Source: Flavobacterium sp. 90 (GTDB lineage: Bacteria; Bacteroidota; Bacteroidia; Flavobacteriales; Flavobacteriaceae). Taken from it: a stretch of DNA of 64,000 nucleotides. Location of the stretch: NCBI RefSeq assembly GCF_004339525.1, contig NZ_SMGE01000001.1, positions 1,302,001 through 1,366,000 on the forward strand, given 5' to 3'. The position numbers and the translations under genes were made by a program. This document shows positions 1-64,000 of this stretch, in pieces; within the stretch, counting starts at the first letter, position 1, and every line of letters begins with the position of its first letter. Below the pieces are notes generated by a model. That model worked only from the letters and a program-made list of their open reading frames with translations, did no database searches and was not told where the DNA came from.

Positions 1-827
1 ACCAAAGTGCTTTGACCATATCCCGCCCAAATACCAATTCCGCCATTTATATTAGATTTCAAACTTGCATTTGCAGGATATATTGGATTTTTACTATTTA
101 CTATTTCGTTTTGCCAACTGTTCCAGAAATCTAAAGCGTCTTTATTCTGCGTTCTTAGTTTTACATGAATCAAATCTCCATCTGTAAAATATGGCGTAAA
201 TTTTGTTTTAGGAAAAAGTAAAACTCCACGGTTTATCTGTACAGAAACTTCAGATTTATTAAAGTTTTGATCGTCTAAATTACCATAAAATGAAGGAACA
301 AAAATTGGTTCTTCACCGTCTATTTTTGTGGCGATCTGATAGTAGTTTTTTTCATTTACCGGATCATCAAATTTTACAAAAATATATCCCGTTGTATCTG
401 CGGAATTCTTCTTTATATATTCGGCATTTTTAAGCGGAACTGATTTTGGAACTTTGGTTATCGCCGTTATAATTCGATTTAAATATTCAATTTTAAGCGA
501 ATATTCTTTTCCGGCTTCTCCTTTTAATGTTGATCCAAAATATACAAATGGAGGCACTCTGTTTTTATCATTTTTGACTCTTAAAACTTCTGATGTCTCA
601 CCATCAGAAATTGTGATTTTTGCAGATCTGATCACGTGACTCAAAACATTTGTCGAATCAATAGTACCAGTAACCGGAATACTGCTCGATAACAAAACCT
701 GAGCATAATCGCCTTCCTCTATCCAGCCTTCTACGATAACTTTAGATTCAAGATTTTGCTCGCTAAAATCATCTTTAGAACAGCTTGTTATTACTAGAGC
801 AAAAAGAAATAGTATATATTTTTTCAT
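1..827 (-). CDS. DUF4249 family lipoprotein (C-terminus cut by window edge)
   Basis: About 275 residues are visible and the frame is open to base 1. The N-terminus is a lipoprotein signal with a lipobox ending ITSC (Cys16), followed by Ser-Lys-Asp-Asp. The body has the beta-rich pattern I associate with DUF4249, including a V-E-G-W-I-E-E-G stretch near residue 35. DUF4249 lipoproteins are usually encoded directly after a TonB-dependent receptor. Here only 3 bases separate this start codon from the stop of the receptor at 831-3110, so the two are almost certainly cotranscribed. By analogy with SusC/SusD pairs it probably sits on the outer membrane and serves the same receptor, but the ligand is unknown. 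Family call is from memory of the sequence pattern. Confidence 0.8.
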   Translation of the reverse strand, partial: MKKYILFLFALVITSCSKDDFSEQNLESKVIVEGWIEEGDYAQVLLSSSIPVTGTIDSTNVLSHVIRSAKITISDGETSEVLRVKNDKNRVPPFVYFGSTLKGEAGKEYSLKIEYLNRIITAITKVPKSVPLKNAEYIKKNSADTTGYIFVKFDDPVNEKNYYQIATKIDGEEPIFVPSFYGNLDDQNFNKSEVSVQINRGVLLFPKTKFTPYFTDGDLIHVKLRTQNKDALDFWNSWQNEIVNSKNPIYPANASLKSNINGGIGIWAGYGQSTL

Positions 828-830
828 GTT

Positions 831-3110
831 TTAAAATTTAAATCTCCAACTTATTGAAGGTAATATTCGGTACAAAACTTTCTCTTCTTGTTTCACAACC
901 ACACTATTTTTATCTTTATTTACCTGAACATTCAACACCACATAAATTGGATTATTAATATTAAAAGTATTGTAGATCGAAAAATTCAAAGCACTTTCTT
1001 TTTGATTCGTTTTCACGAAAAAATAATTTACAGAAACATCTGTTCTGATATAATTTGGCATTTGTGCATTGTTATATCCTGAATATTCTTTGACCGGATT
1101 ATTATTAATAAAATACCATGAAGTCGGCATTGTAAATCGGTTTCCGGAACTAAATATTTGCGTTACGCCAAAATTCCATTTTGAATTCAAATCGTACATT
1201 CCTACTAATGAAAGGTTATGACGACGATCGTATTTCGCAAAATAAGTGTTTCCATTATTAAGTTCATCAAAATTTCGATCAGACCAACTTAAAGTATAAC
1301 TTAGCCAGCCTGTGAATTTTCCGTTACTTTTCTTCAACATCATTTCAAATCCGTATGCTTTTCCTTTTCCAACCAATAAATCATTTTTGAGCGTTGTGGT
1401 CTCGTTAAACTGAGTTATTCCATAAGGATATTCCAGTAAATCTTTCATTGAGCGATAAAATCCTCCAAATGAAGAACTAAAGTTTCTTGAAATATTTTGA
1501 TTTGAACCAATCGAAAATTCGTTCGACGATTGTGGTTTTATTCCGTCTGAACTTGCAATCCAGAAATCTGTCGGAATTCCAACACTCGAAGTTGTAATCA
1601 GGCTTAAATATTGATATTGTTTATTATAAGAAGCGTAAAACGAATATTTGTCATTTGGATAATAATTCAACACGACACGTGGCTGAAAATGTAAATACGA
1701 ATCCTTAGATCCTGAAGTATAATAATTGATTCGAAGCCCTAAATCTGCAATCAAGTTCTCAAATAACTTTGGTTTTGCAGTTGTAAAAACAGCAGCTTCA
1801 TTGGCATTAATTGTACTATTTTGAGCTGTATTGTTATTAGTTGTCAGATTTTCGACATTTACTTTTTGAGGCTGTAAATCATGATACACATATTGTAAAC
1901 CAGATTCAAAAGGAATATTCTTAACGAAATAACGAACTGAATTTGTAAACCCAAAATCTTTTACATAAGAAGAAACACTAAACTGAATTGTAGCTTGTTC
2001 CATATTCAAATCATTAGAATACTGACTGAAATAAACCGAATTTGACATGCTTACTTTAGGCGAAAATGTGGTAACCAAAGTTGGAGAAACTATAAAATTA
2101 CTCCATTTCAAATCGGTTTTTAAAGCCAGATTTCCATCTTTGACTTTTAGTTCGTCTCCGCTAACAAAAGCATCGATAGAAAAAAGATTCTTTTTTGAAA
2201 TTTGAGAAAGAAAGGTAATATTTCCGTCTGAAAATCCATATTTCATGTCCTGAACATCATTGTTTTTCGAACCGGATTTTAATAAGGGTCCCATTATTTC
2301 ATCAATATAGGTTTTTCTGCCCGAGATATAAAAACCTGAATTTTTAGTCATCGGAACTGCCAAACTTATTTGTGATGCCAGAATTCCGATATTTCCTTGT
2401 ATTCCAAATTCTGATGGTATTTTTTTATTGGGAATCAAAAGCGTGGTTGAACTTAAACGTCCGCCATATTTTGCATTTGAACTGGATTTATCAAATTCTA
2501 CTTCCTTAACATGGTCTGTGTTATAAAAAGGAAAAATACCCAATAAATGCGACATTCCATATACGGGAGTTCCGTTGTACAAAATGGCATTATGTCCGGG
2601 ATCTCCGCCTCTTACATATAAATATCCGTTTGCGTCTCCGGAATTCTGAACTCCGGGCGTTAATTGCAAAAGTTTTATAATATCTGTTGTTCCCAAAACT
2701 GTTGGAACTGATGATAACTCTTTTAGATTGAAAGACAATTTACCGCCGGACAAGGTCGTAACTCCACTTTTTTTGTCATTTGCGATGATAACTTCTTTTA
2801 ACTGAGAAATATCTTTTTCTAAAACTATCGAAATTACGGTGTCTTTTACAAAATCAAAATGGAGTGCTTTTTTAAGATATCCTAATTGATCAATCGCTAT
2901 TTCGACTTTTCCTAAGGGAATATTTTGCAAAAAATGTCCGACAGAATCTGATATTGCATAGAAATTCTGATTGTTTGTATGGAAAGAAATACTTACACCA
3001 ACAAGGTTTTCGTTTTCGGGAGATTTTATGTTTCCAATTATAGTGGCTTTAGATTGCGCAAATACATTGGAAAAACAGAACAGAAAAAGGATAATTATTG
3101 ATTTTGGCAC
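831..3110 (-). CDS. TonB-dependent outer-membrane receptor with carboxypeptidase-like N-terminal domain
   Basis: 759 residues. A signal peptide (hydrophobic to FSNVFAQ, about residue 19) is followed by a carboxypeptidase-regulatory-like beta domain (about 22-105), a plug domain (about 115-235, with the VRGGDPGHNAILYNGTPVYG region) and a beta-barrel that ends in an aromatic residue (SWRFKF). The start is a GTG: an in-frame stop lies three codons upstream and no downstream ATG would keep the signal peptide. It would import a substrate across the outer membrane using TonB energy. Its partner is the DUF4249 lipoprotein immediately downstream. The substrate cannot be told from sequence, and nothing nearby points to a particular sugar or metal. 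Confidence 0.9.
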   Translation of the reverse strand: MPKSIIILFLFCFSNVFAQSKATIIGNIKSPENENLVGVSISFHTNNQNFYAISDSVGHFLQNIPLGKVEIAIDQLGYLKKALHFDFVKDTVISIVLEKDISQLKEVIIANDKKSGVTTLSGGKLSFNLKELSSVPTVLGTTDIIKLLQLTPGVQNSGDANGYLYVRGGDPGHNAILYNGTPVYGMSHLLGIFPFYNTDHVKEVEFDKSSSNAKYGGRLSSTTLLIPNKKIPSEFGIQGNIGILASQISLAVPMTKNSGFYISGRKTYIDEIMGPLLKSGSKNNDVQDMKYGFSDGNITFLSQISKKNLFSIDAFVSGDELKVKDGNLALKTDLKWSNFIVSPTLVTTFSPKVSMSNSVYFSQYSNDLNMEQATIQFSVSSYVKDFGFTNSVRYFVKNIPFESGLQYVYHDLQPQKVNVENLTTNNNTAQNSTINANEAAVFTTAKPKLFENLIADLGLRINYYTSGSKDSYLHFQPRVVLNYYPNDKYSFYASYNKQYQYLSLITTSSVGIPTDFWIASSDGIKPQSSNEFSIGSNQNISRNFSSSFGGFYRSMKDLLEYPYGITQFNETTTLKNDLLVGKGKAYGFEMMLKKSNGKFTGWLSYTLSWSDRNFDELNNGNTYFAKYDRRHNLSLVGMYDLNSKWNFGVTQIFSSGNRFTMPTSWYFINNNPVKEYSGYNNAQMPNYIRTDVSVNYFFVKTNQKESALNFSIYNTFNINNPIYVVLNVQVNKDKNSVVVKQEEKVLYRILPSISWRFKF

Positions 3111-3221
3111 TTGATTTTAATAAGAAAAGTGCGAAAGTAATCAATTATAAGCCAATTCTTAAACGATATAAATATTTTATTTTAGGGGTTTAAAATTGTA
3201 TCCTAAAAAGTTTATCGCGAT

Positions 3222-3326
3222 CAGAATGCCGCATGAGGGATAGTAGTAAAAATCCTTCTATTTTTCTTTAAAAATAGAAGATTGTAACGAATAGCCCGAC
3301 CCGCTTTTTCTGCGGGTCATGCCCTA
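3222..3326. repeat. Intergenic palindromic (REP-like) element
   Basis: Two stem-loops lie in the gap between pdxJ and the TonB receptor. The first has perfect 11-base arms at 3255-3265 and 3270-3280. The second has 7-base arms at 3298-3304 (GACCCGC) and 3312-3318 (GCGGGTC). The flanking text (GCATGAGGGATAG before, TAGCCCGACCC after) resembles a dispersed intergenic repeat that I recall from other Flavobacterium genomes. It could also terminate transcription of pdxJ. There is only one copy in this window, so repeat status is inferred. Confidence 0.55.
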
Positions 3327-3338
3327 CTCATTTTTATA

Positions 3339-4052
3339 TTATTTCAATTTATTCAAATACATATTTACCACATTATCTAATCCCAGATAAAGTGCTTCTG
3401 AAATTAATGCGTGTCCGATAGAAACTTCTAATAATCCCGGTATGTTTTGATTGAAAAACTGAATGTTATCTAAACTTAAATCGTGTCCGGCGTTGATTCC
3501 TAAACCTAATTCATTTGCCAGTTTTGCTGCTTCGACATAAGGATCAATTCCGTTTTTATTTCCTAGACTGTATTGATGCGCAAAAGCTTCGGTATATAAT
3601 TCGATTCGGTCAGTTCCTGTTTTTTTGGCTCCTTCAATAATTTCTAAAACCGGATCTACGAAAATCGAAGTTCTGATTCCGTTGCGTTTAAATTCCTGAA
3701 CAACTTCGATTAAATAAGCTTCATTTTTTATAGTATCCCAACCTGCAGAAGAAGTGATCGCTCCAATTGCATCAGGAACTAAAGTTACTTGCGTTGGTTT
3801 GCATTCTAATACTAAATCGATAAAATTATGCTGCGGATTTCCTTCAATATTATATTCGGTGTGAACGATTGCTTTTAAATCTCGTGCATCCTGATAACGA
3901 ATGTGACGCTCGTCCGGACGAGGATGAATGGTAATTCCCTGTGCTCCGAAATTCTGAAGATCTGTAGCTACTTTTAGTAAATCAGGGACATTTCCGCCGC
4001 GTGCATTTCTTAAGGTTGCAATTTTATTGATATTTACACTTAACTTTGTCAT
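3339..4052 (-). CDS. pdxJ: Pyridoxine 5'-phosphate synthase
   Basis: 237 residues, the normal length for PdxJ. The enzyme condenses 3-amino-1-hydroxyacetone phosphate with 1-deoxy-D-xylulose 5-phosphate to make pyridoxine 5'-phosphate, the last ring-forming step of de novo vitamin B6 synthesis in the cytoplasm. Family signatures seen are the N-terminal SVNINKIATLRNARGG, the HPRPDERHIRYQD phosphate-binding stretch near residue 42 and GINAGHDLSLDN in the C-terminal third. It is a TIM barrel. A TAnnTTTG-type box reading toward the gene lies at 4095-4102, but I found no matching TTG upstream of it. It diverges from the CBS gene at 4169. Confidence 0.96.
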   Translation of the reverse strand: MTKLSVNINKIATLRNARGGNVPDLLKVATDLQNFGAQGITIHPRPDERHIRYQDARDLKAIVHTEYNIEGNPQHNFIDLVLECKPTQVTLVPDAIGAITSSAGWDTIKNEAYLIEVVQEFKRNGIRTSIFVDPVLEIIEGAKKTGTDRIELYTEAFAHQYSLGNKNGIDPYVEAAKLANELGLGINAGHDLSLDNIQFFNQNIPGLLEVSIGHALISEALYLGLDNVVNMYLNKLK

Positions 4053-4168
4053 ATAAATAGATAATTAATTCTAGTAACACTATATTTGTTACGACAAAAA
4101 TACAAAGTAAAACGTAGCAGTTTTTGCTATTTTTTGATTATTTTGCATCAAATATCTTCAATTGATTT

Positions 4169-4828
4169 ATGACAGAAATTACGAATTATATCACCAATGA
4201 TTTCAGAGCGATTGATAGTCAGGAAACGATAGCGTCTGTTCAGGACTTTTTTGCGGATTTGAATTTTTCGCATTTTCCGGTTTTGGAGAACGGAATTTTC
4301 ATTGGAAGTATCGCTTCTGACGATGTTGAAACTTTTGACACGGATAAAAAAGCCATCGATTATAAATATACCTTAGAACGTTTTTTTGCCAGAAAATCGA
4401 TGCTTTGGCTTGATGTTTTGGAAGTTTTTGCCAAAAACCACACTAATGTAATTCCTGTTCTTGACGAAAACAACAGCTATATTGGCTATTATGAAATGGA
4501 AGATATCATGAAATTTTTTCAGGAAACTCCATTTTTAAAAGAACAAGGCGGAATAATTATTGTCCAAAAAGGCCTTTTGGATTATTCTATGGGTCAGGTT
4601 ACTCAAATTGTCGAGAGTAATAATGGTAAAATATTAGGTTGTTTTATATCTGAAGCTGATTTGGAAAATGTTCAGATCACGATAAAAATTGGCGTTGGAC
4701 CAATGAATGAAATCATTCAGACTTTCAGACGTTACAATTATGAAATTATTTCAGAACATCAGGAAGACGCTTATATCAATAGCTTAAAAGAACGTTCAGA
4801 CTACTTAGACAAGTATCTTAATATATAA
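4169..4828 (+). CDS. CBS-domain protein with ACT-like C-terminus (AcuB-like)
   Basis: 219 residues with no signal or membrane segment. Two CBS motifs occupy about 1-130 (the second includes NVIPVLDENNSYIGYYEMED). They are followed by an ACT-like segment from about 130 (GGIIIVQKGLLDYSMGQVTQIVESN and onward). This layout resembles AcuB-type regulatory proteins that bind adenine nucleotides. The position just before nadK is a common flavobacterial arrangement as I recall it. Function is unproven: ligand sensing by the CBS pair is inferred from the family only. Confidence 0.8.
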   Translation: MTEITNYITNDFRAIDSQETIASVQDFFADLNFSHFPVLENGIFIGSIASDDVETFDTDKKAIDYKYTLERFFARKSMLWLDVLEVFAKNHTNVIPVLDENNSYIGYYEMEDIMKFFQETPFLKEQGGIIIVQKGLLDYSMGQVTQIVESNNGKILGCFISEADLENVQITIKIGVGPMNEIIQTFRRYNYEIISEHQEDAYINSLKERSDYLDKYLNI

Positions 4829-4926
4829 ATTAGATAATGTGTCAATTAGATAATTTCTGGATTCATCTAATTGACATATTGCAAATTATCTAATTGACAC
4901 ATTGCCAAATTATCTAATTAACAAAA
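4829..4926. repeat. Short inverted/direct repeats between CBS gene and nadK
   Basis: The gap is filled by permutations of one AT-rich unit. An inverted pair with 19-base arms lies at 4838-4856 and 4883-4901 (TGTGTCAATTAGATAATTT and its complement). A third partial arm is at 4864-4877 and a fourth copy of AAATTATCTAATTA at 4907-4920, just before the nadK start. The transcript could fold into alternative hairpins. Whether it ends the CBS transcript or only folds between cotranscribed genes is unknown. Confidence 0.7.
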
Positions 4927-5811
4927 ATGAAAGTAGCCATATACGGACAGTATTATCAAAACAGTACGGAACCTATTATTAAGGACATTTTTTTATTCTT
5001 CAATTCCAATAACGTCGAGATGGTAATTGAAGAAAATTTCCTGAAAATGCTTCACGAAAAACAACTCGTTGACAATCAATACGAGACTTTTTCGTCTACT
5101 ACGTCTTTAGATAATAGTTTTGAAATGCTTATTAGTATTGGTGGCGACGGAACCATTTTGAGAGCTGCAACTTTAGTTCGTGATTCCGGTGTGCCTATTT
5201 TAGGAATCAATGCAGGAAGACTAGGGTTTCTGGCTACTGTTCAAAAAGAAAATATTGACAGCTTTTTGCAATTTGTGATTGATAAAAATTACACTACTTC
5301 CGAAAGAACTTTATTAAGCCTTTCCTGCGATCCAAAAAACGAAGCTATTGAAGATTTGAATTTTGCGATGAACGAAGTTACTGTAAGCCGAAAAGATACG
5401 ACATCAATGGTTACTATTGAAACGTATTTAAACGATGAATATCTAAATTCTTATTGGGCAGACGGTTTAATCATCTCAACTCCCACGGGTTCTACCGGAT
5501 ATTCTTTGAGTTGTGGCGGTCCATTATTAACTCCAGATGTAAAAAGCTTAGTAATAACGCCAATTGCACCTCATAACTTAACAGCAAGACCTCTTGTTAT
5601 TCCTGATGATACCGTAGTTAAACTTCGCGTATCCGGGCGAGAAGATCAATATTTAGTTTCATTGGATTCTAGAATTGCTTCTGTAAAAAACGAATCAATT
5701 TTGACCATCACAAAGACTGATTTTAAAATAAAAATGGTAGAGATTCCCGGTGAAACTTTCCTGAAAACACTTAGAAATAAGCTACTTTGGGGAGAAGACA
5801 AAAGAAACTAA
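4927..5811 (+). CDS. nadK: NAD kinase
   Basis: 294 residues, typical for bacterial NadK, which phosphorylates NAD to NADP with ATP in the cytoplasm. The diagnostic GGDGT motif is at residues 72-76 (SIGGDGTILRAA). The Asn-Glu motif (FAMNEVTVSRKD) and the glycine-rich STPTGSTGYSLSCGGP loop follow in the expected order. It lies between the CBS protein and the DUF6089/uppS operon, the order commonly seen in Flavobacterium. The upstream gap has no recognisable promoter, only repeats. Confidence 0.97.
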   Translation: MKVAIYGQYYQNSTEPIIKDIFLFFNSNNVEMVIEENFLKMLHEKQLVDNQYETFSSTTSLDNSFEMLISIGGDGTILRAATLVRDSGVPILGINAGRLGFLATVQKENIDSFLQFVIDKNYTTSERTLLSLSCDPKNEAIEDLNFAMNEVTVSRKDTTSMVTIETYLNDEYLNSYWADGLIISTPTGSTGYSLSCGGPLLTPDVKSLVITPIAPHNLTARPLVIPDDTVVKLRVSGREDQYLVSLDSRIASVKNESILTITKTDFKIKMVEIPGETFLKTLRNKLLWGEDKRN

Positions 5812-5937
5812 GTCCTTTTCTGACATCTCACTATACGATAATACTACTTTTTCTCGTTCTGCATGTATCGAATCTTCATTAAATGTCTGAAATTCATATC
5901 GTAAATTTAAAAAAAAGCACATTTAACTAAAGCAACG

Positions 5938-5966
5938 TTGATTCGTATCGATAATTATTATATTTG
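5938..5966 (+). promoter_or_regulatory. Flavobacterial sigma-type promoter for DUF6089-uppS-bamA operon
   Basis: A TTG at 5938-5940 is followed after 18 bases by TATATTTG at 5959-5966. This fits the Bacteroidota consensus TTG-N17-23-TAnnTTTG. The start codon of the DUF6089 gene is 18 bases further on. It is the best promoter candidate for the envelope operon that continues through both ompH genes. Confidence 0.75.
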
Positions 5967-5984
5967 CACGCAATTTTGAATTAA

Positions 5985-6674
5985 ATGAAGAAAATTTTTA
6001 ATTTATTGTTATGTTTTTTCCCCTTTATTACACTAAATGCTCAGATCAATGAGATTGGTGTATTTCTTGGCGGAAGTAACTTTGTTGGAGACGTAGGAAG
6101 TACAACCTATATTGCTCCCGAAAAACTGGCTTTTGGTGTTTTATACAAGTGGAACAAGAGTCCTCGCCATTCTTATCGCTTTTCTTACACACAGTCATCT
6201 GTTATTGGAAATGATTACGATTCAAAAGAAACAGGACGAAATAAAAGAGGCTATAGTTTTGAAAACACTATACAAGAGTTATCTGCCGGTTTAGAATTTA
6301 ATTTTTTTGATTTTAATTTACATGATTATCATCCAAAAGTTACTCCTTATATATATTCAGGATTAAGTTACTTTAGGTATGATCAATTGTATCGACAAGT
6401 AGCCAATCCAAATATAACTCAATCCCAAAGATCCGGCTCATTTGCTATACCTATTATATTAGGTGTAAAATCGAATATAGATCCACATTGGGTTTTAGGT
6501 GCTGAAGTTGGAGTTCGCTACACTTTTACAGACGATATTGACGGAAGTAATCCTAATACAAGTAACACGAATATAAAGAAATTCGGGAATTTAAATAATA
6601 ATGACTGGTATGTCTTTTCAGGTATCACTTTAACCTATACCTTTGGACAAAAACCTTGCTATTGCGCATACTAA
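5985..6674 (+). CDS. DUF6089 family outer-membrane beta-barrel protein
   Basis: 229 residues with a clear signal peptide (hydrophobic core, cleavage near LNAQ at about residue 20). The mature part opens with INEIGVFLGGSNFVGDVG, typical of DUF6089, and shows alternating strands with aromatic residues that suggest a small beta-barrel. A DUF6089 gene immediately before uppS and bamA is a conserved neighbourhood in flavobacteria, so a role in envelope assembly is possible. No biochemical function is known to me. It is followed after 4 bases by uppS. Confidence 0.85.
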   Translation: MKKIFNLLLCFFPFITLNAQINEIGVFLGGSNFVGDVGSTTYIAPEKLAFGVLYKWNKSPRHSYRFSYTQSSVIGNDYDSKETGRNKRGYSFENTIQELSAGLEFNFFDFNLHDYHPKVTPYIYSGLSYFRYDQLYRQVANPNITQSQRSGSFAIPIILGVKSNIDPHWVLGAEVGVRYTFTDDIDGSNPNTSNTNIKKFGNLNNNDWYVFSGITLTYTFGQKPCYCAY

Positions 6675-6678
6675 TAAA

Positions 6679-7419
6679 ATGAACTTACTAGACTCTATAG
6701 ATCAAACCAACTTACCCAAACATTTGGCCATTATTATGGACGGAAATGGTCGTTGGGCTAAACAGCAAGGCTTCTTAAGAGCTTTTGGCCACGAAAACGG
6801 AACTAAATCTGTCAAAAAAACAATTACAACTTGCGCCAAACTAGGTATTGAGTATCTTACCTTATATGCTTTTTCTACAGAAAACTGGAATCGTCCAAAA
6901 CTGGAGGTTGAAGCTTTAATGAAAATACTGATCAATTCCCTAAAAAAAGAGTTAGTTACTTTACAGGAAAACAACATAAAATTGAATGCAATTGGTAATC
7001 TTGAGAAATTACCAAAATCTGCTCAAAAAGAACTTCTTGATGTAATTGATAAAACCAAAAACAATACGCGTCTCACGCTAACACTGGCTTTAAGTTACGG
7101 ATCAAGAGAAGAATTGGTAAATGCCGTTAGAATCATCAGTGATAAAGTTAAAAATAATATAATTTCAATAGACACTATTGACGATTCAATTATAAATGAG
7201 CATCTTTACACGCAAAATTTACCTGACGTAGATTTATTAATACGAACAAGTGGAGAACATAGAATAAGTAATTTTTTGCTATGGCAAATAGCCTATGCAG
7301 AATTATATTTTACTAATGTCTTGTGGCCAGACTTTAAAGATCAAGATTTATATGAGGCTATTATTAGTTATCAAAAAAGAGAACGTAGATTTGGAAAAAC
7401 CAGTGAACAAATTAAATAA
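6679..7419 (+). CDS. uppS: Isoprenyl transferase (undecaprenyl diphosphate synthase)
   Basis: 246 residues from the ATG at 6679. A longer frame from a TTG at 6643 would run into the DUF6089 gene and adds nothing conserved. The cis-prenyltransferase signatures are present: HLAIIMDGNGRWAK with the catalytic Asp at residue 21, LYAFSTENWNRP, and near the C-terminus DLLIRTSGEHRISNFLLWQ. The enzyme chains isopentenyl units onto farnesyl diphosphate to make the undecaprenyl lipid carrier for peptidoglycan and surface glycans. Its neighbours BamA and OmpH make this an envelope operon. Confidence 0.96.
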   Translation: MNLLDSIDQTNLPKHLAIIMDGNGRWAKQQGFLRAFGHENGTKSVKKTITTCAKLGIEYLTLYAFSTENWNRPKLEVEALMKILINSLKKELVTLQENNIKLNAIGNLEKLPKSAQKELLDVIDKTKNNTRLTLTLALSYGSREELVNAVRIISDKVKNNIISIDTIDDSIINEHLYTQNLPDVDLLIRTSGEHRISNFLLWQIAYAELYFTNVLWPDFKDQDLYEAIISYQKRERRFGKTSEQIK

Positions 7420-7426
7420 TTTTTTA

Positions 7427-10093
7427 GTGTTACAAAAAAGAGTACAAATAGCCCTTACCCTACTTCTTTTGGGTAGTTTTTCACAAATAAAAGCACAAGA
7501 TAGAGTTCCTTTTGATCAAGGAAAAAAATATATTCTTGCTAAAGTTTCTGTTGTTGGTAAAATAAGCTTCAATGAACAAACCGTAGTTACCTTTTCAGGC
7601 CTTCAAAAAGGGCAGGAAATAACCGTGCCTGGTGAAGAAATCAGTGGTGCTATTAAAAAATTAGGTAAACTTGGTCTTTTCGACGAGATTGCCTTCTATA
7701 TAAATAAGGTAGAAAACGATAGTATTTATTTAGATTTAAATATCGTCGAACTGCCTAAACTAAATGAAGTTAAATTTGTTGGTATTAAGAAAAGTAAAGT
7801 CGAAGGATTAATTAAAGACAATAACTTAACCAAAAGTAAAATTGTTAACGAGAATTTGATTACTACCACTAAAAATTATATCGAAAACAAATACAAAAAA
7901 GACGGTTTTTATAATACCAAAGTTACGATTACCACTACTCCGGATACTATAAACGGACACCAGGTTAACATGCTCGTTCGGGTTGACAAAGGTGACAAAG
8001 TAAAAATAAGCAGCATTGATTTCATTGGAAATAAACAACTTACAGACTCACAGTTAAGAGGTGCAATGAAAGACACAAAGCAAAAAAATGTGTTTCGCGT
8101 TTTAAAAGCTTCCAAATTTATTCCTGAAAAATACAAAACCGACTTAGAAAAAGTCGTTTCTTCATATAAAGAAAAAGGATATCGTGATGCACGTATCATT
8201 TATGATTCTGTTACTTACGACAAGAAGAAGAATATGCTTGCCATCAAAATTAATGTAGAAGAAGGAAATAAATATTACTTCGGAAATATTAAGTTTTTAG
8301 GAAATACTGTTTACTCAGATCAATTATTAAATCGTTATTTAGGAATTAAAAAGGGTGAAACCTATAATGGTGTTTTACTTGAAAAAAGAATTGCTGATAA
8401 AACAAAACCTGATGCTGAAGATATCACAAACTTATACCAAAATAATGGGTATTTGTTTTCGAACATCAATGCAGTAGAGGTAAAAACAGTAAACGACACA
8501 ATTGACTTTGAAATTAGAGTTACTGAAGGGCCTATTGCCTATTTCAACAAAATATCGGTTGTTGGAAACGACAAAACAAATGACCACGTAATTTACCGTG
8601 AGTTAAGAACTAAGCCAGGAGAAAAATATAGTAAAGAGCAATTAGTTAGAACTATTCGTGAGATTGGACAATTAGGATTCTTTGATCCTGAAGCAATCGA
8701 ACCAAAATTCAAAAACGTAGATGCCGGAGCCGGAACTGTAGACATTGAATATAATGTTGTAGAAAAAGGATCTAGTCAGGTTGAGCTTCAAGGAGGTTAC
8801 GGTGGTGGAGGTTTCATTGGTACATTAGGACTATCCTTTAACAACTTCTCTGCCCGAAAACTTTTTGACAAAGAAGCTTACAAGCCTTTACCAATGGGAG
8901 ATGGACAAAAAGTAGCACTTCGTTTACAAGGAAGTACTTATTTCCAAACGTACAGTTTATCGTTTTCTGAGCCATGGTTTGGAGGAAAAAAACCAGTACA
9001 GTTTAGTTCATCTATTTCATATAGTAAACAATTTCTTAATAATTATGTCACCAGAAGTGTTGACAAAAGCAAAAGTTTTAATATTTTTACCATTCAAGTT
9101 GGTTTAGCAAAAAGATTAACAGTGCCGGATGATTATTTTGTATTGTCTCAATCTGTGAGTTACCAACACTATGATTTGAATAATTATAATACTGGTTTGT
9201 TTACTTTTGGTAATGGAGCGTCAAGAAACTTAGCATACACAATTGGTCTTTCGAGAAGTAATAAAGGGGTTAACCCAATATTCCCGACATACGGTTCTGA
9301 ATTTAGTGTTTCTGCAAAAATTACGCCACCATACTCCTTATTTAATGGTATAGACTATGGAGATTTGGCAAATGAAAAAGAATATAAATCAAGATGGACT
9401 GGAGATTCAGGTTATGGTGCAGACCAAAAACCATTAAGAAACGGGGATTACATTAAGGCGACAACTGCTGGAACTGTAAGTGTTGGATCTGATTTTGCAA
9501 GCGCAGATACTGACCAGGGTAAAGTGGATCAGAAAAGATATAACTGGTTAGAATATTATAAAATTAAATTTAAAGCTGATTGGTATACTAAAGTATATGG
9601 TAAATTAGTTTTAAGAACATTAACTGAGTTTGGCTTCTTAGGAGCTTATGATCAGGCAAGAGGAGTTGTACCATTTGAACGCTTTTATTTAGGAGGAGAC
9701 GGAATGGCACAATACTCAATGGATGGTAGAGAAACAATAGGATTAAGAGGGTACAAAAACAGCTCTTTGACTCCTGTAAATGCTAACGGAGAACAGATTG
9801 GAGCAACGATTTATAACAAATTCTCTTTAGAATTACGTTATCCAATTACATTAAAATCGTCAGCATCGATATATGCATTAACATTTTTAGAAGCTGGATC
9901 ATCATATCCAACGTTTAAAGATTACAACCCATTTGATTTATACCGTTCAGCAGGTGCTGGTTTACGTGTATTTATGCCAGCATTTGGATTGTTAGGTATT
10001 GATTTCGGATACGGATTTGATGCTGCACCAGGAATGCCAAGTAATAAACCAAATGGTTGGGAGACACACTTTATCATAGGACAACAGTTCTAG
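7427..10093 (+). CDS. bamA: Outer-membrane protein assembly factor BamA
   Basis: About 888 residues from a GTG at 7427. The frame stays open back to 7295 inside uppS, but GTG 7427 gives a compact signal peptide (Lys-Arg, then a hydrophobic run, cleavage near IKAQ) starting 8 bases after the uppS stop. TTG 7391 and GTG 7403 are alternatives. Several POTRA repeats fill roughly the first half (for example ISSIDFIGNKQLTDSQLRGA). The C-terminal Omp85 barrel carries the LRGY motif (IGLRGYKN) and ends in phenylalanine (IIGQQF). BamA folds and inserts beta-barrel proteins into the outer membrane, and the Skp-like OmpH genes directly downstream supply clients. Confidence 0.95.
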   Translation: MLQKRVQIALTLLLLGSFSQIKAQDRVPFDQGKKYILAKVSVVGKISFNEQTVVTFSGLQKGQEITVPGEEISGAIKKLGKLGLFDEIAFYINKVENDSIYLDLNIVELPKLNEVKFVGIKKSKVEGLIKDNNLTKSKIVNENLITTTKNYIENKYKKDGFYNTKVTITTTPDTINGHQVNMLVRVDKGDKVKISSIDFIGNKQLTDSQLRGAMKDTKQKNVFRVLKASKFIPEKYKTDLEKVVSSYKEKGYRDARIIYDSVTYDKKKNMLAIKINVEEGNKYYFGNIKFLGNTVYSDQLLNRYLGIKKGETYNGVLLEKRIADKTKPDAEDITNLYQNNGYLFSNINAVEVKTVNDTIDFEIRVTEGPIAYFNKISVVGNDKTNDHVIYRELRTKPGEKYSKEQLVRTIREIGQLGFFDPEAIEPKFKNVDAGAGTVDIEYNVVEKGSSQVELQGGYGGGGFIGTLGLSFNNFSARKLFDKEAYKPLPMGDGQKVALRLQGSTYFQTYSLSFSEPWFGGKKPVQFSSSISYSKQFLNNYVTRSVDKSKSFNIFTIQVGLAKRLTVPDDYFVLSQSVSYQHYDLNNYNTGLFTFGNGASRNLAYTIGLSRSNKGVNPIFPTYGSEFSVSAKITPPYSLFNGIDYGDLANEKEYKSRWTGDSGYGADQKPLRNGDYIKATTAGTVSVGSDFASADTDQGKVDQKRYNWLEYYKIKFKADWYTKVYGKLVLRTLTEFGFLGAYDQARGVVPFERFYLGGDGMAQYSMDGRETIGLRGYKNSSLTPVNANGEQIGATIYNKFSLELRYPITLKSSASIYALTFLEAGSSYPTFKDYNPFDLYRSAGAGLRVFMPAFGLLGIDFGYGFDAAPGMPSNKPNGWETHFIIGQQF

Positions 10094-10135
10094 ATAAATT
10101 AAAATTGGTTAAAAATTTCCAAATAAAGTAATGTT

Positions 10136-11158
10136 ATGAGAAAACAGTTTTTATTTATATTTTTAGCCTTGATTGTAGCTAATACAAGTCAGGCACAAGG
10201 AAAAACGACAAGGATTGGCTACATCGACATGGAATATATTTTGGAAAACGTTTCTGATTATAAAGAAGCGAAAGCCCAATTAGAGTTAAAAGCTCAAAAA
10301 TGGAAACAAGAAATAGAAGCTAAGAAATTAAACATCAATACTCTTAAAGAAAGCCTTAAAGCCGAAAAAGCTTTACTTACTAAAGAGCTGATCGATGAAA
10401 GAGAAACTGAGATCAAATTTCTTGAAACCGAAATGTTGGATTATCAACAAAAACAATTTGGTTCTGATGGAAATTTAATGCACCAAAAAATGGCATTAGC
10501 AAAGCCTATACAAGATCAGGTTTTTACAGCTGTTCAAGATATTGCTGAAGCTAAAAATTATGATTTTGTATTTGATAAATCATCGGATTTGACAATGCTT
10601 TTTAGCAATAAAAGATTCGATATTAGCGATCAGGTTTTACGTATTTTAAACAGAACTGATAAACGTGAACAATTGACTAAAAAACAATTGAAAGATCAGG
10701 AAGCTAAAGAAAGTAAAGAAAATGCTCTTGATGAAAGCCCTGCATTGCAAGACAGACAAAAAGTATTAGACGAAAAGAGAGCTGCCAGAGATAAACTAAT
10801 AGAAGACAGAAGATTAGAGCAGGAAGCTAAGAAAAAAGAATACGACGACAGAAGAAAAGCAATACAAGCTGAAAGAGAAGCTAAAAAGAATGGCACGGTT
10901 TCTGAAACAGCAAAAACAACTGAGGCTGCCAAAACAACAGATGCTACAGGAAAAACTGTAACACCGGCAGCGGCAACAACAGGAACTGAAACCACGCCAG
11001 CGACACCAGCAGTTGATAAAGCAGCAGAAAGACAAAAACTTTACGAACAGCGTAAAAAAGAATTAGAGGAAAAGAGAAAGAAAATCTTAGAGGAAAGAGA
11101 AGCGGCTAAAAAAGCAAAAGAGGCCGAAACACAGAAAACAAATACGACCAATAATTAA
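10136..11158 (+). CDS. OmpH/Skp-family periplasmic chaperone with long Lys/Glu-rich tail
   Basis: 340 residues, about twice the usual Skp length. A signal peptide (to about SQAQ, residue 21) is followed by an OmpH/Skp core that begins TTRIGYIDMEYILENV and contains long coiled-coil helices (about 40-165). From about 180 to the end the protein is a charged Lys/Glu/Arg helix, interrupted by a Thr/Ala-rich linker (TTGTETTPATPAV). The core should hold unfolded outer-membrane proteins for BamA, encoded just upstream. The tail is low complexity and its role is unknown. A second, short OmpH follows after 15 bases. Confidence 0.9.
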   Translation: MRKQFLFIFLALIVANTSQAQGKTTRIGYIDMEYILENVSDYKEAKAQLELKAQKWKQEIEAKKLNINTLKESLKAEKALLTKELIDERETEIKFLETEMLDYQQKQFGSDGNLMHQKMALAKPIQDQVFTAVQDIAEAKNYDFVFDKSSDLTMLFSNKRFDISDQVLRILNRTDKREQLTKKQLKDQEAKESKENALDESPALQDRQKVLDEKRAARDKLIEDRRLEQEAKKKEYDDRRKAIQAEREAKKNGTVSETAKTTEAAKTTDATGKTVTPAAATTGTETTPATPAVDKAAERQKLYEQRKKELEEKRKKILEEREAAKKAKEAETQKTNTTNN

Positions 11159-11173
11159 TTAATATTTTTAAAA

Positions 11174-11677
11174 ATGATGAAACAAATCAAAACTTTACTA
11201 ATTGCTGCCATTTTAGTTCTAGGAGCAAGTAACACAATTAACGCACAAGCTAAGGTAGCTCATGTTGATGTTAGCGAGATTATGTCGAAAATGCCTGCAA
11301 TGCTAGATGCTCAAAACCAATTACAAAAATTAAGCGGTACATATGATGCAGAATACAAAAAAATGGTTGACGAATATCAAGTAAAAATCAAAAAGTACGA
11401 AGCTGAAGCTGCTACAGTAACTGATGCTGTAAACGGAGATCGTTCTAAAGAAGTTCAAGACATGCAAAAAAGAATTGTTGACTATAGAGACAATGCACAA
11501 AAAGAACTACAACAAAAAGAAACTGATATCGTAAAACCATTAATGGAAAAAGTAAGAGCTTCTATCCAAAAAGTTGGAAAAGCTAAAGGTTTCCAATATG
11601 TTCTTGACGGTTCTACTTTATTATTAGCTGATGGTCCAAACATTACTGCTGATGTTAAGAAAGACTTAGGATTCTAA
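11174..11677 (+). CDS. OmpH/Skp-family periplasmic chaperone
   Basis: 167 residues, the standard size of Skp. Signal peptide to about NAQA (residue 26), then KVAHVDVSEIMSKMPAM, a central coiled coil and the C-terminal GFQYVLDGSTLLLADG strand typical of OmpH in Bacteroidota. It should bind outer-membrane protein precursors in the periplasm. It is the last gene of the uppS-bamA-ompH-ompH run, since a strong terminator begins 18 bases after its stop codon. Confidence 0.94.
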   Translation: MMKQIKTLLIAAILVLGASNTINAQAKVAHVDVSEIMSKMPAMLDAQNQLQKLSGTYDAEYKKMVDEYQVKIKKYEAEAATVTDAVNGDRSKEVQDMQKRIVDYRDNAQKELQQKETDIVKPLMEKVRASIQKVGKAKGFQYVLDGSTLLLADGPNITADVKKDLGF

Positions 11678-11694
11678 GAAACAAATCACATTAT

Positions 11695-11732
11695 AAAAAA
11701 TGGCTCAAATTTTAAAGTTTGAGCCATTTTTT
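11695..11732 (+). terminator. Rho-independent terminator after ompH
   Basis: Perfect 9-base arms TGGCTCAAA (11701-11709) and TTTGAGCCA (11718-11726) are flanked by A-run 11695-11700 and a T-run of eight from 11727. This is a strong intrinsic terminator for the bamA-ompH operon. Its A/T flanks let it also work for the small minus-strand gene at 11756-11926. Confidence 0.85.
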
Positions 11733-11755
11733 TTGATTTTACAATTAATTAATTT

Positions 11756-11926
11756 TTAATGTGATGGGCATAAAGTTGTTGTTGGTACACAATCCCACAT
11801 AGGTAAACCATTTTCATCATCTCCTCGGTAGCAAATTTTACCAACTGGACAATATGGAAAATTTCCACCATTTATGCTCTTAAGCTCATCTTTTGTTAAT
11901 TTCTGGCAATTTTTGATAAATTTCAT
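11756..11926 (-). CDS. Small GG-leader peptide (bacteriocin-like / natural-product precursor)
   Basis: 56 residues. The N-terminal 21 residues form a classic double-glycine leader: a basic start, the LTKDELKSINGG box, then a 35-residue core after Gly-Gly (NFPYCPVGKICYRGDDENGL and onward) with four cysteines and an end CPSH. Leaders of this pattern are cut by C39-peptidase ABC exporters, and the Bacteroidota versions are annotated as bacteriocin-like or GG-family natural-product precursors. No C39 exporter or modification enzyme lies in the window, so a distant transporter would be needed. The 4-Cys core could be disulfide-bonded. The gene stands alone, convergent with ompH. The leader match is clear by eye; antimicrobial or signalling activity is inference. 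Confidence 0.75.
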   Translation of the reverse strand: MKFIKNCQKLTKDELKSINGGNFPYCPVGKICYRGDDENGLPMWDCVPTTTLCPSH

Positions 11927-12004
11927 AGTTATAGGTTGTTTAATGTTAAACGTAAATATAGTACTTTTTTTACATTTTATTAACTCAATTATTTAAACTC
12001 CAAA

Positions 12005-12035
12005 TTGTAGAAAAACGTAGAAATATGTAACTTTG
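12005..12035 (+). promoter_or_regulatory. Promoter of murI, predicting a leaderless transcript
   Basis: TTG at 12005-12007 and TAACTTTG at 12028-12035 are separated by 20 bases, a good match to TTG-N17-23-TAnnTTTG. The -7 type box ends only 4 bases before the murI ATG at 12040. Transcription would therefore begin at or very near the start codon. Confidence 0.7.
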
Positions 12036-12039
12036 TAAT

Positions 12040-12819
12040 ATGACGAACAACAATCCTATAGGCGTTTTTGATTCCGGTATTGGAGGAACTTCCATCTGGA
12101 ACGCCATTCACGATCTGCTTCCAAACGAAAAAACCATCTATTTAGCCGACAGCAAAAATGCTCCTTACGGTCAAAGAACCAAAGAAGAAATTGTTGCATT
12201 AAGCAAAAAAAATGTAGATTTTCTACTAGAACAAAATTGCAAAATTATTGTTGTTGCGTGTAATACTGCTACAACAAATGCTATTCGAGAACTCCGTGCT
12301 GAATATGATGTCCCGTTTATAGGAATTGAACCTGCAATAAAACCTGCAGCCAATAATTCAAAAACACAAGTAATTGGTATTCTTGCTACAAAAGGAACAT
12401 TGAATAGTGAGTTATTTAATAAAACTGCTGAAATGTTTCAGCATACTACAATAATTGAGCAAGTTGGTCACGGACTCGTGCAACTTATTGAAGACGGAAA
12501 TCTAAATTCTCCGGAAATGACTCAATTGTTAGAATCCTATTTACAACCTATGATTGACGCCAATATTGACTATCTGGTATTAGGCTGTAGTCATTATCCG
12601 TATTTGATTCCACAAATAAAAAAAATCCTTCCGGAACATATTCAAATTATAGATTCCGGAGAGGCTGTTGCAAGACAAACGCAAAATGTCTTACGTGAAA
12701 AAGTAGGTTTTACAGATACTCAAAATAACGACGAACCAATATTTTACGTTAATTCAAATCCTGATGTTTTAAAATCGATTTTAGATTATAAATATCCTGT
12801 AATCGAAAAAGATTTTTAG
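12040..12819 (+). CDS. murI: Glutamate racemase
   Basis: 259 residues. MurI interconverts L- and D-glutamate, supplying D-Glu for peptidoglycan. Both catalytic cysteines are visible: Cys74 in VVACNTATTN and Cys183 in LGCSHYPYL. The N-terminal PIGVFDSGIGG motif carries the conserved Asp11. It follows the envelope operon, but has its own promoter and is separated by a terminator. It converges with the minus-strand gene at 12824, leaving only 4 bases between them. Confidence 0.97.
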   Translation: MTNNNPIGVFDSGIGGTSIWNAIHDLLPNEKTIYLADSKNAPYGQRTKEEIVALSKKNVDFLLEQNCKIIVVACNTATTNAIRELRAEYDVPFIGIEPAIKPAANNSKTQVIGILATKGTLNSELFNKTAEMFQHTTIIEQVGHGLVQLIEDGNLNSPEMTQLLESYLQPMIDANIDYLVLGCSHYPYLIPQIKKILPEHIQIIDSGEAVARQTQNVLREKVGFTDTQNNDEPIFYVNSNPDVLKSILDYKYPVIEKDF

Positions 12820-12823
12820 GCTT

Positions 12824-14059
12824 CTACTCTATTTTTCGCTTGACGAACCAAATTCCGTCCAAAGATAAATTCAGGGATAACTTATGGTAATTTTCTTTAA
12901 TTAGATTATCTGCGATTCTTCCTTTTTGTCCATAGGAATAAGAAATATTAACTGCGGAAAAAGTGTTTTCGATGGGCAGCGAAATCCCAAGAGAGATTGC
13001 GGCATTATTGACTCTTTTTCCGTCGATTTCAAGATAACCGGTATCAAAATTCAAACCTGTTGAATATTGAACGCTATCCCAATATTTCCTGACATTTTTT
13101 CTGCGACTATAACTAAAACCCATTGCAAATCTGTCCTGGTTCACAAAATCTCCATATAATTCAGGCTGATTTGTATCATTCCATAAACTCTTTTCATAAT
13201 CAAGCGTCATGTTTAGATTATTTTTAAATCGTTTACTAATACCTATCCCCATCTCCAAAGGCATATAATAATTATCTAAATCTGATGCTACATTCGATTC
13301 TATACTGGTTGCAACATTATTTGTAATTGTTTGAACTGATTGAACTTTAGAGGCATTAATTTGAGTTGGCAACTTAAAAGTTGTAGCAATTGTAAGCGTT
13401 GAATCAATTTTATACTGAGCTCCAAATGTCGCTCGCAAACCATTATAATTTGTTTTTTTACTGAGTGTTGTAATTGAATTTGCGATTAAAAAACTTCTGT
13501 CATCGGTAGTACTTCCAAATAAAACGGCAGCAGATACTCCGAGTGACAATTTTTTTCCGAATCGATATCCATACGAAAAATCAAAATTATTTAATCCGCC
13601 AGAACCAGCTGCGGTTAAATAATAGAATTCCTGACTGTCTGAAATTGGCAATTTTAAGTTAGAGATTTTAAATGCTGAACTTGAATAAGGACGCAGTGCT
13701 GCACTAAATCCGGAGTTTTTAGTCACCGGAAATGCAAAAGCAATATGCGAGAATTGAAAATTATTTCGCTTTTCGCTTCTTGAAGCACTCTGGTAAGTTG
13801 TTGCAATAGCCTTGCCACCTATATCAAACATAAAATGATTTTGAGGCAAATAACCCAATGAAGCCGGGTTTAGATTATTAATAAAAGTATCTGAAGGCAA
13901 TGCCATACCAGAGGATCCAATTGAGGGAAGCGAACCAAAATCTGAATCGTATAAACTTCCAACTCCATATAATGAATAAGGAGAACTCGAAATACTTTGA
14001 GCAAATGAAGTCAACGACATTAAAATGGCGCCACTTAAATAAACTATTCTATTTTTCAT
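12824..14059 (-). CDS. Predicted outer-membrane beta-barrel protein
   Basis: 411 residues. Signal peptide to about SFAQ (residue 21), then SSSPYSLYGVGSLYDSDFG and an asparagine-proline motif (INNLNPASLGYLP). This opening is reminiscent of FadL-like or PorV-like barrels of Bacteroidota, which begin with an N-P-A motif. The rest is alternating amphipathic strands. No enzymatic motif is seen. Its start codon abuts the stop of the DUF4270 lipoprotein gene with no gap, so the two are translationally linked and likely work together at the outer membrane. Function not recognised. Confidence 0.75.
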   Translation of the reverse strand: MKNRIVYLSGAILMSLTSFAQSISSSPYSLYGVGSLYDSDFGSLPSIGSSGMALPSDTFINNLNPASLGYLPQNHFMFDIGGKAIATTYQSASRSEKRNNFQFSHIAFAFPVTKNSGFSAALRPYSSSAFKISNLKLPISDSQEFYYLTAAGSGGLNNFDFSYGYRFGKKLSLGVSAAVLFGSTTDDRSFLIANSITTLSKKTNYNGLRATFGAQYKIDSTLTIATTFKLPTQINASKVQSVQTITNNVATSIESNVASDLDNYYMPLEMGIGISKRFKNNLNMTLDYEKSLWNDTNQPELYGDFVNQDRFAMGFSYSRRKNVRKYWDSVQYSTGLNFDTGYLEIDGKRVNNAAISLGISLPIENTFSAVNISYSYGQKGRIADNLIKENYHKLSLNLSLDGIWFVKRKIE

Positions 14060-15388
14060 TTAATAAGAGATGTAATAAATTTTCAATTGAATTTTATTAT
14101 TCAAATGTTTTTGGTCTCCTAAAACAACTCTGTTGACTGCTTTAGAAAGTGCAGGTAAAGTAAGAATCAAACAAGATCTTGAATCAGTCTGCTTGAGCAT
14201 TTCTTTTTGTAGAAAGCCTCCAATAGGAATTGTATAACCAACATTTTCGTTAAACTCATCGGTTTTTTTGTTTAAAATTCCATATACTGATTTACTTTCA
14301 GAATTCAATAAAGTGCCGCTAATTCTATTTAAATTATCGGCTACATAAACACTTAAGGAATCGGCTAAAGGATATTTGTCTGAATAGGAATTATTGACTG
14401 GCTTTAAAAGCAATTCGGCGGCAACAATTGCTCCATTATCTGAGATATGTTTAAACTGCTTTATATTGGGAAAATCGATTCTGCAAGAAACTCCTGTTCC
14501 GGATTGAATAAATCCCTGATGCTCGGTTAAAGAACTTGACAGCTTGCTTGTTGGAACAGATAAATTCTGAAGCAACGTACCTGTTTTATCTGACGAAATA
14601 GCATTGAATTGCTTTGTTTTGTCAAGTATAGTAAAATCTAAAATATAAGGTGTTTCTTCAGTGTCTGCCTGATATTTGGAATAATACAACCTGACTTTAC
14701 TTGTAGCTGCGCTAAAACCTATTATACTCGAAGAATTAGAAGATGAGGGCACTAAAACAAATCCTTTTAAATATTCTGTGAAAGTGTCAAAATCTGTGAC
14801 TTCCCTTTTCTTCAATTTCTGAAAAAGTTCGGCACCAAATGCACTACTCATTTTAATATTAATAGAATCTTTTTCGATTGGTCGTGGCTTATACGAAATT
14901 GTTCCAAGACTTTCCGGACTATAATTCAATTTTGAATTATTATAAAAATTATTATCCTCAGTATTAGGTTTAACTTTCTGAATCAAACGATGAATATCAA
15001 ATGTCTGCACTTTTGTGGTGTCTCCAAAATAATAGTTATCATATTTTAGAATCATCGAAATAGAATCAAAAACATATTTAACGGCTTCTGTATCTGAACC
15101 ACTATTATTTAAGGCATATGTGTTAGTTGATAATTGAAAATAACTATCAGACTTTATTTTTCCAAAGAGAGGATCATCATAATTTCCAATCAAAATTCGG
15201 CTTTGAGTAGAAGTTACAAGTGAATCTAAATTTATTGTAGACATCTCGACAGTCATTGTATCTACCAGAATAACTTTATTATTCAATGCCAAATAATCTG
15301 ACCCTACAACAAACTCACCCGCATCTGTATCTGTACCACACGAAATTAGCGATAACGCAAAAAAGAACATCAATATAAACTTGTGCAT
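14060..15388 (-). CDS. DUF4270 family lipoprotein
   Basis: 442 residues from the ATG at 15388. The open frame extends 6 codons further to a TTG, but the ATG gives an ideal lipoprotein signal with lipobox LISC (Cys17). The mature start (GTDTDAGEFVVGSDYL) and the VDTMTVEMSTINLDSLVTS segment match the DUF4270 pattern found across Bacteroidota. It is likely anchored in the outer membrane. A good promoter lies at 15404-15431. It forms a two-gene operon with the barrel protein downstream. Role unknown. Confidence 0.85.
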   Translation of the reverse strand: MHKFILMFFFALSLISCGTDTDAGEFVVGSDYLALNNKVILVDTMTVEMSTINLDSLVTSTQSRILIGNYDDPLFGKIKSDSYFQLSTNTYALNNSGSDTEAVKYVFDSISMILKYDNYYFGDTTKVQTFDIHRLIQKVKPNTEDNNFYNNSKLNYSPESLGTISYKPRPIEKDSINIKMSSAFGAELFQKLKKREVTDFDTFTEYLKGFVLVPSSSNSSSIIGFSAATSKVRLYYSKYQADTEETPYILDFTILDKTKQFNAISSDKTGTLLQNLSVPTSKLSSSLTEHQGFIQSGTGVSCRIDFPNIKQFKHISDNGAIVAAELLLKPVNNSYSDKYPLADSLSVYVADNLNRISGTLLNSESKSVYGILNKKTDEFNENVGYTIPIGGFLQKEMLKQTDSRSCLILTLPALSKAVNRVVLGDQKHLNNKIQLKIYYISY

Positions 15389-15403
15389 AATCAATTTTTT
15401 GAA

Positions 15404-15431
15404 CAAATATAAAATGGACTCTTCTGCACAA
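15404..15431 (-). promoter_or_regulatory. Promoter of the DUF4270 operon
   Basis: Read on the minus strand, TTG (15431-15429) and TATATTTG (15411-15404) are 17 bases apart, matching TTG-N17-23-TAnnTTTG. The -7 type box ends 15 bases before the ATG at 15388. Confidence 0.7.
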
Positions 15432-15618
15432 CACTATAACATATACCGTCACGCGTTTTTAGCCTATAAATGGCAAAAAAACATCTATAACATATTATTA
15501 CCATCAAATACTTCATTCAGCCCTAAAAAGAGGCATTTAGTCTATCGAAAAGTGCCATACATATATCTTCTTTTTTTTAAAACCATTAGCCACCTACTTT
15601 TGAACCAATAAATATGCA

Positions 15619-16461
15619 ATGAAAACAAGGTTTTTAATTTGTTCTATTTTTTCAATTTCATTTTTCAGTATGAAAGCACAGGAAAATTTTTCAGTAAATA
15701 TGAATTTGAAAACAGAACCAACGGATAAAATTGATTTTAACGAAAGTAGTATTGGAGTTTTGTTCAACACAAAAATAAATGCCAAAAACCAAATAACAAA
15801 TACATTAGAATATTCAAGTTTGAAAGTAAATTATGAATTAGGCAGCTTTAATAATGTTGAAGATCTGGATCAATTCAACAAAATTCAAAACACGTTTGAA
15901 ATCAAACATGAAGTTTCAAAGACAACAAAATTTGAATTAGCCATTACACCTTCGGTAAATTTTCAGCGAAACTTAGATGCTTCTGATTTTTTACTTTTTG
16001 GAAGTTTTGATATTAGCCAGCAATTAAGTTCAAAGACAAATATTAAACTTGGAGTCGCGAGAACAGCCATTTTTGGTTATGCTAAATTCATTCCGACTTT
16101 ATCGATAAACTATCAAATAAACGAGCATAGTAATGCATTGATTGGTTTTCCGGATTCGAATATTTCGTATTCAAATAACATTCGAAACAAATTCAGTTTA
16201 ACGAATAGTTTTAACGGAAGTTTTTATCATTTAGACACTCCAAACAGCTCGTATGAAAATGCAACAAAAGCTAGTTTATCGCAAATGACTTCGGCTTTTG
16301 AGTACGAAAGAAATGTTACAAAAAACTGGTTTCTAAATTTTAAAGCCGGATATGACTTTAACAAAAAATATAACCTGCTCGATAATGATAATCACAGAAT
16401 CTATGATTTCAACACTGGCAATGGGTATATTCTGGGTATTGGGATCAAATACAAACAATAA
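15619..16461 (+). CDS. DUF6268-like outer-membrane beta-barrel protein
   Basis: 280 residues with a signal peptide (cleavage near MKAQ, residue 20). The mature protein is strand-rich, with repeated amphipathic segments and a Gly/aromatic end (GNGYILGIGIKYKQ), as in small outer-membrane barrels. I place it in DUF6268 from overall pattern, which is a weaker call than the barrel prediction. It is the first gene of the six-gene operon to 20458. A TAnnTTTG box (TACTTTTG, 15595-15602) lies 16 bases before the start without a clear TTG partner. Confidence 0.7.
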   Translation: MKTRFLICSIFSISFFSMKAQENFSVNMNLKTEPTDKIDFNESSIGVLFNTKINAKNQITNTLEYSSLKVNYELGSFNNVEDLDQFNKIQNTFEIKHEVSKTTKFELAITPSVNFQRNLDASDFLLFGSFDISQQLSSKTNIKLGVARTAIFGYAKFIPTLSINYQINEHSNALIGFPDSNISYSNNIRNKFSLTNSFNGSFYHLDTPNSSYENATKASLSQMTSAFEYERNVTKNWFLNFKAGYDFNKKYNLLDNDNHRIYDFNTGNGYILGIGIKYKQ

Positions 16462-16478
16462 ATAAATTTAATACACTT

Positions 16479-17486
16479 ATGAATAATTTAAAAAAAGGAA
16501 TATTATTCGCGGCGCTGTTTTCGAGTCTCTTTTTTATAGGCTGTAGTCATGATGATGAAGATGAAGATTTGGTAGGAAACTGGATTAAAAAATCTGCATT
16601 TGATGGACCTGCAAGATCTAGTGCGACTAGTTTTGTCATAGGAGATTATGCTTATGTAGCGGCCGGTTATACTGGAGATGTATATTTAAAAGATTTATGG
16701 GCATACAATTCTAACGGTGATTATTGGGAACAAAAAGCCGATTTTGCCGGAGTAGGAAGAAGTTCTGCTTCAAGTTTTGCACTTAACGGAAAAGGATATG
16801 TTGGTTTGGGTTACGATGGAACCAATAAGCTGAAAGATTTTTATCAATACGATCCAACAAGCAATAGCTGGACTCAAAAAACTGATTTTGGAGGAACTGG
16901 CCGTTATGGCGCAGTAGGTTTTCAAGTAGGTGGAAAAGCTTATTTTGGAACTGGTTATGACGGAAATTATCTAAAAGATTTTTATCAATACGACGATCAG
17001 GCAAACACCTGGACTCTTGTTAACGGATTTAGTGGGAACAAAAGACGTAATGCTACTGTATTTGTAATTGATACTAAAGCGTATTTGGTAACGGGAATAA
17101 ACAATGGAGTTTATCAGGAAGATTTTTGGGAATTTGATCCATCAACTGATGTTTGGACCAGAAAACGTGATGTCGATAAAGACACAGATGATGACCCAAC
17201 TTACAATGACGAATATGCAATTGTTCGTGCAAATGCTTCTAGTTTTTCTATGAATGGATTGGGATATATTGTAGGTGGTGAAAGCATCAAAACGGTTTGG
17301 GAATACATTCCGTCAACAGACCTTTGGACAGAAAGAACTCCTATGGAAGGCGCTACAAGATCAGATGCTGTAGGATTTGCGATCAACAACCGTGGCTTTT
17401 ATATGTTAGGAAGAATAGGTTCAACTTACTTTGATGATGCTTGGGAATTTAAACCTTTGGATGCGCAAAATGATGATGATAATTAA
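16479..17486 (+). CDS. Kelch-repeat lipoprotein
   Basis: 335 residues. Lipoprotein signal with a lipobox ending in Cys (FFIGC, about residue 22) and an acidic tether (HDDEDEDL). The rest is kelch repeats of roughly 48 residues, recognisable by Gly-Tyr/Gly-Gly pairs and a conserved Trp: R-S-S-A opening, then GDYAYVAAGY, KDLWAYNSNGDYWEQK and equivalents. I count about six blades, with an acidic insertion between the fourth and fifth. It should form a surface or periplasmic beta-propeller that binds a partner. The catalytic residues of galactose oxidase are not evident. It sits between the barrel and the DUF4907 lipoprotein. Confidence 0.88.
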   Translation: MNNLKKGILFAALFSSLFFIGCSHDDEDEDLVGNWIKKSAFDGPARSSATSFVIGDYAYVAAGYTGDVYLKDLWAYNSNGDYWEQKADFAGVGRSSASSFALNGKGYVGLGYDGTNKLKDFYQYDPTSNSWTQKTDFGGTGRYGAVGFQVGGKAYFGTGYDGNYLKDFYQYDDQANTWTLVNGFSGNKRRNATVFVIDTKAYLVTGINNGVYQEDFWEFDPSTDVWTRKRDVDKDTDDDPTYNDEYAIVRANASSFSMNGLGYIVGGESIKTVWEYIPSTDLWTERTPMEGATRSDAVGFAINNRGFYMLGRIGSTYFDDAWEFKPLDAQNDDDN

Positions 17487-17808
17487 TACTCAAATAAAAT
17501 TCTTCTGGGCCAAAATCCAGAAGAATTTACTGTTTCTTTTACTTGTTTTGCAATTTGTTGCCTGCTCAAAAAATGAAACTTTTAAAACAGAATCTTTCAA
17601 AACAAAATCCGGTTGGGGATATTCAATTGCTTATAAAAGTAAAATCATAATTAAGCAATCTATAATACCGGTGATAATTGATTCTAAAAGCTTTTCGACA
17701 GAAGATGATGCATTAAAAGTGGCACATTTAGTAGTTGACAAACTCAATGAACATATATCGCCAACGGTAACAAAAAATGATTTAATTTTATTAAAAATAA
17801 AATTATAA
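17476..17808 (+). CDS. DUF4907 family small lipoprotein
   Basis: 110 residues from the ATG at 17476; ATGs at 17461, 17470 and 17473 are in frame too. All of these overlap the end of the kelch gene, so translation is coupled. A hydrophobic segment ends in a lipobox-like VACSK. The mature part has KTKSGWGYSIAYKSKIIIKQ and VIIDSKSFSTEDDALKVAHLV, the DUF4907 signature of a W-G-Y motif and a helix that ends near residue 100. Function unknown. The kinase gene begins on the very next base after its stop codon. Confidence 0.75.
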   Translation: MIINTQIKFFWAKIQKNLLFLLLVLQFVACSKNETFKTESFKTKSGWGYSIAYKSKIIIKQSIIPVIIDSKSFSTEDDALKVAHLVVDKLNEHISPTVTKNDLILLKIKL

Positions 17809-18909
17809 ATGAAAATAGATACCATTAAAAATACGAGTTCTAATAAAATTTTATTCCATTGTATGATATGGGTTTTCTTTATTCTGACATCTTTGATTCA
17901 GTTTTATGAAAGTCCGTTTCGTATCAATAATGACTTCTACGTACAATGGGTCACTGGAATTGTATTGTTTTATCTGAACTATTTTTACTTGGTTCCAGCC
18001 TTGCTTTTGCAAAAAAAATACTGGTTATATTTTACGTTTGTTGTTATTCTGATTGCTGCTTTCATGATCATCAGAATCAATTATTTTATTCCTGAATTTA
18101 AACATATCAGACCTAGAATGATTCCGCCGGAAGAGTTGAAATTGATGTATAAAGGACCTAGAATAAGAGGAATAATGGCAACCAGACAACCACTGTTTTT
18201 TAAAATTGGCCCATCGCTTTTCTATATTTTAATCATTACAATAAGCGCAGCGATCAGAACGCTGACAGAATTTTATAACAACCAACAAAACAAACTTATT
18301 GCCGAGACTCATCGAACCAATACTGAATTGATTTATTTGCGCAAACAAACCAATCCGCATTTTTTATTCAATTCGTTAAATAGTATTTATTCTTTGGCTC
18401 ACAAAAAATCTGATTTGGTCCCCGATGCCATCGTGACATTATCTGAATTAATGCGTTATATGCTTTATGAAACAGATAATAAAACGGTGGCTTTGGAAAA
18501 AGAAATCAATTACATTCAAAATTACATCGAATTACAAAAGCTAAGACTCAACAACATCGAAGACATTGTAATCAATGTTCATGGTGATACAAAAAACAAA
18601 TTTATTGAGCCTTTGTTATTGATTTCATTTGTTGAAAATGCCTTTAAATACGGAACTGATTATAAAGGAGCAGCTCACGTAAAAATTAAAATTTTTATCC
18701 TGAACAACAGTCTTGATTTTTGGATCGAAAACACCATTGAAAACTATCTGAAAGATCCTGAAAATTCAGGAATTGGATTAGTGAATATTCAAAACCGATT
18801 GGATTTACTTTATCCAGATGCGCACGAACTCAACATCACACAAGACAACGATTTTTATCGTGTGCATCTGAATTTAAAATTAGACGAAATTCAAAACACA
18901 ATCAATTAA
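17809..18909 (+). CDS. Sensor histidine kinase, LytS/YehU (His_kinase) family
   Basis: 366 residues. Four predicted membrane helices (about 14-32, 46-66, 72-92 and 130-150) precede the His_kinase domain. The phospho-acceptor is His184 in LRKQTNPHFLFNSLNSIYSL. The ATP-binding part has LISFVENAFKYG (N-box) and NSGIGLVNIQNRLDLLYP. No extracytoplasmic sensing domain is present beyond short loops, so the signal is probably sensed in or at the membrane. The cognate regulator is very likely the LytTR protein at 19742, two genes downstream. Confidence 0.93.
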   Translation: MKIDTIKNTSSNKILFHCMIWVFFILTSLIQFYESPFRINNDFYVQWVTGIVLFYLNYFYLVPALLLQKKYWLYFTFVVILIAAFMIIRINYFIPEFKHIRPRMIPPEELKLMYKGPRIRGIMATRQPLFFKIGPSLFYILIITISAAIRTLTEFYNNQQNKLIAETHRTNTELIYLRKQTNPHFLFNSLNSIYSLAHKKSDLVPDAIVTLSELMRYMLYETDNKTVALEKEINYIQNYIELQKLRLNNIEDIVINVHGDTKNKFIEPLLLISFVENAFKYGTDYKGAAHVKIKIFILNNSLDFWIENTIENYLKDPENSGIGLVNIQNRLDLLYPDAHELNITQDNDFYRVHLNLKLDEIQNTIN

Positions 18910-18922
18910 ACACCACTCTATC

Positions 18923-19633
18923 ATGGACAGAAAAAAATTCATTAGAAATAGTATATTAGGAATTGCATCTTTGGCAACAGCTACAAAATTATTAGAATCA
19001 TGTTCTAAAAGTGATAACGACAACACTGATACAAATTCATCCGGCGATGGAAGCTGCACCGTTTCTCCTGCCGAAACTAAAGGTCCTTTCCCGATTAAAA
19101 CACCAAGTCAACTGGTACTAGAAAATATCAAATCTGATCGAATTGGTATCGCTTTACTAATTAATCTTATTATCGAAAATAAAACCAACAACTGTTCTCC
19201 GCTGGAAAATGTTTTTGTTGACGTTTGGCATTGTGATAAAGACGGAAATTATTCTGAATATGGAGGCACTTCGATGCAGCAAACAGATTATACTTCTGTA
19301 CATTTTTTAAGAGGCAGACAAACCACAAATTCAAAAGGAGAAGTTTCGTTTCTTTCTATTTTCCCGGGCTGGTATCAAGGCAGAGCGCCACACGTGCATG
19401 TTGAAGTACTAACGACGAGTGGCACATCATTATTGGTAACACAAATTGCTTTTCCGGAAACTGTTTCAAGCGAAGTATATTCAAGCACAAATTATGCTTC
19501 TCACGGTCAAGCCGATACTTCGAATACAAAAGACAATGTTTTCTCTGATAGTTTATCCGATGAATTAGCAACTTTAACAGGGAATTTGACAGATGGTTAT
19601 ACATTAAGCAAAACCATTACAGTAAAAGCATAA
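18923..19633 (+). CDS. Intradiol ring-cleavage dioxygenase-like lipoprotein
   Basis: 236 residues. The N-terminus (DRKKFIRNSILGIASLATAT) resembles a Tat-like or lipoprotein signal, but it has no twin arginine. A Cys at residue 27 (LLESC) fits a lipobox. The catalytic fold is recognisable: DVWHCDKDGNY (Tyr110) and PGWYQGRAPHVHVEV with Tyr151, His157 and His159, the two-Tyr two-His set that holds Fe(III) in catechol and protocatechuate dioxygenases. An exported lipoprotein of this family is unlikely to serve ordinary aromatic catabolism, and no beta-ketoadipate genes are nearby. It is embedded between kinase and regulator. Substrate unknown. Confidence 0.85.
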   Translation: MDRKKFIRNSILGIASLATATKLLESCSKSDNDNTDTNSSGDGSCTVSPAETKGPFPIKTPSQLVLENIKSDRIGIALLINLIIENKTNNCSPLENVFVDVWHCDKDGNYSEYGGTSMQQTDYTSVHFLRGRQTTNSKGEVSFLSIFPGWYQGRAPHVHVEVLTTSGTSLLVTQIAFPETVSSEVYSSTNYASHGQADTSNTKDNVFSDSLSDELATLTGNLTDGYTLSKTITVKA

Positions 19634-19741
19634 TTTAAAAATGAATTTTGTTTTTTATGAAAACTTTAAAACTTAATTCATTGGTTTAAAACTACTTTTG
19701 AGCATCAAAACAAGACTTTTTAAAATTTAATCTCCAACAAG

Positions 19742-20458
19742 ATGAAATGTGTAATTATAGACGATGAACCTTTAGCGGTTGAATTATTAGAAGATTTTGT
19801 TCGAAAAATAGATTCTCTCGAATTGGTCAGTACTTTTAATAATGCGATTGATGCTGTTTCTTTTATCAATCAAAACAATGTCGATTTGATTTTTTTAGAC
19901 ATTCAGATGCCACATTTCTCTGGTATAGATTTTTTAAATACAATCGAAAAAAAGCCTTTAATTATATTCACAACGGCTTATTCTGATTATGCTGTTGAAG
20001 GATTTAATCTTGGTGCTGTTGATTATTTAGTAAAACCAATTCCGTTTCATCGTTTTTTAAAATCAGTTGTAAGAGCACAGCAAATTTTAAATCCGACTGC
20101 TTCTACCCAAGCCATTTCAGAAAATACAACTGCTCCGGAATTAGAACAGGATTTTATGTTTGTAAGAGCTGAATATGAAAACGTAAAAATGAATTTTTCG
20201 GATATTCTATTTATAGAAGGTTTAAAAGATTATGTAAAAATTTATACCACAGACAATAAATTCACGCTAACCTTAATTAGTTTAATTAAGTTAGAAAACT
20301 TACTTTCCAGCAAAGGATTTTCAAGAATTCACAGGTCTTATATCATCAATATAAAACATGTAAAATCAATTCAGAAAAATAAAGTTTTGATTAGTGATAA
20401 ACGTATTCCAATTAGCGAAAGCTACAAGAATGCTTTCTTCGAAAGAATCAATTTATAG
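19742..20458 (+). CDS. LytTR-family DNA-binding response regulator
   Basis: 238 residues. Receiver domain 1-120 with the acidic pair Asp7-Asp8, phospho-acceptor Asp53 (FLDIQMP) and the conserved Lys in DYLVKPI. A Ser/Thr-rich linker leads to a LytTR domain (about 135-238: ILFIEGLKDYVKIYT, then SRIHRSYIINIKHV). LytTR proteins bind direct-repeat sites as dimers. It is the partner of the LytS-type kinase and closes the operon. It follows a 108-base gap after the dioxygenase gene in which I see no clear promoter. A terminator follows. Confidence 0.93.
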   Translation: MKCVIIDDEPLAVELLEDFVRKIDSLELVSTFNNAIDAVSFINQNNVDLIFLDIQMPHFSGIDFLNTIEKKPLIIFTTAYSDYAVEGFNLGAVDYLVKPIPFHRFLKSVVRAQQILNPTASTQAISENTTAPELEQDFMFVRAEYENVKMNFSDILFIEGLKDYVKIYTTDNKFTLTLISLIKLENLLSSKGFSRIHRSYIINIKHVKSIQKNKVLISDKRIPISESYKNAFFERINL

Positions 20459-20480
20459 TGTTTTAAATTCCAATTAAAAA

Positions 20481-20528
20481 AAAATCCAAATTCCAATATT
20501 GCTCGACAACGATTGGAATTTGGATTTT
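20481..20528. terminator. Bidirectional terminator between LytTR gene and gamma-CA gene
   Basis: 17-base perfect arms at 20481-20497 and 20512-20528 (AAAATCCAAATTCCAAT and its complement) with a 14-base loop and A/T runs on both sides. It separates two convergent genes and can serve both. Confidence 0.85.
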
Positions 20529-20549
20529 TTTTATTGAATTATTTATAGC

Positions 20550-21068
20550 TTATTCTTCGTTTTTAAGCCATCCGGAATACATTACATAATTATTTGAAAT
20601 ACGCTCGATTTCGCCTGCAAAATCAGATTGATCAATATCTTTTACTTTTTTGGCAGGAACGCCCGCATAAATACTTCCGGAAGTTACAACGGTATTTTGT
20701 GTGATAACTGCTCCGGCTGCAATAATAGAATTACTTTCTATCACACAATTATCCATTACAATTGCGCCCATTCCTATTAAAACATTGTCATGAACCGTAC
20801 AACCGTGTACAATTGCATTATGTCCTATTGAAACATTATTACCAATTATAGTAGGATGTTTTTGATACGTGCAGTGTATAATCGCTCCGTCTTGAATATT
20901 AACTTTGTTCCCGATTTTGATAAAGTGAACATCGCCACGGATTACCGCGTTAAACCAAACACTACATGAATCTCCAAAAGTAACATCGCCAATAATAGTA
21001 GCGTTTTCAGCAACATAACAATCCTCAGGAATTTGAGGAGTTTTTCCGTTTACAGATTTGATTAACAT
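20550..21068 (-). CDS. Gamma-carbonic anhydrase family protein (left-handed beta-helix)
   Basis: 172 residues of hexapeptide repeats (IGDVTFGDSCSVWFNAVIRGD and onward), the YrdA/PaaY type. The putative zinc histidines are in DGAIIHCTY and SIGHNAIVHGC, in the expected order. Proteins of this subgroup are trimers. Some hydrate CO2 and others have no proven activity, so the reaction is not certain. Start ATG is followed by LIKSVNGKTPQIPEDCYVAENA, the family's usual N-terminus. It shares a strand and a short 9-base gap with the PorP/SprF gene upstream, so they may be cotranscribed. Confidence 0.88.
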   Translation of the reverse strand: MLIKSVNGKTPQIPEDCYVAENATIIGDVTFGDSCSVWFNAVIRGDVHFIKIGNKVNIQDGAIIHCTYQKHPTIIGNNVSIGHNAIVHGCTVHDNVLIGMGAIVMDNCVIESNSIIAAGAVITQNTVVTSGSIYAGVPAKKVKDIDQSDFAGEIERISNNYVMYSGWLKNEE

Positions 21069-21077
21069 AAAATTGAT

Positions 21078-22067
21078 TTAATTAATAGCAGGACAATTAC
21101 AGTCGTAACGTTCTCTTTTACAAAATAAATTAATTCCCAAAGTAACCTGATGATAACCACCAGTGTCAAATTTTACATCGCCTACAACTTGAGAATACGT
21201 ATAAGCAAACATGAAATTATTAAAATTTACTCCAATAATAGGCGTAAAATATTGTAATTTTTGAGATGCAACTCCACTTCCGCTTCTATATTGCGCACCG
21301 TCAAAACTTCTTCTATAAGATAATGCAGCCCATAAACTTCCAAAATCCATGTTTTTATAGGCTTTCATGTTTAAATCGATAGATTTCTGTTTTGTTTTGT
21401 CAAATAGTTGAAACAAAATAGAAGGTTCCCAGGTAATATTTTCTCTTTTTCCAAAAACATAACCAGCGCTAAGTAGATACTTTCTTAAGTTATCACTTTC
21501 ATAATCTGTGTAAATATCTCTTCTGGTTTCTAATATACCCTGAACAGTTGCATGAGCATAAAAATCTAAGTAATTATAAGAAGCTCCAACATCGACATTG
21601 AAGTAAGAATCTTTTTGAATCTGACCATAAACAATTGGGTCAAAAGTTCCACCAAATGTAGTTTCGTCTAATTGATTTTGAATCAAACCTGCATTTATAC
21701 CAAACGAAAGTTGATTTAAATCTACTTCGTCTCTAGAGAACATAATATGATGCGCATAAGTAACTTTTACACCTTTTTGAGAATGGTAACCATTTTTATC
21801 ATTAAACAGGATAATACCAGCACCTGATCTTTCTCCAATTCTTCCGTTCATGCTTAAAGTTTGAAGTGATGGTGCATCTTCCTGACCAAACCATTGCTTT
21901 CTTGCAGTCAATCTTATTTTTGTACAATTTGCAGCTCCCGCCATTGACGGATGAATTAAATAGTAATTGTCTGATAAATAATCTGAATAAACCGGAATCC
22001 CCTCTTGTGAATAAGAATAAAACGATGTAATAAAAAAAATGAATAAAACCTTGATTCTAAATTTCAT
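21078..22067 (-). CDS. PorP/SprF family type IX secretion outer-membrane protein
   Basis: 329 residues. Signal peptide to about YSYS, then the family hallmark QEGIPVYSDYLSDNYYLIHPSMAGAANC near the mature N-terminus (the usual form is Q-Q-x-Y-x-x-Y, then N-P-A-x-A-G). The rest is a beta-barrel of about 14 strands. PorP/SprF proteins assist secretion or surface attachment of specific type IX cargo, often encoded next to the cargo gene. This copy has no adhesin beside it. A second member is at 57940-58851. The protein ends with Cys residues (LFCKRERYDCNCPAIN), which is unusual for a barrel end. Confidence 0.9.
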   Translation of the reverse strand: MKFRIKVLFIFFITSFYSYSQEGIPVYSDYLSDNYYLIHPSMAGAANCTKIRLTARKQWFGQEDAPSLQTLSMNGRIGERSGAGIILFNDKNGYHSQKGVKVTYAHHIMFSRDEVDLNQLSFGINAGLIQNQLDETTFGGTFDPIVYGQIQKDSYFNVDVGASYNYLDFYAHATVQGILETRRDIYTDYESDNLRKYLLSAGYVFGKRENITWEPSILFQLFDKTKQKSIDLNMKAYKNMDFGSLWAALSYRRSFDGAQYRSGSGVASQKLQYFTPIIGVNFNNFMFAYTYSQVVGDVKFDTGGYHQVTLGINLFCKRERYDCNCPAIN

Positions 22068-22186
22068 AAAGGCAATTTTGTTTACTTATATTTTTGACTC
22101 CTATAATTTAATACGATTTATTTGAAAAGAGTCTTAATTATTTTATTAAAAAATCAAATATAGGTATTAGTAGAAAATAAGTTTAC

Positions 22187-22194
22187 TAAATTTG
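22187..22194 (+). promoter_or_regulatory. Putative -7 box of the Nfu gene
   Basis: TAAATTTG matches TAnnTTTG and lies 16 bases before the start codon at 22211. No good TTG element is visible 17-23 bases upstream, so this is a half-site call. Confidence 0.4.
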
Positions 22195-22210
22195 TAAAAA
22201 TTTACAAATC

Positions 22211-23110
22211 ATGACAAAAATCACCATAAAGGAAACTCAAAATCCAACAATCCTAAAGTTTGAATTTGAAGATTTCATAACACAAAATCAAAGTTTTGAG
22301 TTCAAAAATATCGATGAAGCGCAAGCATCTCCATTAGCACAACAATTATTCTATCTTCCGTTTGTAAAAACAGTTTATATTTCCGGAAACTTTATCGCTA
22401 TCGAAAGATACAGTATTGTAGAATGGGATGACGTTAAAGACTCTGTTGCTGAACAAATTACAGCATTCGTTGACAAAGGTGGCGTTATCATAAAAGTAGA
22501 CGAAACTACCACAAAAAAACAGCCTATAACAGTTTACGGAGAAACAACTCCAAATCCTGCTGCTTTAAAATTTGTAGTGAGCAGAATGTTGACCAGAAAC
22601 GCTGTAGAATACAAAAACATCGATCAAACTGCTTCTTCTCCTTTAGCAAAAGAATTATTCAAATTTCCTTATGTAAAAGAGGTTTTTATTGATGAAAATT
22701 ATATTTCGGTAACTAAATATGACATTAATAATTGGGATGAAATTACTTTAGAAGTTAGATCTTTCATCAAACAATTTATCGAAAATGGAGGAACTGTTTT
22801 AGATGAAACTTTAATTGAAGTTGCTACTAAAAATGACATTACTAAAGATGAAGCATTTGACAAACTAGATGTTACTTCTCAACAAATTATCAATATCTTA
22901 GAAGAATACGTAAAACCTGCAGTTGCTGCTGACGGTGGAAATATTGCTTTTGATTCTTATAATGAAAACGACAAAACAGTAAAAGTAATTCTGCAAGGAG
23001 CTTGCAGTGGTTGTCCGTCATCTACTTTTACTCTAAAAAGCGGAATCGAAAATATGCTAAAAAGCATGCTAAATGATGAAGCTATTAAAGTAGAAGCTTT
23101 AAACGCATAA
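22211..23110 (+). CDS. Nfu/NifU family iron-sulfur carrier with duplicated N-terminal domain
   Basis: 299 residues. Two related scaffold Nfu/NifU N-terminal domains are present, about 5-95 and 105-195. Both share a T/ENP-A/T-x-LKF opening, a SPLA-x-x-LF segment and an F-V/YVK-x-V/EV strand. The C-terminal NifU domain (220-295) has the Fe-S binding CxxC pair Cys265 and Cys268 (LQGACSGCPSS). The protein would receive or carry a 4Fe-4S cluster for delivery to target enzymes. Single N-domains are the rule in many bacteria; as I recall the duplicated form is common in Bacteroidota. It is monocistronic, with a terminator following. Confidence 0.93.
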   Translation: MTKITIKETQNPTILKFEFEDFITQNQSFEFKNIDEAQASPLAQQLFYLPFVKTVYISGNFIAIERYSIVEWDDVKDSVAEQITAFVDKGGVIIKVDETTTKKQPITVYGETTPNPAALKFVVSRMLTRNAVEYKNIDQTASSPLAKELFKFPYVKEVFIDENYISVTKYDINNWDEITLEVRSFIKQFIENGGTVLDETLIEVATKNDITKDEAFDKLDVTSQQIINILEEYVKPAVAADGGNIAFDSYNENDKTVKVILQGACSGCPSSTFTLKSGIENMLKSMLNDEAIKVEALNA

Positions 23111-23130
23111 TATTACATCTTACATAAAAG

Positions 23131-23162
23131 AAAAGCGTCTGCCAATGTAGACGCTTTTTTTA
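23131..23162 (+). terminator. Terminator after Nfu gene
   Basis: Arms AAAAGCGTCT (23131-23140) and AGACGCTTTT (23149-23158) with an 8-base loop, then a T-run. Intrinsic terminator 20 bases after the Nfu stop. Confidence 0.85.
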
Positions 23163-23261
23163 TATATCTTATTTACTATCAGTAAATTATTTTAACAATA
23201 ACACTACAATTCTTGTAAAAATGATTTAATATTGTATTCTTAACAAATCAAATTTCAAACT

Positions 23262-23669
23262 ATGGGAGTATCATCATTTTTCAAAAATTTATTTGGCTCA
23301 GCCAAAGAAACCGCTACAGATTTAGCAAATCAGGCAGAAACTACTATTGAACAAGCTAAAGAAGCTGCTGCACCTTATGTAGAAAAAGCAGAAACTTTTG
23401 CAGAAGAAACTATCGCAAAAGCCAAAGAAGCTTCGGAACCAATACTTGACAGCGCTGTAGAATATGCACATCAGGCAAAAGATATTGTGAGCGAATATGT
23501 AGAGAAAGCATCTGATTCAATAAGTGACGTAATTGACACGGTAAAAGAAAAAGCTGGTGATCTTACTCAAGAAACTAAAACAGTTGCCTCTGAAACTGTA
23601 GTTGATGCTGCTGAAAAAACTGAAGATGCAACGGATAAAATTGTTGATGAAACTGGAGACAAGGAATAG
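23262..23669 (+). CDS. LEA-like amphipathic helical repeat protein
   Basis: 135 residues, no signal peptide. After MGVSSFFKNLFGSAKETATDL the whole protein consists of degenerate 11-residue-type repeats rich in Ala, Glu, Lys, Thr and Asp (AKEAAAPYVEKAETFAEETI, AKEASEPILDSAVEYAHQAK and similar). There is no Cys and no Trp. The pattern resembles LEA group 3 or apolipoprotein-like helices, which are disordered in solution and fold on membranes or on drying. The acidic C-terminus ends in DKE. It precedes the MscS gene, separated by a terminator. A role in osmotic or desiccation stress fits the neighbour but is inference. Confidence 0.75.
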   Translation: MGVSSFFKNLFGSAKETATDLANQAETTIEQAKEAAAPYVEKAETFAEETIAKAKEASEPILDSAVEYAHQAKDIVSEYVEKASDSISDVIDTVKEKAGDLTQETKTVASETVVDAAEKTEDATDKIVDETGDKE

Positions 23670-23720
23670 ATCCTTATTTTTCTTATAGAAGAAATATCTT
23701 TATATTTGTACCACTAATGT

Positions 23721-23747
23721 ACCTTCTCTTTTGAGAAGGTTTTTTTA
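23721..23747 (+). terminator. Terminator between LEA-like gene and mscS
   Basis: Arms ACCTTCTC (23721-23728) and GAGAAGGT (23733-23740) around a TTTT loop, followed by six or more Ts. It lies only about 12 bases before the mscS start, so it also occupies the 5' region of mscS. Confidence 0.8.
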
Positions 23748-23758
23748 TTCTATAAAAC

Positions 23759-24568
23759 ATGATGAGTCCAGAACAACTTAGCAATTACGCCGCAAAATTC
23801 ATTGACGTATTAGTTGATTATTCGCCTAAATTAATTTCGGCATTCCTAATTTTATTTGTTGGTATTTATGCCATCAGATTGATCAATAAAATTATTACCA
23901 AGGTAATGATTCAAAGAAATCTAGATCCCACTTTAACAAAATTCCTTTCGGATATTTTAATATGGGCACTTCGAATTTTATTGTTTGTTACTTTTATTTC
24001 AAAACTTGGAATCGAGACTTCTTCGTTTGTTGCTATTTTAGGAGCCATGGGACTTGCAGTTGGTTTGTCTTTACAAGGTTCGCTTTCTAACTTTGCCGGA
24101 GGAATGTTAATTATCGTTTTCAAACCTTTTAAAGTTGGAGATACTATCGAATCGCAAGGTGTAATTGCAACGGTATTAGAAATTCAAATTTTTGTTACCA
24201 AAATGCTTACCGCCAATAATCAAACTGTTTTTGTACCAAATGGTGCTTTATCAAACGGAACGATTATTAACTATTCAATGCAGGGAGAAAGAAGAGCAGA
24301 TTTGACTTTTGCAGTTTCTTATGATTCTGATATCAAAAAAGCAAAAGAGATTCTATTGAATGTTTTAAACTCAAATCCTAAAGTACTTAAAAAACCGGCT
24401 CCAGAGGTTTTCGTAAAAAACTTAACAGCTAGTTCTGTTGAATTTGCAGTTCGACCTTGGGCTAAAAATGTGAATTATGGTTCTGTTTTTTCAGAGACTT
24501 TAGAAAATTGCAAAGCTGCACTTGACGAGGCTGGAATCAAAATCCAACCTTTTACACTTCAAAAATAA
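23759..24568 (+). CDS. Small-conductance mechanosensitive channel (MscS family)
   Basis: 269 residues, close to the size of E. coli MscS. Three transmembrane helices lie within the first 130 residues. The third has the Gly/Ala-rich pore pattern (AILGAMGLAVGLSLQGSLSN). The soluble beta domain follows with FKPFKVGDTIE and the FVPNGALSNGTIINYS motif, then an alpha/beta C-terminal domain. The channel releases solutes on hypo-osmotic shock from the inner membrane. Start is the first of two in-frame ATG codons (ATGATG). With the terminator so close upstream, its promoter must overlap the preceding gap. Confidence 0.95.
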   Translation: MMSPEQLSNYAAKFIDVLVDYSPKLISAFLILFVGIYAIRLINKIITKVMIQRNLDPTLTKFLSDILIWALRILLFVTFISKLGIETSSFVAILGAMGLAVGLSLQGSLSNFAGGMLIIVFKPFKVGDTIESQGVIATVLEIQIFVTKMLTANNQTVFVPNGALSNGTIINYSMQGERRADLTFAVSYDSDIKKAKEILLNVLNSNPKVLKKPAPEVFVKNLTASSVEFAVRPWAKNVNYGSVFSETLENCKAALDEAGIKIQPFTLQK

Positions 24569-24575
24569 AATTGAT

Positions 24576-25250
24576 TTATTGTTTTTTAGATGGCAACGTC
24601 ATCATAAAATCTTTTAAATAATACGGTTCAAAATAAGCGACATCTACAGTGTCGCTTTTTTGATATTTATCATAGCTGATTTTACTCATTGCCGAAGCCG
24701 AAGGGTATTTTATATCTTCCAAAAAAACAAAGTTCTCTTTCGTTAAAACGGGTTTACATTTATCTGCACAATCGCCAACGAAGTAAACTACATCAGTATA
24801 TTCTGCAAAAGATTCTTCTGTAATAACCTCTGCCTGAATTGCTCTTTCAACTTCCAGATTTGCAGTAAAAACTTCACTGTAAACTTCCATTCTTCTGGCA
24901 TCCAGCATTGGAATTATTTTTCCATCAGAAACATTAGCCTGAGAAGCTAAAGTTTGCAATGTATCAACTGCAATCAACGGAAGATTTAATGCAAAACATA
25001 ATCCTTTTGCTGCCGAAACTCCAATTCTTAATCCCGTATATGATCCGGGACCCTGACTTACTGCAATTGCAGTTAAATCTTGAACATTTATTCCGGAAGC
25101 TTCTATTACATCTTCAATAAAAACATGGAGTTTTTCGGCATGCGAATAGCCTTCTTCGGCAATTTCCTTGCAAATAATGGTTTCACCATTTTTAGCAATA
25201 GATACTGAACAATTTTTCGTAGCCGTTTCGATATTGAGAATAAAAGACAA
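24576..25250 (-). CDS. tsaB: tRNA threonylcarbamoyladenosine synthesis protein TsaB
   Basis: 224 residues starting at a TTG (SFILNIETATKNCSVSI is the family's usual opening, and no ATG is available). The ASKHA fold signature QGPGSYTGLRIGVSAAKGLCFAL is present. TsaB is the non-catalytic dimer partner of TsaD and helps transfer the threonylcarbamoyl group to A37 of ANN-decoding tRNAs. It lacks the TsaD metal-binding histidines, as expected. It lies at the 3' end of the export operon on the minus strand but is separated from it by a small membrane-protein gene. Cotranscription is possible, not proven. Confidence 0.95.
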   Translation of the reverse strand: MSFILNIETATKNCSVSIAKNGETIICKEIAEEGYSHAEKLHVFIEDVIEASGINVQDLTAIAVSQGPGSYTGLRIGVSAAKGLCFALNLPLIAVDTLQTLASQANVSDGKIIPMLDARRMEVYSEVFTANLEVERAIQAEVITEESFAEYTDVVYFVGDCADKCKPVLTKENFVFLEDIKYPSASAMSKISYDKYQKSDTVDVAYFEPYYLKDFMMTLPSKKQ

Positions 25251-25279
25251 TGTATTTATATTTAATTATTTAAAAAAAA

Positions 25280-25531
25280 TTACTTAGAAATTCCTGCATA
25301 AAGAAAAACACATACTATAAGCAACAAAGGAATAATACATAAATTTATTGCCAAAAAACCTAAGTAAATTAAAGCTTTTTTTCCAGCAGAAAAATAAACA
25401 TATTCTTCATTATAATACTCCGTTTTATATGCTTTATAATGAGTAAAAAACAGAAATACTATTACTAAAATAAATCCAATCCCGATGGATTCAAAAAAAC
25501 CAGCTGGCGGACTTCCACATAATGAAACCAT
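25280..25531 (-). CDS. Small two-helix membrane protein, function unknown
   Basis: 83 residues. Two hydrophobic segments (about 14-30 and 52-78) flank a polar Tyr/Lys/Glu-rich loop (HYKAYKTEYYNEEYVYFSAG). The start MVSLCGSPPAGFFES includes Cys5. It lies in the gap between the second adaptor gene and tsaB with spacing of 18 and 29 bases, as expected for a cotranscribed gene. The frame has no competing long frame that looks real. I do not recognise a family. Confidence 0.65.
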   Translation of the reverse strand: MVSLCGSPPAGFFESIGIGFILVIVFLFFTHYKAYKTEYYNEEYVYFSAGKKALIYLGFLAINLCIIPLLLIVCVFLYAGISK

Positions 25532-25549
25532 AAATACTAAAATTTCAAA

Positions 25550-26842
25550 TTATTTCTTAGCTGTGTCTGCTTTTTTAAGCTTCACTTTATCACCAGAATT
25601 CAAATCTTTAGAAACCGTAGTATATGGTCCGGTAATTACAACATCACCCGATTTTAAACCTGACATTACTTCGATATTTGTATCGTCCTGAATACCGGTT
25701 TTAATGATTCTGATTTTAGCTTTATCTCCAACTTTTACAAAAACGCATTCAAATTTCTTATCGCTTTTTGGAGCTGTTTTTTTGTCTTCATTAGGATCTT
25801 CTACTTTAAAATCTTTTACAGCAGTTGTATCAGATTTTACTACAACAGAACTAATTGGCACTGCCAAAACATTGTTTTTAGTTCTTGTAATAATATCAAC
25901 AGTAGCTGTCATTCCAGGTCTGAACGGTGAATATGTACTTGGCTGTCCTTCTAATAGATCCTGATAGGATTCTTTTAAAATACGAACTTTAACCTTAAAA
26001 TTAGTTACCTGATCTGATGTCAAAGCTGTACTTGCCGAATTAGAAATACTGGTTACAGTCCCTCTAAATTTCTTTTTCAAATAAGCATCTACTTCAACAT
26101 TAGCTTCATCTCCAATTTTTACTTTAACAATATCATTTTCGTTTACATCAACTTCAACTTCCATGTTGTTTAGGTTTGCCACTCTCAAAAGCTCTGTTCC
26201 TGCCATTTGTTGTGTTCCTAAAACACGCTCTCCTAATTCAACATTCAATACTGAAATTGTTCCGTCTGCAGGAGCATAAATTAATGTACGTCCAAGATTA
26301 TCTTTGGCTTCTGTTACAGATGCTGATGCACTTTGAACATTATAATAAGAGCTTTGCTTAGTCGCTTTTGCTACTTCATAAGTCGAAACCGATTTATCCC
26401 AATCTGATTTTGAAATTACACCTTTGTCATACAGCGTTTTGTTACGCTCATAACTGGCTTTGGCTTCTCTATAACTTGCTTCAGATTGTGTTAAACCTGC
26501 TTTTGTACCAGATAAATTCGCAACAGATCTTTCCAATCCTGAAGTATACAAATCAGGATTTATCTTAACTAATAAATCACCTTTTTTTACAACCTGACCT
26601 TCTTTTACATTTAATGCAATAATTTCACCCGAAACCATTGAAGAAAGTTTTACCTCAATTTCCGGCTGAATTTTACCCGTTGCCGAAACTGTTTCGACAA
26701 TCGTGGAAGCCATCACTTTTGAAACTTCAACTTCTTTACCTTCATCCTTATTTCCTATTACTCCCGATTTCGAAAGTCCAACTAAAGCAAAAATAACAAC
26801 CAGCGCTCCGCCTACTAAGAAATAAACCGTCTTTTTTTTCAT
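25550..26842 (-). CDS. Efflux periplasmic adaptor (HlyD/MacA-like membrane fusion protein)
   Basis: 430 residues from the ATG at 26842. A longer frame reaching 26893 would overlap the TolC gene; this start gives MKKKTVYFLVGGALVV, a clean membrane anchor. After it come the barrel-sandwich halves (GKIQPEIEVKLSSMVSGEII and IYAPADGTISVLNVELGERV), a coiled-coil hairpin between them, and the beta-barrel and membrane-proximal domains to GLKSGDVVITGPYTTV. It would bridge an inner-membrane transporter to TolC. It is the second adaptor of the operon: the other is at 28308. An acidic insertion (DPNEDKKTAPKSDKK) sits near the C-terminus. Confidence 0.92.
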   Translation of the reverse strand: MKKKTVYFLVGGALVVIFALVGLSKSGVIGNKDEGKEVEVSKVMASTIVETVSATGKIQPEIEVKLSSMVSGEIIALNVKEGQVVKKGDLLVKINPDLYTSGLERSVANLSGTKAGLTQSEASYREAKASYERNKTLYDKGVISKSDWDKSVSTYEVAKATKQSSYYNVQSASASVTEAKDNLGRTLIYAPADGTISVLNVELGERVLGTQQMAGTELLRVANLNNMEVEVDVNENDIVKVKIGDEANVEVDAYLKKKFRGTVTSISNSASTALTSDQVTNFKVKVRILKESYQDLLEGQPSTYSPFRPGMTATVDIITRTKNNVLAVPISSVVVKSDTTAVKDFKVEDPNEDKKTAPKSDKKFECVFVKVGDKAKIRIIKTGIQDDTNIEVMSGLKSGDVVITGPYTTVSKDLNSGDKVKLKKADTAKK

Positions 26843-26846
26843 ATAA

Positions 26847-28229
26847 CTATTTTTTGATAATCGGGACAATTGGAATTCCAAAATAGAATTCAAGTATCTT
26901 TATTTTAAATATATAATCGTATTTTGTTCTGATAACGTCAGATTGCGCATTCGTCAATAATGTCTGAGCCTGTGTAAAATCAAAAGAATTCATTAAACCT
27001 ACATCATACTTTTCTTTAGCATAATTATAAGCTTGTTGTCTTGCTTCTAATGTTACTGTTGAAGATTCAAACGTATTTAAAGCTCCTTTTGCATTTGTAA
27101 AAGCAGTATAAACATTACGTTGCAAATCTAAACTTTTTTGTTCTAAATCTATTTTAGATTTCTCTAAACTTACTTTATTGCGCTCTACATTATTTCTAAC
27201 TGAAAATCCATTAAAAATAGGGATTTGCAAGTCTAATCCAAAATTATGTCCTTTGTTATCACTAAACTGTTGGAATACTGGTGCCGGACCTATAGTATAA
27301 GGTTGATTATTTGCATCAAATTTAACCTGATCACTGTAACTTGCTCTTGTATTAAAACCATAAAAACCAGTAAGTCTTGGCTGATAAGCTCCTTTTGCAA
27401 TAGCAACATTTTTCTGAGCAATTTCAAGATTAGTTTGTGCCAGTTTTAATTCTGTTCTTGTTTCTTTTGCTTTATTATAAATATCAATTGGACTTTGTGC
27501 CATGATATTATTTTCATCTTTCGCGTTTGTGTCATCGACTACGTCAAAATCAGCAAATTCTTTTAGCTGTAAAAGCTGTGCTAAACTTAATTTCGAAATC
27601 AATAAGTTATTCTCTGAAACCGTAATTCCTTGTTGATCTGTTGCAATAGTCGCTTTTAGATCATACAAATCTCCTCTTGGAATTGTCCCGGCGCTTACCA
27701 TTTCTTCAGAACGAGCCAAACGTTTTTCATCAATCGTTAATTGCTCTTTTTTTACTTTTAATTCTTCTTTATAAGATAAAATCTGAAGAAAAGCATTGGC
27801 AACATTCAGTGAAATATCTTCTTGCATTTTCAGCAATTGATATTGTGACGCAATAATAGACAATTTAGTTCTTCGATATGTATTTTGATTTTGCAAACCT
27901 TTGTAAATATCAACTCCTGCATTTAAACCTACAGAAGAATATTGAGTGGTCTGATTACGCAAAAGACCTGTTGTAACATCCTGGTTCAAACCAATATTCC
28001 AGGAGTGTGAAGCGCTACCACTTACTGATGGAAGATATTTACCAAAAGCATCTTTTTTATCAATATCAGCATTTTGTACATCTAACTCTGATAACTTTAT
28101 TGTGATATTATTATCCAATGCATAACGCACGCATTCTTCTAAAGTCCATTGTTTTGATTGTGCATGGCCCGAAAGTCCGAACCCGAATAACATTGCAAAA
28201 ACAAGACTATTATATTTATTTATTTTCAT
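26847..28229 (-). CDS. TolC family outer-membrane efflux protein
   Basis: 460 residues from the ATG at 28229, which opens a signal peptide ending near GHAQS. Two OEP repeats are visible (SKQWTLEECVRYALDNNITIKLSELD at the front and a second helical half from about 250), with long coiled-coil helices. The protein should form a trimeric channel-tunnel that spans outer membrane and periplasm. It lies between two adaptor genes; the downstream adaptor starts 4 bases after its stop. It is the only outer-membrane channel of the operon. Confidence 0.94.
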   Translation of the reverse strand: MKINKYNSLVFAMLFGFGLSGHAQSKQWTLEECVRYALDNNITIKLSELDVQNADIDKKDAFGKYLPSVSGSASHSWNIGLNQDVTTGLLRNQTTQYSSVGLNAGVDIYKGLQNQNTYRRTKLSIIASQYQLLKMQEDISLNVANAFLQILSYKEELKVKKEQLTIDEKRLARSEEMVSAGTIPRGDLYDLKATIATDQQGITVSENNLLISKLSLAQLLQLKEFADFDVVDDTNAKDENNIMAQSPIDIYNKAKETRTELKLAQTNLEIAQKNVAIAKGAYQPRLTGFYGFNTRASYSDQVKFDANNQPYTIGPAPVFQQFSDNKGHNFGLDLQIPIFNGFSVRNNVERNKVSLEKSKIDLEQKSLDLQRNVYTAFTNAKGALNTFESSTVTLEARQQAYNYAKEKYDVGLMNSFDFTQAQTLLTNAQSDVIRTKYDYIFKIKILEFYFGIPIVPIIKK

Positions 28230-28307
28230 ATATTTTGAATCAAAGCATAGTAAATGACTACGCAAATTTAACATTTTTTAAAACCAAAAAAACCTTACAA
28301 TTTCAGA

Positions 28308-29423
28308 TTATTTTTTTTCACCTTCACTAATTAAACCCTGATTCCAGATTTTAATTTTATCGGTGTTTTTGATACCACTTTTAACCTGAACATAAATTCC
28401 ATCGCTAACTCCTAATACAAGATCTTTTCTTTCAAACTTTTGAGGAACTGTTTCGATTTCAACATATGGTTTTTGAGTTTTCTTATCAAACTGAACCAAA
28501 GATTCTTTGATAGCCAAAACTTTATCTGCTTTTTCTAATATAATTGAAGCATTTGCACTTAATCCTGCTCTGATAAAAGTTGCATCTCTATTTTCTAAAG
28601 AAGCTTTGATTTCAAATTGAATTGCACCATTTTCTACTACACCTTTTGGTGCAATATCAGTCAAACGAGCTTCAAATTTTTTATTTTCAATTGCTCCAAT
28701 TGTAATCTCAATTGGCATTTGAACTTTTATTTTTCCAACTTCAGATTCGTCAATTTTTCCAATAAAAATCATTCTTCCAACATCTGCAACACTAGCAATT
28801 GTAGTTCCTTCGTTAAAGTTATTACTTTCAATAACCTGGTTTCCAACTTTTACAGGAACGGCCAAAACCATTCCGTTTACAGTTGAACGAATTAGGGTAT
28901 TTGCATAACTTCCTAATGATGTTGTTGTTCCTGTTTTTACGATATCTAAACTTTGTCTTGCCGCAATATAGTTTTGTTTCGCTTGTGTGTAAGCTAATTG
29001 TGCTGCATCAAAATCATTGGCAGAAATAACTTCTTTTTCAAACAAAGTTTTTTGTCTTTTATAGATTTTTTCCTGATTGTCTAAAGCAATCTTAGCCGTT
29101 TGCACTTGGTTTTGAGTAGAACTCACATTAGAAACGTTTGCTACAACTCTAATCTTCGCAATCATATCTCCAGCCTTAATTTTTTGACCGGCTTTGATAT
29201 ACACTTCTTCAATAATTCCAGAGATATTAGGTTTGATTAGGACCTCTTCATCCGGCTGAATATTACCTGTTGCGATTGTATTTTTTACGATCGTTTTAAT
29301 TTCTGCTTTCTCCGTTTTAAAGACAATTGGCGACTCTTGATTTTTAGCATACAAATAGTAAAGTGCGCCAAAAAAAACTAAAGCAATAAAAATTAAAATG
29401 GTTACAGTTACTCCTTTTTTCAT
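28308..29423 (-). CDS. Efflux periplasmic adaptor (MacA-like membrane fusion protein)
   Basis: 371 residues. N-terminal membrane anchor (KKGVTVTILIFIALVFFGAL), then a biotinyl-lipoyl half (ATGNIQPDEEVLIKPNISGI), coiled coil from about 110-160, second half (IRSTVNGMVLAVPVKVGN) and a beta-barrel. It is the first adaptor of the operon, next to the two permeases. It probably assembles with the MacB-like ABC unit and TolC. The 38-base spacing to the upstream permease supports one transcript. Confidence 0.92.
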   Translation of the reverse strand: MKKGVTVTILIFIALVFFGALYYLYAKNQESPIVFKTEKAEIKTIVKNTIATGNIQPDEEVLIKPNISGIIEEVYIKAGQKIKAGDMIAKIRVVANVSNVSSTQNQVQTAKIALDNQEKIYKRQKTLFEKEVISANDFDAAQLAYTQAKQNYIAARQSLDIVKTGTTTSLGSYANTLIRSTVNGMVLAVPVKVGNQVIESNNFNEGTTIASVADVGRMIFIGKIDESEVGKIKVQMPIEITIGAIENKKFEARLTDIAPKGVVENGAIQFEIKASLENRDATFIRAGLSANASIILEKADKVLAIKESLVQFDKKTQKPYVEIETVPQKFERKDLVLGVSDGIYVQVKSGIKNTDKIKIWNQGLISEGEKK

Positions 29424-29461
29424 TTTGTTTTTGGTTTAATCGATTATTTTTGATTGATAAT

Positions 29462-30727
29462 TTATTCTGATCGTAAAGCATCTACCGGCTTCACATTAAT
29501 TGCGGTTTGAGCCGGAATAAATCCTGCCAGCAAACCAGATCCTACTAATATTAATAAAGCTACAAATACAACTCTTAAGTCAACACTTGGATTCGCAAAC
29601 ATAGTACTGCTGTCTTGTGGCATAGAAGCTAATGCAATATTCAAAAGAGCAATAATTCCGGTGGCGACGGCAATACCCAACATTCCCGAAATAATAGTTA
29701 AAAATATAGATTCAGATAAAATTTGTCCTCGAATAGCGGCCGGAGTTGCTCCTAAAGCTCTACGAATTCCAATTTCTTTTGTACGCTCTTTAACTACAAT
29801 AAGCATGATATTTGAAATACCAATTACTCCCGAAATTAAAACTAATGATCCAACAAAGTATGCGATAATTGTTAAGATCGTGAACAAACTTTGTACTTTG
29901 TTGAATTGCTCATATAAATCGAAATTTCCAACTGCACGATCATCTGCAGGATTAATAGAATGTAACGATTTAATCAATTCTAAAATTTTCGGTTTTAAAG
30001 CAGTAATCGAAGTTTCATCTTTCGCGGTAAGCGCCATCCATCCAACTTTATCACCATAATTAAAGGCTTGCTGAAAAGTAGTAAACGGAACAAAAATATT
30101 TTTCTGTTCTTGCTCTGCATTTCCTCCCTGTTGTTTAGAGTTATATACTCCAACCACCATAAAGTTAACGCCGTTTACCTTTATGTAAGTTCCAATAGAT
30201 TCCTCTTCTTTTCCGTAAAGTTCGCTAATAACTCCTTTTCCAATTACAGCAATTTTTCTTCTCTCATTAATATCCTGTTGGTTTATAAAACGCCCTTTTA
30301 TAATATCCATTGGTTGCTGTTTGATCAGTTCCGGATAATCTCCATAAATGGTAAAAGAGGAAGTTTTAGTACCACGAACCACATTATTAGTTCCGTTAAA
30401 ATCTCCTAACTGATTTCTTGGCGAAACATATAATAAATCCGGTAAAGCTGCTTTTAAAGCTGCTACATCACTATTTCTAAAATCATAACGGCGCGTTTTA
30501 GGCAATCCTTTATAGGCTTTAGACGTTGTTTGGCTCCACATAAACATTGTATTGGTCGCGATTCCGTCAAAACCTCTTTTTACACCATTCTCAAGACCTT
30601 TTCCTGCAGCAAGTAATATTACTAAAATAAATATACCCCAAAATACCCCAAAAGCAGTTAGAACTGTCCTGAAAACATTGGCTGTTAAAGCCTGTAAAAT
30701 TTCATCCCAATTATCTTTTTTAAACAT
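29462..30727 (-). CDS. MacB-like ABC transporter permease (FtsX domain), second copy
   Basis: 421 residues. One N-terminal membrane helix (about 20-40), a periplasmic MacB-PCD domain (GRFINQQDINERRKIAVIGK and similar) and a C-terminal FtsX domain with three helices (from about 285: VGSLVLISGVIGISNIMLIVVKERTKEIGIRRALGA). It ends with GFIPAQTAINVKPVDALRSE. It is a paralogue of the neighbouring permease at 30730. The two probably form a heterodimer driven by the ATPase at 31967. Confidence 0.93.
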   Translation of the reverse strand: MFKKDNWDEILQALTANVFRTVLTAFGVFWGIFILVILLAAGKGLENGVKRGFDGIATNTMFMWSQTTSKAYKGLPKTRRYDFRNSDVAALKAALPDLLYVSPRNQLGDFNGTNNVVRGTKTSSFTIYGDYPELIKQQPMDIIKGRFINQQDINERRKIAVIGKGVISELYGKEEESIGTYIKVNGVNFMVVGVYNSKQQGGNAEQEQKNIFVPFTTFQQAFNYGDKVGWMALTAKDETSITALKPKILELIKSLHSINPADDRAVGNFDLYEQFNKVQSLFTILTIIAYFVGSLVLISGVIGISNIMLIVVKERTKEIGIRRALGATPAAIRGQILSESIFLTIISGMLGIAVATGIIALLNIALASMPQDSSTMFANPSVDLRVVFVALLILVGSGLLAGFIPAQTAINVKPVDALRSE

Positions 30728-30729
30728 AA

Positions 30730-31974
30730 TTATTCGTCTCTAAGTGCTACAATAGGTTTAATTTTAGCCGCTCTGTATGCTGGAAAAAATCCTGCCATTG
30801 CGCCTGCAAATACAAGTAAAGCAAGTGTCGTTAAAGCCACATTGAAATCTACCTGAGGATTTTGAAAATATTCACTCTGCACCATCGGACCTACAAATTC
30901 CAATAATAATAAACTCGCAAGCAATCCTACAAAACCAGCAATTGTGGTAATAAAAATAGACTCGTGAAGTATCATTGAAATAATTGAAAACGGAGATGCC
31001 CCCAAAGCCTTTCTGATTCCAATTTCTTTAGTTCTTTCTTTTACAATAATAAGCATGATATTACTCACACCGACAACACCGGCAATAATGGTACAAATAC
31101 CAACCCACCAAAAGAATAGTCTAATGTATAAATTCAAATCATAAAATTGCTTAGCATCTTTAACTGAATTATAAACTCCAACACCTCCATCGTCATCAGG
31201 AGCAACCATATTTCGGCTTTTAAGCAAATCTTTCAAATCTTGTGTAAATTTTTCAGATTGTGCCAGAGCTTCATCATAATTATCTGTTTTTTTCATGGTA
31301 AAAAACAAATTGCTGATTTTATCACCATTACCAAAAGCTCTTTGTACAGTCGTTAGAGGCAAATAAGCTCTTGTTTCTTCTCTTTCTCCTCCCGGATCGG
31401 TAAAAACTCCAACAACCTTAAAATTGATACCATTAATTATGATTTCTTTCCCAAGAGCATCTTTATCTTTAAAAAGATCCGTTTTAACTTTCATCCCAAT
31501 ACAAGCCACTTTTTCATTATTGGCTATATCGTTATCATTTACATATCGTCCCTGAACTATTGTTAAATTTTCAACCCTTCCATAGTCAGGAGTAACTCCT
31601 CTATATTGATAACTTCCTGATTCTTTTCCGTATGAAAATGGAGCTCCCCAATAATTATAAGTCGAAGCTCTCATATCTAACTTATCATCAAATTTCTGCA
31701 CAGATTGGTTATAATCAGCATCTCTGTACTGGATTTGTCTCCCGGGATTTAACCCTTTATATTCTTTGGTCGTAGTTCCGGACCAAACCTCAATAATCCC
31801 TGCGGCGTCACGTTCAAATTGCTTTTCAATTCCGTTTTGAAGCCCTTTACCCGCACCAAGCAAAATCACAAGGATAAAAATACCCGAAGCCACAGAAACG
31901 CCGGTAAGAAATGTTCTTAACCGATTTTTCGAGATTGCCTCAAAGATTTCCTGCCAACGCTCAATATTAAACAT
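30730..31974 (-). CDS. MacB-like ABC transporter permease (FtsX domain), first copy
   Basis: 414 residues with the same layout as the permease downstream: N-terminal helix, periplasmic domain (VQGRYVNDNDIANNEKVACI), then a three-helix FtsX domain with GVVGVSNIMLIIVKERTKEIGIRKAL and the end GFFPAYRAAKIKPIVALRDE. It overlaps the ATPase gene by 8 bases and is followed 2 bases later by the second permease. In E. coli MacB the ATPase and permease are fused; here they are split and the permease is doubled. Confidence 0.93.
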   Translation of the reverse strand: MFNIERWQEIFEAISKNRLRTFLTGVSVASGIFILVILLGAGKGLQNGIEKQFERDAAGIIEVWSGTTTKEYKGLNPGRQIQYRDADYNQSVQKFDDKLDMRASTYNYWGAPFSYGKESGSYQYRGVTPDYGRVENLTIVQGRYVNDNDIANNEKVACIGMKVKTDLFKDKDALGKEIIINGINFKVVGVFTDPGGEREETRAYLPLTTVQRAFGNGDKISNLFFTMKKTDNYDEALAQSEKFTQDLKDLLKSRNMVAPDDDGGVGVYNSVKDAKQFYDLNLYIRLFFWWVGICTIIAGVVGVSNIMLIIVKERTKEIGIRKALGASPFSIISMILHESIFITTIAGFVGLLASLLLLEFVGPMVQSEYFQNPQVDFNVALTTLALLVFAGAMAGFFPAYRAAKIKPIVALRDE

Positions 31975-32668
31975 AAGATGAAGCTCTAACTTGTTCTACC
32001 ATTTTATCATCGATAATTAATCCATCTTTCAGGACTACATTTCTTTTGCACATTGCGGCAATATCAGGCTCGTGTGTAACGATTAGAATAGTTTTTCCTT
32101 CGTCGTTAATTCCTTGAATAAGTTCCATTACTTCATAAGAAGTTTTGGTATCTAAAGCGCCCGTTGGCTCATCTGCCAATAAAACTTTTGGATTTGACGC
32201 CAATGCTCTTGCAATTGCAACACGCTGTTTTTGTCCTCCGGAAAGTTCACTTGGCAAATGGTGAGAATGAGTTCCTAAACCAACTTTCTCCAAATATCTC
32301 ATTGCGATCTCATAACGTTCTTTTCTCTTTATACCTTGATAATACAATGGCATAGCAACATTATCGAGTGCTGTTTTATAATTTATCAAATTGAATGACT
32401 GAAATACAAATCCCAAAAACTTATTTCTATATTTTGAAGCGATTGTTTCATTTAAGTTTTTAATTGGAGTTTTATCTAAAATATAACTACCAGAATCTGC
32501 TTCATCAAGAATTCCTAAAATATTAAGAAGCGTCGATTTACCAGATCCCGAAGATCCCATAATCGCAACTAATTCCCCTTCAGCAATATTAAAATTAATC
32601 CCTTTTAACACATGTAAACTAGAACTTCCCATTTTATAGGACTTGTGTAAATCTTTAATTTCGATCAT
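31967..32668 (-). CDS. ABC transporter ATP-binding protein (MacB/LolD type)
   Basis: 233 residues. Walker A GSSGSGKS at about 38-45, Q-loop FVFQSFNLI, signature LSGGQKQRVAIARAL, Walker B VLLADEPTGALD and the H-loop His in IVTHEPD. It is the first gene of the export operon and its energy source. The substrate is not apparent: MacAB-TolC-like units export peptides, macrolides, lipids or siderophores. A 176-base divergent region separates it from the DUF4403 gene. Confidence 0.95.
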   Translation of the reverse strand: MIEIKDLHKSYKMGSSSLHVLKGINFNIAEGELVAIMGSSGSGKSTLLNILGILDEADSGSYILDKTPIKNLNETIASKYRNKFLGFVFQSFNLINYKTALDNVAMPLYYQGIKRKERYEIAMRYLEKVGLGTHSHHLPSELSGGQKQRVAIARALASNPKVLLADEPTGALDTKTSYEVMELIQGINDEGKTILIVTHEPDIAAMCKRNVVLKDGLIIDDKMVEQVRASSYV

Positions 32669-32813
32669 GGTATTGTTAAATTTTAAAACAATAATAACAT
32701 TTTTATTAAGTAAAATATGATAAGAAAACGTTAATAATTCCGTTTTGTTATTTAGATAAGACTCTATTCGTTATCAATTGTTACACTTTTTTAAGATAAT
32801 TTAATAGTTTTCT

Positions 32814-32821
32814 TAATTTTG
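32814..32821 (+). promoter_or_regulatory. Putative -7 box of DUF4403 gene
   Basis: TAATTTTG matches TAnnTTTG and lies 23 bases before the ATG at 32845. No TTG lies at the ideal distance, so only a half-site is claimed. Confidence 0.4.
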
Positions 32822-32844
32822 CATCACTCAAAAAAATCTTAACC

Positions 32845-34251
32845 ATGAAGTTTTTTTCAATTCTCTCTTTATCTACAGTACTTGCCGTACTTGTTAGCTG
32901 TTCTACAACTCAAAAATTAGAAACGTTAAAACCGGAACCAGATGATGCAAGTCCACTGGTTTACGATGCAAATCCTTCGTTTATAAACCTGCCCATAACA
33001 GTAAAACTTAGCGATATTGAAAACCAAACCAATACTTTGCTGAACGGATTAATCTATGAAGACAACAACATCGAAGATGATGATATCGAAATGAAAATCT
33101 GGAAACAGGCTCCGATAAAAATTCAAAATGATCCAGCGAATCCAGATAAAAAAATCAAAACGATTCTACCATTAAAAGCGACAATTAAATACAGAATTGG
33201 AACTAAAAAACTTGGAATTGAACTTTACGACACAAGAGAATTTAACTTAAATGGTGTAATTACTTTATCAAGCGAAGTTGCACTGACCAATTGGAAATTA
33301 AACACCAAAACAGAATTTAAATCTCTTGACTGGAACGAAAGTCCAACAATGCAGGTTTTTGGAAAAAGTATGCCAATAACCTATTTGATAAATCCGGCAG
33401 TTTCGATCTTTAAATCAAAAATCGAAAAAAGTATCGATCAGGCGATTGAAAAATCAATGGATTTTAAACCGAATGTTTTATCTGCTTTGGAAAAAATCTG
33501 TACTCCTTTTCAAATGAGTGACACTTATGAAAGTTGGCTAAGAATTGTTCCTATCGAAATTTATTCGACCAATGCCAAACTTAAAAATGATTTGTTTTTA
33601 TTGGATATGGGAATGAAATGCAACATGGAAACTATTGTTGGTAAACAACCCGAATCAAAATATAGCGCCAGTAAAATTGTATTGAAACCTGTTGCTAAAA
33701 TTCCGAATCAAATTTCAGCCAATATTGCTGCGATTTCAACTTATATCGATGCTTCAAAAATAATGACCAAGAATTTTGCCGGTCAGGAATTTGGATCAGG
33801 AAGCAAAAAAGTAACCGTAAAAAATGTTGCAATTTGGCACAAAGACGGAAAAATGGTTATTGCGCTAGATATTTTAGGATCTATAAACGGAACTATTTAT
33901 TTAGATGGATTTCCACAATACAATCCAAAAACTAAAGAAATATATTTTGAGAAACTGGATTATGTTTTAGACACCAAAAGCAAGCTAATGAGAACTGCAA
34001 GCTGGTTAGGTCAAGGTTACATCTTACGAAAAATGGAAGAAAGTTGTCGTTATTCTATTCAAGCTAATTTAGAAGAAGGCAAAAAAACGATGGCAAATTA
34101 TCTTAAAAACTATTCTCCAATGCCTGGTGTATTTGTAAATGGAAAAATGGAAGATATTCAGTTTGATAAAATTCAATTAACGAATCAAGCCATAATCGCT
34201 TTTATAAAAATAAACGGAACGGTAAATGTTTCTGTTGACGGATTGAAATAA
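32845..34251 (+). CDS. DUF4403 family lipoprotein
   Basis: 468 residues. Lipoprotein signal with a lipobox LVSC (about residue 19), then STTQKLETLKPEPDDASPL. The domain pattern INLPITVKLSDIENQTNTLLNGLIYEDNN and the IWKQAPIKIQ segment match DUF4403, a Bacteroidota family that resembles tubular lipid-binding or BPI-like folds. No catalytic motif is visible. The gene is monocistronic and diverges from the export operon. It could take part in lipid handling in the envelope, but that is only a guess from the fold resemblance. Confidence 0.82.
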   Translation: MKFFSILSLSTVLAVLVSCSTTQKLETLKPEPDDASPLVYDANPSFINLPITVKLSDIENQTNTLLNGLIYEDNNIEDDDIEMKIWKQAPIKIQNDPANPDKKIKTILPLKATIKYRIGTKKLGIELYDTREFNLNGVITLSSEVALTNWKLNTKTEFKSLDWNESPTMQVFGKSMPITYLINPAVSIFKSKIEKSIDQAIEKSMDFKPNVLSALEKICTPFQMSDTYESWLRIVPIEIYSTNAKLKNDLFLLDMGMKCNMETIVGKQPESKYSASKIVLKPVAKIPNQISANIAAISTYIDASKIMTKNFAGQEFGSGSKKVTVKNVAIWHKDGKMVIALDILGSINGTIYLDGFPQYNPKTKEIYFEKLDYVLDTKSKLMRTASWLGQGYILRKMEESCRYSIQANLEEGKKTMANYLKNYSPMPGVFVNGKMEDIQFDKIQLTNQAIIAFIKINGTVNVSVDGLK

Positions 34252-34369
34252 ATAAGTCGAAAGTTTAAAAGCCGTAAAGTCAAAAGAACTTATATCAATC
34301 AAAACAACATATTATTCATTTTATCTAATTTTAAAATACAATAATATATTGTGATTATTACTTAAAAAG

Positions 34370-34399
34370 AAAAAAGCAGAATAATTATTCTGCTTTTTT
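34370..34399. terminator. Perfect palindrome / bidirectional terminator
   Basis: A perfect 30-base palindrome has 15-base arms at 34370-34384 and 34385-34399 (AAAAAAGCAGAATAA and its complement). It lies between the convergent DUF4403 gene and the small gene at 34385. The stop codon of the latter (34385-34387) falls inside the palindrome. Confidence 0.75.
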
Positions 34400-34708
34400 C
34401 TTTTTTGATTGGTACATTCTATAAATCAGATATCCAATTATAGCAACAAGCAAATACGGAATCACCATTAGATAAACGATTCCATTATTTACGGCTTCTG
34501 CTTTTTTTACATTCGAATCTCCGGCAAGTGCCGCACGACACATTGCACATTGCGCGTTTGCTGCAACAGAAAAGAAAATAGAAAATAGAATATAGATATA
34601 TTTAGCAGAAGAAGCTCTTTCTCTATTATTCTCTACGTTTTCCAATCTATTTTCTTTATTCTCTATTTTATACTCTTTATTCTTCATTCTATTTCCCATC
34701 TTAAGCAT
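34385..34708 (-). CDS. Small membrane protein of the Sco/DUF420 cluster
   Basis: About 107 residues from the ATG at 34708, overlapping the end of the DUF420 gene by 8 bases. Later ATGs at 34699 and 34687 are possible. The C-terminal part is a recognisable small protein that I recall in oxidase clusters of Bacteroidota: a signal/membrane segment, then AQCAMCRAALAG (CxxC pair), AVNNGIVYLMVIPYLLVAII and a basic tail. The N-terminus is unusual. About 40 polar, Asn/Glu/Lys-rich residues (KNKEYKIENKENRLENVENN) precede the hydrophobic segment, and the matching DNA is a low-complexity repeat. Role probably in oxidase assembly or metal handling, inferred from context. Confidence 0.65.
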   Translation of the reverse strand: MLKMGNRMKNKEYKIENKENRLENVENNRERASSAKYIYILFSIFFSVAANAQCAMCRAALAGDSNVKKAEAVNNGIVYLMVIPYLLVAIIGYLIYRMYQSKKKKAE

Positions 34709-35282
34709 AATAAGGAGCAATCATTAAGTAAACTACAACACCAGTTACCGCAACGTATAACCAAAGCGGAAAAGTTATTTTAGCTATTTTTTTATGTCTA
34801 TCAAATCGTTCTGAAATCGCTCTCACATAAGAGATTAATACCAGCGGAATAATCACGATAGACAATAAAATATGGGTTATTAAAATCAGGAAATAAACAT
34901 AACGCAATGAACCAATTTTAGCAGTTTCAGCTAAATCAAGAATTCCATCGTGATTTAAATCTCCAAACTTAGTTGAATCAGCCGTCATATGATACGCAAC
35001 ATACATGGCTAAAAATGCAAGCGATAATGCTATTGCAAAAGTCATTAAACGCTCATGTAATTTACGTTTTCCGTTTTTAATAGCAATTACAGCCCAAACT
35101 AATACAATTGCCGTTATACCATTTGTAGTGGCATAAATTGGAGGCAAAAATGAAAGCGGTTCTACATTGATTCCAAAATCTTTTAATTTTACCGCGAATA
35201 ATATTGCAACCAAAGTTGGTATTACAATTGAAACGGCAATAATAAGCTTGCTATACTTTTTTTCTAATGAATGATCTTCCAT
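34701..35282 (-). CDS. DUF420 family membrane protein (oxidase assembly)
   Basis: 193 residues with about five membrane helices. The DUF420 features are the histidines in KLHERLMTFA, VAYHMTADS and ILITHILLSIVIIP. DUF420 proteins (CtaM-like in Gram-positives) are needed for cytochrome oxidase maturation. In this cluster the gene lies 2 bases downstream of sco. An unexpected hydrophilic loop contains FGDLNHDGILDLAETAKIG, which reads like a single EF-hand-like calcium loop. Confidence 0.85.
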   Translation of the reverse strand: MEDHSLEKKYSKLIIAVSIVIPTLVAILFAVKLKDFGINVEPLSFLPPIYATTNGITAIVLVWAVIAIKNGKRKLHERLMTFAIALSLAFLAMYVAYHMTADSTKFGDLNHDGILDLAETAKIGSLRYVYFLILITHILLSIVIIPLVLISYVRAISERFDRHKKIAKITFPLWLYVAVTGVVVYLMIAPYYA

Positions 35283-35284
35283 TT

Positions 35285-35974
35285 TTATTCTTCTAATAAT
35301 ATTTTAATATCCTCCTGAATTTCTCTTACTCCTTTTTTATCAAGTCCGTCATAGTATAAAATTGGATTTCCGAAATCATCTTTTCTACAACGAATATTTC
35401 CGTCTTTATCAATTAAAGCAAACAAACCTGAATGTTCAAATCCTCCGTTTACTTTAGAATTTTCGCCAGCATAAAGATTAAATCCTTTGTTAGACAAATC
35501 CATAATCGTTGCTCTGTCTCCCGTAAGGAAATTCCAATTTGAAGATTTTGCTCCCAAAAGCTTAGCATGATCTTTTAAAACTTGCGGAGTATCATGAACC
35601 GGATCTATAGTTATAGAAACAATTCCGAAATTAGGATTCCCAAAAAAGGTTTTCTCAATTTCTAACATGCTCAAATTCATCTTTGGACAAATTGACGGGC
35701 AAGTTGTGAAGAAAAATTCCAAAACATATACTTTTCCTTTGTACGTTGCATTTGAAACTTTAGCATTATCCTGATTTGTTAATTCAAATTTAGGAGCCGG
35801 ACCAATTGTTAGTAATTTACTATCTGATTTCGAAGATTTCAAACCTACATTATCTAAACGGTTTCCTTTTACCACTTCTCCATTTTTTATTCTGTCCACG
35901 ATTTTTGGCACAGCATAAATTCCGAAGATTAAAACAATAAACGAAATTCCGATATATGATTTATTTTTAAACAT
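35285..35974 (-). CDS. SCO1/SenC family copper chaperone
   Basis: 229 residues from the ATG at 35974; a longer frame to 36058 overlaps the upstream gene and lacks a signal. One N-terminal membrane anchor (about 7-24) is followed by the thioredoxin-like Sco domain. The copper ligands are Cys92 and Cys96 in TTCPSICPKMN and His181 in FEHSGLF. Sco proteins deliver copper to the Cu-A site of cytochrome oxidase subunit II or reduce its cysteines. The gene lies between a thioredoxin-like gene and DUF420. Confidence 0.93.
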   Translation of the reverse strand: MFKNKSYIGISFIVLIFGIYAVPKIVDRIKNGEVVKGNRLDNVGLKSSKSDSKLLTIGPAPKFELTNQDNAKVSNATYKGKVYVLEFFFTTCPSICPKMNLSMLEIEKTFFGNPNFGIVSITIDPVHDTPQVLKDHAKLLGAKSSNWNFLTGDRATIMDLSNKGFNLYAGENSKVNGGFEHSGLFALIDKDGNIRCRKDDFGNPILYYDGLDKKGVREIQEDIKILLEE

Positions 35975-35984
35975 GATATAAAGA

Positions 35985-36626
35985 TTAAAGTTCTTTTGTT
36001 GCGTTGTGATTCTTTTTAAGCGCTGCGCGATATTCATATAGAATGATTTTAAAATCATCTAACATTTCGTTGCTTAAATCAGAAGGATGAAAAGTATTAT
36101 ACCCTTCTTTGTATTCGTCTTTATCTTTTCTTCCTCTTAAATTTCGCTCTTTATCTACGATATAAACATTTGAAGTTCCAAGATTCGAATCTAGCTTACC
36201 TTTTAAATGTAATTGATCATAATAAGCTTTAATTTCATCGGGTGAAGCAAAAATAAAATGCCATCCGGATACATCTGTAAAAGCGCCTAATGATTCTTCA
36301 ATTTTTTGGGCATCTTTTTCTGTTCCTAATGGACAAACTACCACAAATTGCAAATCTTTGAATCCATTATAACGTTGGTAAATTTTTTCGTTTAAGTTGA
36401 AAAAATTCCCTCTGTTTTTTAAAATTTCAGAACCGGAGAAACCAAGAATCGTAATCTTATTATTTAAAGTGACTTTTTCTCCTTTCAGAGATTTCCAATC
36501 GCCAAAGTCGGCAATTTTAGGAGTGATTGTGGGAAGTTTAGTAAAACTATTTACACCAGAAGCAAAAAACAAATAAGCTACAATTGGCAAAACAAAAAGT
36601 ACAAATAGAACTATATTTTTTTTCAT
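35985..36626 (-). CDS. Membrane-anchored thioredoxin-like protein without CxxC
   Basis: 213 residues. N-terminal anchor KKNIVLFVLFVLPIVAYLFF, then a domain with thioredoxin-like order: ITILGFSGSEILKNRGNFF, LQFVVVCPLGTEKDAQ, and TSNVYIVDKERNLRGRKDKD near the cis-Pro/beta-strand region. It resembles a Sco relative but has no CxxxC, only a single Cys in VVVCPLG. It sits immediately before sco, starting 78 bases after the oxidase-operon terminator. It may be a degenerate Sco paralogue that acts as a partner. The family is not certain. Confidence 0.7.
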   Translation of the reverse strand: MKKNIVLFVLFVLPIVAYLFFASGVNSFTKLPTITPKIADFGDWKSLKGEKVTLNNKITILGFSGSEILKNRGNFFNLNEKIYQRYNGFKDLQFVVVCPLGTEKDAQKIEESLGAFTDVSGWHFIFASPDEIKAYYDQLHLKGKLDSNLGTSNVYIVDKERNLRGRKDKDEYKEGYNTFHPSDLSNEMLDDFKIILYEYRAALKKNHNATKEL

Positions 36627-36659
36627 TGTATTAACGGAAGTTATTGAGGTACAAAAATA

Positions 36660-36690
36660 AAAAAAGCTCCGTTAAACGGAGCTTCTTTTC
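36660..36690 (-). terminator. Terminator of the ctaB/oxidase operon
   Basis: Arms AAGCTCCGTT (36664-36673) and AACGGAGCTT (36675-36684). On the minus strand the hairpin is followed by a run of Ts, at the end of the subunit IV gene and before the sco group. Confidence 0.8.
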
Positions 36691-36704
36691 GAATTAATAT
36701 CATG

Positions 36705-37055
36705 TTAAAAATTCCATTTAATAGTAGAATCTTTAAAAACCCCATAAATATAATGTCCTTCTGTCAAAAGAATAAACAATAAATATAAAACTAGGAAAAT
36801 AACTGGTGAAACAACTGACCATCTAAGGCTGCTTTTTTCACCTTCCATGTGCATAAATGCCCATACTATATAATATGCTTTGAATATTGTAAGGATATAA
36901 AATATCCAGTTCAATAAATTCAAACCTACAAAATGATTAAACTCTAATACTCCCGGTTTAATAATACCAAGAATAACTTCTACTGTAGTTACTGCAGATA
37001 ATAATGCAAAAACAAACCAGATTCTCTTTGTATTTGATACGTGTTCGTGTGACAT
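36705..37055 (-). CDS. Cytochrome c oxidase subunit IV family protein
   Basis: 116 residues with three membrane helices (about 10-30, 43-65 and 76-98). The motif IFKAYYIVWAFMHMEGEKSSLRW is the family hallmark of prokaryotic subunit IV. It would assemble in the inner membrane with the subunit III-type proteins encoded just upstream. Subunits I and II are not in this window. It is the last gene before the operon terminator. Confidence 0.88.
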   Translation of the reverse strand: MSHEHVSNTKRIWFVFALLSAVTTVEVILGIIKPGVLEFNHFVGLNLLNWIFYILTIFKAYYIVWAFMHMEGEKSSLRWSVVSPVIFLVLYLLFILLTEGHYIYGVFKDSTIKWNF

Positions 37056-37073
37056 AATGATAAAAATCTAAAA

Positions 37074-38057
37074 TTAAACTAAGTAGAAAACTGTAAATAC
37101 AAATACCCAAACTAAATCGACAAAGTGCCAGTATAAACCAACTTTCTCTACCATTTCATAGCTTCTTCTTTTCTCGTAAGTTCCTAACAATACATTAAAG
37201 AAAATAATGATGTTAATGATTACTCCAGAAAATACGTGGAATCCGTGGAATCCTGTAATGAAGAAGAAGAAATCAGCAAATAATTTACTTCCGTATTCAT
37301 TTCTAGTTAAGTTTGCTCCTTCTACTACATATTTTGCAGTACTTAAGCGAGTCTCAGACTCTGCTCTTGTCAATACTGTTTTTTTCTTTTTATCAGTAAG
37401 TTGTTCTGTTCTGATCAATAAATCAGGATGCGCTTTAAAACCTGCCTGAATTTCAGCAACTGAATATGTAGGTACTGTTTCAGCACTTTCCATAAACCAT
37501 TTACCTTTTGCTCTTGTAAGCTCTTCTGGTTGTGCTGGTAATTTTACCGCAAACTCTTCAAGAGCTACTCTTTTACCGTCTTTATCAACAAACTGCAATA
37601 AACTTCCTCCTACTGTTTCTACTGCTCCGTATTCACCTTTAATGAAGTTTTTCCATTCCCAAGCTTGAGAACCAACGAAAATTAAACCTCCAATAATAGT
37701 TAAGAACATGTAGATTGCAACTTTTGTTTTTTTCAATTGGTGACCTGCGTCAACAGCCAAAACCATTGTTACAGATGAGAAAATTAAAATAAAAGTCATT
37801 AAGGCTACATAATACATTGGAGCCGAAACACCATGCATAAATGGGAAGTGAGTAAACACTTCGTCAGCCAAAGGCCAAGTTTCAATAAATTTAAATCTAG
37901 AAAAACCATAAGCAGCAAGGAATCCAGAGAATGTTAAGGCATCCGATACGATAAAAAACCACATCATCATTTTACCATAACTTGCTCCTAATGGCTGGAT
38001 ATCTCCGCCTCCCCAAGTTTTTTCGTCGTTATTTGCAGTAGTAACTGTCGCTTCCAT
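37074..38057 (-). CDS. Cytochrome c oxidase subunit III with a large soluble insertion
   Basis: 327 residues; plain subunit III proteins are roughly 200-260. Helices are arranged as expected, with the C-terminal FHGFHVFSGVIINIIIFF and YWHFVDLVWVFVFTVFYLV signatures. Between residues of about 135 and 240 lies a polar insertion (EYGAVETVGGSLLQFVDKDG to STAKYVVEGANL). It should sit outside the membrane and is not part of the core fold. The gene precedes subunit IV and follows the smaller subunit III-type gene. Confidence 0.9.
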   Translation of the reverse strand: MEATVTTANNDEKTWGGGDIQPLGASYGKMMMWFFIVSDALTFSGFLAAYGFSRFKFIETWPLADEVFTHFPFMHGVSAPMYYVALMTFILIFSSVTMVLAVDAGHQLKKTKVAIYMFLTIIGGLIFVGSQAWEWKNFIKGEYGAVETVGGSLLQFVDKDGKRVALEEFAVKLPAQPEELTRAKGKWFMESAETVPTYSVAEIQAGFKAHPDLLIRTEQLTDKKKKTVLTRAESETRLSTAKYVVEGANLTRNEYGSKLFADFFFFITGFHGFHVFSGVIINIIIFFNVLLGTYEKRRSYEMVEKVGLYWHFVDLVWVFVFTVFYLV

Positions 38058-38099
38058 AAAAGATATTCGTTAAAAAGTTCCCAAATTTACGTTTTTTTC

Positions 38100-38687
38100 T
38101 TATTTAAAGAAATATAAAAATAAAAATAAATATACCCATAATAAATCCAAAAAGTGCCAATACATCGCACCTAGTTCTATACCAAGAGTTTGAGTCGAAT
38201 TGTATTTTTGTTTAAAATGATTATAAATTATAATTAAAAGTGAAATTAGCCCTCCAGCCAAGTGTAATAAGTGTGTAACCGTTACTACATAAAGAAAAGT
38301 TGTAGTAATTGAACTACCTTCTCCTGTGAAATAATACCCGCTTTTTACGATTTGTCCAAAACCTACAAATTGCAAAACCACAAATAAAATCCCTAAAGCC
38401 AATGTTCCTAAAAGCAACGCTGTAGTTGCGCTTCTGTTATCTTTTTGAATTGCTTTTTTAGCCAGATAAAAAGTAACACTACATCCTATAATTACTGCTG
38501 TGCTGTAAAAAAACGCTGTTGGTAATTCAAAATTCTTCAACCAGTCAGCTCTTGATTTACTTACTACAAACGCACTTGTAAGTCCGGCAAACATCATTGT
38601 CATACTTACCATTGCGAATAACAAAATCAGTTTTGCCGATTTTGCGCTCCTTACTTGTTCCTCGCCTTTTGTCATTGTCATTTCCAT
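38100..38687 (-). CDS. Heme-copper oxidase subunit III family protein
   Basis: 195 residues, five membrane helices. The end MYWHFLDLLWVYLFLFLYF is the typical subunit III C-terminus; VTHLLHLAGGLISLLIII is the preceding conserved helix. It lacks the insertion seen in the next gene, so the operon encodes two distinct subunit III-type proteins in a row. It starts 2 bases after the ctaB stop, so the two are cotranscribed. Confidence 0.9.
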   Translation of the reverse strand: MEMTMTKGEEQVRSAKSAKLILLFAMVSMTMMFAGLTSAFVVSKSRADWLKNFELPTAFFYSTAVIIGCSVTFYLAKKAIQKDNRSATTALLLGTLALGILFVVLQFVGFGQIVKSGYYFTGEGSSITTTFLYVVTVTHLLHLAGGLISLLIIIYNHFKQKYNSTQTLGIELGAMYWHFLDLLWVYLFLFLYFFK

Positions 38688-38689
38688 AA

Positions 38690-39592
38690 CTATCTTAAAA
38701 ATTTATCTACTATATATATTATTTGCAATAATGAGATATACGAAACACTTACCAACATCAATGTTCTTGCTGCTTTTGCGGTTCTTAATTGATACAACCG
38801 AACTGCATAAAACAACATCCACAATCCTAACAAAAACACTAAAATCGCAGCTATTGGCGTAATAAACAATTGTCCTGTATATCCTAAAACCGGCAATAAT
38901 GACGCTATGATAAGCCAAACTGTATATAATATAATCTGTAAAGCAGTTCCTTTGTCTTTTTTTCCTGTTGGAAGCATAAAAATCCCAGCTTTCTCGTAAT
39001 CTTCATATAAAAACCATCCAATTGCCCAAAAATGAGGGAATTGCCAGAAAAACTGAATCAAAAACAAGGTTCCGGCTTCAATACCAAATTCTCCTGTTGC
39101 AGCAACCCAGCCTAACATAAACGGAATTGCACCCGGGAAAGCACCAACAAAAACTGATAACGAAGTTACTGTTTTTAAAGGTGTATAAATACTTGTATAT
39201 AAAAATATTGAAATTGCAGCAAACATTGCCGACTTCGCGTTGATTGTATACAATAAAGTTATTCCAATTATTGTAAGCAAACTTGCTACAAACAAAGCCA
39301 CTTTTGGTGACATACGCCCAGAAGGAACCGGACGATTTTTAGTACGATCCATTAAAGAATCTATATCTCTTTCGATTACCTGATTAAAAGCATTAGATGC
39401 TCCAACCATGCAATAACCGCCAATCATCAAAACAATCAAGACACTCCATTTAAAAGGATGTGCATCATTAACTCCTAACAAATATCCGGCAATAGAAGAA
39501 AACAACACACTAATAGCCAAACCAGCCTTTGTTATCTCTTTGAAATCGTTAAATATTGATTTTATTGAAAATGTATTTTTAGTAGCGTTCAA
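38690..39592 (-). CDS. ctaB: Protoheme IX farnesyltransferase
   Basis: 300 residues with about nine membrane helices. The prenyltransferase motif N70-x5-D76-x5-D82 is visible (NAFNQVIERDIDSLMDRTKNR). The enzyme adds a farnesyl group to heme b to make heme O, the precursor of heme A for the oxidase. The start is a TTG at 39592; no in-frame ATG is available nearby. A TAnnTTTG box (TACATTTG, reading on the minus strand) lies at 39628-39635. It heads the oxidase operon that runs to 36705. Confidence 0.94.
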   Translation of the reverse strand: MNATKNTFSIKSIFNDFKEITKAGLAISVLFSSIAGYLLGVNDAHPFKWSVLIVLMIGGYCMVGASNAFNQVIERDIDSLMDRTKNRPVPSGRMSPKVALFVASLLTIIGITLLYTINAKSAMFAAISIFLYTSIYTPLKTVTSLSVFVGAFPGAIPFMLGWVAATGEFGIEAGTLFLIQFFWQFPHFWAIGWFLYEDYEKAGIFMLPTGKKDKGTALQIILYTVWLIIASLLPVLGYTGQLFITPIAAILVFLLGLWMLFYAVRLYQLRTAKAARTLMLVSVSYISLLQIIYIVDKFLR

Positions 39593-39751
39593 TACGGTAA
39601 TTGTTTGTATGTTTTTTTTGAGTGGTGCAAATGTACAAATTAGATTGTAGAATTCTGACCTATAAAATTAGATTTTTTTCAATAAAACCTTTACAAAATA
39701 AGGACTTGCTTATCTTTAACACAATTATTTCGAAAAATCTTATTAAAAATA

Positions 39752-41893
39752 CTAGTAATCAAAATACCAATTAAAGACATCAGTACGTAATCCGATGCTA
39801 AACCAAGTCGTGTTTTGTTTAAAAGTAGTTGCGGTCTCTTGCGTTGGATCAAAATTTCTATAAATCAAACTTCCAAACAATTTCAGGTTTGTCATTGGAT
39901 TAATCACATATCCCGCTTGCACATCTGCAATAAACACACTTGTTTTATTCCCTTGCCCCACTTTTACACCTTTATCATATGGACGATTTACATCATAACT
40001 TTTGTAAATATTACTTCCGTAATTAAAGCTATTTTGAGCAGTATCAAAATCCAAACCACGTGTTCCAGCTGTTATTTTTCCATCAGCATAGTAACGCCCT
40101 TTGTGGTAGCGTCCAATTACAACAAACTCTTCAAAATTACCTCCCCATTGATGCCCAATACTTTGATTATTATGACCGTAATTAGTAATAACTGCACTAT
40201 GAGAATAAACATAAGGACGAACGTGATTGTACTCTAATTGCAACAACAAATCTTTTACTTTAAACGCATTGAAGTATTTAGCACCTAATTGATAACCAAA
40301 TTTATTCTTCCAGCTTTGCTCTCCTTTTGCCATATCTCCAACTGAAAATTCATCCAGCAAGAATTGCCCATACAAATTAACATTATTGTTCCACTTGTAT
40401 TTACCGGTGAATCCTAAAAGGGCATTACCACTTTTAGAAGACGACGCAAATTCTACGGAACGATAAAAAATAATTGGATTTACAAAATTGACATCAAAAC
40501 CTCTATTATTGGTATCTGTCCAAACTACAGATTCAAAAAAACCTAAATTCAATTTATTTGAAACATTCCAACTTAAATAATGATTCGCCATGAATTTTGT
40601 TGCATATGTTTTTTCTAATGTAACATCTGGTCGAACATCCTTAAGCCACATATAAGTGTTTGTATATTTTATCTTCCAGAAAGTCGTGTTGATTTTAAAA
40701 TATGGATATGGACTTGCTCCATCACTTTCAAGCAAGGAACGATATCCATCACCAATAAAATTACGTCCATAACCTAACTGAAAATCAAAAAACTTACTTG
40801 GCGTATAAGTAATATTAGCTTCCGCTAAAGGAAAATCGTAAGCATCCGTTTTAAATCGTTTTGCAATTCCTACTCCGGGAATAATTGCCGGATTTCCTCC
40901 CGAAGGTTTTAAAGTTTCGGCATAATCATTATAATAACCCGCAAATCTTCCCTGACTTTCAAAAACCGTGGTTGTAAAGTTAATCTGTTTACCCAAACCT
41001 CCTCTAAAATTTAGCGCTCTGGTATTTACATACGTATAAGAAGCATCAAGATCTGAAGCTTTTCCCATTTGCAAATCAACAATAGGATTTAGCGATAACC
41101 AATAACCTTCACCTTGAATCTGAACTAAATTTTCATTCCACCATTTTCTACCTAACCAAGTCGAAACATTCTTTTGAAGTGATTCATTTACAGCTTTTAA
41201 ATTATAATATTTCGAGACTTCGGCATAAGTATACGGCTTAGAAGCGGTATGATTATTACTTCCTACCTGATTCATCGCACCGTCAAATTGTGCATAATAA
41301 CTATGAGAAAACGGAATATTCAAATGACTTTCGAATTCAGGATTATTGTATTTTTTATATACAATACTATCCAATTCTGTCATTGGTTTTTCGACAGGTT
41401 TTAGAATTTGGGCTGCAGCCAAAGCTTCATCAGCGATTTGAGCTGAACTTTTTAATGGTATATCAATCGAGATTGTATATTTTGAATACGTTGGTTTTCC
41501 ATTGTAAGTTGAAGGTTTTATTTTAGGAAATTTACTAAAAACACGTTTTGCTTCTTCAGATAATTCTTCATTGGCGGCATTTACATAAATCACTTTGAAC
41601 TCACCATTAACATCAACTTCAAAAAGAACTTTTACTTCTCCTTTATAATTATTTTGTTTTGATTTTTCAGGAACTTCAAAATTCTGAAACACAAAATCCT
41701 GAACTTCTTTGTAAAAACAATTCTCTAATTTCTTCGCTTCTAAATTTTCACAATTTGGAAAGACAGGAAATTGCTCTGAAGTAAAGCCCGGTTTTATAGA
41801 AGCATTATTATTTTCCTGAGAAAAAGCAAATAAGACAGATAATGTAAAAATAAAAGATAAAGAAATCTTATTCACGTAATTTTTGGTTTTCAT
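39752..41893 (-). CDS. remB: Gliding motility protein RemB (barrel with TonB-like N-domain)
   Basis: 713 residues. Signal peptide (cleavage near AFSQ, residue 26). Residues about 83-147 (YKGEVKVLFEVDVNGEFKVI and onward) look like a TonB C-terminal domain, preceded by a Cys pair region (FPNCENLEAKKLENCF). From about 200 the protein is a long beta-barrel with Wzi-like traits (GYGRNFIGDGYRSLLESD). I call it RemB because the order sprA-gcvH-vanZ-deoC-remB matches F. johnsoniae as I recall, where remB mutants show altered gliding. It would be an outer-membrane protein. The symbol rests on synteny and pattern, not a search. It abuts the deoC stop codon. Confidence 0.75.
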   Translation of the reverse strand: MKTKNYVNKISLSFIFTLSVLFAFSQENNNASIKPGFTSEQFPVFPNCENLEAKKLENCFYKEVQDFVFQNFEVPEKSKQNNYKGEVKVLFEVDVNGEFKVIYVNAANEELSEEAKRVFSKFPKIKPSTYNGKPTYSKYTISIDIPLKSSAQIADEALAAAQILKPVEKPMTELDSIVYKKYNNPEFESHLNIPFSHSYYAQFDGAMNQVGSNNHTASKPYTYAEVSKYYNLKAVNESLQKNVSTWLGRKWWNENLVQIQGEGYWLSLNPIVDLQMGKASDLDASYTYVNTRALNFRGGLGKQINFTTTVFESQGRFAGYYNDYAETLKPSGGNPAIIPGVGIAKRFKTDAYDFPLAEANITYTPSKFFDFQLGYGRNFIGDGYRSLLESDGASPYPYFKINTTFWKIKYTNTYMWLKDVRPDVTLEKTYATKFMANHYLSWNVSNKLNLGFFESVVWTDTNNRGFDVNFVNPIIFYRSVEFASSSKSGNALLGFTGKYKWNNNVNLYGQFLLDEFSVGDMAKGEQSWKNKFGYQLGAKYFNAFKVKDLLLQLEYNHVRPYVYSHSAVITNYGHNNQSIGHQWGGNFEEFVVIGRYHKGRYYADGKITAGTRGLDFDTAQNSFNYGSNIYKSYDVNRPYDKGVKVGQGNKTSVFIADVQAGYVINPMTNLKLFGSLIYRNFDPTQETATTFKQNTTWFSIGLRTDVFNWYFDY

Positions 41894-42637
41894 TTAATAT
41901 TGATTTGTGGTATTTTCTCCGTTTGCAATTGTTTTTGCAGCCGAAGTTCCGATACGTTTAACACCTAAACGAATCATTTCTATTGCTTCATCATACGACC
42001 TTACTCCTCCGGCAGCTTTTACCTGTAAAGGCGATGCATTTTCTAACATCATTATAATCGTTGGAATGGTCGCTCCGTTTGGCGCATTATCTTCAGTTTT
42101 AAAAAAACCTGTTGATGACTTTACAAAAACAGAAGCATAATTCTCTTCTTTAAAGTTTGACATCACAACATTTTTTATCAATGCCGAGAGCTGAATAATT
42201 TCTTTATCCGTTAAGGCAGCAACTTCAATAATCCATTTTACTGTTTTATTATTTGCTAAACCTATCTGAGTTCCAAATAAGATTTCTTCTTTTAATAAAG
42301 TAATTTCACCTCGTTTGAAGGCTTCATAATTACAAACAAAATCTAAATCGTCTGCTCCATTTTCGATTGCTTCATTTGCTTCTTTGATCTTCGATTCAAT
42401 ACTTGATGTACCTTCTGGAAAATCAATAACGGTACCAATTAGCAAAGTCGAGTTGGCTTTCAAAATCATTTCTTTGGCCAAAGTCACATATTCCGGACGA
42501 ATCATAATTAACTTAAATCCTTCCAGAATTGCTTCACTAATTACATTCTTTACTACACCCTCATTTTCGGCTTCTGTAAGTCCGGCTTGAGAGGCAGTTT
42601 TTAAATAAGTCGAATCCAAATATTGCTTGACATTCAT
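41894..42637 (-). CDS. deoC: Deoxyribose-phosphate aldolase
   Basis: 247 residues from the ATG at 42637; a longer open frame upstream adds non-conserved residues. The Schiff-base lysine is Lys173 in SVFVKSSTGF and the KAAGGVRSYDEA segment follows. DeoC splits 2-deoxyribose 5-phosphate into acetaldehyde and glyceraldehyde 3-phosphate in nucleoside breakdown. A TAnnTTTG box (TATTTTTG on the minus strand) lies at 42664-42671, and a terminator just upstream separates it from vanZ, so it probably has its own transcript with remB. Confidence 0.96.
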   Translation of the reverse strand: MNVKQYLDSTYLKTASQAGLTEAENEGVVKNVISEAILEGFKLIMIRPEYVTLAKEMILKANSTLLIGTVIDFPEGTSSIESKIKEANEAIENGADDLDFVCNYEAFKRGEITLLKEEILFGTQIGLANNKTVKWIIEVAALTDKEIIQLSALIKNVVMSNFKEENYASVFVKSSTGFFKTEDNAPNGATIPTIIMMLENASPLQVKAAGGVRSYDEAIEMIRLGVKRIGTSAAKTIANGENTTNQY

Positions 42638-42720
42638 GATTTTGAAATTATTTTGAATCGGGACAAAAATACATTTTAAATTCAAAAAAAACTCCTTGTA
42701 ATGCCTGATTTTTAGACAAT

Positions 42721-42745
42721 AAAAAACCCACCGAAGTGGGTAGTT
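42721..42745 (-). terminator. Terminator after vanZ
   Basis: Arms ACCCAC (42726-42731) and GTGGGT (42736-42741) around a CGAA tetraloop (TTCG on the minus strand), then six Ts when read on the minus strand. It ends the sprA-gcvH-vanZ transcript. Confidence 0.85.
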
Positions 42746-42751
42746 ATATTC

Positions 42752-43135
42752 TTATATTTTATCTAATTGCTTCTTGAAGGCTATCGCGGTAAAAACCGCT
42801 ATAGTTGCACCAAGTGCATTTGCTAAAACATCTGTTACATCTGATGCTCGTGTAATTGTCAGGACACTTTGTAAAATCTCGATAGTAATTCCAAAAAAAA
42901 CAGAAAATATAAACGAAATCAAATATGCTTTATAATCATCCGCTTCTCTTCCTTTAAGCTCTTTCTTAAAGAATACAATCCAGGAAATTGTAAATCCAAA
43001 ATGAAAACAAAAATGCACAATTTTATCAATGCTCGGAAAATTTACTACAGGAATCTTACTGGAATCAACAAGACAGAAATAAGCAATAATTCCCGAACAA
43101 ATAATTGCCCAGATTAATAGTAACTGTTTAGGCAC
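42752..43135 (-). CDS. VanZ family small membrane protein
   Basis: 127 residues, four hydrophobic helices. The VanZ-like pattern is present: [28 protein letters not shown] and a C-terminal [18 protein letters not shown]. The start is a GTG at 43135 that overlaps the gcvH stop by 8 bases, indicating coupled translation. VanZ of enterococci confers low teicoplanin resistance, but most family members have unknown functions. Nothing here suggests a resistance role. Confidence 0.85.
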
Positions 43136-43508
43136 CGATCAATTGTGTGTAAGCCTCAGCAGATAATAAACCTTCTACTTCTGATGCATCAGCAATTTTT
43201 ATTTTAATCATCCATCCATCTCCATAAGGATCAGAATTTACAGTTTCAGGAGCACTTTCCAAGCTTTCATTAAAAGCAATAATTTCTCCTGTTAAAGGTA
43301 AAAACAAATCAGAAACAGTTTTAACCGCCTCAACTGTTCCAAAAACCTCATCTTTATCAAGTGTCTGATCTAAAGTTTCTACTTCAACATACACGATATC
43401 TCCTAACTCTTTTTGTGCAAAATGAGTAATTCCTACAGTTGCAACATCTCCTTCGATGCTAACCCATTCGTGATCTTTTGTGTACTTTAAATTTGCTGGT
43501 ATGCTCAT
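43128..43508 (-). CDS. gcvH: Glycine cleavage system H protein
   Basis: 126 residues from the ATG at 43508 ([20 protein letters not shown]). The lipoyl-attachment lysine is Lys63 in [13 protein letters not shown]. The protein shuttles the aminomethyl group between the P, T and L proteins of glycine cleavage. No other gcv genes are nearby; its place between sprA and vanZ is a conserved flavobacterial order rather than a pathway operon. Confidence 0.97.
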
Positions 43509-43593
43509 AATTGTGTTGTTTGAAAATTGATAATTTAGTAATTCAGTCACAAATGTAATAATCTTCTAAGAAATCTAGTTTAGAAACTAAAAA

Positions 43594-46500
43594 TTAATTT
43601 CCGAAATTATACCTAAGCGTAAATCCTGATCTAATATTCGTTAATGGAAATGATGTTGAAATTACTGCTTTTGAGAACGAGTGATCGTAATAAAATATTG
43701 CCGTTAGGTTTTTACTAAACGCATAATCTGCTGTCATTTTTAGCGACCAGATGTTCTGTCCAGCTGCCAATTGATTATTGTCATAATCTAAATAACGAAC
43801 CAATGTTTGATTATTTCTAAAAGAAAAATCGGCTTTTATATTGATGTCACTTTTAATAATTCCTGTTGGACTGTCTGCTAATCTTGAGGAGAAAATAACA
43901 TCTTTAAAACGATATCCCATTCCTACAACATACTCCATTCCTCTAACTTCTGTCAACAAATTATTATCAAAACTCATCGACAATGCTCTGTCTTTCTTGA
44001 TTTCAGTAAGGATACGCAATGAACTCTTCAACTCAAAATCAACACGAATAAGCGGACTAAACTGCTCTACCAAATTGACATTTGACATGATCGTCTTATT
44101 GAAAAAATTGGTATTAACATCCTGTCCATTCGGATTTTCTGAATAATCAAAATTAGATCTGAACTGATTTATTGTATATGACGCTCTGTAATTATTTTGC
44201 AATGAGAATCGCTTGAATTTATCTTTGAAAAACTTATAACGCATTAAACCGTTGTATTTAATACTCCAGTTTGGGATTGGAAAATCTCTAAAAATTCCGG
44301 TTGAAACATTCGATGCATTACTTCCGGTATAAGCCGCAAGGAAAGATGGCAACAATACTGCCTGATTACTTTTGCCATAACCAATAGGATATCCTTGATT
44401 TGACGCATAAATTTCTCTTTGTTTTTTAAACGGATCTTCCTGCGTTGGATCTACCGGTGGCGGCGGAACATCAGCTACATCATATCTTGGTATTGGAGCT
44501 GATCCATAACGTTCTTCTGCAAGACGATTTGCAATTATCAAACGATTGTTTCTAAAATCATCAAATGCCGCAGATTGTGTTTCATCACTTTTAGAAAAAG
44601 CAGTTTTTATTAACACTGTCGAAATCGAAAACATTCCATAAGTATATGGAGATAATGGCAAATATTCTCTACTAACCGGATCAACACTATATTGTTCTGA
44701 CGTGTTTTGAGAATAAGCACGATCCATTGCCAAGTCAATTTTTAAATCTGGCAGTAAATCAATATTTGCAGTTATTTTTAAAAGCTTATTTGTTACCTGT
44801 GTAAAGTTTTGATTAAAATCCTGATAATCTGTCAACCATCCATTTTTAGCAGCTTCATATCGCACATCATCCTGACTTCCAAAAACAAACCCAAGTGTTG
44901 GTCTTGAAGTTCCAAAGAATCCTACACTTGGTGTATACCCAGGAAGAACAGTTCCGCTATTTTTAGTATAATTTACCTGAATGTTTTTCACACTAGTTAA
45001 TATTCCTATCAAGCCATCATAAAAAGGGCTATTACTTACTACCGGTTTTGCCGTATTAACAATTTTTTCTCCAGGTTTTGGTGGTGCAGCAGCCTTAGGT
45101 TTTGCTCCAGCCTTCGAAGATTTTGCTCCAGGCGTTAATCCTAAATATTTATACAACATATTCATGTTAAATGTTGTAGTCAATGTATTTGAATTTGCGT
45201 TCTGGATTGTATTCCCCAAATTATAATTTGTTATTGATCCATCCGGATTTTCTATCGGAAGATCAGCAAACGCTGAAGAAGAACGTTGCCAGTTATAATC
45301 AGCCGTATACGAATAACTTGCTTTTACAAAACTAAAAACAGGGATTTTATTAATAGGAATTTCGTAATTCAACACTAATTGTTGTATGTGTGAATTTGGT
45401 GTTCCAATATCCAAGTAATCATCCCAAATATTAAAATCTTGCTTAGGCGTATTATCGTCATTCAAGAAATTTTTAACAATATTATTTGATGCAGCAGTAT
45501 AATTTAATTTCAATGATTTTGTCAAATTATATCCAAAACCATATTGATAATTAAATGCAAAATTCCTTCTGAAAAGTGGTGAAACCGGAATCCCTTGTGT
45601 TTCAACATCTCTAAACTGTTGACGATTGCTTTGTCTTAAAATATTGGTATTAAAGGTAATATTGGATGGTAAGTAATTAAAATTAAAGTCACTTAAAATC
45701 TTCCAATATTCACTTGTTTTCATGAATTTGGTTGTCTTAAAAGGAACTACTTCTTTTGGCTGAAAAGTATAAGCATAATTTACCGCCGTATTCGATTGTT
45801 GATCCTGATAGGTTTCTACTTCATAATCATGGCGATTAACCTCATTATATGATTGTGAAAATGTTAAATTCTCAACATCATAAATATGCGGTTTTTGTTC
45901 CGGAGCTCTGTCCTTTTTTACTCCAATAAAATTAATACTTCTTCGTTTTGTATAATCAACAGCACGAGTTCTGATATTGTCTTTTTCAGCCTGATCGGTA
46001 GTTTCTCTAATCAACTGATCTAGTTTTATATCCTGATTAAAAGGATCATACTCAGGGGTAATTACCTCTTCTCCAATCGCATAATTAAATGGAAGATTGA
46101 TTCCCCATTTATGCGGCAATAGCTGACCCAGATTTAAATTAGTAACAATATTATATTGCTGAATATCTTCACGACTTCTTTCGTTTGCTCCTTGTTCAAG
46201 AGATCCGAAACCAATTGTACTCTTTTTACCCGTTGCCGAAACTGTGGCGAAATCAGCCATATTGGTATCAATATTTAATATTGCTGCCATACCGCCTTTA
46301 TTCTCTAAATCGGCAAGACGAAGCTCATTAAACCAAACTTCTCCTTTAATATCTTTATGATCTACTCTACTTTTTACTCCGACCATTAAGTTTCGAACTA
46401 AACCAAAGTTAGGATTTCCTTTTATACCTAATACCAATCTACTGTCTCCATCGCCGCCTGGAGAATCAGGATCATTATCCGGATAATAAATACCATTAAT

Positions 46501-49500
46501 ATCTCGCTTAGGAGAAGCAGGATCAAGGCTCATCGCTTTAATCTTCATACTTGTCAGCAACTCCAATGCCAGATCGATATTATTTTCTTCCATCCAAACC
46601 TGATCAGGACTTATTGTACATGACCCTCCTGTTCTGGTTACTTTTAATGGAATCTCAACTTGATAGAAGTTTTGTGTAAAGTCATTTCCAAAACGAATAA
46701 ACCCTACCATTTCATCATCTTGTAACGTAGCTTCACTTGGTAATGATTCAGCGTGCAAGAACATTTTAAGTTTTTTGTATTGACGCATATCTACGCTTAC
46801 ATTTTTAAAAACTGCTCTGGAATCCATCGGTTGTAAACCTGACCCGCCAACTCTTAATGCTAACGCTTGCTCGTTTTGATTGATTATCGTATTGTTATTA
46901 TACAATTGTTCTCTTTGAACTCCTGGTGGAATCACATAATTCACAGGACATTTTGTACTGTTTTCCTGAATATTTACTGCCGAAACATCAAATTCAGTTC
47001 CATCATTAGTCGGGTCTGTATCATTTGCGTCTAAAGTTCCTGTGTATCTTCTCCACTCTCCACGAACTAAATCTAAAGCTCCAAAACGCATTGTCATCTG
47101 ATTGCTAAAACCAGTCATAAACATACGCATAAAACGAATAGATCTAAAATCGGTGATATTACCAATGGTCTTTTGAGGCTGAGAAACAGGAATCTTAAAC
47201 TGAATCCATCTTGCATTTGTTGTTCCACCGTTTGGCAACTCAATATTAGATACATCACGAATATCTGTAATATAGTTCTGTCCAACCTGCATTCCTGGTT
47301 TAATATCAATACTATATTCGTAATAAGCATTTATAGTACTCATCGTATTATCACGATTAATATCTTCAACATCCGGTAATGTTGTTGATCCACGATTAGG
47401 ATCATCTATACTTACGGCAGAGTTATTTTCTACTCCATTATATTTTTTATAACGATCAAGAACTCCACCTGTTGTATTTAAGTAATAAGTATAATTATCC
47501 GCAGCAGGATCTTCATCTCCCGCATAATTTGTATAAACTGAACCTTCTCTAGCATCCGGTAAACCATCTAAACCAACATCCTGATTTCTACGATTATCCG
47601 GATTTGTATCAAAGGCATAAATCAAAGATTGTGATGCTGGAACATCTCCCCAAATTGGCTGTGGATTTACCATTATCTGACCTGGTCCTAATCCATTTTC
47701 ATATTGTTTTCTTCCATCTTTTAAAACATCTTCAGAAACCTCTCCTAAATTGAAATATATTTTTCCAGTATTATTTGTTTGTGCTTCTCCGTTTCCAACA
47801 TAAGGATCCAGAACCCAAAACTGAATATACTCAACATTCCCCTGTTCAAAATTTGTAGAATTCAGAGCACGCATAATTCCACCAAAATTCGAAGATGCCG
47901 GATCTGTACTAAAATTTGGATTGTTATTATACGGACCTCTGTCTGATGGATAATAACTTAAATCAAGTGTATTAATAACCTGAATTTGTCCCTGAGCAAT
48001 ATCTGTATTTGGATATAATTCACGGCTGTAAATTCTTCTTGTTGTGTTCAATGATAAATCATCGTTTGAAATACCTGATGGTTTTGAGGTATAAAATATT
48101 GGATCAATGGTATACCAAGCCAGTTTTGCTCTTTTATAACCATATCTTAAATCATCAAAATTTGCATTAAAAGTAGGATCTCCTGCCGTGTTAATAAATG
48201 GCGTAGAAGCTAAACTCCATGCATAAGCTGATCGCATATCTATCGTAGACTGTGAGCCTTCAAAATCATCCACATATATAGTTGCTTCTCCTTCAAAATC
48301 ACTTGCTTTTGGAGCATCCGGTCTTAAGAAAGCAACCTCACCACGAATCGAAAGATTAGAAGGAACATCTGTATCAATATTTGGTAATTTATTTACTAAT
48401 CTGGTAAAGAATGGAACTTCTGTTGAATAGGTTCCGTTAAAACCAAAAATAGTATTATTTACAGATTCCTGTCCATAACTCGATTTTTGAGTAAATGGTC
48501 TTTCGGTCATTTTTAAAAAGGTTCCGCCAACAATAAAATTATCCGAAATTTTATGTTCGATATTGAATCCCATAAATCTTCTGGTTTGCTGTCCAAAAAT
48601 TGAATTGTTTTCCAGCGAAACCTCAATTGGTGTATTTGAAGCCTGAAGTGAAGGGTCTAAAATTTGTACTCGCCCTAATTGATAATCCACACTGTAATCA
48701 ATTCCTTCCACTAATCTTCTCCCGGCAGCCATTACCACAACTGAACCTTGTGGCACGTTAAATGCGCCAATTGGAATTCCGTTACTTCCTGATGATTTAT
48801 ATTTTCCTCTTAATAAGAATTTATTTTTGTCACTGTCCTGCAATGCTCCGGATTGTGTATTTCGATACATGTTGTTAAACACATATTTTTTTTGATTCGG
48901 ATTGTATGTAGAAGGATCGTTGTAGTTTTCTCCTGAACCTGTATTTAATTTATCAAACAAAAGTTTTCCAAAAGGCTCTTTGGTTGTAAAAATAATTCGA
49001 CCATTTTGAACGTCTACCGTTATACCCGGAAGATAATCAAAGAAACCATCTCCTCCGGTTTGTGGATCGTTATTATAGTTTAATCTATCCAGATTAAAAA
49101 CATTTAATAATGGCGTTTGGTCAACCTTATTATCCGGTGCAGGATTTGGAGGAAAAGTACTTCCCTGAACTGGTGTAATATAATTTATTGGTGAAGGATC
49201 TGTATAAAGAATGTTTAATCTAAAATCATCTTGCTTAATTTGATACGCCTGAGGAATTTGATAAACGTTTTTCATCATCAAATTCCAAACTGGATTCTGT
49301 ACGTTTGTCAAACTACTTTTCAGCATTTTCAAGATTAAACTTTGTGTAATAATAGCCTGATTTGAAGGGGTGTTTCCTGTAACAATTGTCCCATCAACTC
49401 CATCACTACCAAATTCTCCAACCTGATAAACTTTACCACCAATGGTATACTCGTAGGCTACAGCCAAGATCTCATCATTTGCCAAACGTTGCTGCAAAGA

Positions 49501-50838
49501 GATATATCCTAACTGTGCATTAAATGTAAACTCGTTCGCATTTAATTTTCTGGCATTTTCTAATATCGAATAATCTGTACCTTCACTTACGTTTGCACTA
49601 TTAAATCCTGATTTTGCCGTTACAATTTCTCTAATATTTGAATTTAAAAACGAACCTGATTGTCCAATAGCTGCAGGATCATATTTATTATTATCATTTT
49701 CTGCAGGAGAATCAACAGGATTACTAAAGAAACCTGTTGTTGGTGATACAACTACAACCTGATTATCCGGAATACCGGTTGCCTGTGCCTCTCCTAAATC
49801 CTGAAGTGCAATAACGTTACGCAAGTTATTACTTGTAGTACTTACACGGTTTTGTTTGTTGGTTACCCAAACTTCAATTCTCGTTACCTGTACACGGCTA
49901 TCAATAAAAGGATACCCTTTTAAAGAAGCGTCATATTTGTTTCTAAAGTATTGTGATAAGAAAAAGTGCCTGTCGTTATCGTAGTCTAAAGCATACAAAT
50001 CAAAATTTTGAACTGTACCACCACCTTCTGCAACTATACTCTTTGTTTGTGACTTCTGTTCTGAGAAAACTCCCGTGATTGTTGTCTTACCAAATTGCAG
50101 CTGAGTTTTAACCCCAAATAAACTTTGAGCCCCACGTATAAGCGTACTGTTCAAAGGCATACTAACGTTACCAACCTCTACTTTTTGAATAATATCATCT
50201 TCTGAAGGTGAATAAGCCAGTTTAAATAAGTTTTGAAATGCAAATGTAGACTGAGTATCATAATTAGCATTTACATCTAATCTGGTTCCTACTTTACCCA
50301 TTAAGCTCATGCTGATTCTCTGATCAAAATCAAAGGTTAAGCTTGACCTGTTTCTAGGTGAGAATGAAGGATTATCTTGCTTGGTATATCGAATACCCAA
50401 ATCCATTTCGACTGATCCTGTTGGCTTTACATCAATTGTATTACTTCCAAAAACGCTTTCAAAAAGACTTGAGTTAATGTAATATCTTGGTAATAAATTC
50501 TTTTTATTGGCTTCACTACCTGCTTTTTTACCATCGATAGCATCTGATTTCTTTTTGAAATAATCTCTTCTGGATTCTTTCAAAACTAAATCTTCGTATT
50601 CTTTTGGCGTTAAAACAATTGGGTAATTTATAGAGAAACCATCAACTGAACTTGTGTAAATATAACGATCTGTAATAGGATCGTATCTGTAAGCAGAAAG
50701 TATGCTTGGTGGATCTTCAATCTCAACCTTTCCTACTGAAAATTGAGTCTTGGTTGTATCTTTGACCGCCGGATTTACTTGCGCACGCAAAACATTACCG
50801 CAAAATAAAACCAGCAAAAAAATACAAATTTTACGCAT
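43594..50838 (-). CDS. sprA: SprA, type IX secretion translocon / gliding protein
   Basis: 2414 residues, the expected giant size. Signal peptide to about LRAQ (residue 20). Early in the protein are Y-I-N-S-S-L and M-D-L-G-I-R-Y-T motifs, then long stretches of beta-strands with plug-like and cell-surface loops. The end ISTSFPLTNIRSGFTLRYNFGN is typical of a barrel terminus. Published structure work on F. johnsoniae shows SprA as a very large single-chain barrel that forms the outer-membrane pore of the type IX system. A proline/lysine-rich stretch (SSKAGAKPKAAAPPKPGEK) interrupts the C-terminal third. It lies 24 bases downstream of ruvA and shares its transcript. Confidence 0.96.
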   Translation of the reverse strand: MRKICIFLLVLFCGNVLRAQVNPAVKDTTKTQFSVGKVEIEDPPSILSAYRYDPITDRYIYTSSVDGFSINYPIVLTPKEYEDLVLKESRRDYFKKKSDAIDGKKAGSEANKKNLLPRYYINSSLFESVFGSNTIDVKPTGSVEMDLGIRYTKQDNPSFSPRNRSSLTFDFDQRISMSLMGKVGTRLDVNANYDTQSTFAFQNLFKLAYSPSEDDIIQKVEVGNVSMPLNSTLIRGAQSLFGVKTQLQFGKTTITGVFSEQKSQTKSIVAEGGGTVQNFDLYALDYDNDRHFFLSQYFRNKYDASLKGYPFIDSRVQVTRIEVWVTNKQNRVSTTSNNLRNVIALQDLGEAQATGIPDNQVVVVSPTTGFFSNPVDSPAENDNNKYDPAAIGQSGSFLNSNIREIVTAKSGFNSANVSEGTDYSILENARKLNANEFTFNAQLGYISLQQRLANDEILAVAYEYTIGGKVYQVGEFGSDGVDGTIVTGNTPSNQAIITQSLILKMLKSSLTNVQNPVWNLMMKNVYQIPQAYQIKQDDFRLNILYTDPSPINYITPVQGSTFPPNPAPDNKVDQTPLLNVFNLDRLNYNNDPQTGGDGFFDYLPGITVDVQNGRIIFTTKEPFGKLLFDKLNTGSGENYNDPSTYNPNQKKYVFNNMYRNTQSGALQDSDKNKFLLRGKYKSSGSNGIPIGAFNVPQGSVVVMAAGRRLVEGIDYSVDYQLGRVQILDPSLQASNTPIEVSLENNSIFGQQTRRFMGFNIEHKISDNFIVGGTFLKMTERPFTQKSSYGQESVNNTIFGFNGTYSTEVPFFTRLVNKLPNIDTDVPSNLSIRGEVAFLRPDAPKASDFEGEATIYVDDFEGSQSTIDMRSAYAWSLASTPFINTAGDPTFNANFDDLRYGYKRAKLAWYTIDPIFYTSKPSGISNDDLSLNTTRRIYSRELYPNTDIAQGQIQVINTLDLSYYPSDRGPYNNNPNFSTDPASSNFGGIMRALNSTNFEQGNVEYIQFWVLDPYVGNGEAQTNNTGKIYFNLGEVSEDVLKDGRKQYENGLGPGQIMVNPQPIWGDVPASQSLIYAFDTNPDNRRNQDVGLDGLPDAREGSVYTNYAGDEDPAADNYTYYLNTTGGVLDRYKKYNGVENNSAVSIDDPNRGSTTLPDVEDINRDNTMSTINAYYEYSIDIKPGMQVGQNYITDIRDVSNIELPNGGTTNARWIQFKIPVSQPQKTIGNITDFRSIRFMRMFMTGFSNQMTMRFGALDLVRGEWRRYTGTLDANDTDPTNDGTEFDVSAVNIQENSTKCPVNYVIPPGVQREQLYNNNTIINQNEQALALRVGGSGLQPMDSRAVFKNVSVDMRQYKKLKMFLHAESLPSEATLQDDEMVGFIRFGNDFTQNFYQVEIPLKVTRTGGSCTISPDQVWMEENNIDLALELLTSMKIKAMSLDPASPKRDINGIYYPDNDPDSPGGDGDSRLVLGIKGNPNFGLVRNLMVGVKSRVDHKDIKGEVWFNELRLADLENKGGMAAILNIDTNMADFATVSATGKKSTIGFGSLEQGANERSREDIQQYNIVTNLNLGQLLPHKWGINLPFNYAIGEEVITPEYDPFNQDIKLDQLIRETTDQAEKDNIRTRAVDYTKRRSINFIGVKKDRAPEQKPHIYDVENLTFSQSYNEVNRHDYEVETYQDQQSNTAVNYAYTFQPKEVVPFKTTKFMKTSEYWKILSDFNFNYLPSNITFNTNILRQSNRQQFRDVETQGIPVSPLFRRNFAFNYQYGFGYNLTKSLKLNYTAASNNIVKNFLNDDNTPKQDFNIWDDYLDIGTPNSHIQQLVLNYEIPINKIPVFSFVKASYSYTADYNWQRSSSAFADLPIENPDGSITNYNLGNTIQNANSNTLTTTFNMNMLYKYLGLTPGAKSSKAGAKPKAAAPPKPGEKIVNTAKPVVSNSPFYDGLIGILTSVKNIQVNYTKNSGTVLPGYTPSVGFFGTSRPTLGFVFGSQDDVRYEAAKNGWLTDYQDFNQNFTQVTNKLLKITANIDLLPDLKIDLAMDRAYSQNTSEQYSVDPVSREYLPLSPYTYGMFSISTVLIKTAFSKSDETQSAAFDDFRNNRLIIANRLAEERYGSAPIPRYDVADVPPPPVDPTQEDPFKKQREIYASNQGYPIGYGKSNQAVLLPSFLAAYTGSNASNVSTGIFRDFPIPNWSIKYNGLMRYKFFKDKFKRFSLQNNYRASYTINQFRSNFDYSENPNGQDVNTNFFNKTIMSNVNLVEQFSPLIRVDFELKSSLRILTEIKKDRALSMSFDNNLLTEVRGMEYVVGMGYRFKDVIFSSRLADSPTGIIKSDINIKADFSFRNNQTLVRYLDYDNNQLAAGQNIWSLKMTADYAFSKNLTAIFYYDHSFSKAVISTSFPLTNIRSGFTLRYNFGN

Positions 50839-50862
50839 ACAATTCTTTTATTTAAAATGAGT

Positions 50863-51444
50863 TTATAAGCTTTTTAAAGCTTTTTTGATGATTGATTCTA
50901 CAGTAGCTTCCGGATCTTCTTTGACGATCTTTTCGACTACTTTTTCAGAAGTTTTTCGAACAAAACCTAAAACTTCCAAAGCAGATAACGCTTCATCTCT
51001 ATTTGTATTGTTTTGTACTACAGAAACTTCATCTAAATCGTACAACTTTAACACTTTTTCTTTTAAATCAAGAATAACTCTTTGTGCTGTTTTGTTCCCA
51101 ATTCCCTTAATTGACTGTATAACAACTACATCGCCAGAGGCAATAGCATTTATAATTTGTCTGGGTTCTATTGAAGACAACATTGTTCTGGCAATATTTG
51201 CTCCAATGCCGGAAACAGATAACAACATTCTAAAGATTTCTCGTTCTGATTTTTCTGCAAAACCAAATAAAGTATGCGCATCTTCTTTAATTTGAAGATG
51301 CGTATACAATTTTATATTCTCTGCATTAGGAATTAATGAGAAGGTGTGTAAAGAGATATGTACTTGATATCCAACACCTCCACAATCAATCACTACATCT
51401 GTAGGGTTTTTCTCAACTAATTTACCTTGCAAGTGTGCTATCAT
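50863..51444 (-). CDS. ruvA: Holliday junction branch migration protein RuvA
   Basis: 193 residues from the ATG at 51444 (IAHLQGKLVEKNPTDVVIDCG). Domains are the OB fold, two helix-hairpin-helix motifs (LLSVSGIGANIARTML and IQSIKGIGNKTAQRVI) and the C-terminal RuvB-binding helices (EALSALEVLGF). RuvA binds four-way junctions and recruits RuvB. It is the first gene of the ruvA-sprA transcript, with a promoter at 51463-51496. Confidence 0.97.
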   Translation of the reverse strand: MIAHLQGKLVEKNPTDVVIDCGGVGYQVHISLHTFSLIPNAENIKLYTHLQIKEDAHTLFGFAEKSEREIFRMLLSVSGIGANIARTMLSSIEPRQIINAIASGDVVVIQSIKGIGNKTAQRVILDLKEKVLKLYDLDEVSVVQNNTNRDEALSALEVLGFVRKTSEKVVEKIVKEDPEATVESIIKKALKSL

Positions 51445-51462
51445 AGTATAATTTATTAGGGT

Positions 51463-51496
51463 CAAATATAATAAAAATGCACTAAAAATACGACAA
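51463..51496 (-). promoter_or_regulatory. Promoter of the ruvA-sprA operon
   Basis: On the minus strand TTG (51496-51494) is followed after 23 bases by TATATTTG (51470-51463), fitting TTG-N17-23-TAnnTTTG. The ruvA ATG is 18 bases downstream, so sprA is probably driven from here. Confidence 0.75.
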
Positions 51497-51522
51497 TATT
51501 ACATCGACCCTTATAATTTCTA

Positions 51523-53814
51523 CTATTTAGCTAATTTATTTTTTTTATTCTCTTTTTCCTGAGCATCAATAACTGCAATTGCAGCCATATTAACCATTTC
51601 TTCAACGCTTGCTCCTAATTGAAAAATGTGAACCGGTTTACCCATTCCCATCATAATTGGACCAATTGAATTTACTTTATATAATTCTTTTAATAATTTA
51701 TAAGTAATATTAGCCGACTCTAAGTTAGGGAAAATCAATGTATTTACTTTCTTTCCTGCTAATTTTGAGAACGGAAATTTCTCTGCAAGCATTTCCTGAT
51801 TCAAAGCAAAATCTGCCTGAATCTCTCCGTCAACGATCATATCAGGATGATTTTTATGCAAATAAGCTACAGCTTCTCTTACTTTTGAAGCACTTTGGCT
51901 TGTTGAAGATCCAAAATTTGAATAAGAAACCATTGCAATAACTGGTTCAACACCAAACATTTTTGCTGTTTTTGCAGTCATAATTGCAATATTAATCAAA
52001 TCTTCGGCAGAAGGATTGATGTTGATTGCTGTATCAGACAAGAACATTGGCCCGCGAGAAGTCAACATCATATTTGCTGTTGCTACAAGTGATGCTCCAG
52101 GTGCTTTTTCAATCAATTGCAACATTGGTTTTACAACTGTTGGGTAACTTCTTGTATGACCTGTAACTAATGCATCTGCTTCGCCTTCATTGACCATCAT
52201 TGCAGCAAAATAGTTTCTTTCGCGCATGTATTTCTGAGCATCAAGCAGCGAAACACCTCTTCTCTCTCTTGTTTCCCAATATGAATTTGCAAATCTGTTA
52301 CGTCTTGCTTCTTCTTCATTTGTTTTAGGATCGATGATTTCAAGTTCAGCATCAAAACCTAATTCAGCTTTAAGCTCTAAAATCGCTTCTTTATTTCCTA
52401 ATAAAATTGGATGTCCAATTCCGTCTTCGTGAACAATTTGTGCTGCTTTTAATACATTTAATTGATCTGCCTCAGCAAATACAATTCTTTTAGGATCCAT
52501 TTTAGCACGGTTTGTCATCAAACGAACCATTTTATTATCATTCCCCATACGTTCACGAAGGTGATCTTCATAAGCTGCCCAATCTGTAATAGGATTTTTT
52601 GCAACACCAGATTCCATTGCTGCTTTTGCAACTGCCGGAGCAACTACAGTAATCAATCTTGGATCAAATGGCTTAGGAATAATATAATCGTTACCAAAAC
52701 CTAGTTTTGTTGCGCCATATGCCACGTTTACTTGTTCCGGAACTGGTTCTTTAGCCAAAATAGCCAATGCTTTTACAGCAGCCATTTTCATAGCTTCATT
52801 AATTTTAGTAGCTCTAACATCCAGAGCTCCTCTAAAAATATATGGAAAACCTAAAACATTATTTACCTGATTAGGAAAGTCTGAACGTCCCGTAGCCATA
52901 ATAACATCTTTACGAGTTTCTGTAGCTAGATTATAATCGATTTCCGGATTTGGATTTGCCATTGCAAAAACAATTGGATTCTCTTTCATTGTCAACAACA
53001 TTTCAGCCGATAAAATACCTCCTGAAGACAATCCGATGAAAACGTCTGCTCCTTTTACTGCTTCTGCTAATTCAATTTTAGCGCCATCAACAGCATATTT
53101 CAATTGTAATTCTGATAGTGAAGGATTGTCTTTTGTTAAAAGTCCTTTACTATTAAACATTTTGATATTCTCAACCTTAACTCCTAACAAAACATACAAA
53201 TCAGTACAAGCTATTGCAGCCGAACCTGCGCCAGAAACTACTACTTTTACATCTTCTGCTTTTTTTCCTGCTAATTCTAATGCGTTAATTAAAGCCGCAG
53301 AAGAAATAATTGCCGTTCCGTGCTGATCATCGTGCATTACCGGAATATCCAATTCTTCTACCAGTCTTCTTTCGATTTCAAAAGATTCCGGTGCTTTAAT
53401 ATCCTCAAGATTTATTCCTCCAAAAGTTGGAGCAATATTTTTAACAGTCTGGATAAATTCTTCGATATCTTTTGTTCCGATTTCTATATCAAAAACATCA
53501 ATATCAGAAAAGATTTTAAACAATAAACCTTTTCCTTCCATAACTGGTTTAGAAGCTTCCGGACCAATGTCTCCAAGTCCTAAAACCGCTGTACCGTTTG
53601 AGATAACGGCAACTAAATTTCCTTTTGCTGTGTATTTATAAACGTCGTCTACGTTTGCTGCAATTTCTAAACATGGCTCAGCAACACCCGGCGAATAAGC
53701 CAAAGATAAATCTCTTTGGGTTGCATATTTTTTTGTTGGAACTACCTGAATTTTTCCTGGAGTTGGTTCTGAATGGTACAGTAACGCTTCTCTTCTTTTA
53801 CTCTCTTTGTTCAT
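51523..53814 (-). CDS. maeB: NADP-dependent malic enzyme (MaeB type with phosphotransacetylase-like domain)
   Basis: 763 residues, the standard length of MaeB. The malic enzyme part (about 1-420) has LAYSPGVAEPCLEI, the HDDQHGTAIISSAALINAL motif and the Rossmann VVVSGAGSAAIAC. The C-terminal part (about 430-763) is a phosphotransacetylase-like regulatory domain (AMMVNEGEADALVTGHTRSY, VMSYSNFGSSTSQS-like segment). The enzyme oxidatively decarboxylates malate to pyruvate with NADP. A TAnnTTTG box on the minus strand (53840-53847, TATCTTTG) precedes the ATG. It is convergent with nothing; ruvA follows on the same strand. Confidence 0.96.
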   Translation of the reverse strand: MNKESKRREALLYHSEPTPGKIQVVPTKKYATQRDLSLAYSPGVAEPCLEIAANVDDVYKYTAKGNLVAVISNGTAVLGLGDIGPEASKPVMEGKGLLFKIFSDIDVFDIEIGTKDIEEFIQTVKNIAPTFGGINLEDIKAPESFEIERRLVEELDIPVMHDDQHGTAIISSAALINALELAGKKAEDVKVVVSGAGSAAIACTDLYVLLGVKVENIKMFNSKGLLTKDNPSLSELQLKYAVDGAKIELAEAVKGADVFIGLSSGGILSAEMLLTMKENPIVFAMANPNPEIDYNLATETRKDVIMATGRSDFPNQVNNVLGFPYIFRGALDVRATKINEAMKMAAVKALAILAKEPVPEQVNVAYGATKLGFGNDYIIPKPFDPRLITVVAPAVAKAAMESGVAKNPITDWAAYEDHLRERMGNDNKMVRLMTNRAKMDPKRIVFAEADQLNVLKAAQIVHEDGIGHPILLGNKEAILELKAELGFDAELEIIDPKTNEEEARRNRFANSYWETRERRGVSLLDAQKYMRERNYFAAMMVNEGEADALVTGHTRSYPTVVKPMLQLIEKAPGASLVATANMMLTSRGPMFLSDTAININPSAEDLINIAIMTAKTAKMFGVEPVIAMVSYSNFGSSTSQSASKVREAVAYLHKNHPDMIVDGEIQADFALNQEMLAEKFPFSKLAGKKVNTLIFPNLESANITYKLLKELYKVNSIGPIMMGMGKPVHIFQLGASVEEMVNMAAIAVIDAQEKENKKNKLAK

Positions 53815-53973
53815 TATTTTTAGCTTTTATTCTAGCTTACAAAGATATAAGTCTTGGTTTAAAATGGCGTCTTTTTATGTTTTTCTTTTCTTAAAATAAC
53901 GTTTTCGCAACGCCAAAAAAAATAGTCCACGATAATTTGGACTATTTTATAAAGTATATTTTTATGTTTTATA

Positions 53974-54399
53974 TTACTGCGAAATATATGAATTTAAATG
54001 ATTTATAGTATCTTTTTGAATTTCTATAATCGCTTTTACAACGTCACTGATCGAAATTATTCCTACCACAATTCCATCTTCCAAAACTGGTAAATGTCTA
54101 ATCCTTTTCGTACTCATCAACTCCATACAGTCTTCGATATTATTAGAAAGATTTACTGAAAAAACAGTGCTTTCCATAATTTCATGTACAAAGGTTTCTT
54201 TTGATGACTTGTCTTTCAAAACAATTTTTCGGGCATAATCCCTTTCAGACAATATTCCTTTTAAATCGGTTCCATCAATAACCAGAATTGCCCCTATGTT
54301 TTTTTCGCCCATTACTTTCAAAGCTTCATAAACTGTTGTTGTTGAAAGTACGGAATAAACATTTTTCCCTTTTGCGTTTAGTATTTGATTTACAGTCAT
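53974..54399 (-). CDS. CBS-pair domain protein
   Basis: 141 residues, consisting of two CBS motifs and nothing else. The signatures are ALKVMGEKNIGAILVIDGTDLKGILSERDYARKIV and ELMSTKRIRHLPVLEDGIVVGIISISDVVKAII. Stand-alone CBS pairs bind adenine nucleotides as dimers and regulate partner proteins. The repeat-rich gap to 55448 lies upstream. No partner is obvious. A typical conserved small regulatory protein. Confidence 0.88.
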   Translation of the reverse strand: MTVNQILNAKGKNVYSVLSTTTVYEALKVMGEKNIGAILVIDGTDLKGILSERDYARKIVLKDKSSKETFVHEIMESTVFSVNLSNNIEDCMELMSTKRIRHLPVLEDGIVVGIISISDVVKAIIEIQKDTINHLNSYISQ

Positions 54400-54621
54400 A
54401 TCTGAAAAATTTTAAGTTCTATAAAGTTAAAAAAAAATGAATATAAAAAACAACGAAAACGATTTTTTAAAACTTAATCAACTCATTTTAAACATAATAA
54501 GTTAAATTTTAATCTAAAGAAATTTTACTTTAAAAAAATGAATGAATTTTAAGACTTTTTTGCGAAAAACGCAGGGTTTTGAATGGTTTTGAATTTGGAC
54601 AAAGATTTTGTCGAGATAATT

Positions 54622-54654
54622 AAACCCGACAGGTTTTAAAAACCTGTCGGGTTT
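54622..54654. repeat. Perfect palindrome, copy 1
   Basis: Arms AAACCCGACAGGTTT (54622-54636) and its complement (54640-54654) around a 3-base loop. I recall this CCCGACAGG...CCTGTCGGG palindrome as abundant between genes in Flavobacterium. Confidence 0.85.
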
Positions 54655-54764
54655 TGGAACGATTGCTTTTCGATAACATGATTACGAAGATGGATTAAAA
54701 TCCATCCCTACAATATGTTTCGTTCCTCCGGAACTTTTTACAGAATTATTCTATATTCTACGAC

Positions 54765-54797
54765 AAACCCGACAGGTTTTTAAAACCTGTCGGGTTT
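54765..54797. repeat. Perfect palindrome, copy 2
   Basis: Arms AAACCCGACAGGTTTT (54765-54780) and its complement (54782-54797) with one central base. Same element as copy 1, 143 bases further on. Confidence 0.85.
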
Positions 54798-54817
54798 AAT
54801 AGCGATTTGCATTCATT

Positions 54818-54930
54818 ACAATTTGTCATTTCGACGGAGGAGAAATCTCCACAAGTAACTCCGCAACAAGAATCCGATCTTTGTCGAGCTTCTCACGAAG
54901 ATTTCTCCTCCGTCGAAATGACAAGATTGT
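54818..54930. repeat. Long inverted-repeat element (about 113 bases)
   Basis: Arms of about 31 bases at 54818-54848 and 54899-54930, nearly perfect complements built around TCATTTCGACGGAGGAGAAA, enclosing about 50 bases. An extra copy of the right arm occurs alone at 55097-55128. It has no coding potential and resembles a small non-autonomous repeat or MITE-like element. Confidence 0.75.
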
Positions 54931-54948
54931 GGTTATGATTGAGAAGAA

Positions 54949-55271
54949 CGGATTAAAATCCATCCCTACAATATATTCCGTTAGGAATTAAATGTTGGTA
55001 GAAAAAAGAAATTACCATTCTATAGTATCCCGTAGGGATTACATAAAATCTAGAAAAGACAAAGAAAATCGCCAATCTTTGTCGATTAACGAGTGTGATT
55101 TCTCCTCCGTCGAAATGACAAGATTGTGGTATGATTATGATTTTGATTATAATTGACAAAGATGGATTAAAATCCGTCCCTACAATATATTCCGTTAGGA
55201 ATTAAATGTTGGTAGAAAGAGGAAATCACGATTCCATAATATCCCTTAGGGATTACATAAAATTTAAAAAA
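54949..55271. repeat. Direct repeats of about 110 bases
   Basis: Units at 54949-55057 and 55160-55271 share GGATTAAAATCC, TCCCTACAATATATTCCG, TTAGGAATTAAATGTTGG, and TAGGGATTACATAAAAT in the same order, with scattered differences. They are separated by the lone arm of the inverted-repeat element. Confidence 0.8.
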
Positions 55272-55481
55272 GATATCAACCCGACATATATGTCGTTCTA
55301 TTATTCTTTATTGTTTAATAGATTTGATTTTGAAAAAATGTAAGAAAATAATTAAATTAACATATTATAGTATGTTGAAAATAAAAATTATAAAACACAA
55401 CTTGCATGAAATTAAAACAACTCTTTAAGAAGAATTAAAAAAGCTTAAATGCTAAACATTTTACAATCAAAAAACATCATT

Positions 55482-55808
55482 ATGGAAACAATTGAAACTA
55501 AAAATTTAGAACGCCTAAAAAAGTTATCTGCGCTATATTTAAACACCTTAAAACCTTCTAATGACGAATCAGAAACTTATACTGTTCAAATTAAACTTTC
55601 AAATTATTCCGAGCTTGGTTGCGTTATTGCCGAAATCTTAAAATTATGTATTGTAGCACTTGATCACGATGCACATAAATCTTCCTATACTCTTAAAAAC
55701 TCACCTATTAATGTAGCGCTCATTTTAGAAATGGTTTTAGAAATGTTTCCTACGAATGAATTTGATGTACTAGACGAAATTAACCAAATGTTTGTTAGAC
55801 CGGACTAA
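55482..55808 (+). CDS. Hypothetical protein, 108 residues (orphan)
   Basis: From the ATG at 55482 the frame gives METIETKNLERLKKLSALYL followed by alternating helices and strands (TYTVQIKLSNYSELGCVIAE, NVALILEMVLEMFP). An ATG at 55449 would add 11 residues. There is no signal, membrane helix or known motif. The last residues (VRPD) and the stop codon lie inside a dispersed repeat copy (GGACTAAAGTCC at 55801), so the natural C-terminus may have been longer. It is probably a real small gene given its codon character. I do not recognise a family. Confidence 0.6.
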   Translation: METIETKNLERLKKLSALYLNTLKPSNDESETYTVQIKLSNYSELGCVIAEILKLCIVALDHDAHKSSYTLKNSPINVALILEMVLEMFPTNEFDVLDEINQMFVRPD

Positions 55809-55850
55809 AGTCCGGCCCTACAATATAAATCGAACCTCTGGTTCTTTTTT
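55795..55850. repeat. Dispersed repeat copy overlapping the end of the orphan gene
   Basis: CCGGACTAAAGTCCGG (a palindrome) is followed by CCCTACAATATAAATCG and GAACCTCTGGTTC. The layout is the same as the cores at 54691, 54950 and 55163: stem, CCCTACAATAT, then a second small stem. Confidence 0.7.
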
Positions 55851-55875
55851 GAATATCCGTTTACAATTTCCCAAA

Positions 55876-55910
55876 AAAAAGACCTTTTCTAATCTTGAAA
55901 AGGTCTTTTT
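55876..55910. terminator. Bidirectional terminator between orphan gene and OmpA gene
   Basis: Arms AAAAAGACCTTTTC (55876-55889) and complement (55897-55910) with a 7-base loop. A/T runs on both sides serve the two convergent genes. Confidence 0.85.
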
Positions 55911-55923
55911 TATATTTATCAAA

Positions 55924-57927
55924 TTACAGACTTACAATTATAAATTCGCTTCGTCTGTTTTGCTGATGTTCTTGTTCGGTACATTTTACACCATCGGCAC
56001 ATTTATTTACTAATTGTGTTTCTCCGTATCCTTTTGCTGTCAATCGGCTTGCGTCGATTCCTTTTTGTATCAACCAATTCTTCGTCGATTCAGCTCTTTT
56101 ATCTGATAAAATCTGGTTACTTTCAGTTGATGAACGACTGTCTGTATGCGAACGAATATCTAATTTTATGGTTGGATATTGTTTTAGCATATCAACAATT
56201 TTCTGCAATTGAGGCTCAGATGTTTTCTTGATTGTCGCTTTTCCTAAATCAAAAAAGTTCATCGGAATTTTTAATAATTTTCCTAAATCGGTTCCAATGC
56301 TAATATTGACTTTAACCGGTTTAATCGAATTACTTGCCTTTATTATAACCGGAATTGCAACTATTGGTTTTGGTTTCTTCTCTAAAGCTATTGGCAGAGA
56401 AACTGATCCTGTTTCTTTTTTCAACGTCACAGAAACTTCTTTAAACAAATAATCTTCTTTTGATGTTTTGATAAAGTATTTTTTTCCGCATTTTACATTC
56501 GAAAAAACATAATTTCCGTTAGCAGCAGATTTTGCTTCAACGGCAGATTTTCCTGCTTCGTCAAATAATATTAAAGCAACATTCGAAAGTGTTTCGTTTG
56601 TTTCCTGATCTGTAATTGTTCCTGATATCGACTGTTCGCAAATTAATCTGCGGTTTTCTGTAAAGCGATAAACATCGTCCAAGCCTTGACTACCAGTTCT
56701 ATTTGAAGAGAAAAACCCATTTCTGTTTTTACTGTTAATTATAAAAGCAAAATCGTCTTGCTTACTATTAATTGGTTCTCCAATATTCTGAACTTCATCA
56801 AAAGAACCTTCTTTAGTTATTTTCGAAACATAAATATCAAGTCCGCCTAAACCCGGTCTTCCATCGCTGGCAAAATAAAGTTCATTTTCAGCTGAAATAA
56901 AAGGAAAGGTTTCTCTTCCTTCTGTATTGATATCCGAGCCTAAATTTTCAGGTTTTCCAAAAGTTCCATCAGCTTCTATACTTACTTTAAAAATATCCGA
57001 AGCGCCAAGTGTTCCGGGCATATCTGATGCAAAATACAATGTTTTTTCATCTACGCTTAAAGCCGGATGTGCAACGCTGTATTCGTCACTATTAAAAGGA
57101 AGTTCCTGAACATCTTTCCATTGGTCGTCTATTAAAGTTGCTTTGTAAAGTTTTAAGAATGTAATTTTCTTTTCATTCTCTCGTCTTTTTCCATCTACAG
57201 AATTATTTCTGGTGAAGTACATTGTACGTCCGTCTTTTGTAAAAACCGGAGTCGATTGATTGAAATTGACTCTTAAATTTTCTTTATGAAATATCATTGG
57301 TTTTCCAATACTTCCGTCAGGACTTAATTCAGCAGAATATAAAGTTGAAATTGCTTTATTGGTCCACTTAAAGTTCTTTTTGACTATTGAACCAGTATCT
57401 CTTGCAGATGTAAATACTAGTTTATTATCTAAAATCGTACTTCCGTAATCTGAATCTTTTGAGTTAATTCCAGCATCTGCAATGTCAAATCGACCAGAAT
57501 TTGCTTTAATATCTTCTAAATAATTTTTATTATTTGCGAATAAAATACCTCTTTTATCTAATGGTGCTTTTTGAATGAGTTTTTCTAAAATTTCATCTGA
57601 TTGTGTATAATTTCCTTCTGATTTTAAACACTGAGCATATTTGTACAAATACTCTGGTTCCTGATTTTCATTAAGGATATATAATTCCTGATAGTATTTT
57701 AAAGCTTCTTGCAATTCTCCAATAAGGTAATAGGAATTTCCTAATCTTTGAAATACTTTTTCGTCTCTAACTCCTTTTTCAACTAACTTTTCGTAGGCTT
57801 TTATGGCATCCGCGTAAGCGTAATTGTCGTATTTTTTATCTGCATTTGCTATACTGGCAGTTTGTGCATTTGCCACGAAAAAAATGCTAAAGAACAAAAA
57901 GGAATATAATAGTTTTTTAATCATCAT
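55924..57927 (-). CDS. OmpA-family protein with TPR, PD40 and carboxypeptidase-like domains
   Basis: 667 residues. Signal peptide to about ANAQ (residue 22). Then TPR-like helices (about 30-130), a PD40/WD40-like beta-propeller region (about 175-425, with FTSARDTGS, YFTRNNSVDGK, LYFASDMPGT, LYFASDGRPGLGGLDIYVSK), a carboxypeptidase-regulatory domain (SISGTITDQETNETLSNVAL) and a C-terminal OmpA domain (KLDIRSHTDSRSSTESNQIL, then SDKRAESTKNWL) that binds peptidoglycan. It follows the PorP/SprF gene by 12 bases. This triad is a recurring cargo-PorP-OmpA arrangement in Bacteroidota, where the OmpA protein probably anchors the complex to the wall. Confidence 0.92.
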   Translation of the reverse strand: MMIKKLLYSFLFFSIFFVANAQTASIANADKKYDNYAYADAIKAYEKLVEKGVRDEKVFQRLGNSYYLIGELQEALKYYQELYILNENQEPEYLYKYAQCLKSEGNYTQSDEILEKLIQKAPLDKRGILFANNKNYLEDIKANSGRFDIADAGINSKDSDYGSTILDNKLVFTSARDTGSIVKKNFKWTNKAISTLYSAELSPDGSIGKPMIFHKENLRVNFNQSTPVFTKDGRTMYFTRNNSVDGKRRENEKKITFLKLYKATLIDDQWKDVQELPFNSDEYSVAHPALSVDEKTLYFASDMPGTLGASDIFKVSIEADGTFGKPENLGSDINTEGRETFPFISAENELYFASDGRPGLGGLDIYVSKITKEGSFDEVQNIGEPINSKQDDFAFIINSKNRNGFFSSNRTGSQGLDDVYRFTENRRLICEQSISGTITDQETNETLSNVALILFDEAGKSAVEAKSAANGNYVFSNVKCGKKYFIKTSKEDYLFKEVSVTLKKETGSVSLPIALEKKPKPIVAIPVIIKASNSIKPVKVNISIGTDLGKLLKIPMNFFDLGKATIKKTSEPQLQKIVDMLKQYPTIKLDIRSHTDSRSSTESNQILSDKRAESTKNWLIQKGIDASRLTAKGYGETQLVNKCADGVKCTEQEHQQNRRSEFIIVSL

Positions 57928-57939
57928 ATTTTAAATCAA

Positions 57940-58851
57940 TTAAAAGAATCTTGGTGATGTAAGTCTGCTGTAATTATGGAAAAATTCAAAACGAAGGAAA
58001 ATCTCATGTGATCCTGAATTGTATCTTCTTAAGTTGGTCGTTTCATGATCGTAACCGTATCCTATATACATTCCTTTTGAAACCTGAAAACCTGCCATTG
58101 CACTTACCGAAGCACTCCAACGATAAGCAAGTCCTACAACAAATTTATCATTAAACATAAAATTTCCTGAAACATCAACTTGTAAAGGTGCTCCTTCTAC
58201 CATTTTTGTTAATAGGGCTGGCTTGAATTTTATATACTCTAAATGGTCTAAATTAAAGACGTAACCCGCCATGAAATAGTAGTTGATTTTGTCTTTGAAA
58301 ATAGCAACATCGTTATCATCATATCTGTTGGTTTGAATGAAATTTGGCACCGATAATCCAATATAGGCCTGATCTGAATGCCAATAAATACCGGCTCCAA
58401 TATTTGGTGTAAACTTGTTTTTTAAATCCTGAAACTGTGGATCACCCTGATTTTCATAAGTTAATTTACTTACGTCTAAATTAAAAAGGTTACCAGTAGC
58501 TTTTAATCCAAAAGACAATTTAAATTTTTCGGATGTTGGAATACTATACGATAAATCTGCCGACAATGTATTTTCATTTGTTGGTCCGATTTTATCATTT
58601 ACCAAAGAAACTCCCAGTCCTAAATTACTATTATTTAAAGGTGTATTGACTGAAAATGTACTTGTTTCTGGCGCTCCGTCAAGTCCGATCCATTGTGTAC
58701 GATACAACCCAAAAACACTTAATACTCCACGAGAACCTGCGTAAGCGGGATTTATTGCAATGGTATTGTACATATATTGTGTAAACTGCGCGTCTTGTTG
58801 TGCGTTACATACAATGGAAAAAAACACAAAAATTAAAGCTAGTTTTTTCAT
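57940..58851 (-). CDS. PorP/SprF family type IX secretion outer-membrane protein
   Basis: 303 residues. Signal peptide to about CNAQ (residue 17), then the family hallmark QQDAQFTQYMYNTIAINPAYAGSRG. Beta-barrel follows, with GLYRTQWIGLDGAPET and a C-terminal SGSHEIFLRFEFFHN. It is placed between the giant adhesin and the OmpA gene, the same order as sprB-sprF in F. johnsoniae, where SprF is needed for adhesin SprB to reach the surface. This copy is therefore probably dedicated to the adjacent adhesin. Confidence 0.93.
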   Translation of the reverse strand: MKKLALIFVFFSIVCNAQQDAQFTQYMYNTIAINPAYAGSRGVLSVFGLYRTQWIGLDGAPETSTFSVNTPLNNSNLGLGVSLVNDKIGPTNENTLSADLSYSIPTSEKFKLSFGLKATGNLFNLDVSKLTYENQGDPQFQDLKNKFTPNIGAGIYWHSDQAYIGLSVPNFIQTNRYDDNDVAIFKDKINYYFMAGYVFNLDHLEYIKFKPALLTKMVEGAPLQVDVSGNFMFNDKFVVGLAYRWSASVSAMAGFQVSKGMYIGYGYDHETTNLRRYNSGSHEIFLRFEFFHNYSRLTSPRFF

Positions 58852-58865
58852 TTAATGATCTTTTA

Positions 58866-58903
58866 AAAAACGGCTCAGCTCCTGACTAAGCCGTTTATTA
58901 TTT
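58866..58903 (-). terminator. Possible terminator between adhesin and PorP/SprF genes
   Basis: Arms AAACGGCT (58868-58875) and AGCCGTTT (58889-58896) with a 13-base loop. On the minus strand the T-run (58862-58870 read in reverse) follows the arm. If functional it would limit expression of porP and ompA relative to the adhesin, which lies upstream. Confidence 0.55.
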
Positions 58904-61900
58904 TTATTTATTAATGTATAAGTATCCTGATAATTCATGTTGGTTTGAGCCACTGTCTTTATATTTCAAGATATAGAAATAGGTTCCTACTGGCAAACCA
59001 TCAGATTGTTTTATAGTTGTACGTCCTTCTGAGATTCCAACAAAAACTCTGTCTTCATTATTATAATTATTAGTATCATAAACCAATACTCCCCAACGGT
59101 TGTATATCTCGACTGTATTGTCAGGATAACATTCTAATCCCTGAATATAGAATCTTGCATTTTTTGAATCTCCGTTTGGAGAAAAAGCATTGAATACTTT
59201 TATCTCACATCCATTCAATGCAATAACTGTTGGTCTGTCTTCTGAATTATTATCCTTATCAGATGTATCTCCAACTACGACTCCTTTTCCGCTTTTTCCT
59301 TCAACACTTGCTTGATTTGTAACACTTCCGTGGTTTATATCATTTTGTGTTATTTTATATTCTGCTGTAAAGTTTGTCTCATTAGATTCATTTGGCTCTA
59401 AGTCAAAGGCTTGTCCAGAGATTACAAGACCCGGTAAAAGATCCTTAATCATAACTTGTGTTAAAGCTACATTACCTGTATTTGTTACTTTGAACTTATA
59501 GGTAATCGTCTCTCCGGCTTCTGCAACTTTATCTCCATTTTCGTCGTTAAACGAAGCTGTTTTAATAATTGCGATTGACGGAACTTCAACAAAAACAATT
59601 AATGTTGCTGTTTTACAATTTTGTGGATTTGCTTTTTCACAAACCTGATAAGTCAGTGTATAATCTCCTCCTGGTGTATTTGGTTTCACATTTACTGTTC
59701 CATCTGCATTAAATTCAAAATACGGACTTGTTGAAGGTGTAAATACAACATCTGCTATATTAATTGGTAATCCTTTTAATAAATCATTGTCTAATACATT
59801 TATGAACTCTAATTCTCCGTTTATTCCATCAACATTTATTTTATCATTCGTTAGAATAAGTGGTGTTGGCGGATCCGGATCTAAAGAGTTTAATACTGTA
59901 ACAGTAACAACTGCCTGACTACAATTACCCGCATTTACAGCATCACAAATTTGATACGTTAACTGATACGTTCCCGAAGGCGTTTTTGGTACAAGATCTA
60001 CAGAACCATCCGCATTTAAAACTAAATTAGGATTTGCAATAATTGTAGTTAAAGTAACATTCGACGCGTTAAATCTCGTTCCGTTTAAAGTATCATTATT
60101 AAAGATATTCAGTGATGTACTTATTTCTTTATTTGTATTAATTGGTCCTGCCTGATCATCATTTGCTTTAATTACAAATGCTGGTCTTGCATTACAATCT
60201 GCCGTTGCTACAGGATAATTTACTACAACTTTTGCGGTTGGATTTAATGAAAATTCCATTGTTACGCTTGGTCTTGTATTCTCAAATCCATCGGCACCTT
60301 CTGTCCATTGTCCGTTTGTCAATACCCATCCTGGCCAATCTAAACCGTTTCCGTTACTGTCAACAGTCGCTCCCGGCCAAAGAATGTTTCCGCTTAATGG
60401 CAAGTTGGTTTGTGTTGCAACAACATTATTCGCACTATCGATCCATGTTATTGTCAATAAGTTGTTTGGCGTGAAATTGTCAGGCTTAACATTATATGAA
60501 ACATAAGGAACGTTGTTTGAACAATAGCTATCTGCTGTTATTGTCATTGTTGGAGCAACAACGGTAACTGTTACTGTTGCTGTCGCACAATTTGTCGTGT
60601 TTAATTCACAAACCTGATACGTTAATTCATATGTTCCGGCTGGCGCATTTGGACCTAAAACAATTGTTCCGTCAGGATTTAATTTGATATTTCCTGTTGG
60701 ATCTGAAACTGTTTCTTTAATATCTACATCTGTTGAAACAATTGGTTGTCCGTTTTTAGTATCATTTCCAAGTACATTTAAAACATCTACCGGATGATTA
60801 ACTCCAACTACTGAACCCGCAGAATCGTCTTTCAAGACTATAACTGCTCCCGTTACCGGAATAATACTTATTGCTGTATCGCAATTATTTGGATCATTTG
60901 CCTCACAGATTCTGTATTCAACTTGGTAATCTCCTTTTGGAGTTCCTGGTGCTACAGTTACTGTTCCGTCTGCGTTTAAAGTTAATCCTGTTGGTACATT
61001 TATACCTGTCAAAATAACCTGACCAACTTGGTTTCCAATAACTACCGAACCTCCGTTTAAGGTATCGTTTGTGATAAGCGATATTGTTGTTCCTCCGATA
61101 TTTCCATTTATTGGAGCTGTAGTTTCAGAAACTGCATTGATAACCGGTGCAACAACAGTAACTTTTACTGTAGCTGTTCCGCAGTTTGTTGTGTTTAATT
61201 CACAAACCTGGTACGTTAATTCATATGTTCCAGATGGCGCATTTGGTTTTAGAACAACTGTTCCGTCAGGATTTAGTTTAATATTTCCTGTTGGATCTGA
61301 AACTGTTTCTTTGATATCTACATCTGTTGAGACAATTGGTAATCCATTTTTAGTATCATTTCCAAGTACATTCAAGATTGTTTTTGGTTGATTTGTACTT
61401 ACAACTGAACCTGCAGAATCGTCTTTCAAGACTAAATCTGCTCCCGTTACCTGAATAATACTTATTGCTGTATCACAATTGTTTGGATCATTTGCTTCAC
61501 AGATTCTGTATTCAACTTGGTAATCTCCTTTTGGAGTTCCTGGTGCTACAGTTACTGTTCCGTCTGCATTTAGAGTTAAACCTGTTGGTACATTTATACC
61601 TGTCAAAATAACCTGACCAACTTGGTTTCCAATAACTACTGAACCTCCGTTTAAGGTATCGTTTGTGATAAGCGATATTGTTGTTCCTCCGATGTTTCCA
61701 TTTATTGGAGCTGTAGTTTCAGAAACTGCATCGATAACTGGTGCAACAACCGTAATTTTTACTGTAGCTGTTCCGCAGTTTGTCGTGTTTAATTCACAAA
61801 CCTGGTATGTTAATTCATAAGTTCCAGATGGCGCGTTTGGTTTTAGAACAACTGTTCCGTCAGGATTTAGTTTAATATTTCCTGTTGGATCTGAAACTGT

Positions 61901-64000
61901 TTCTTTGATATCTACATCTGTTGAAACAATTGGCTGTCCGTTTTTAGTATCATTTCCAAGAACATTCAAGATTGTTTTTGGTTGATTTGTACTTACAACT
62001 GAATTTGCCGTATCATCTTTTATAACAATTGTATCGTTAACCGGAATTACTGTGATAAATAAATTCGCTGTTGCAGTACTTGTTCCATCAGTTACGGTGT
62101 ACGTTACTTTTGGTACAGATCCGTTATAATCTGCTTTTGGAACGAAAACATAACTACCGTTTGCATTTATGGTAAGATCTCCTTCGGCTAAATTAGCTGT
62201 ACTTCCAACTGGGTAAGTTGTTGTTCCAATTACGAATTGCGTAATTGTCAAAGTATCACCATCTACATCGGTATCATTTGCCAATAAATTAGCACTTGAA
62301 GTAACATCAACTGTCAAAGTTGTGTCTTCATTTGTTGTATTTGAATTATCAACTGCTACTGGCGCGTCGTTGACCGGAATTACTGTGATAAATAAATTTG
62401 CTGTGGCAGAACTTGTTCCATCAGTTATGGTATATGTTACTTTTGGTACTGTTCCGTTATAGTCTGCTTTTGGAACGAAAGTATAACTACCGTTTGCATT
62501 TATCGTAAGATCTCCTTCAGCTAAGTTTGCTGTACTTCCAACTGTATAAGTTGTTGTTCCAATTACAAATTGTGTAATGGTTAAAGTATCACCATCTGGA
62601 TCTGTATCGTTTGCCAATAAATTAGCGCTTGAAGTAACAGCAACTGTCAAAGTTGTGTCTTCATTTGTTGTATTTGAATTATCAACAGCTACTGGAGCGT
62701 GGTTTACAGCTGTCACCGTTATTGTTAATGTTCCGATATCTGTTAAACTTCCGTCTGTTACCGTATAATCTACTGTGTCGGTTCCGTTGAAATTTGGAGC
62801 CGGCATGTAAGTATAAGATCCATCAGCTGCTAAAGTTAATGTTCCACCTTTAGTTGTTGTGTAAGTTCCAGCTACCACTGTTAGTGGGCTTGAATCTACA
62901 TCAGTATCATTAACCACAAAGCTTACCGTTGAAGTATAAAGTGTGTCTTCAGTTGCTGTAGCTGTATCATCTACGGCGATTGGCGCATCGTTTACAGCGT
63001 TTACTGTAATTGTTAATGTTCCAACATCTGTTAAACTTCCGTCTGTTACCGTATAATCTACTGTGTCGGTTCCGTTGAAATTTGGAGCCGGCATGTAAGT
63101 ATAAGATCCATCAGCTGCTAAAGTCAATGTTCCGCCTTTAGTTGTTGTGTAAGTTCCAGCGATCACGGTTAGTGGGCTTGAATCTACATCGGTATCATTC
63201 GCCACAAGGCTTACCGTTGAAGTATAAAGTGTATCTTCAGTTGCTGTAGCTGTATCGTCAACAGCAATTGGTGCATCGTTTACAGCATTTACTGTAATGG
63301 TTAATGTTCCGATATCTGTTAAACTTCCGTCAGTAACTGTATAATCTACTGTGTCGGTTCCGTTGAAATTTGGAGCCGGCATATAAGTATATGATCCGTC
63401 AGCTGCTAAAGTCAAGGTTCCACCTTTTACTGTAGTATAAGTTCCTGCTACTACTGTGAGTGGGCTTGAATCTACATCGGTATCATTCGCCACAAGGCTT
63501 ACTGTTGATGTGTAAAGCGTGTCTTCGGTTGCAGTTGCAGTATCATCAACAGCGATTGGCGCGTCGTTTACAGCATTTACTGTAATAGTTAATGTTCCAA
63601 TATCTGTTAAACTTCCGTCTGTTACCGTATAATCTACAGTGTCAGTTCCGTTAAAATTTGGAGCCGGCATGTAAGTATATGATCCATCTGCAGCTAAAGT
63701 CAATGTTCCGCCTTTAGTTGTTGTATACGTTCCTGCTACCACGGTTAATGGGCTTGAATCTACATCTGTATCATTAGCCACAAGAGAAATGCTTGATGTG
63801 TAAAGCGTGTCTTCTGTAGCGGTTGCTGTATCATCTACGGCAATTGGTGCGTCGTTAACCGGAGTTACCGTGATAAACAAATTAGCTGTCGCTGAACTTG
63901 TTCCATCAGTTACGGTGTACGTTACTTTTGGTACTGATCCGTTATAATCTGCTTTTGGAATGAAAACATAACTTCCATTTGCATTTATTGTCAGATCTCC
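58904..64000 (-). CDS. Giant tandem-repeat surface adhesin with T9SS type B C-terminus (N-terminus cut by window edge)
   Basis: At least 1698 residues; the frame is open to base 64000. From the N-terminal side visible here: part of a 111-residue repeat, four 96-residue cadherin/VCBS-like repeats (62697-63848), two 111-residue repeats (62031-62696), then 198-residue two-domain units (60793-61980, plus partial copies). Single Ig-like domains and a DUF11-like domain (VEVPSIAIIKTASFNDENGD) follow, and finally a gliding-associated type B sorting domain from about residue 1560 of the visible part (VFNAFSPNGDSKNARFYI, VEIYNRWGVLVY, LPVGTYFYILKY). Such domains direct secretion by SprA-based type IX machinery. 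Likely a gliding/attachment adhesin related in design to SprB. PorP/SprF and OmpA partners are encoded downstream. Confidence 0.9.
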   Translation of the reverse strand, partial: GDLTINANGSYVFIPKADYNGSVPKVTYTVTDGTSSATANLFITVTPVNDAPIAVDDTATATEDTLYTSSISLVANDTDVDSSPLTVVAGTYTTTKGGTLTLAADGSYTYMPAPNFNGTDTVDYTVTDGSLTDIGTLTITVNAVNDAPIAVDDTATATEDTLYTSTVSLVANDTDVDSSPLTVVAGTYTTVKGGTLTLAADGSYTYMPAPNFNGTDTVDYTVTDGSLTDIGTLTITVNAVNDAPIAVDDTATATEDTLYTSTVSLVANDTDVDSSPLTVIAGTYTTTKGGTLTLAADGSYTYMPAPNFNGTDTVDYTVTDGSLTDVGTLTITVNAVNDAPIAVDDTATATEDTLYTSTVSFVVNDTDVDSSPLTVVAGTYTTTKGGTLTLAADGSYTYMPAPNFNGTDTVDYTVTDGSLTDIGTLTITVTAVNHAPVAVDNSNTTNEDTTLTVAVTSSANLLANDTDPDGDTLTITQFVIGTTTYTVGSTANLAEGDLTINANGSYTFVPKADYNGTVPKVTYTITDGTSSATANLFITVIPVNDAPVAVDNSNTTNEDTTLTVDVTSSANLLANDTDVDGDTLTITQFVIGTTTYPVGSTANLAEGDLTINANGSYVFVPKADYNGSVPKVTYTVTDGTSTATANLFITVIPVNDTIVIKDDTANSVVSTNQPKTILNVLGNDTKNGQPIVSTDVDIKETVSDPTGNIKLNPDGTVVLKPNAPSGTYELTYQVCELNTTNCGTATVKITVVAPVIDAVSETTAPINGNIGGTTISLITNDTLNGGSVVIGNQVGQVILTGINVPTGLTLNADGTVTVAPGTPKGDYQVEYRICEANDPNNCDTAISIIQVTGADLVLKDDSAGSVVSTNQPKTILNVLGNDTKNGLPIVSTDVDIKETVSDPTGNIKLNPDGTVVLKPNAPSGTYELTYQVCELNTTNCGTATVKVTVVAPVINAVSETTAPINGNIGGTTISLITNDTLNGGSVVIGNQVGQVILTGINVPTGLTLNADGTVTVAPGTPKGDYQVEYRICEANDPNNCDTAISIIPVTGAVIVLKDDSAGSVVGVNHPVDVLNVLGNDTKNGQPIVSTDVDIKETVSDPTGNIKLNPDGTIVLGPNAPAGTYELTYQVCELNTTNCATATVTVTVVAPTMTITADSYCSNNVPYVSYNVKPDNFTPNNLLTITWIDSANNVVATQTNLPLSGNILWPGATVDSNGNGLDWPGWVLTNGQWTEGADGFENTRPSVTMEFSLNPTAKVVVNYPVATADCNARPAFVIKANDDQAGPINTNKEISTSLNIFNNDTLNGTRFNASNVTLTTIIANPNLVLNADGSVDLVPKTPSGTYQLTYQICDAVNAGNCSQAVVTVTVLNSLDPDPPTPLILTNDKINVDGINGELEFINVLDNDLLKGLPINIADVVFTPSTSPYFEFNADGTVNVKPNTPGGDYTLTYQVCEKANPQNCKTATLIVFVEVPSIAIIKTASFNDENGDKVAEAGETITYKFKVTNTGNVALTQVMIKDLLPGLVISGQAFDLEPNESNETNFTAEYKITQNDINHGSVTNQASVEGKSGKGVVVGDTSDKDNNSEDRPTVIALNGCEIKVFNAFSPNGDSKNARFYIQGLECYPDNTVEIYNRWGVLVYDTNNYNNEDRVFVGISEGRTTIKQSDGLPVGTYFYILKYKDSGSNQHELSGYLYINK
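60793..61980. repeat. Two tandem 594-bp units in the adhesin gene
   Basis: Units 60793-61386 and 61387-61980 (198 codons each) line up over their whole length with only scattered differences, judged by eye, not counted. The register mark is the sequence GTTGATTTGTACTTACAACT at 61387 and 61981; at 60793 a diverged third copy of the mark begins. Confidence 0.85.
62031..62696. repeat. Two tandem 333-bp units in the adhesin gene
   Basis: Units 62031-62363 and 62364-62696 (111 codons each). A third begins at 63849 and runs off the right edge. The protein repeat starts APVAVDNSNTTNEDTTLTV. Confidence 0.85.
62697..63848. repeat. Four tandem 288-bp units in the adhesin gene
   Basis: Units begin at 62697, 62985, 63273 and 63561 with exact 288-base spacing (96 codons). 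The protein unit starts APIAVDDTATATEDTLYTST. The copies differ at few positions and are near-identical at DNA level. Confidence 0.9.

Follow-up and report, generated by a model that had tools for sequence, protein, structure and literature searches.

The window analysed here, a stretch of 64,000 nucleotides of the genome of Flavobacterium sp. 90, harbors a gene for a double-glycine (GG) peptide precursor of 56 residues on the minus strand (11756..11926, stop codon included). The gene starts with ATG and was delimited by reading of the frame and by comparison with its orthologues. The leader covers residues 1-21 (MKFIKNCQKLTKDELKSINGG; 11864..11926, minus strand), ends in ELKSINGG and displays C7, L10, L15 and I18 at positions -15, -12, -7 and -4, the first of these being an additional, fifth cysteine of the precursor. 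The predicted mature core of 35 amino acids (residues 22-56; 11759..11863, minus strand) contains Cys26, Cys32, Cys46 and Cys53. The first-pass annotation, which had proposed a 56-residue frame composed of a GG leader followed by 35 core residues, four of them cysteines, proved exact in this respect. The gene is flanked by the second of two OmpH/Skp-like genes, which is convergent (11174..11677, plus strand), and by the divergent murI of the Asp/Glu racemase family (12040..12819, plus strand). The Pfam assignments of four neighbours (POTRA/Omp85, that is BamA-like, then OmpH, OmpH and Asp/Glu racemase) agree with the location between the bamA operon and murI that had been suggested previously.

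A -7-like box, TATATTTAC (11952..11960, minus strand), is found 25 nt upstream of the peptide ATG and is the same in all three orthologues described below. Its first eight bases differ at a single position from TAnnTTTG, the -7 box given for F. psychrophilum in PMC9723704. Judging from the position of this putative box, the leader RNA of the peptide transcript would measure about 20 nt. A terminator-like stem-loop (11695..11732), detected by the scan on the plus strand only, lies between skp and the 3' end of the peptide gene and is possibly used by the latter as well. RNA folding of the window transcript region yields a z score of -2.35, with the terminator hairpin as the clearest element. 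No exporter adjoins the peptide gene, the nearest C39 gene of the genome being located about 405 kb away. Reading of the flanking frames revealed no evident immunity gene beside the peptide gene, and no dedicated sensor gene was seen there.

The strict leader pattern was matched by one frame in the real window and by none in 60 first-order Markov resamples, a test which is weak because the pattern was written after the peptide had been seen. Orthologues are present at the same skp-murI site in genome G103 (locus L049) and in Flavobacterium sp. JAS (L050), each 87% identical. Substitution rates were calculated over 54 shared codons for the three possible pairs, with pS ranging from 0.361 to 0.371 and pN from 0.054 to 0.077. 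The window gene yields pS/pN values of 0.361/0.065 against G103 (dN/dS 0.14) and of 0.371/0.077 against JAS (dN/dS 0.16), and the dN/dS between G103 and JAS is 0.11. For the core alone, the orthologue pairs give dN/dS values of 0.12-0.19. The four core cysteines and the GG are retained in all three orthologues. At the DNA level the peptide gene of the window is 87% identical to that of G103 and 86% to that of JAS; for these two genomes in the same order, murI reaches 95% and 83% and skp reaches 99.8% and 97.6% (gaps not counted).

A chance open frame, or a decaying gene without product, would fit the outcome of a murI search conducted on 40 relatives, G103 and JAS not included. Among the 25 loci fetched, the window's own included, a simple scan detected a GG-type frame upstream of murI in the window locus only, and in none of the 24 others. 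Such an origin is nevertheless highly improbable in view of the dN/dS of 0.11-0.16 among three orthologues, the retention of the core cysteines and GG, and the identical -7-like box. The skp-murI gap measures 355-363 bp in the three carriers, 147-154 bp in L052-L055, where MurI is 82-90% identical and the peptide gene is missing, and 109-117 bp in another four loci, which are more distant. The gap probably acquired a segment of about 210 bp, with the gene and a promoter of its own, in the lineage of the carriers; insertion is favoured because the gap is shorter by this length in the four near congeners, and repeated loss would be less simple. The window gene is genuine, constrained and exporter-less, and it belongs to a known kind, that of the secreted double-glycine peptides.

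The best match to the peptide is the NCBIfam model NF047798 (leader_Chryseo, 'bacteriocin-like protein'), with an E-value of 7.5e-5. Leader residues 5-21 are aligned to positions 2-18 of this 18-position model, which spans the leader alone. The score is 22.8 bits for the 56-aa protein, which by itself is below the cut-off of 23.5, and 24.2 bits for the whole open frame with its flanks. Weak leader matches were also obtained with the RiPP model CCRG-2 (15.0 bits, cut-off 24) and with TIGR04149, a model of rSAM-modified RiPPs (14.0 bits, under the 25-bit cut-off), and the Pfam family Bacteriocin_IIc (PF10439) did not reach its threshold (14.5 bits, cut-off 27.1). The PCAT leader rule given in PMC7018657 specifies a GG (or GA/GS) end and hydrophobic residues at -4, -7, -12 and -15. 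In the window peptide GG occupies residues 20-21 and the hydrophobic I18, L15 and L10 stand at the first three of these positions, the cysteine at -15 being the weak point.

A leader model was built from 18 sequences, of which the genome of the window contributed 13, and locates 15 places in this genome at E <= 2.4e-4, the next match being at 0.73. Given the origin of these 13 rows, just two of the 15 places (1024384 and 5658663) are newly found. Cysteine is present in 13 of the 15 precursors, those of L078 and L081 being devoid of it. Seven of the matches lie inside two export cassettes and eight, including the window gene, lie away from them; solitary genes are therefore common, and a search conducted next to exporters alone would miss these eight. 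A search for other peptides with the same leader had been suggested, and such peptides do exist. The qualification of the window gene as an orphan holds insofar as no exporter adjoins it, but it is not an exception in its genome.

This genome encodes two C39-ABC exporters (1718451 and 1886125), whose cassettes each contain HlyD and a VKOR-thioredoxin gene as well. An exporter away from the peptide gene had been expected, and these two are candidates for it. By coordinates, the cassette GG peptides are located at 1723 kb and at 1886-1890 kb. Cassette A (L044) comprises two GG peptides, DUF6625, DUF6734, VKOR-thioredoxin, C39-ABC and HlyD. Cassette B (L045) comprises VKOR-thioredoxin, four GG peptides, C39-ABC, HlyD and one divergent GG peptide. 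Both transporters retain, as judged by eye, the DCGPTC cysteine and the His and Asp of the C39 peptidase. The VKOR-thioredoxin genes (L045 8119-9711 and L044 3826-5415, both on the minus strand) encode proteins with CxxC in the VKOR part as well as in the thioredoxin part, which are likely disulfide formers and for which NCBIfam gives no match at E <= 1e-5. In the cassette-B protein, the N-terminal region shows a Peptidase_C39 match limited to positions 46-132 (22.4 bits, cut-off 22) and devoid of the cysteine motif; the cassette-A protein has no Pfam C39 match. Such a degenerate C39-like domain would bind leaders without cutting them and, through its fusion to VKOR-thioredoxin, may keep the leader in place while disulfides form during export.

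DUF6625/DUF6734 genes are located inside cassettes at L044 5412-7969 (minus strand, by Pfam) and at L106 8834-9922 (plus strand, by eye), and their products perhaps modify the peptides. Tandem arrays of near-identical, cysteine-free GG peptides were also observed beside the VKOR gene, on the opposite strand, with eight copies in L102 (3311-4688, minus strand), four in L106 (3037-3761, minus strand) and six in L107 (9108-10380, plus strand). At this place the genome of the window encodes just one divergent peptide (L045 9895-10098), which may be a counterpart of these arrays.

Single-sequence structure prediction models the core with two strands, E30-36 and E42-48, at a mean pLDDT of 74. No solved structure matches the peptide at E <= 1, and a fold search with this modest model gave a best E-value of 1.6 and nothing at E <= 0.001. 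Conservation of the cysteines, which had been put forward as a check, is complete for the four core cysteines of the three orthologues but incomplete across the family: in an alignment of 16 members, just C26 and the last cysteine line up in all, the second being placed elsewhere in the relatives. Homologues were collected by whole-genome searches and by one contig scan, in which one related locus was present among 135 pattern matches. At E <= 0.01 the peptide has 27 matches in 18 of the 121 genus genomes, its own included, so that the homologues with a conserved leader which had been called for exist as close orthologues and as distant forms. A C39 or VKOR-type domain is encoded no more than 8 kb away from 15 of the 27 matches. 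The other 12 have no such neighbour, the distance being undefined for some of them because their draft contigs carry no C39. Core-like matches (P-x-C..G....R......W-x-C-x-P) occur in eleven congeners, all among the 15 close to such a domain, and in the cassettes read the core-like peptide genes typically have the VKOR gene on one side and the transporter gene on the other. C39 is found in 56 of the 121 genomes, and none of the 18 genomes with a peptide match lacks it (hypergeometric 1.7e-7, a statistic that ignores genome size and kinship). The window gene links peptides of Flavobacterium with a probable partner for disulfide formation.

Reading of the 5' regions of the 15 precursor genes of this genome revealed a recurrent element of about 45 nt, an H-type pseudoknot. 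Its first stem has 5 bp around GACA/UGUC or GUCA/UGAC, its second stem of 6-7 bp pairs the loop with a downstream strand, and its third loop is A-rich. Three strong copies are present in the same genome (L045 7009-7057, L045 8065-8113 and L099 4476-4524, all on the minus strand), and copies from other genomes are found in L103 and L113-L156. A pattern search gave 26 matches, of which five (in L032, L045, L050, L104 and the window) were dropped by eye as chance, leaving the 21 of set A4. In this set just the outer second-stem pairs are free, because the first stem and some pairs of the second were imposed by the pattern; standard pairs amount to 97.2% and covariation to 0.309, versus 0.154 in shuffles (equalled in 0 of 500) and at most 0.104 with the partners slid. 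Set A6, 19 instances outside the first set, is paired at 96.1%, with two-sided changes in 32 cells and a covariation of 0.402 versus 0.186 in shuffles (0 of 500); its number of further pair types was equalled in 48 of 500 shuffles. CG, UA and GC occur at one second-stem position of A6, and the first stem changes from AU to UA in four sequences. The hand-chosen set A7 (n=33) has 43 two-sided cells (0 of 500 shuffles). In set A8, made of 13 of the 17 new loci from the order-wide search, five sequences show UA and GC in place of CG and AU at two inner pairs. Paired cells and covariation score are above the shuffles in A8 (0 of 500), and pair types and two-sided pairs are not (493 and 214 of 500). 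Over 46 distinct instances, two weak ones of which stand outside the 48 genus matches presented below, the mean number of second-stem pairs is 6.43 of 7, versus 5.72 (maximum 6.02) with partners shuffled; this count keeps two rows with a mis-parsed first stem and long loops (L116 294 and L133 921). Rfam 15 has no match to the pseudoknot, the best E-value over the copies being 0.14 for a microRNA family, which is chance level, and SAM-SAH reaches 12.6 bits against a gathering score of 40. Among the titles and abstract openings listed in the open-access literature for DUF805, for pseudoknots, riboswitches and bacteriocins in connection with Flavobacterium, and for structured RNAs of Bacteroidetes, none describes the pseudoknot.

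The distribution of the element was established with two models, R1 having the first stem alone as structure and R2 the second stem, towards which it is biased for that reason; the genus counts of R1 and the order-wide counts of R2 are lower bounds, since scoring was limited to 50 and 15 candidates per genome, respectively. R1 gives at least 48 matches in at least 21 of the 121 genus genomes, and all 21 positive genomes listed have C39 (hypergeometric 7.9e-9). With R2, at least 12 genomes out of 395 in the order are positive; they extend to g17, another genus of the family, and to g5, a genus from a different family. The window gene is devoid of the pseudoknot, R2 having no match in the window at E <= 1. 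For all 48 genus matches listed a start codon lies 59-71 nt after the motif start, and in 44 of them a small frame with a leader ending in GG, GA, GS, GN or AG was recognized by eye, one of these (G068 C20 44120) being cut by the contig end at SING. As for the remaining matches, G009 178614 and G096 336477 have similar leaders that lack the glycine pair, G004 C11 353434 has 22 codons only and looks broken, and G004 C7 170267 encodes 53 glycine- and proline-rich residues without the usual leader. The order-wide search listed 20 matches, and such a frame is present at 58-67 nt in all 17 newly fetched loci. Across the 46 instances the offset to the ATG is 54-71 nt, most often 65 or 66, and an automatic GG pattern fitted 42 of them, one AG-type leader being missed. 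This tight spacing points to translation control. We consider it probable that GG peptide genes of Flavobacterium and its kin carry an undescribed cis-regulatory pseudoknot, likely tuning translation initiation, which the window gene has escaped. The proposed trigger would be a ligand, a protein or a peptide. This RNA element of the relatives is a more novel matter than the window gene. If confirmed, it would constitute an RNA switch reserved for peptides that are secreted as weapons or signals, and a new regulator marking secreted-peptide genes, which could be located by their RNA rather than by their short frames; the conditions under which Bacteroidota deploy such peptides would become directly testable.

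The Rfam element DUF805b (RF02914) precedes five of the 15 GG peptide genes of this genome (L085, L086, L079, L088 and L089), four times above the gathering score and once below it (32.4 vs 35.6). Like the pseudoknot it is a short cis element placed before GG peptide genes, but it differs in sequence. It was rejected as an element specific to these genes, being present in 106 of the 121 genus genomes at E <= 0.001, compared with 56 for C39. The distance from DUF805b to the ATG is similar to that of the pseudoknot, and the folds may be related. A Flavo-1 RNA (RF01705) is also present in the window (3223-3305, plus strand, 60.6 bits).

The interpretation that we favour, with a probability of about 0.6, is that the window precursor would be cut and exported in trans by a PCAT, and that its disulfide-bonded product is predicted to act against related Bacteroidota. 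A PCAT encoded elsewhere in the genome would recognize the leader and cut after Gly-Gly, and export would release a 35-residue peptide in which the VKOR-thioredoxin of a cassette would close two disulfides. The window precursor would be one of about fifteen served by the two export cassettes, one of which presumably handles it, and the peptide would also have to be released across the outer membrane. The gene would have arrived in the skp-murI gap of this lineage as a small self-contained transcription unit. Outside the cell, the mature peptide would most likely target related Bacteroidota, as bacteroidetocins do. The earlier proposal of a secreted disulfide-bonded peptide with its exporter elsewhere is supported, at the level of sequence, by the leader homologues, the C39 exporters and the VKOR-thioredoxin genes.

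With the same export, the product could instead be a secreted signalling peptide, a pheromone sensed by kin. Such a role would suit a gene without an evident immunity gene beside it and a constrained core, whereas an arms-race toxin might diversify, and TPR/AraC-like regulator genes identified by eye flank cassette B. A peptide of 35 residues with four cysteines is, however, long for a GG pheromone, and no sensor gene was seen in the vicinity. The lack of an evident immunity gene is also shared by bacteroidetocin producers, as presented in PMC6671954. Signalling is accordingly considered an unlikely but serious alternative, and killing of relatives is rated above it as the most likely predicted role. 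It is still less probable that the gene encodes a RiPP precursor whose tailoring enzyme is located elsewhere, the Cys, Ser and Thr of the core being substrates rather than disulfide partners. The two unknown-function families encoded in cassette A, DUF6734 and DUF6625, would be compatible with such a modification, as would the leader matches to CCRG-2 and TIGR04149, but both of these score under their cut-offs, and the large genes tested in cassette B, namely those of VKOR-thioredoxin, C39-ABC and HlyD, do not include a tailoring enzyme.

The favoured reading, a trans-exported and disulfide-bonded peptide directed against relatives, can be compared to two known systems. The pneumococcal transporters ComAB and BlpAB share GG peptide substrates and read the hydrophobic leader positions -15, -12, -7 and -4 (PMC7018657). 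The window system resembles them in its GG precursors, in a putative shared transporter pool and in the leader positions, occupied here by C, L, L and I. The pneumococcal peptides differ in being Gram-positive and pheromone-controlled, and the parts of PMC7018657 that bear on them mention no disulfide-forming partner. The closer likeness is to the bacteroidetocins, proposed class IIf bacteriocins of Bacteroidota with a GG leader and four cysteines, for which a C39 transporter gene is among those interrupted in transposon mutants and deletion of a thiol oxidoreductase attenuates the toxin (PMC6671954). As far as that account goes, the window peptide has in common with them the phylum, the GG leader, the four cysteines and the lack of an evident immunity gene. 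The C39-ABC and thiol oxidoreductase partners are also paralleled, the counterpart of the oxidoreductase being here the VKOR-thioredoxin protein. Bacteroidetocins are described in the same source with a 15-aa leader, a 42-aa core and a four-gene region that includes an exporter and a five-TM protein, whereas the window gene stands alone. This likeness resides in the leader, the cysteine count and the partner genes. The GG leader and four core cysteines which characterize the bacteroidetocins are present in the window peptide, but its gene is not beside an exporter, a thiol oxidoreductase and a TM protein; rather than being classed as a class IIf bacteroidetocin, it is best read as bacteroidetocin-like.
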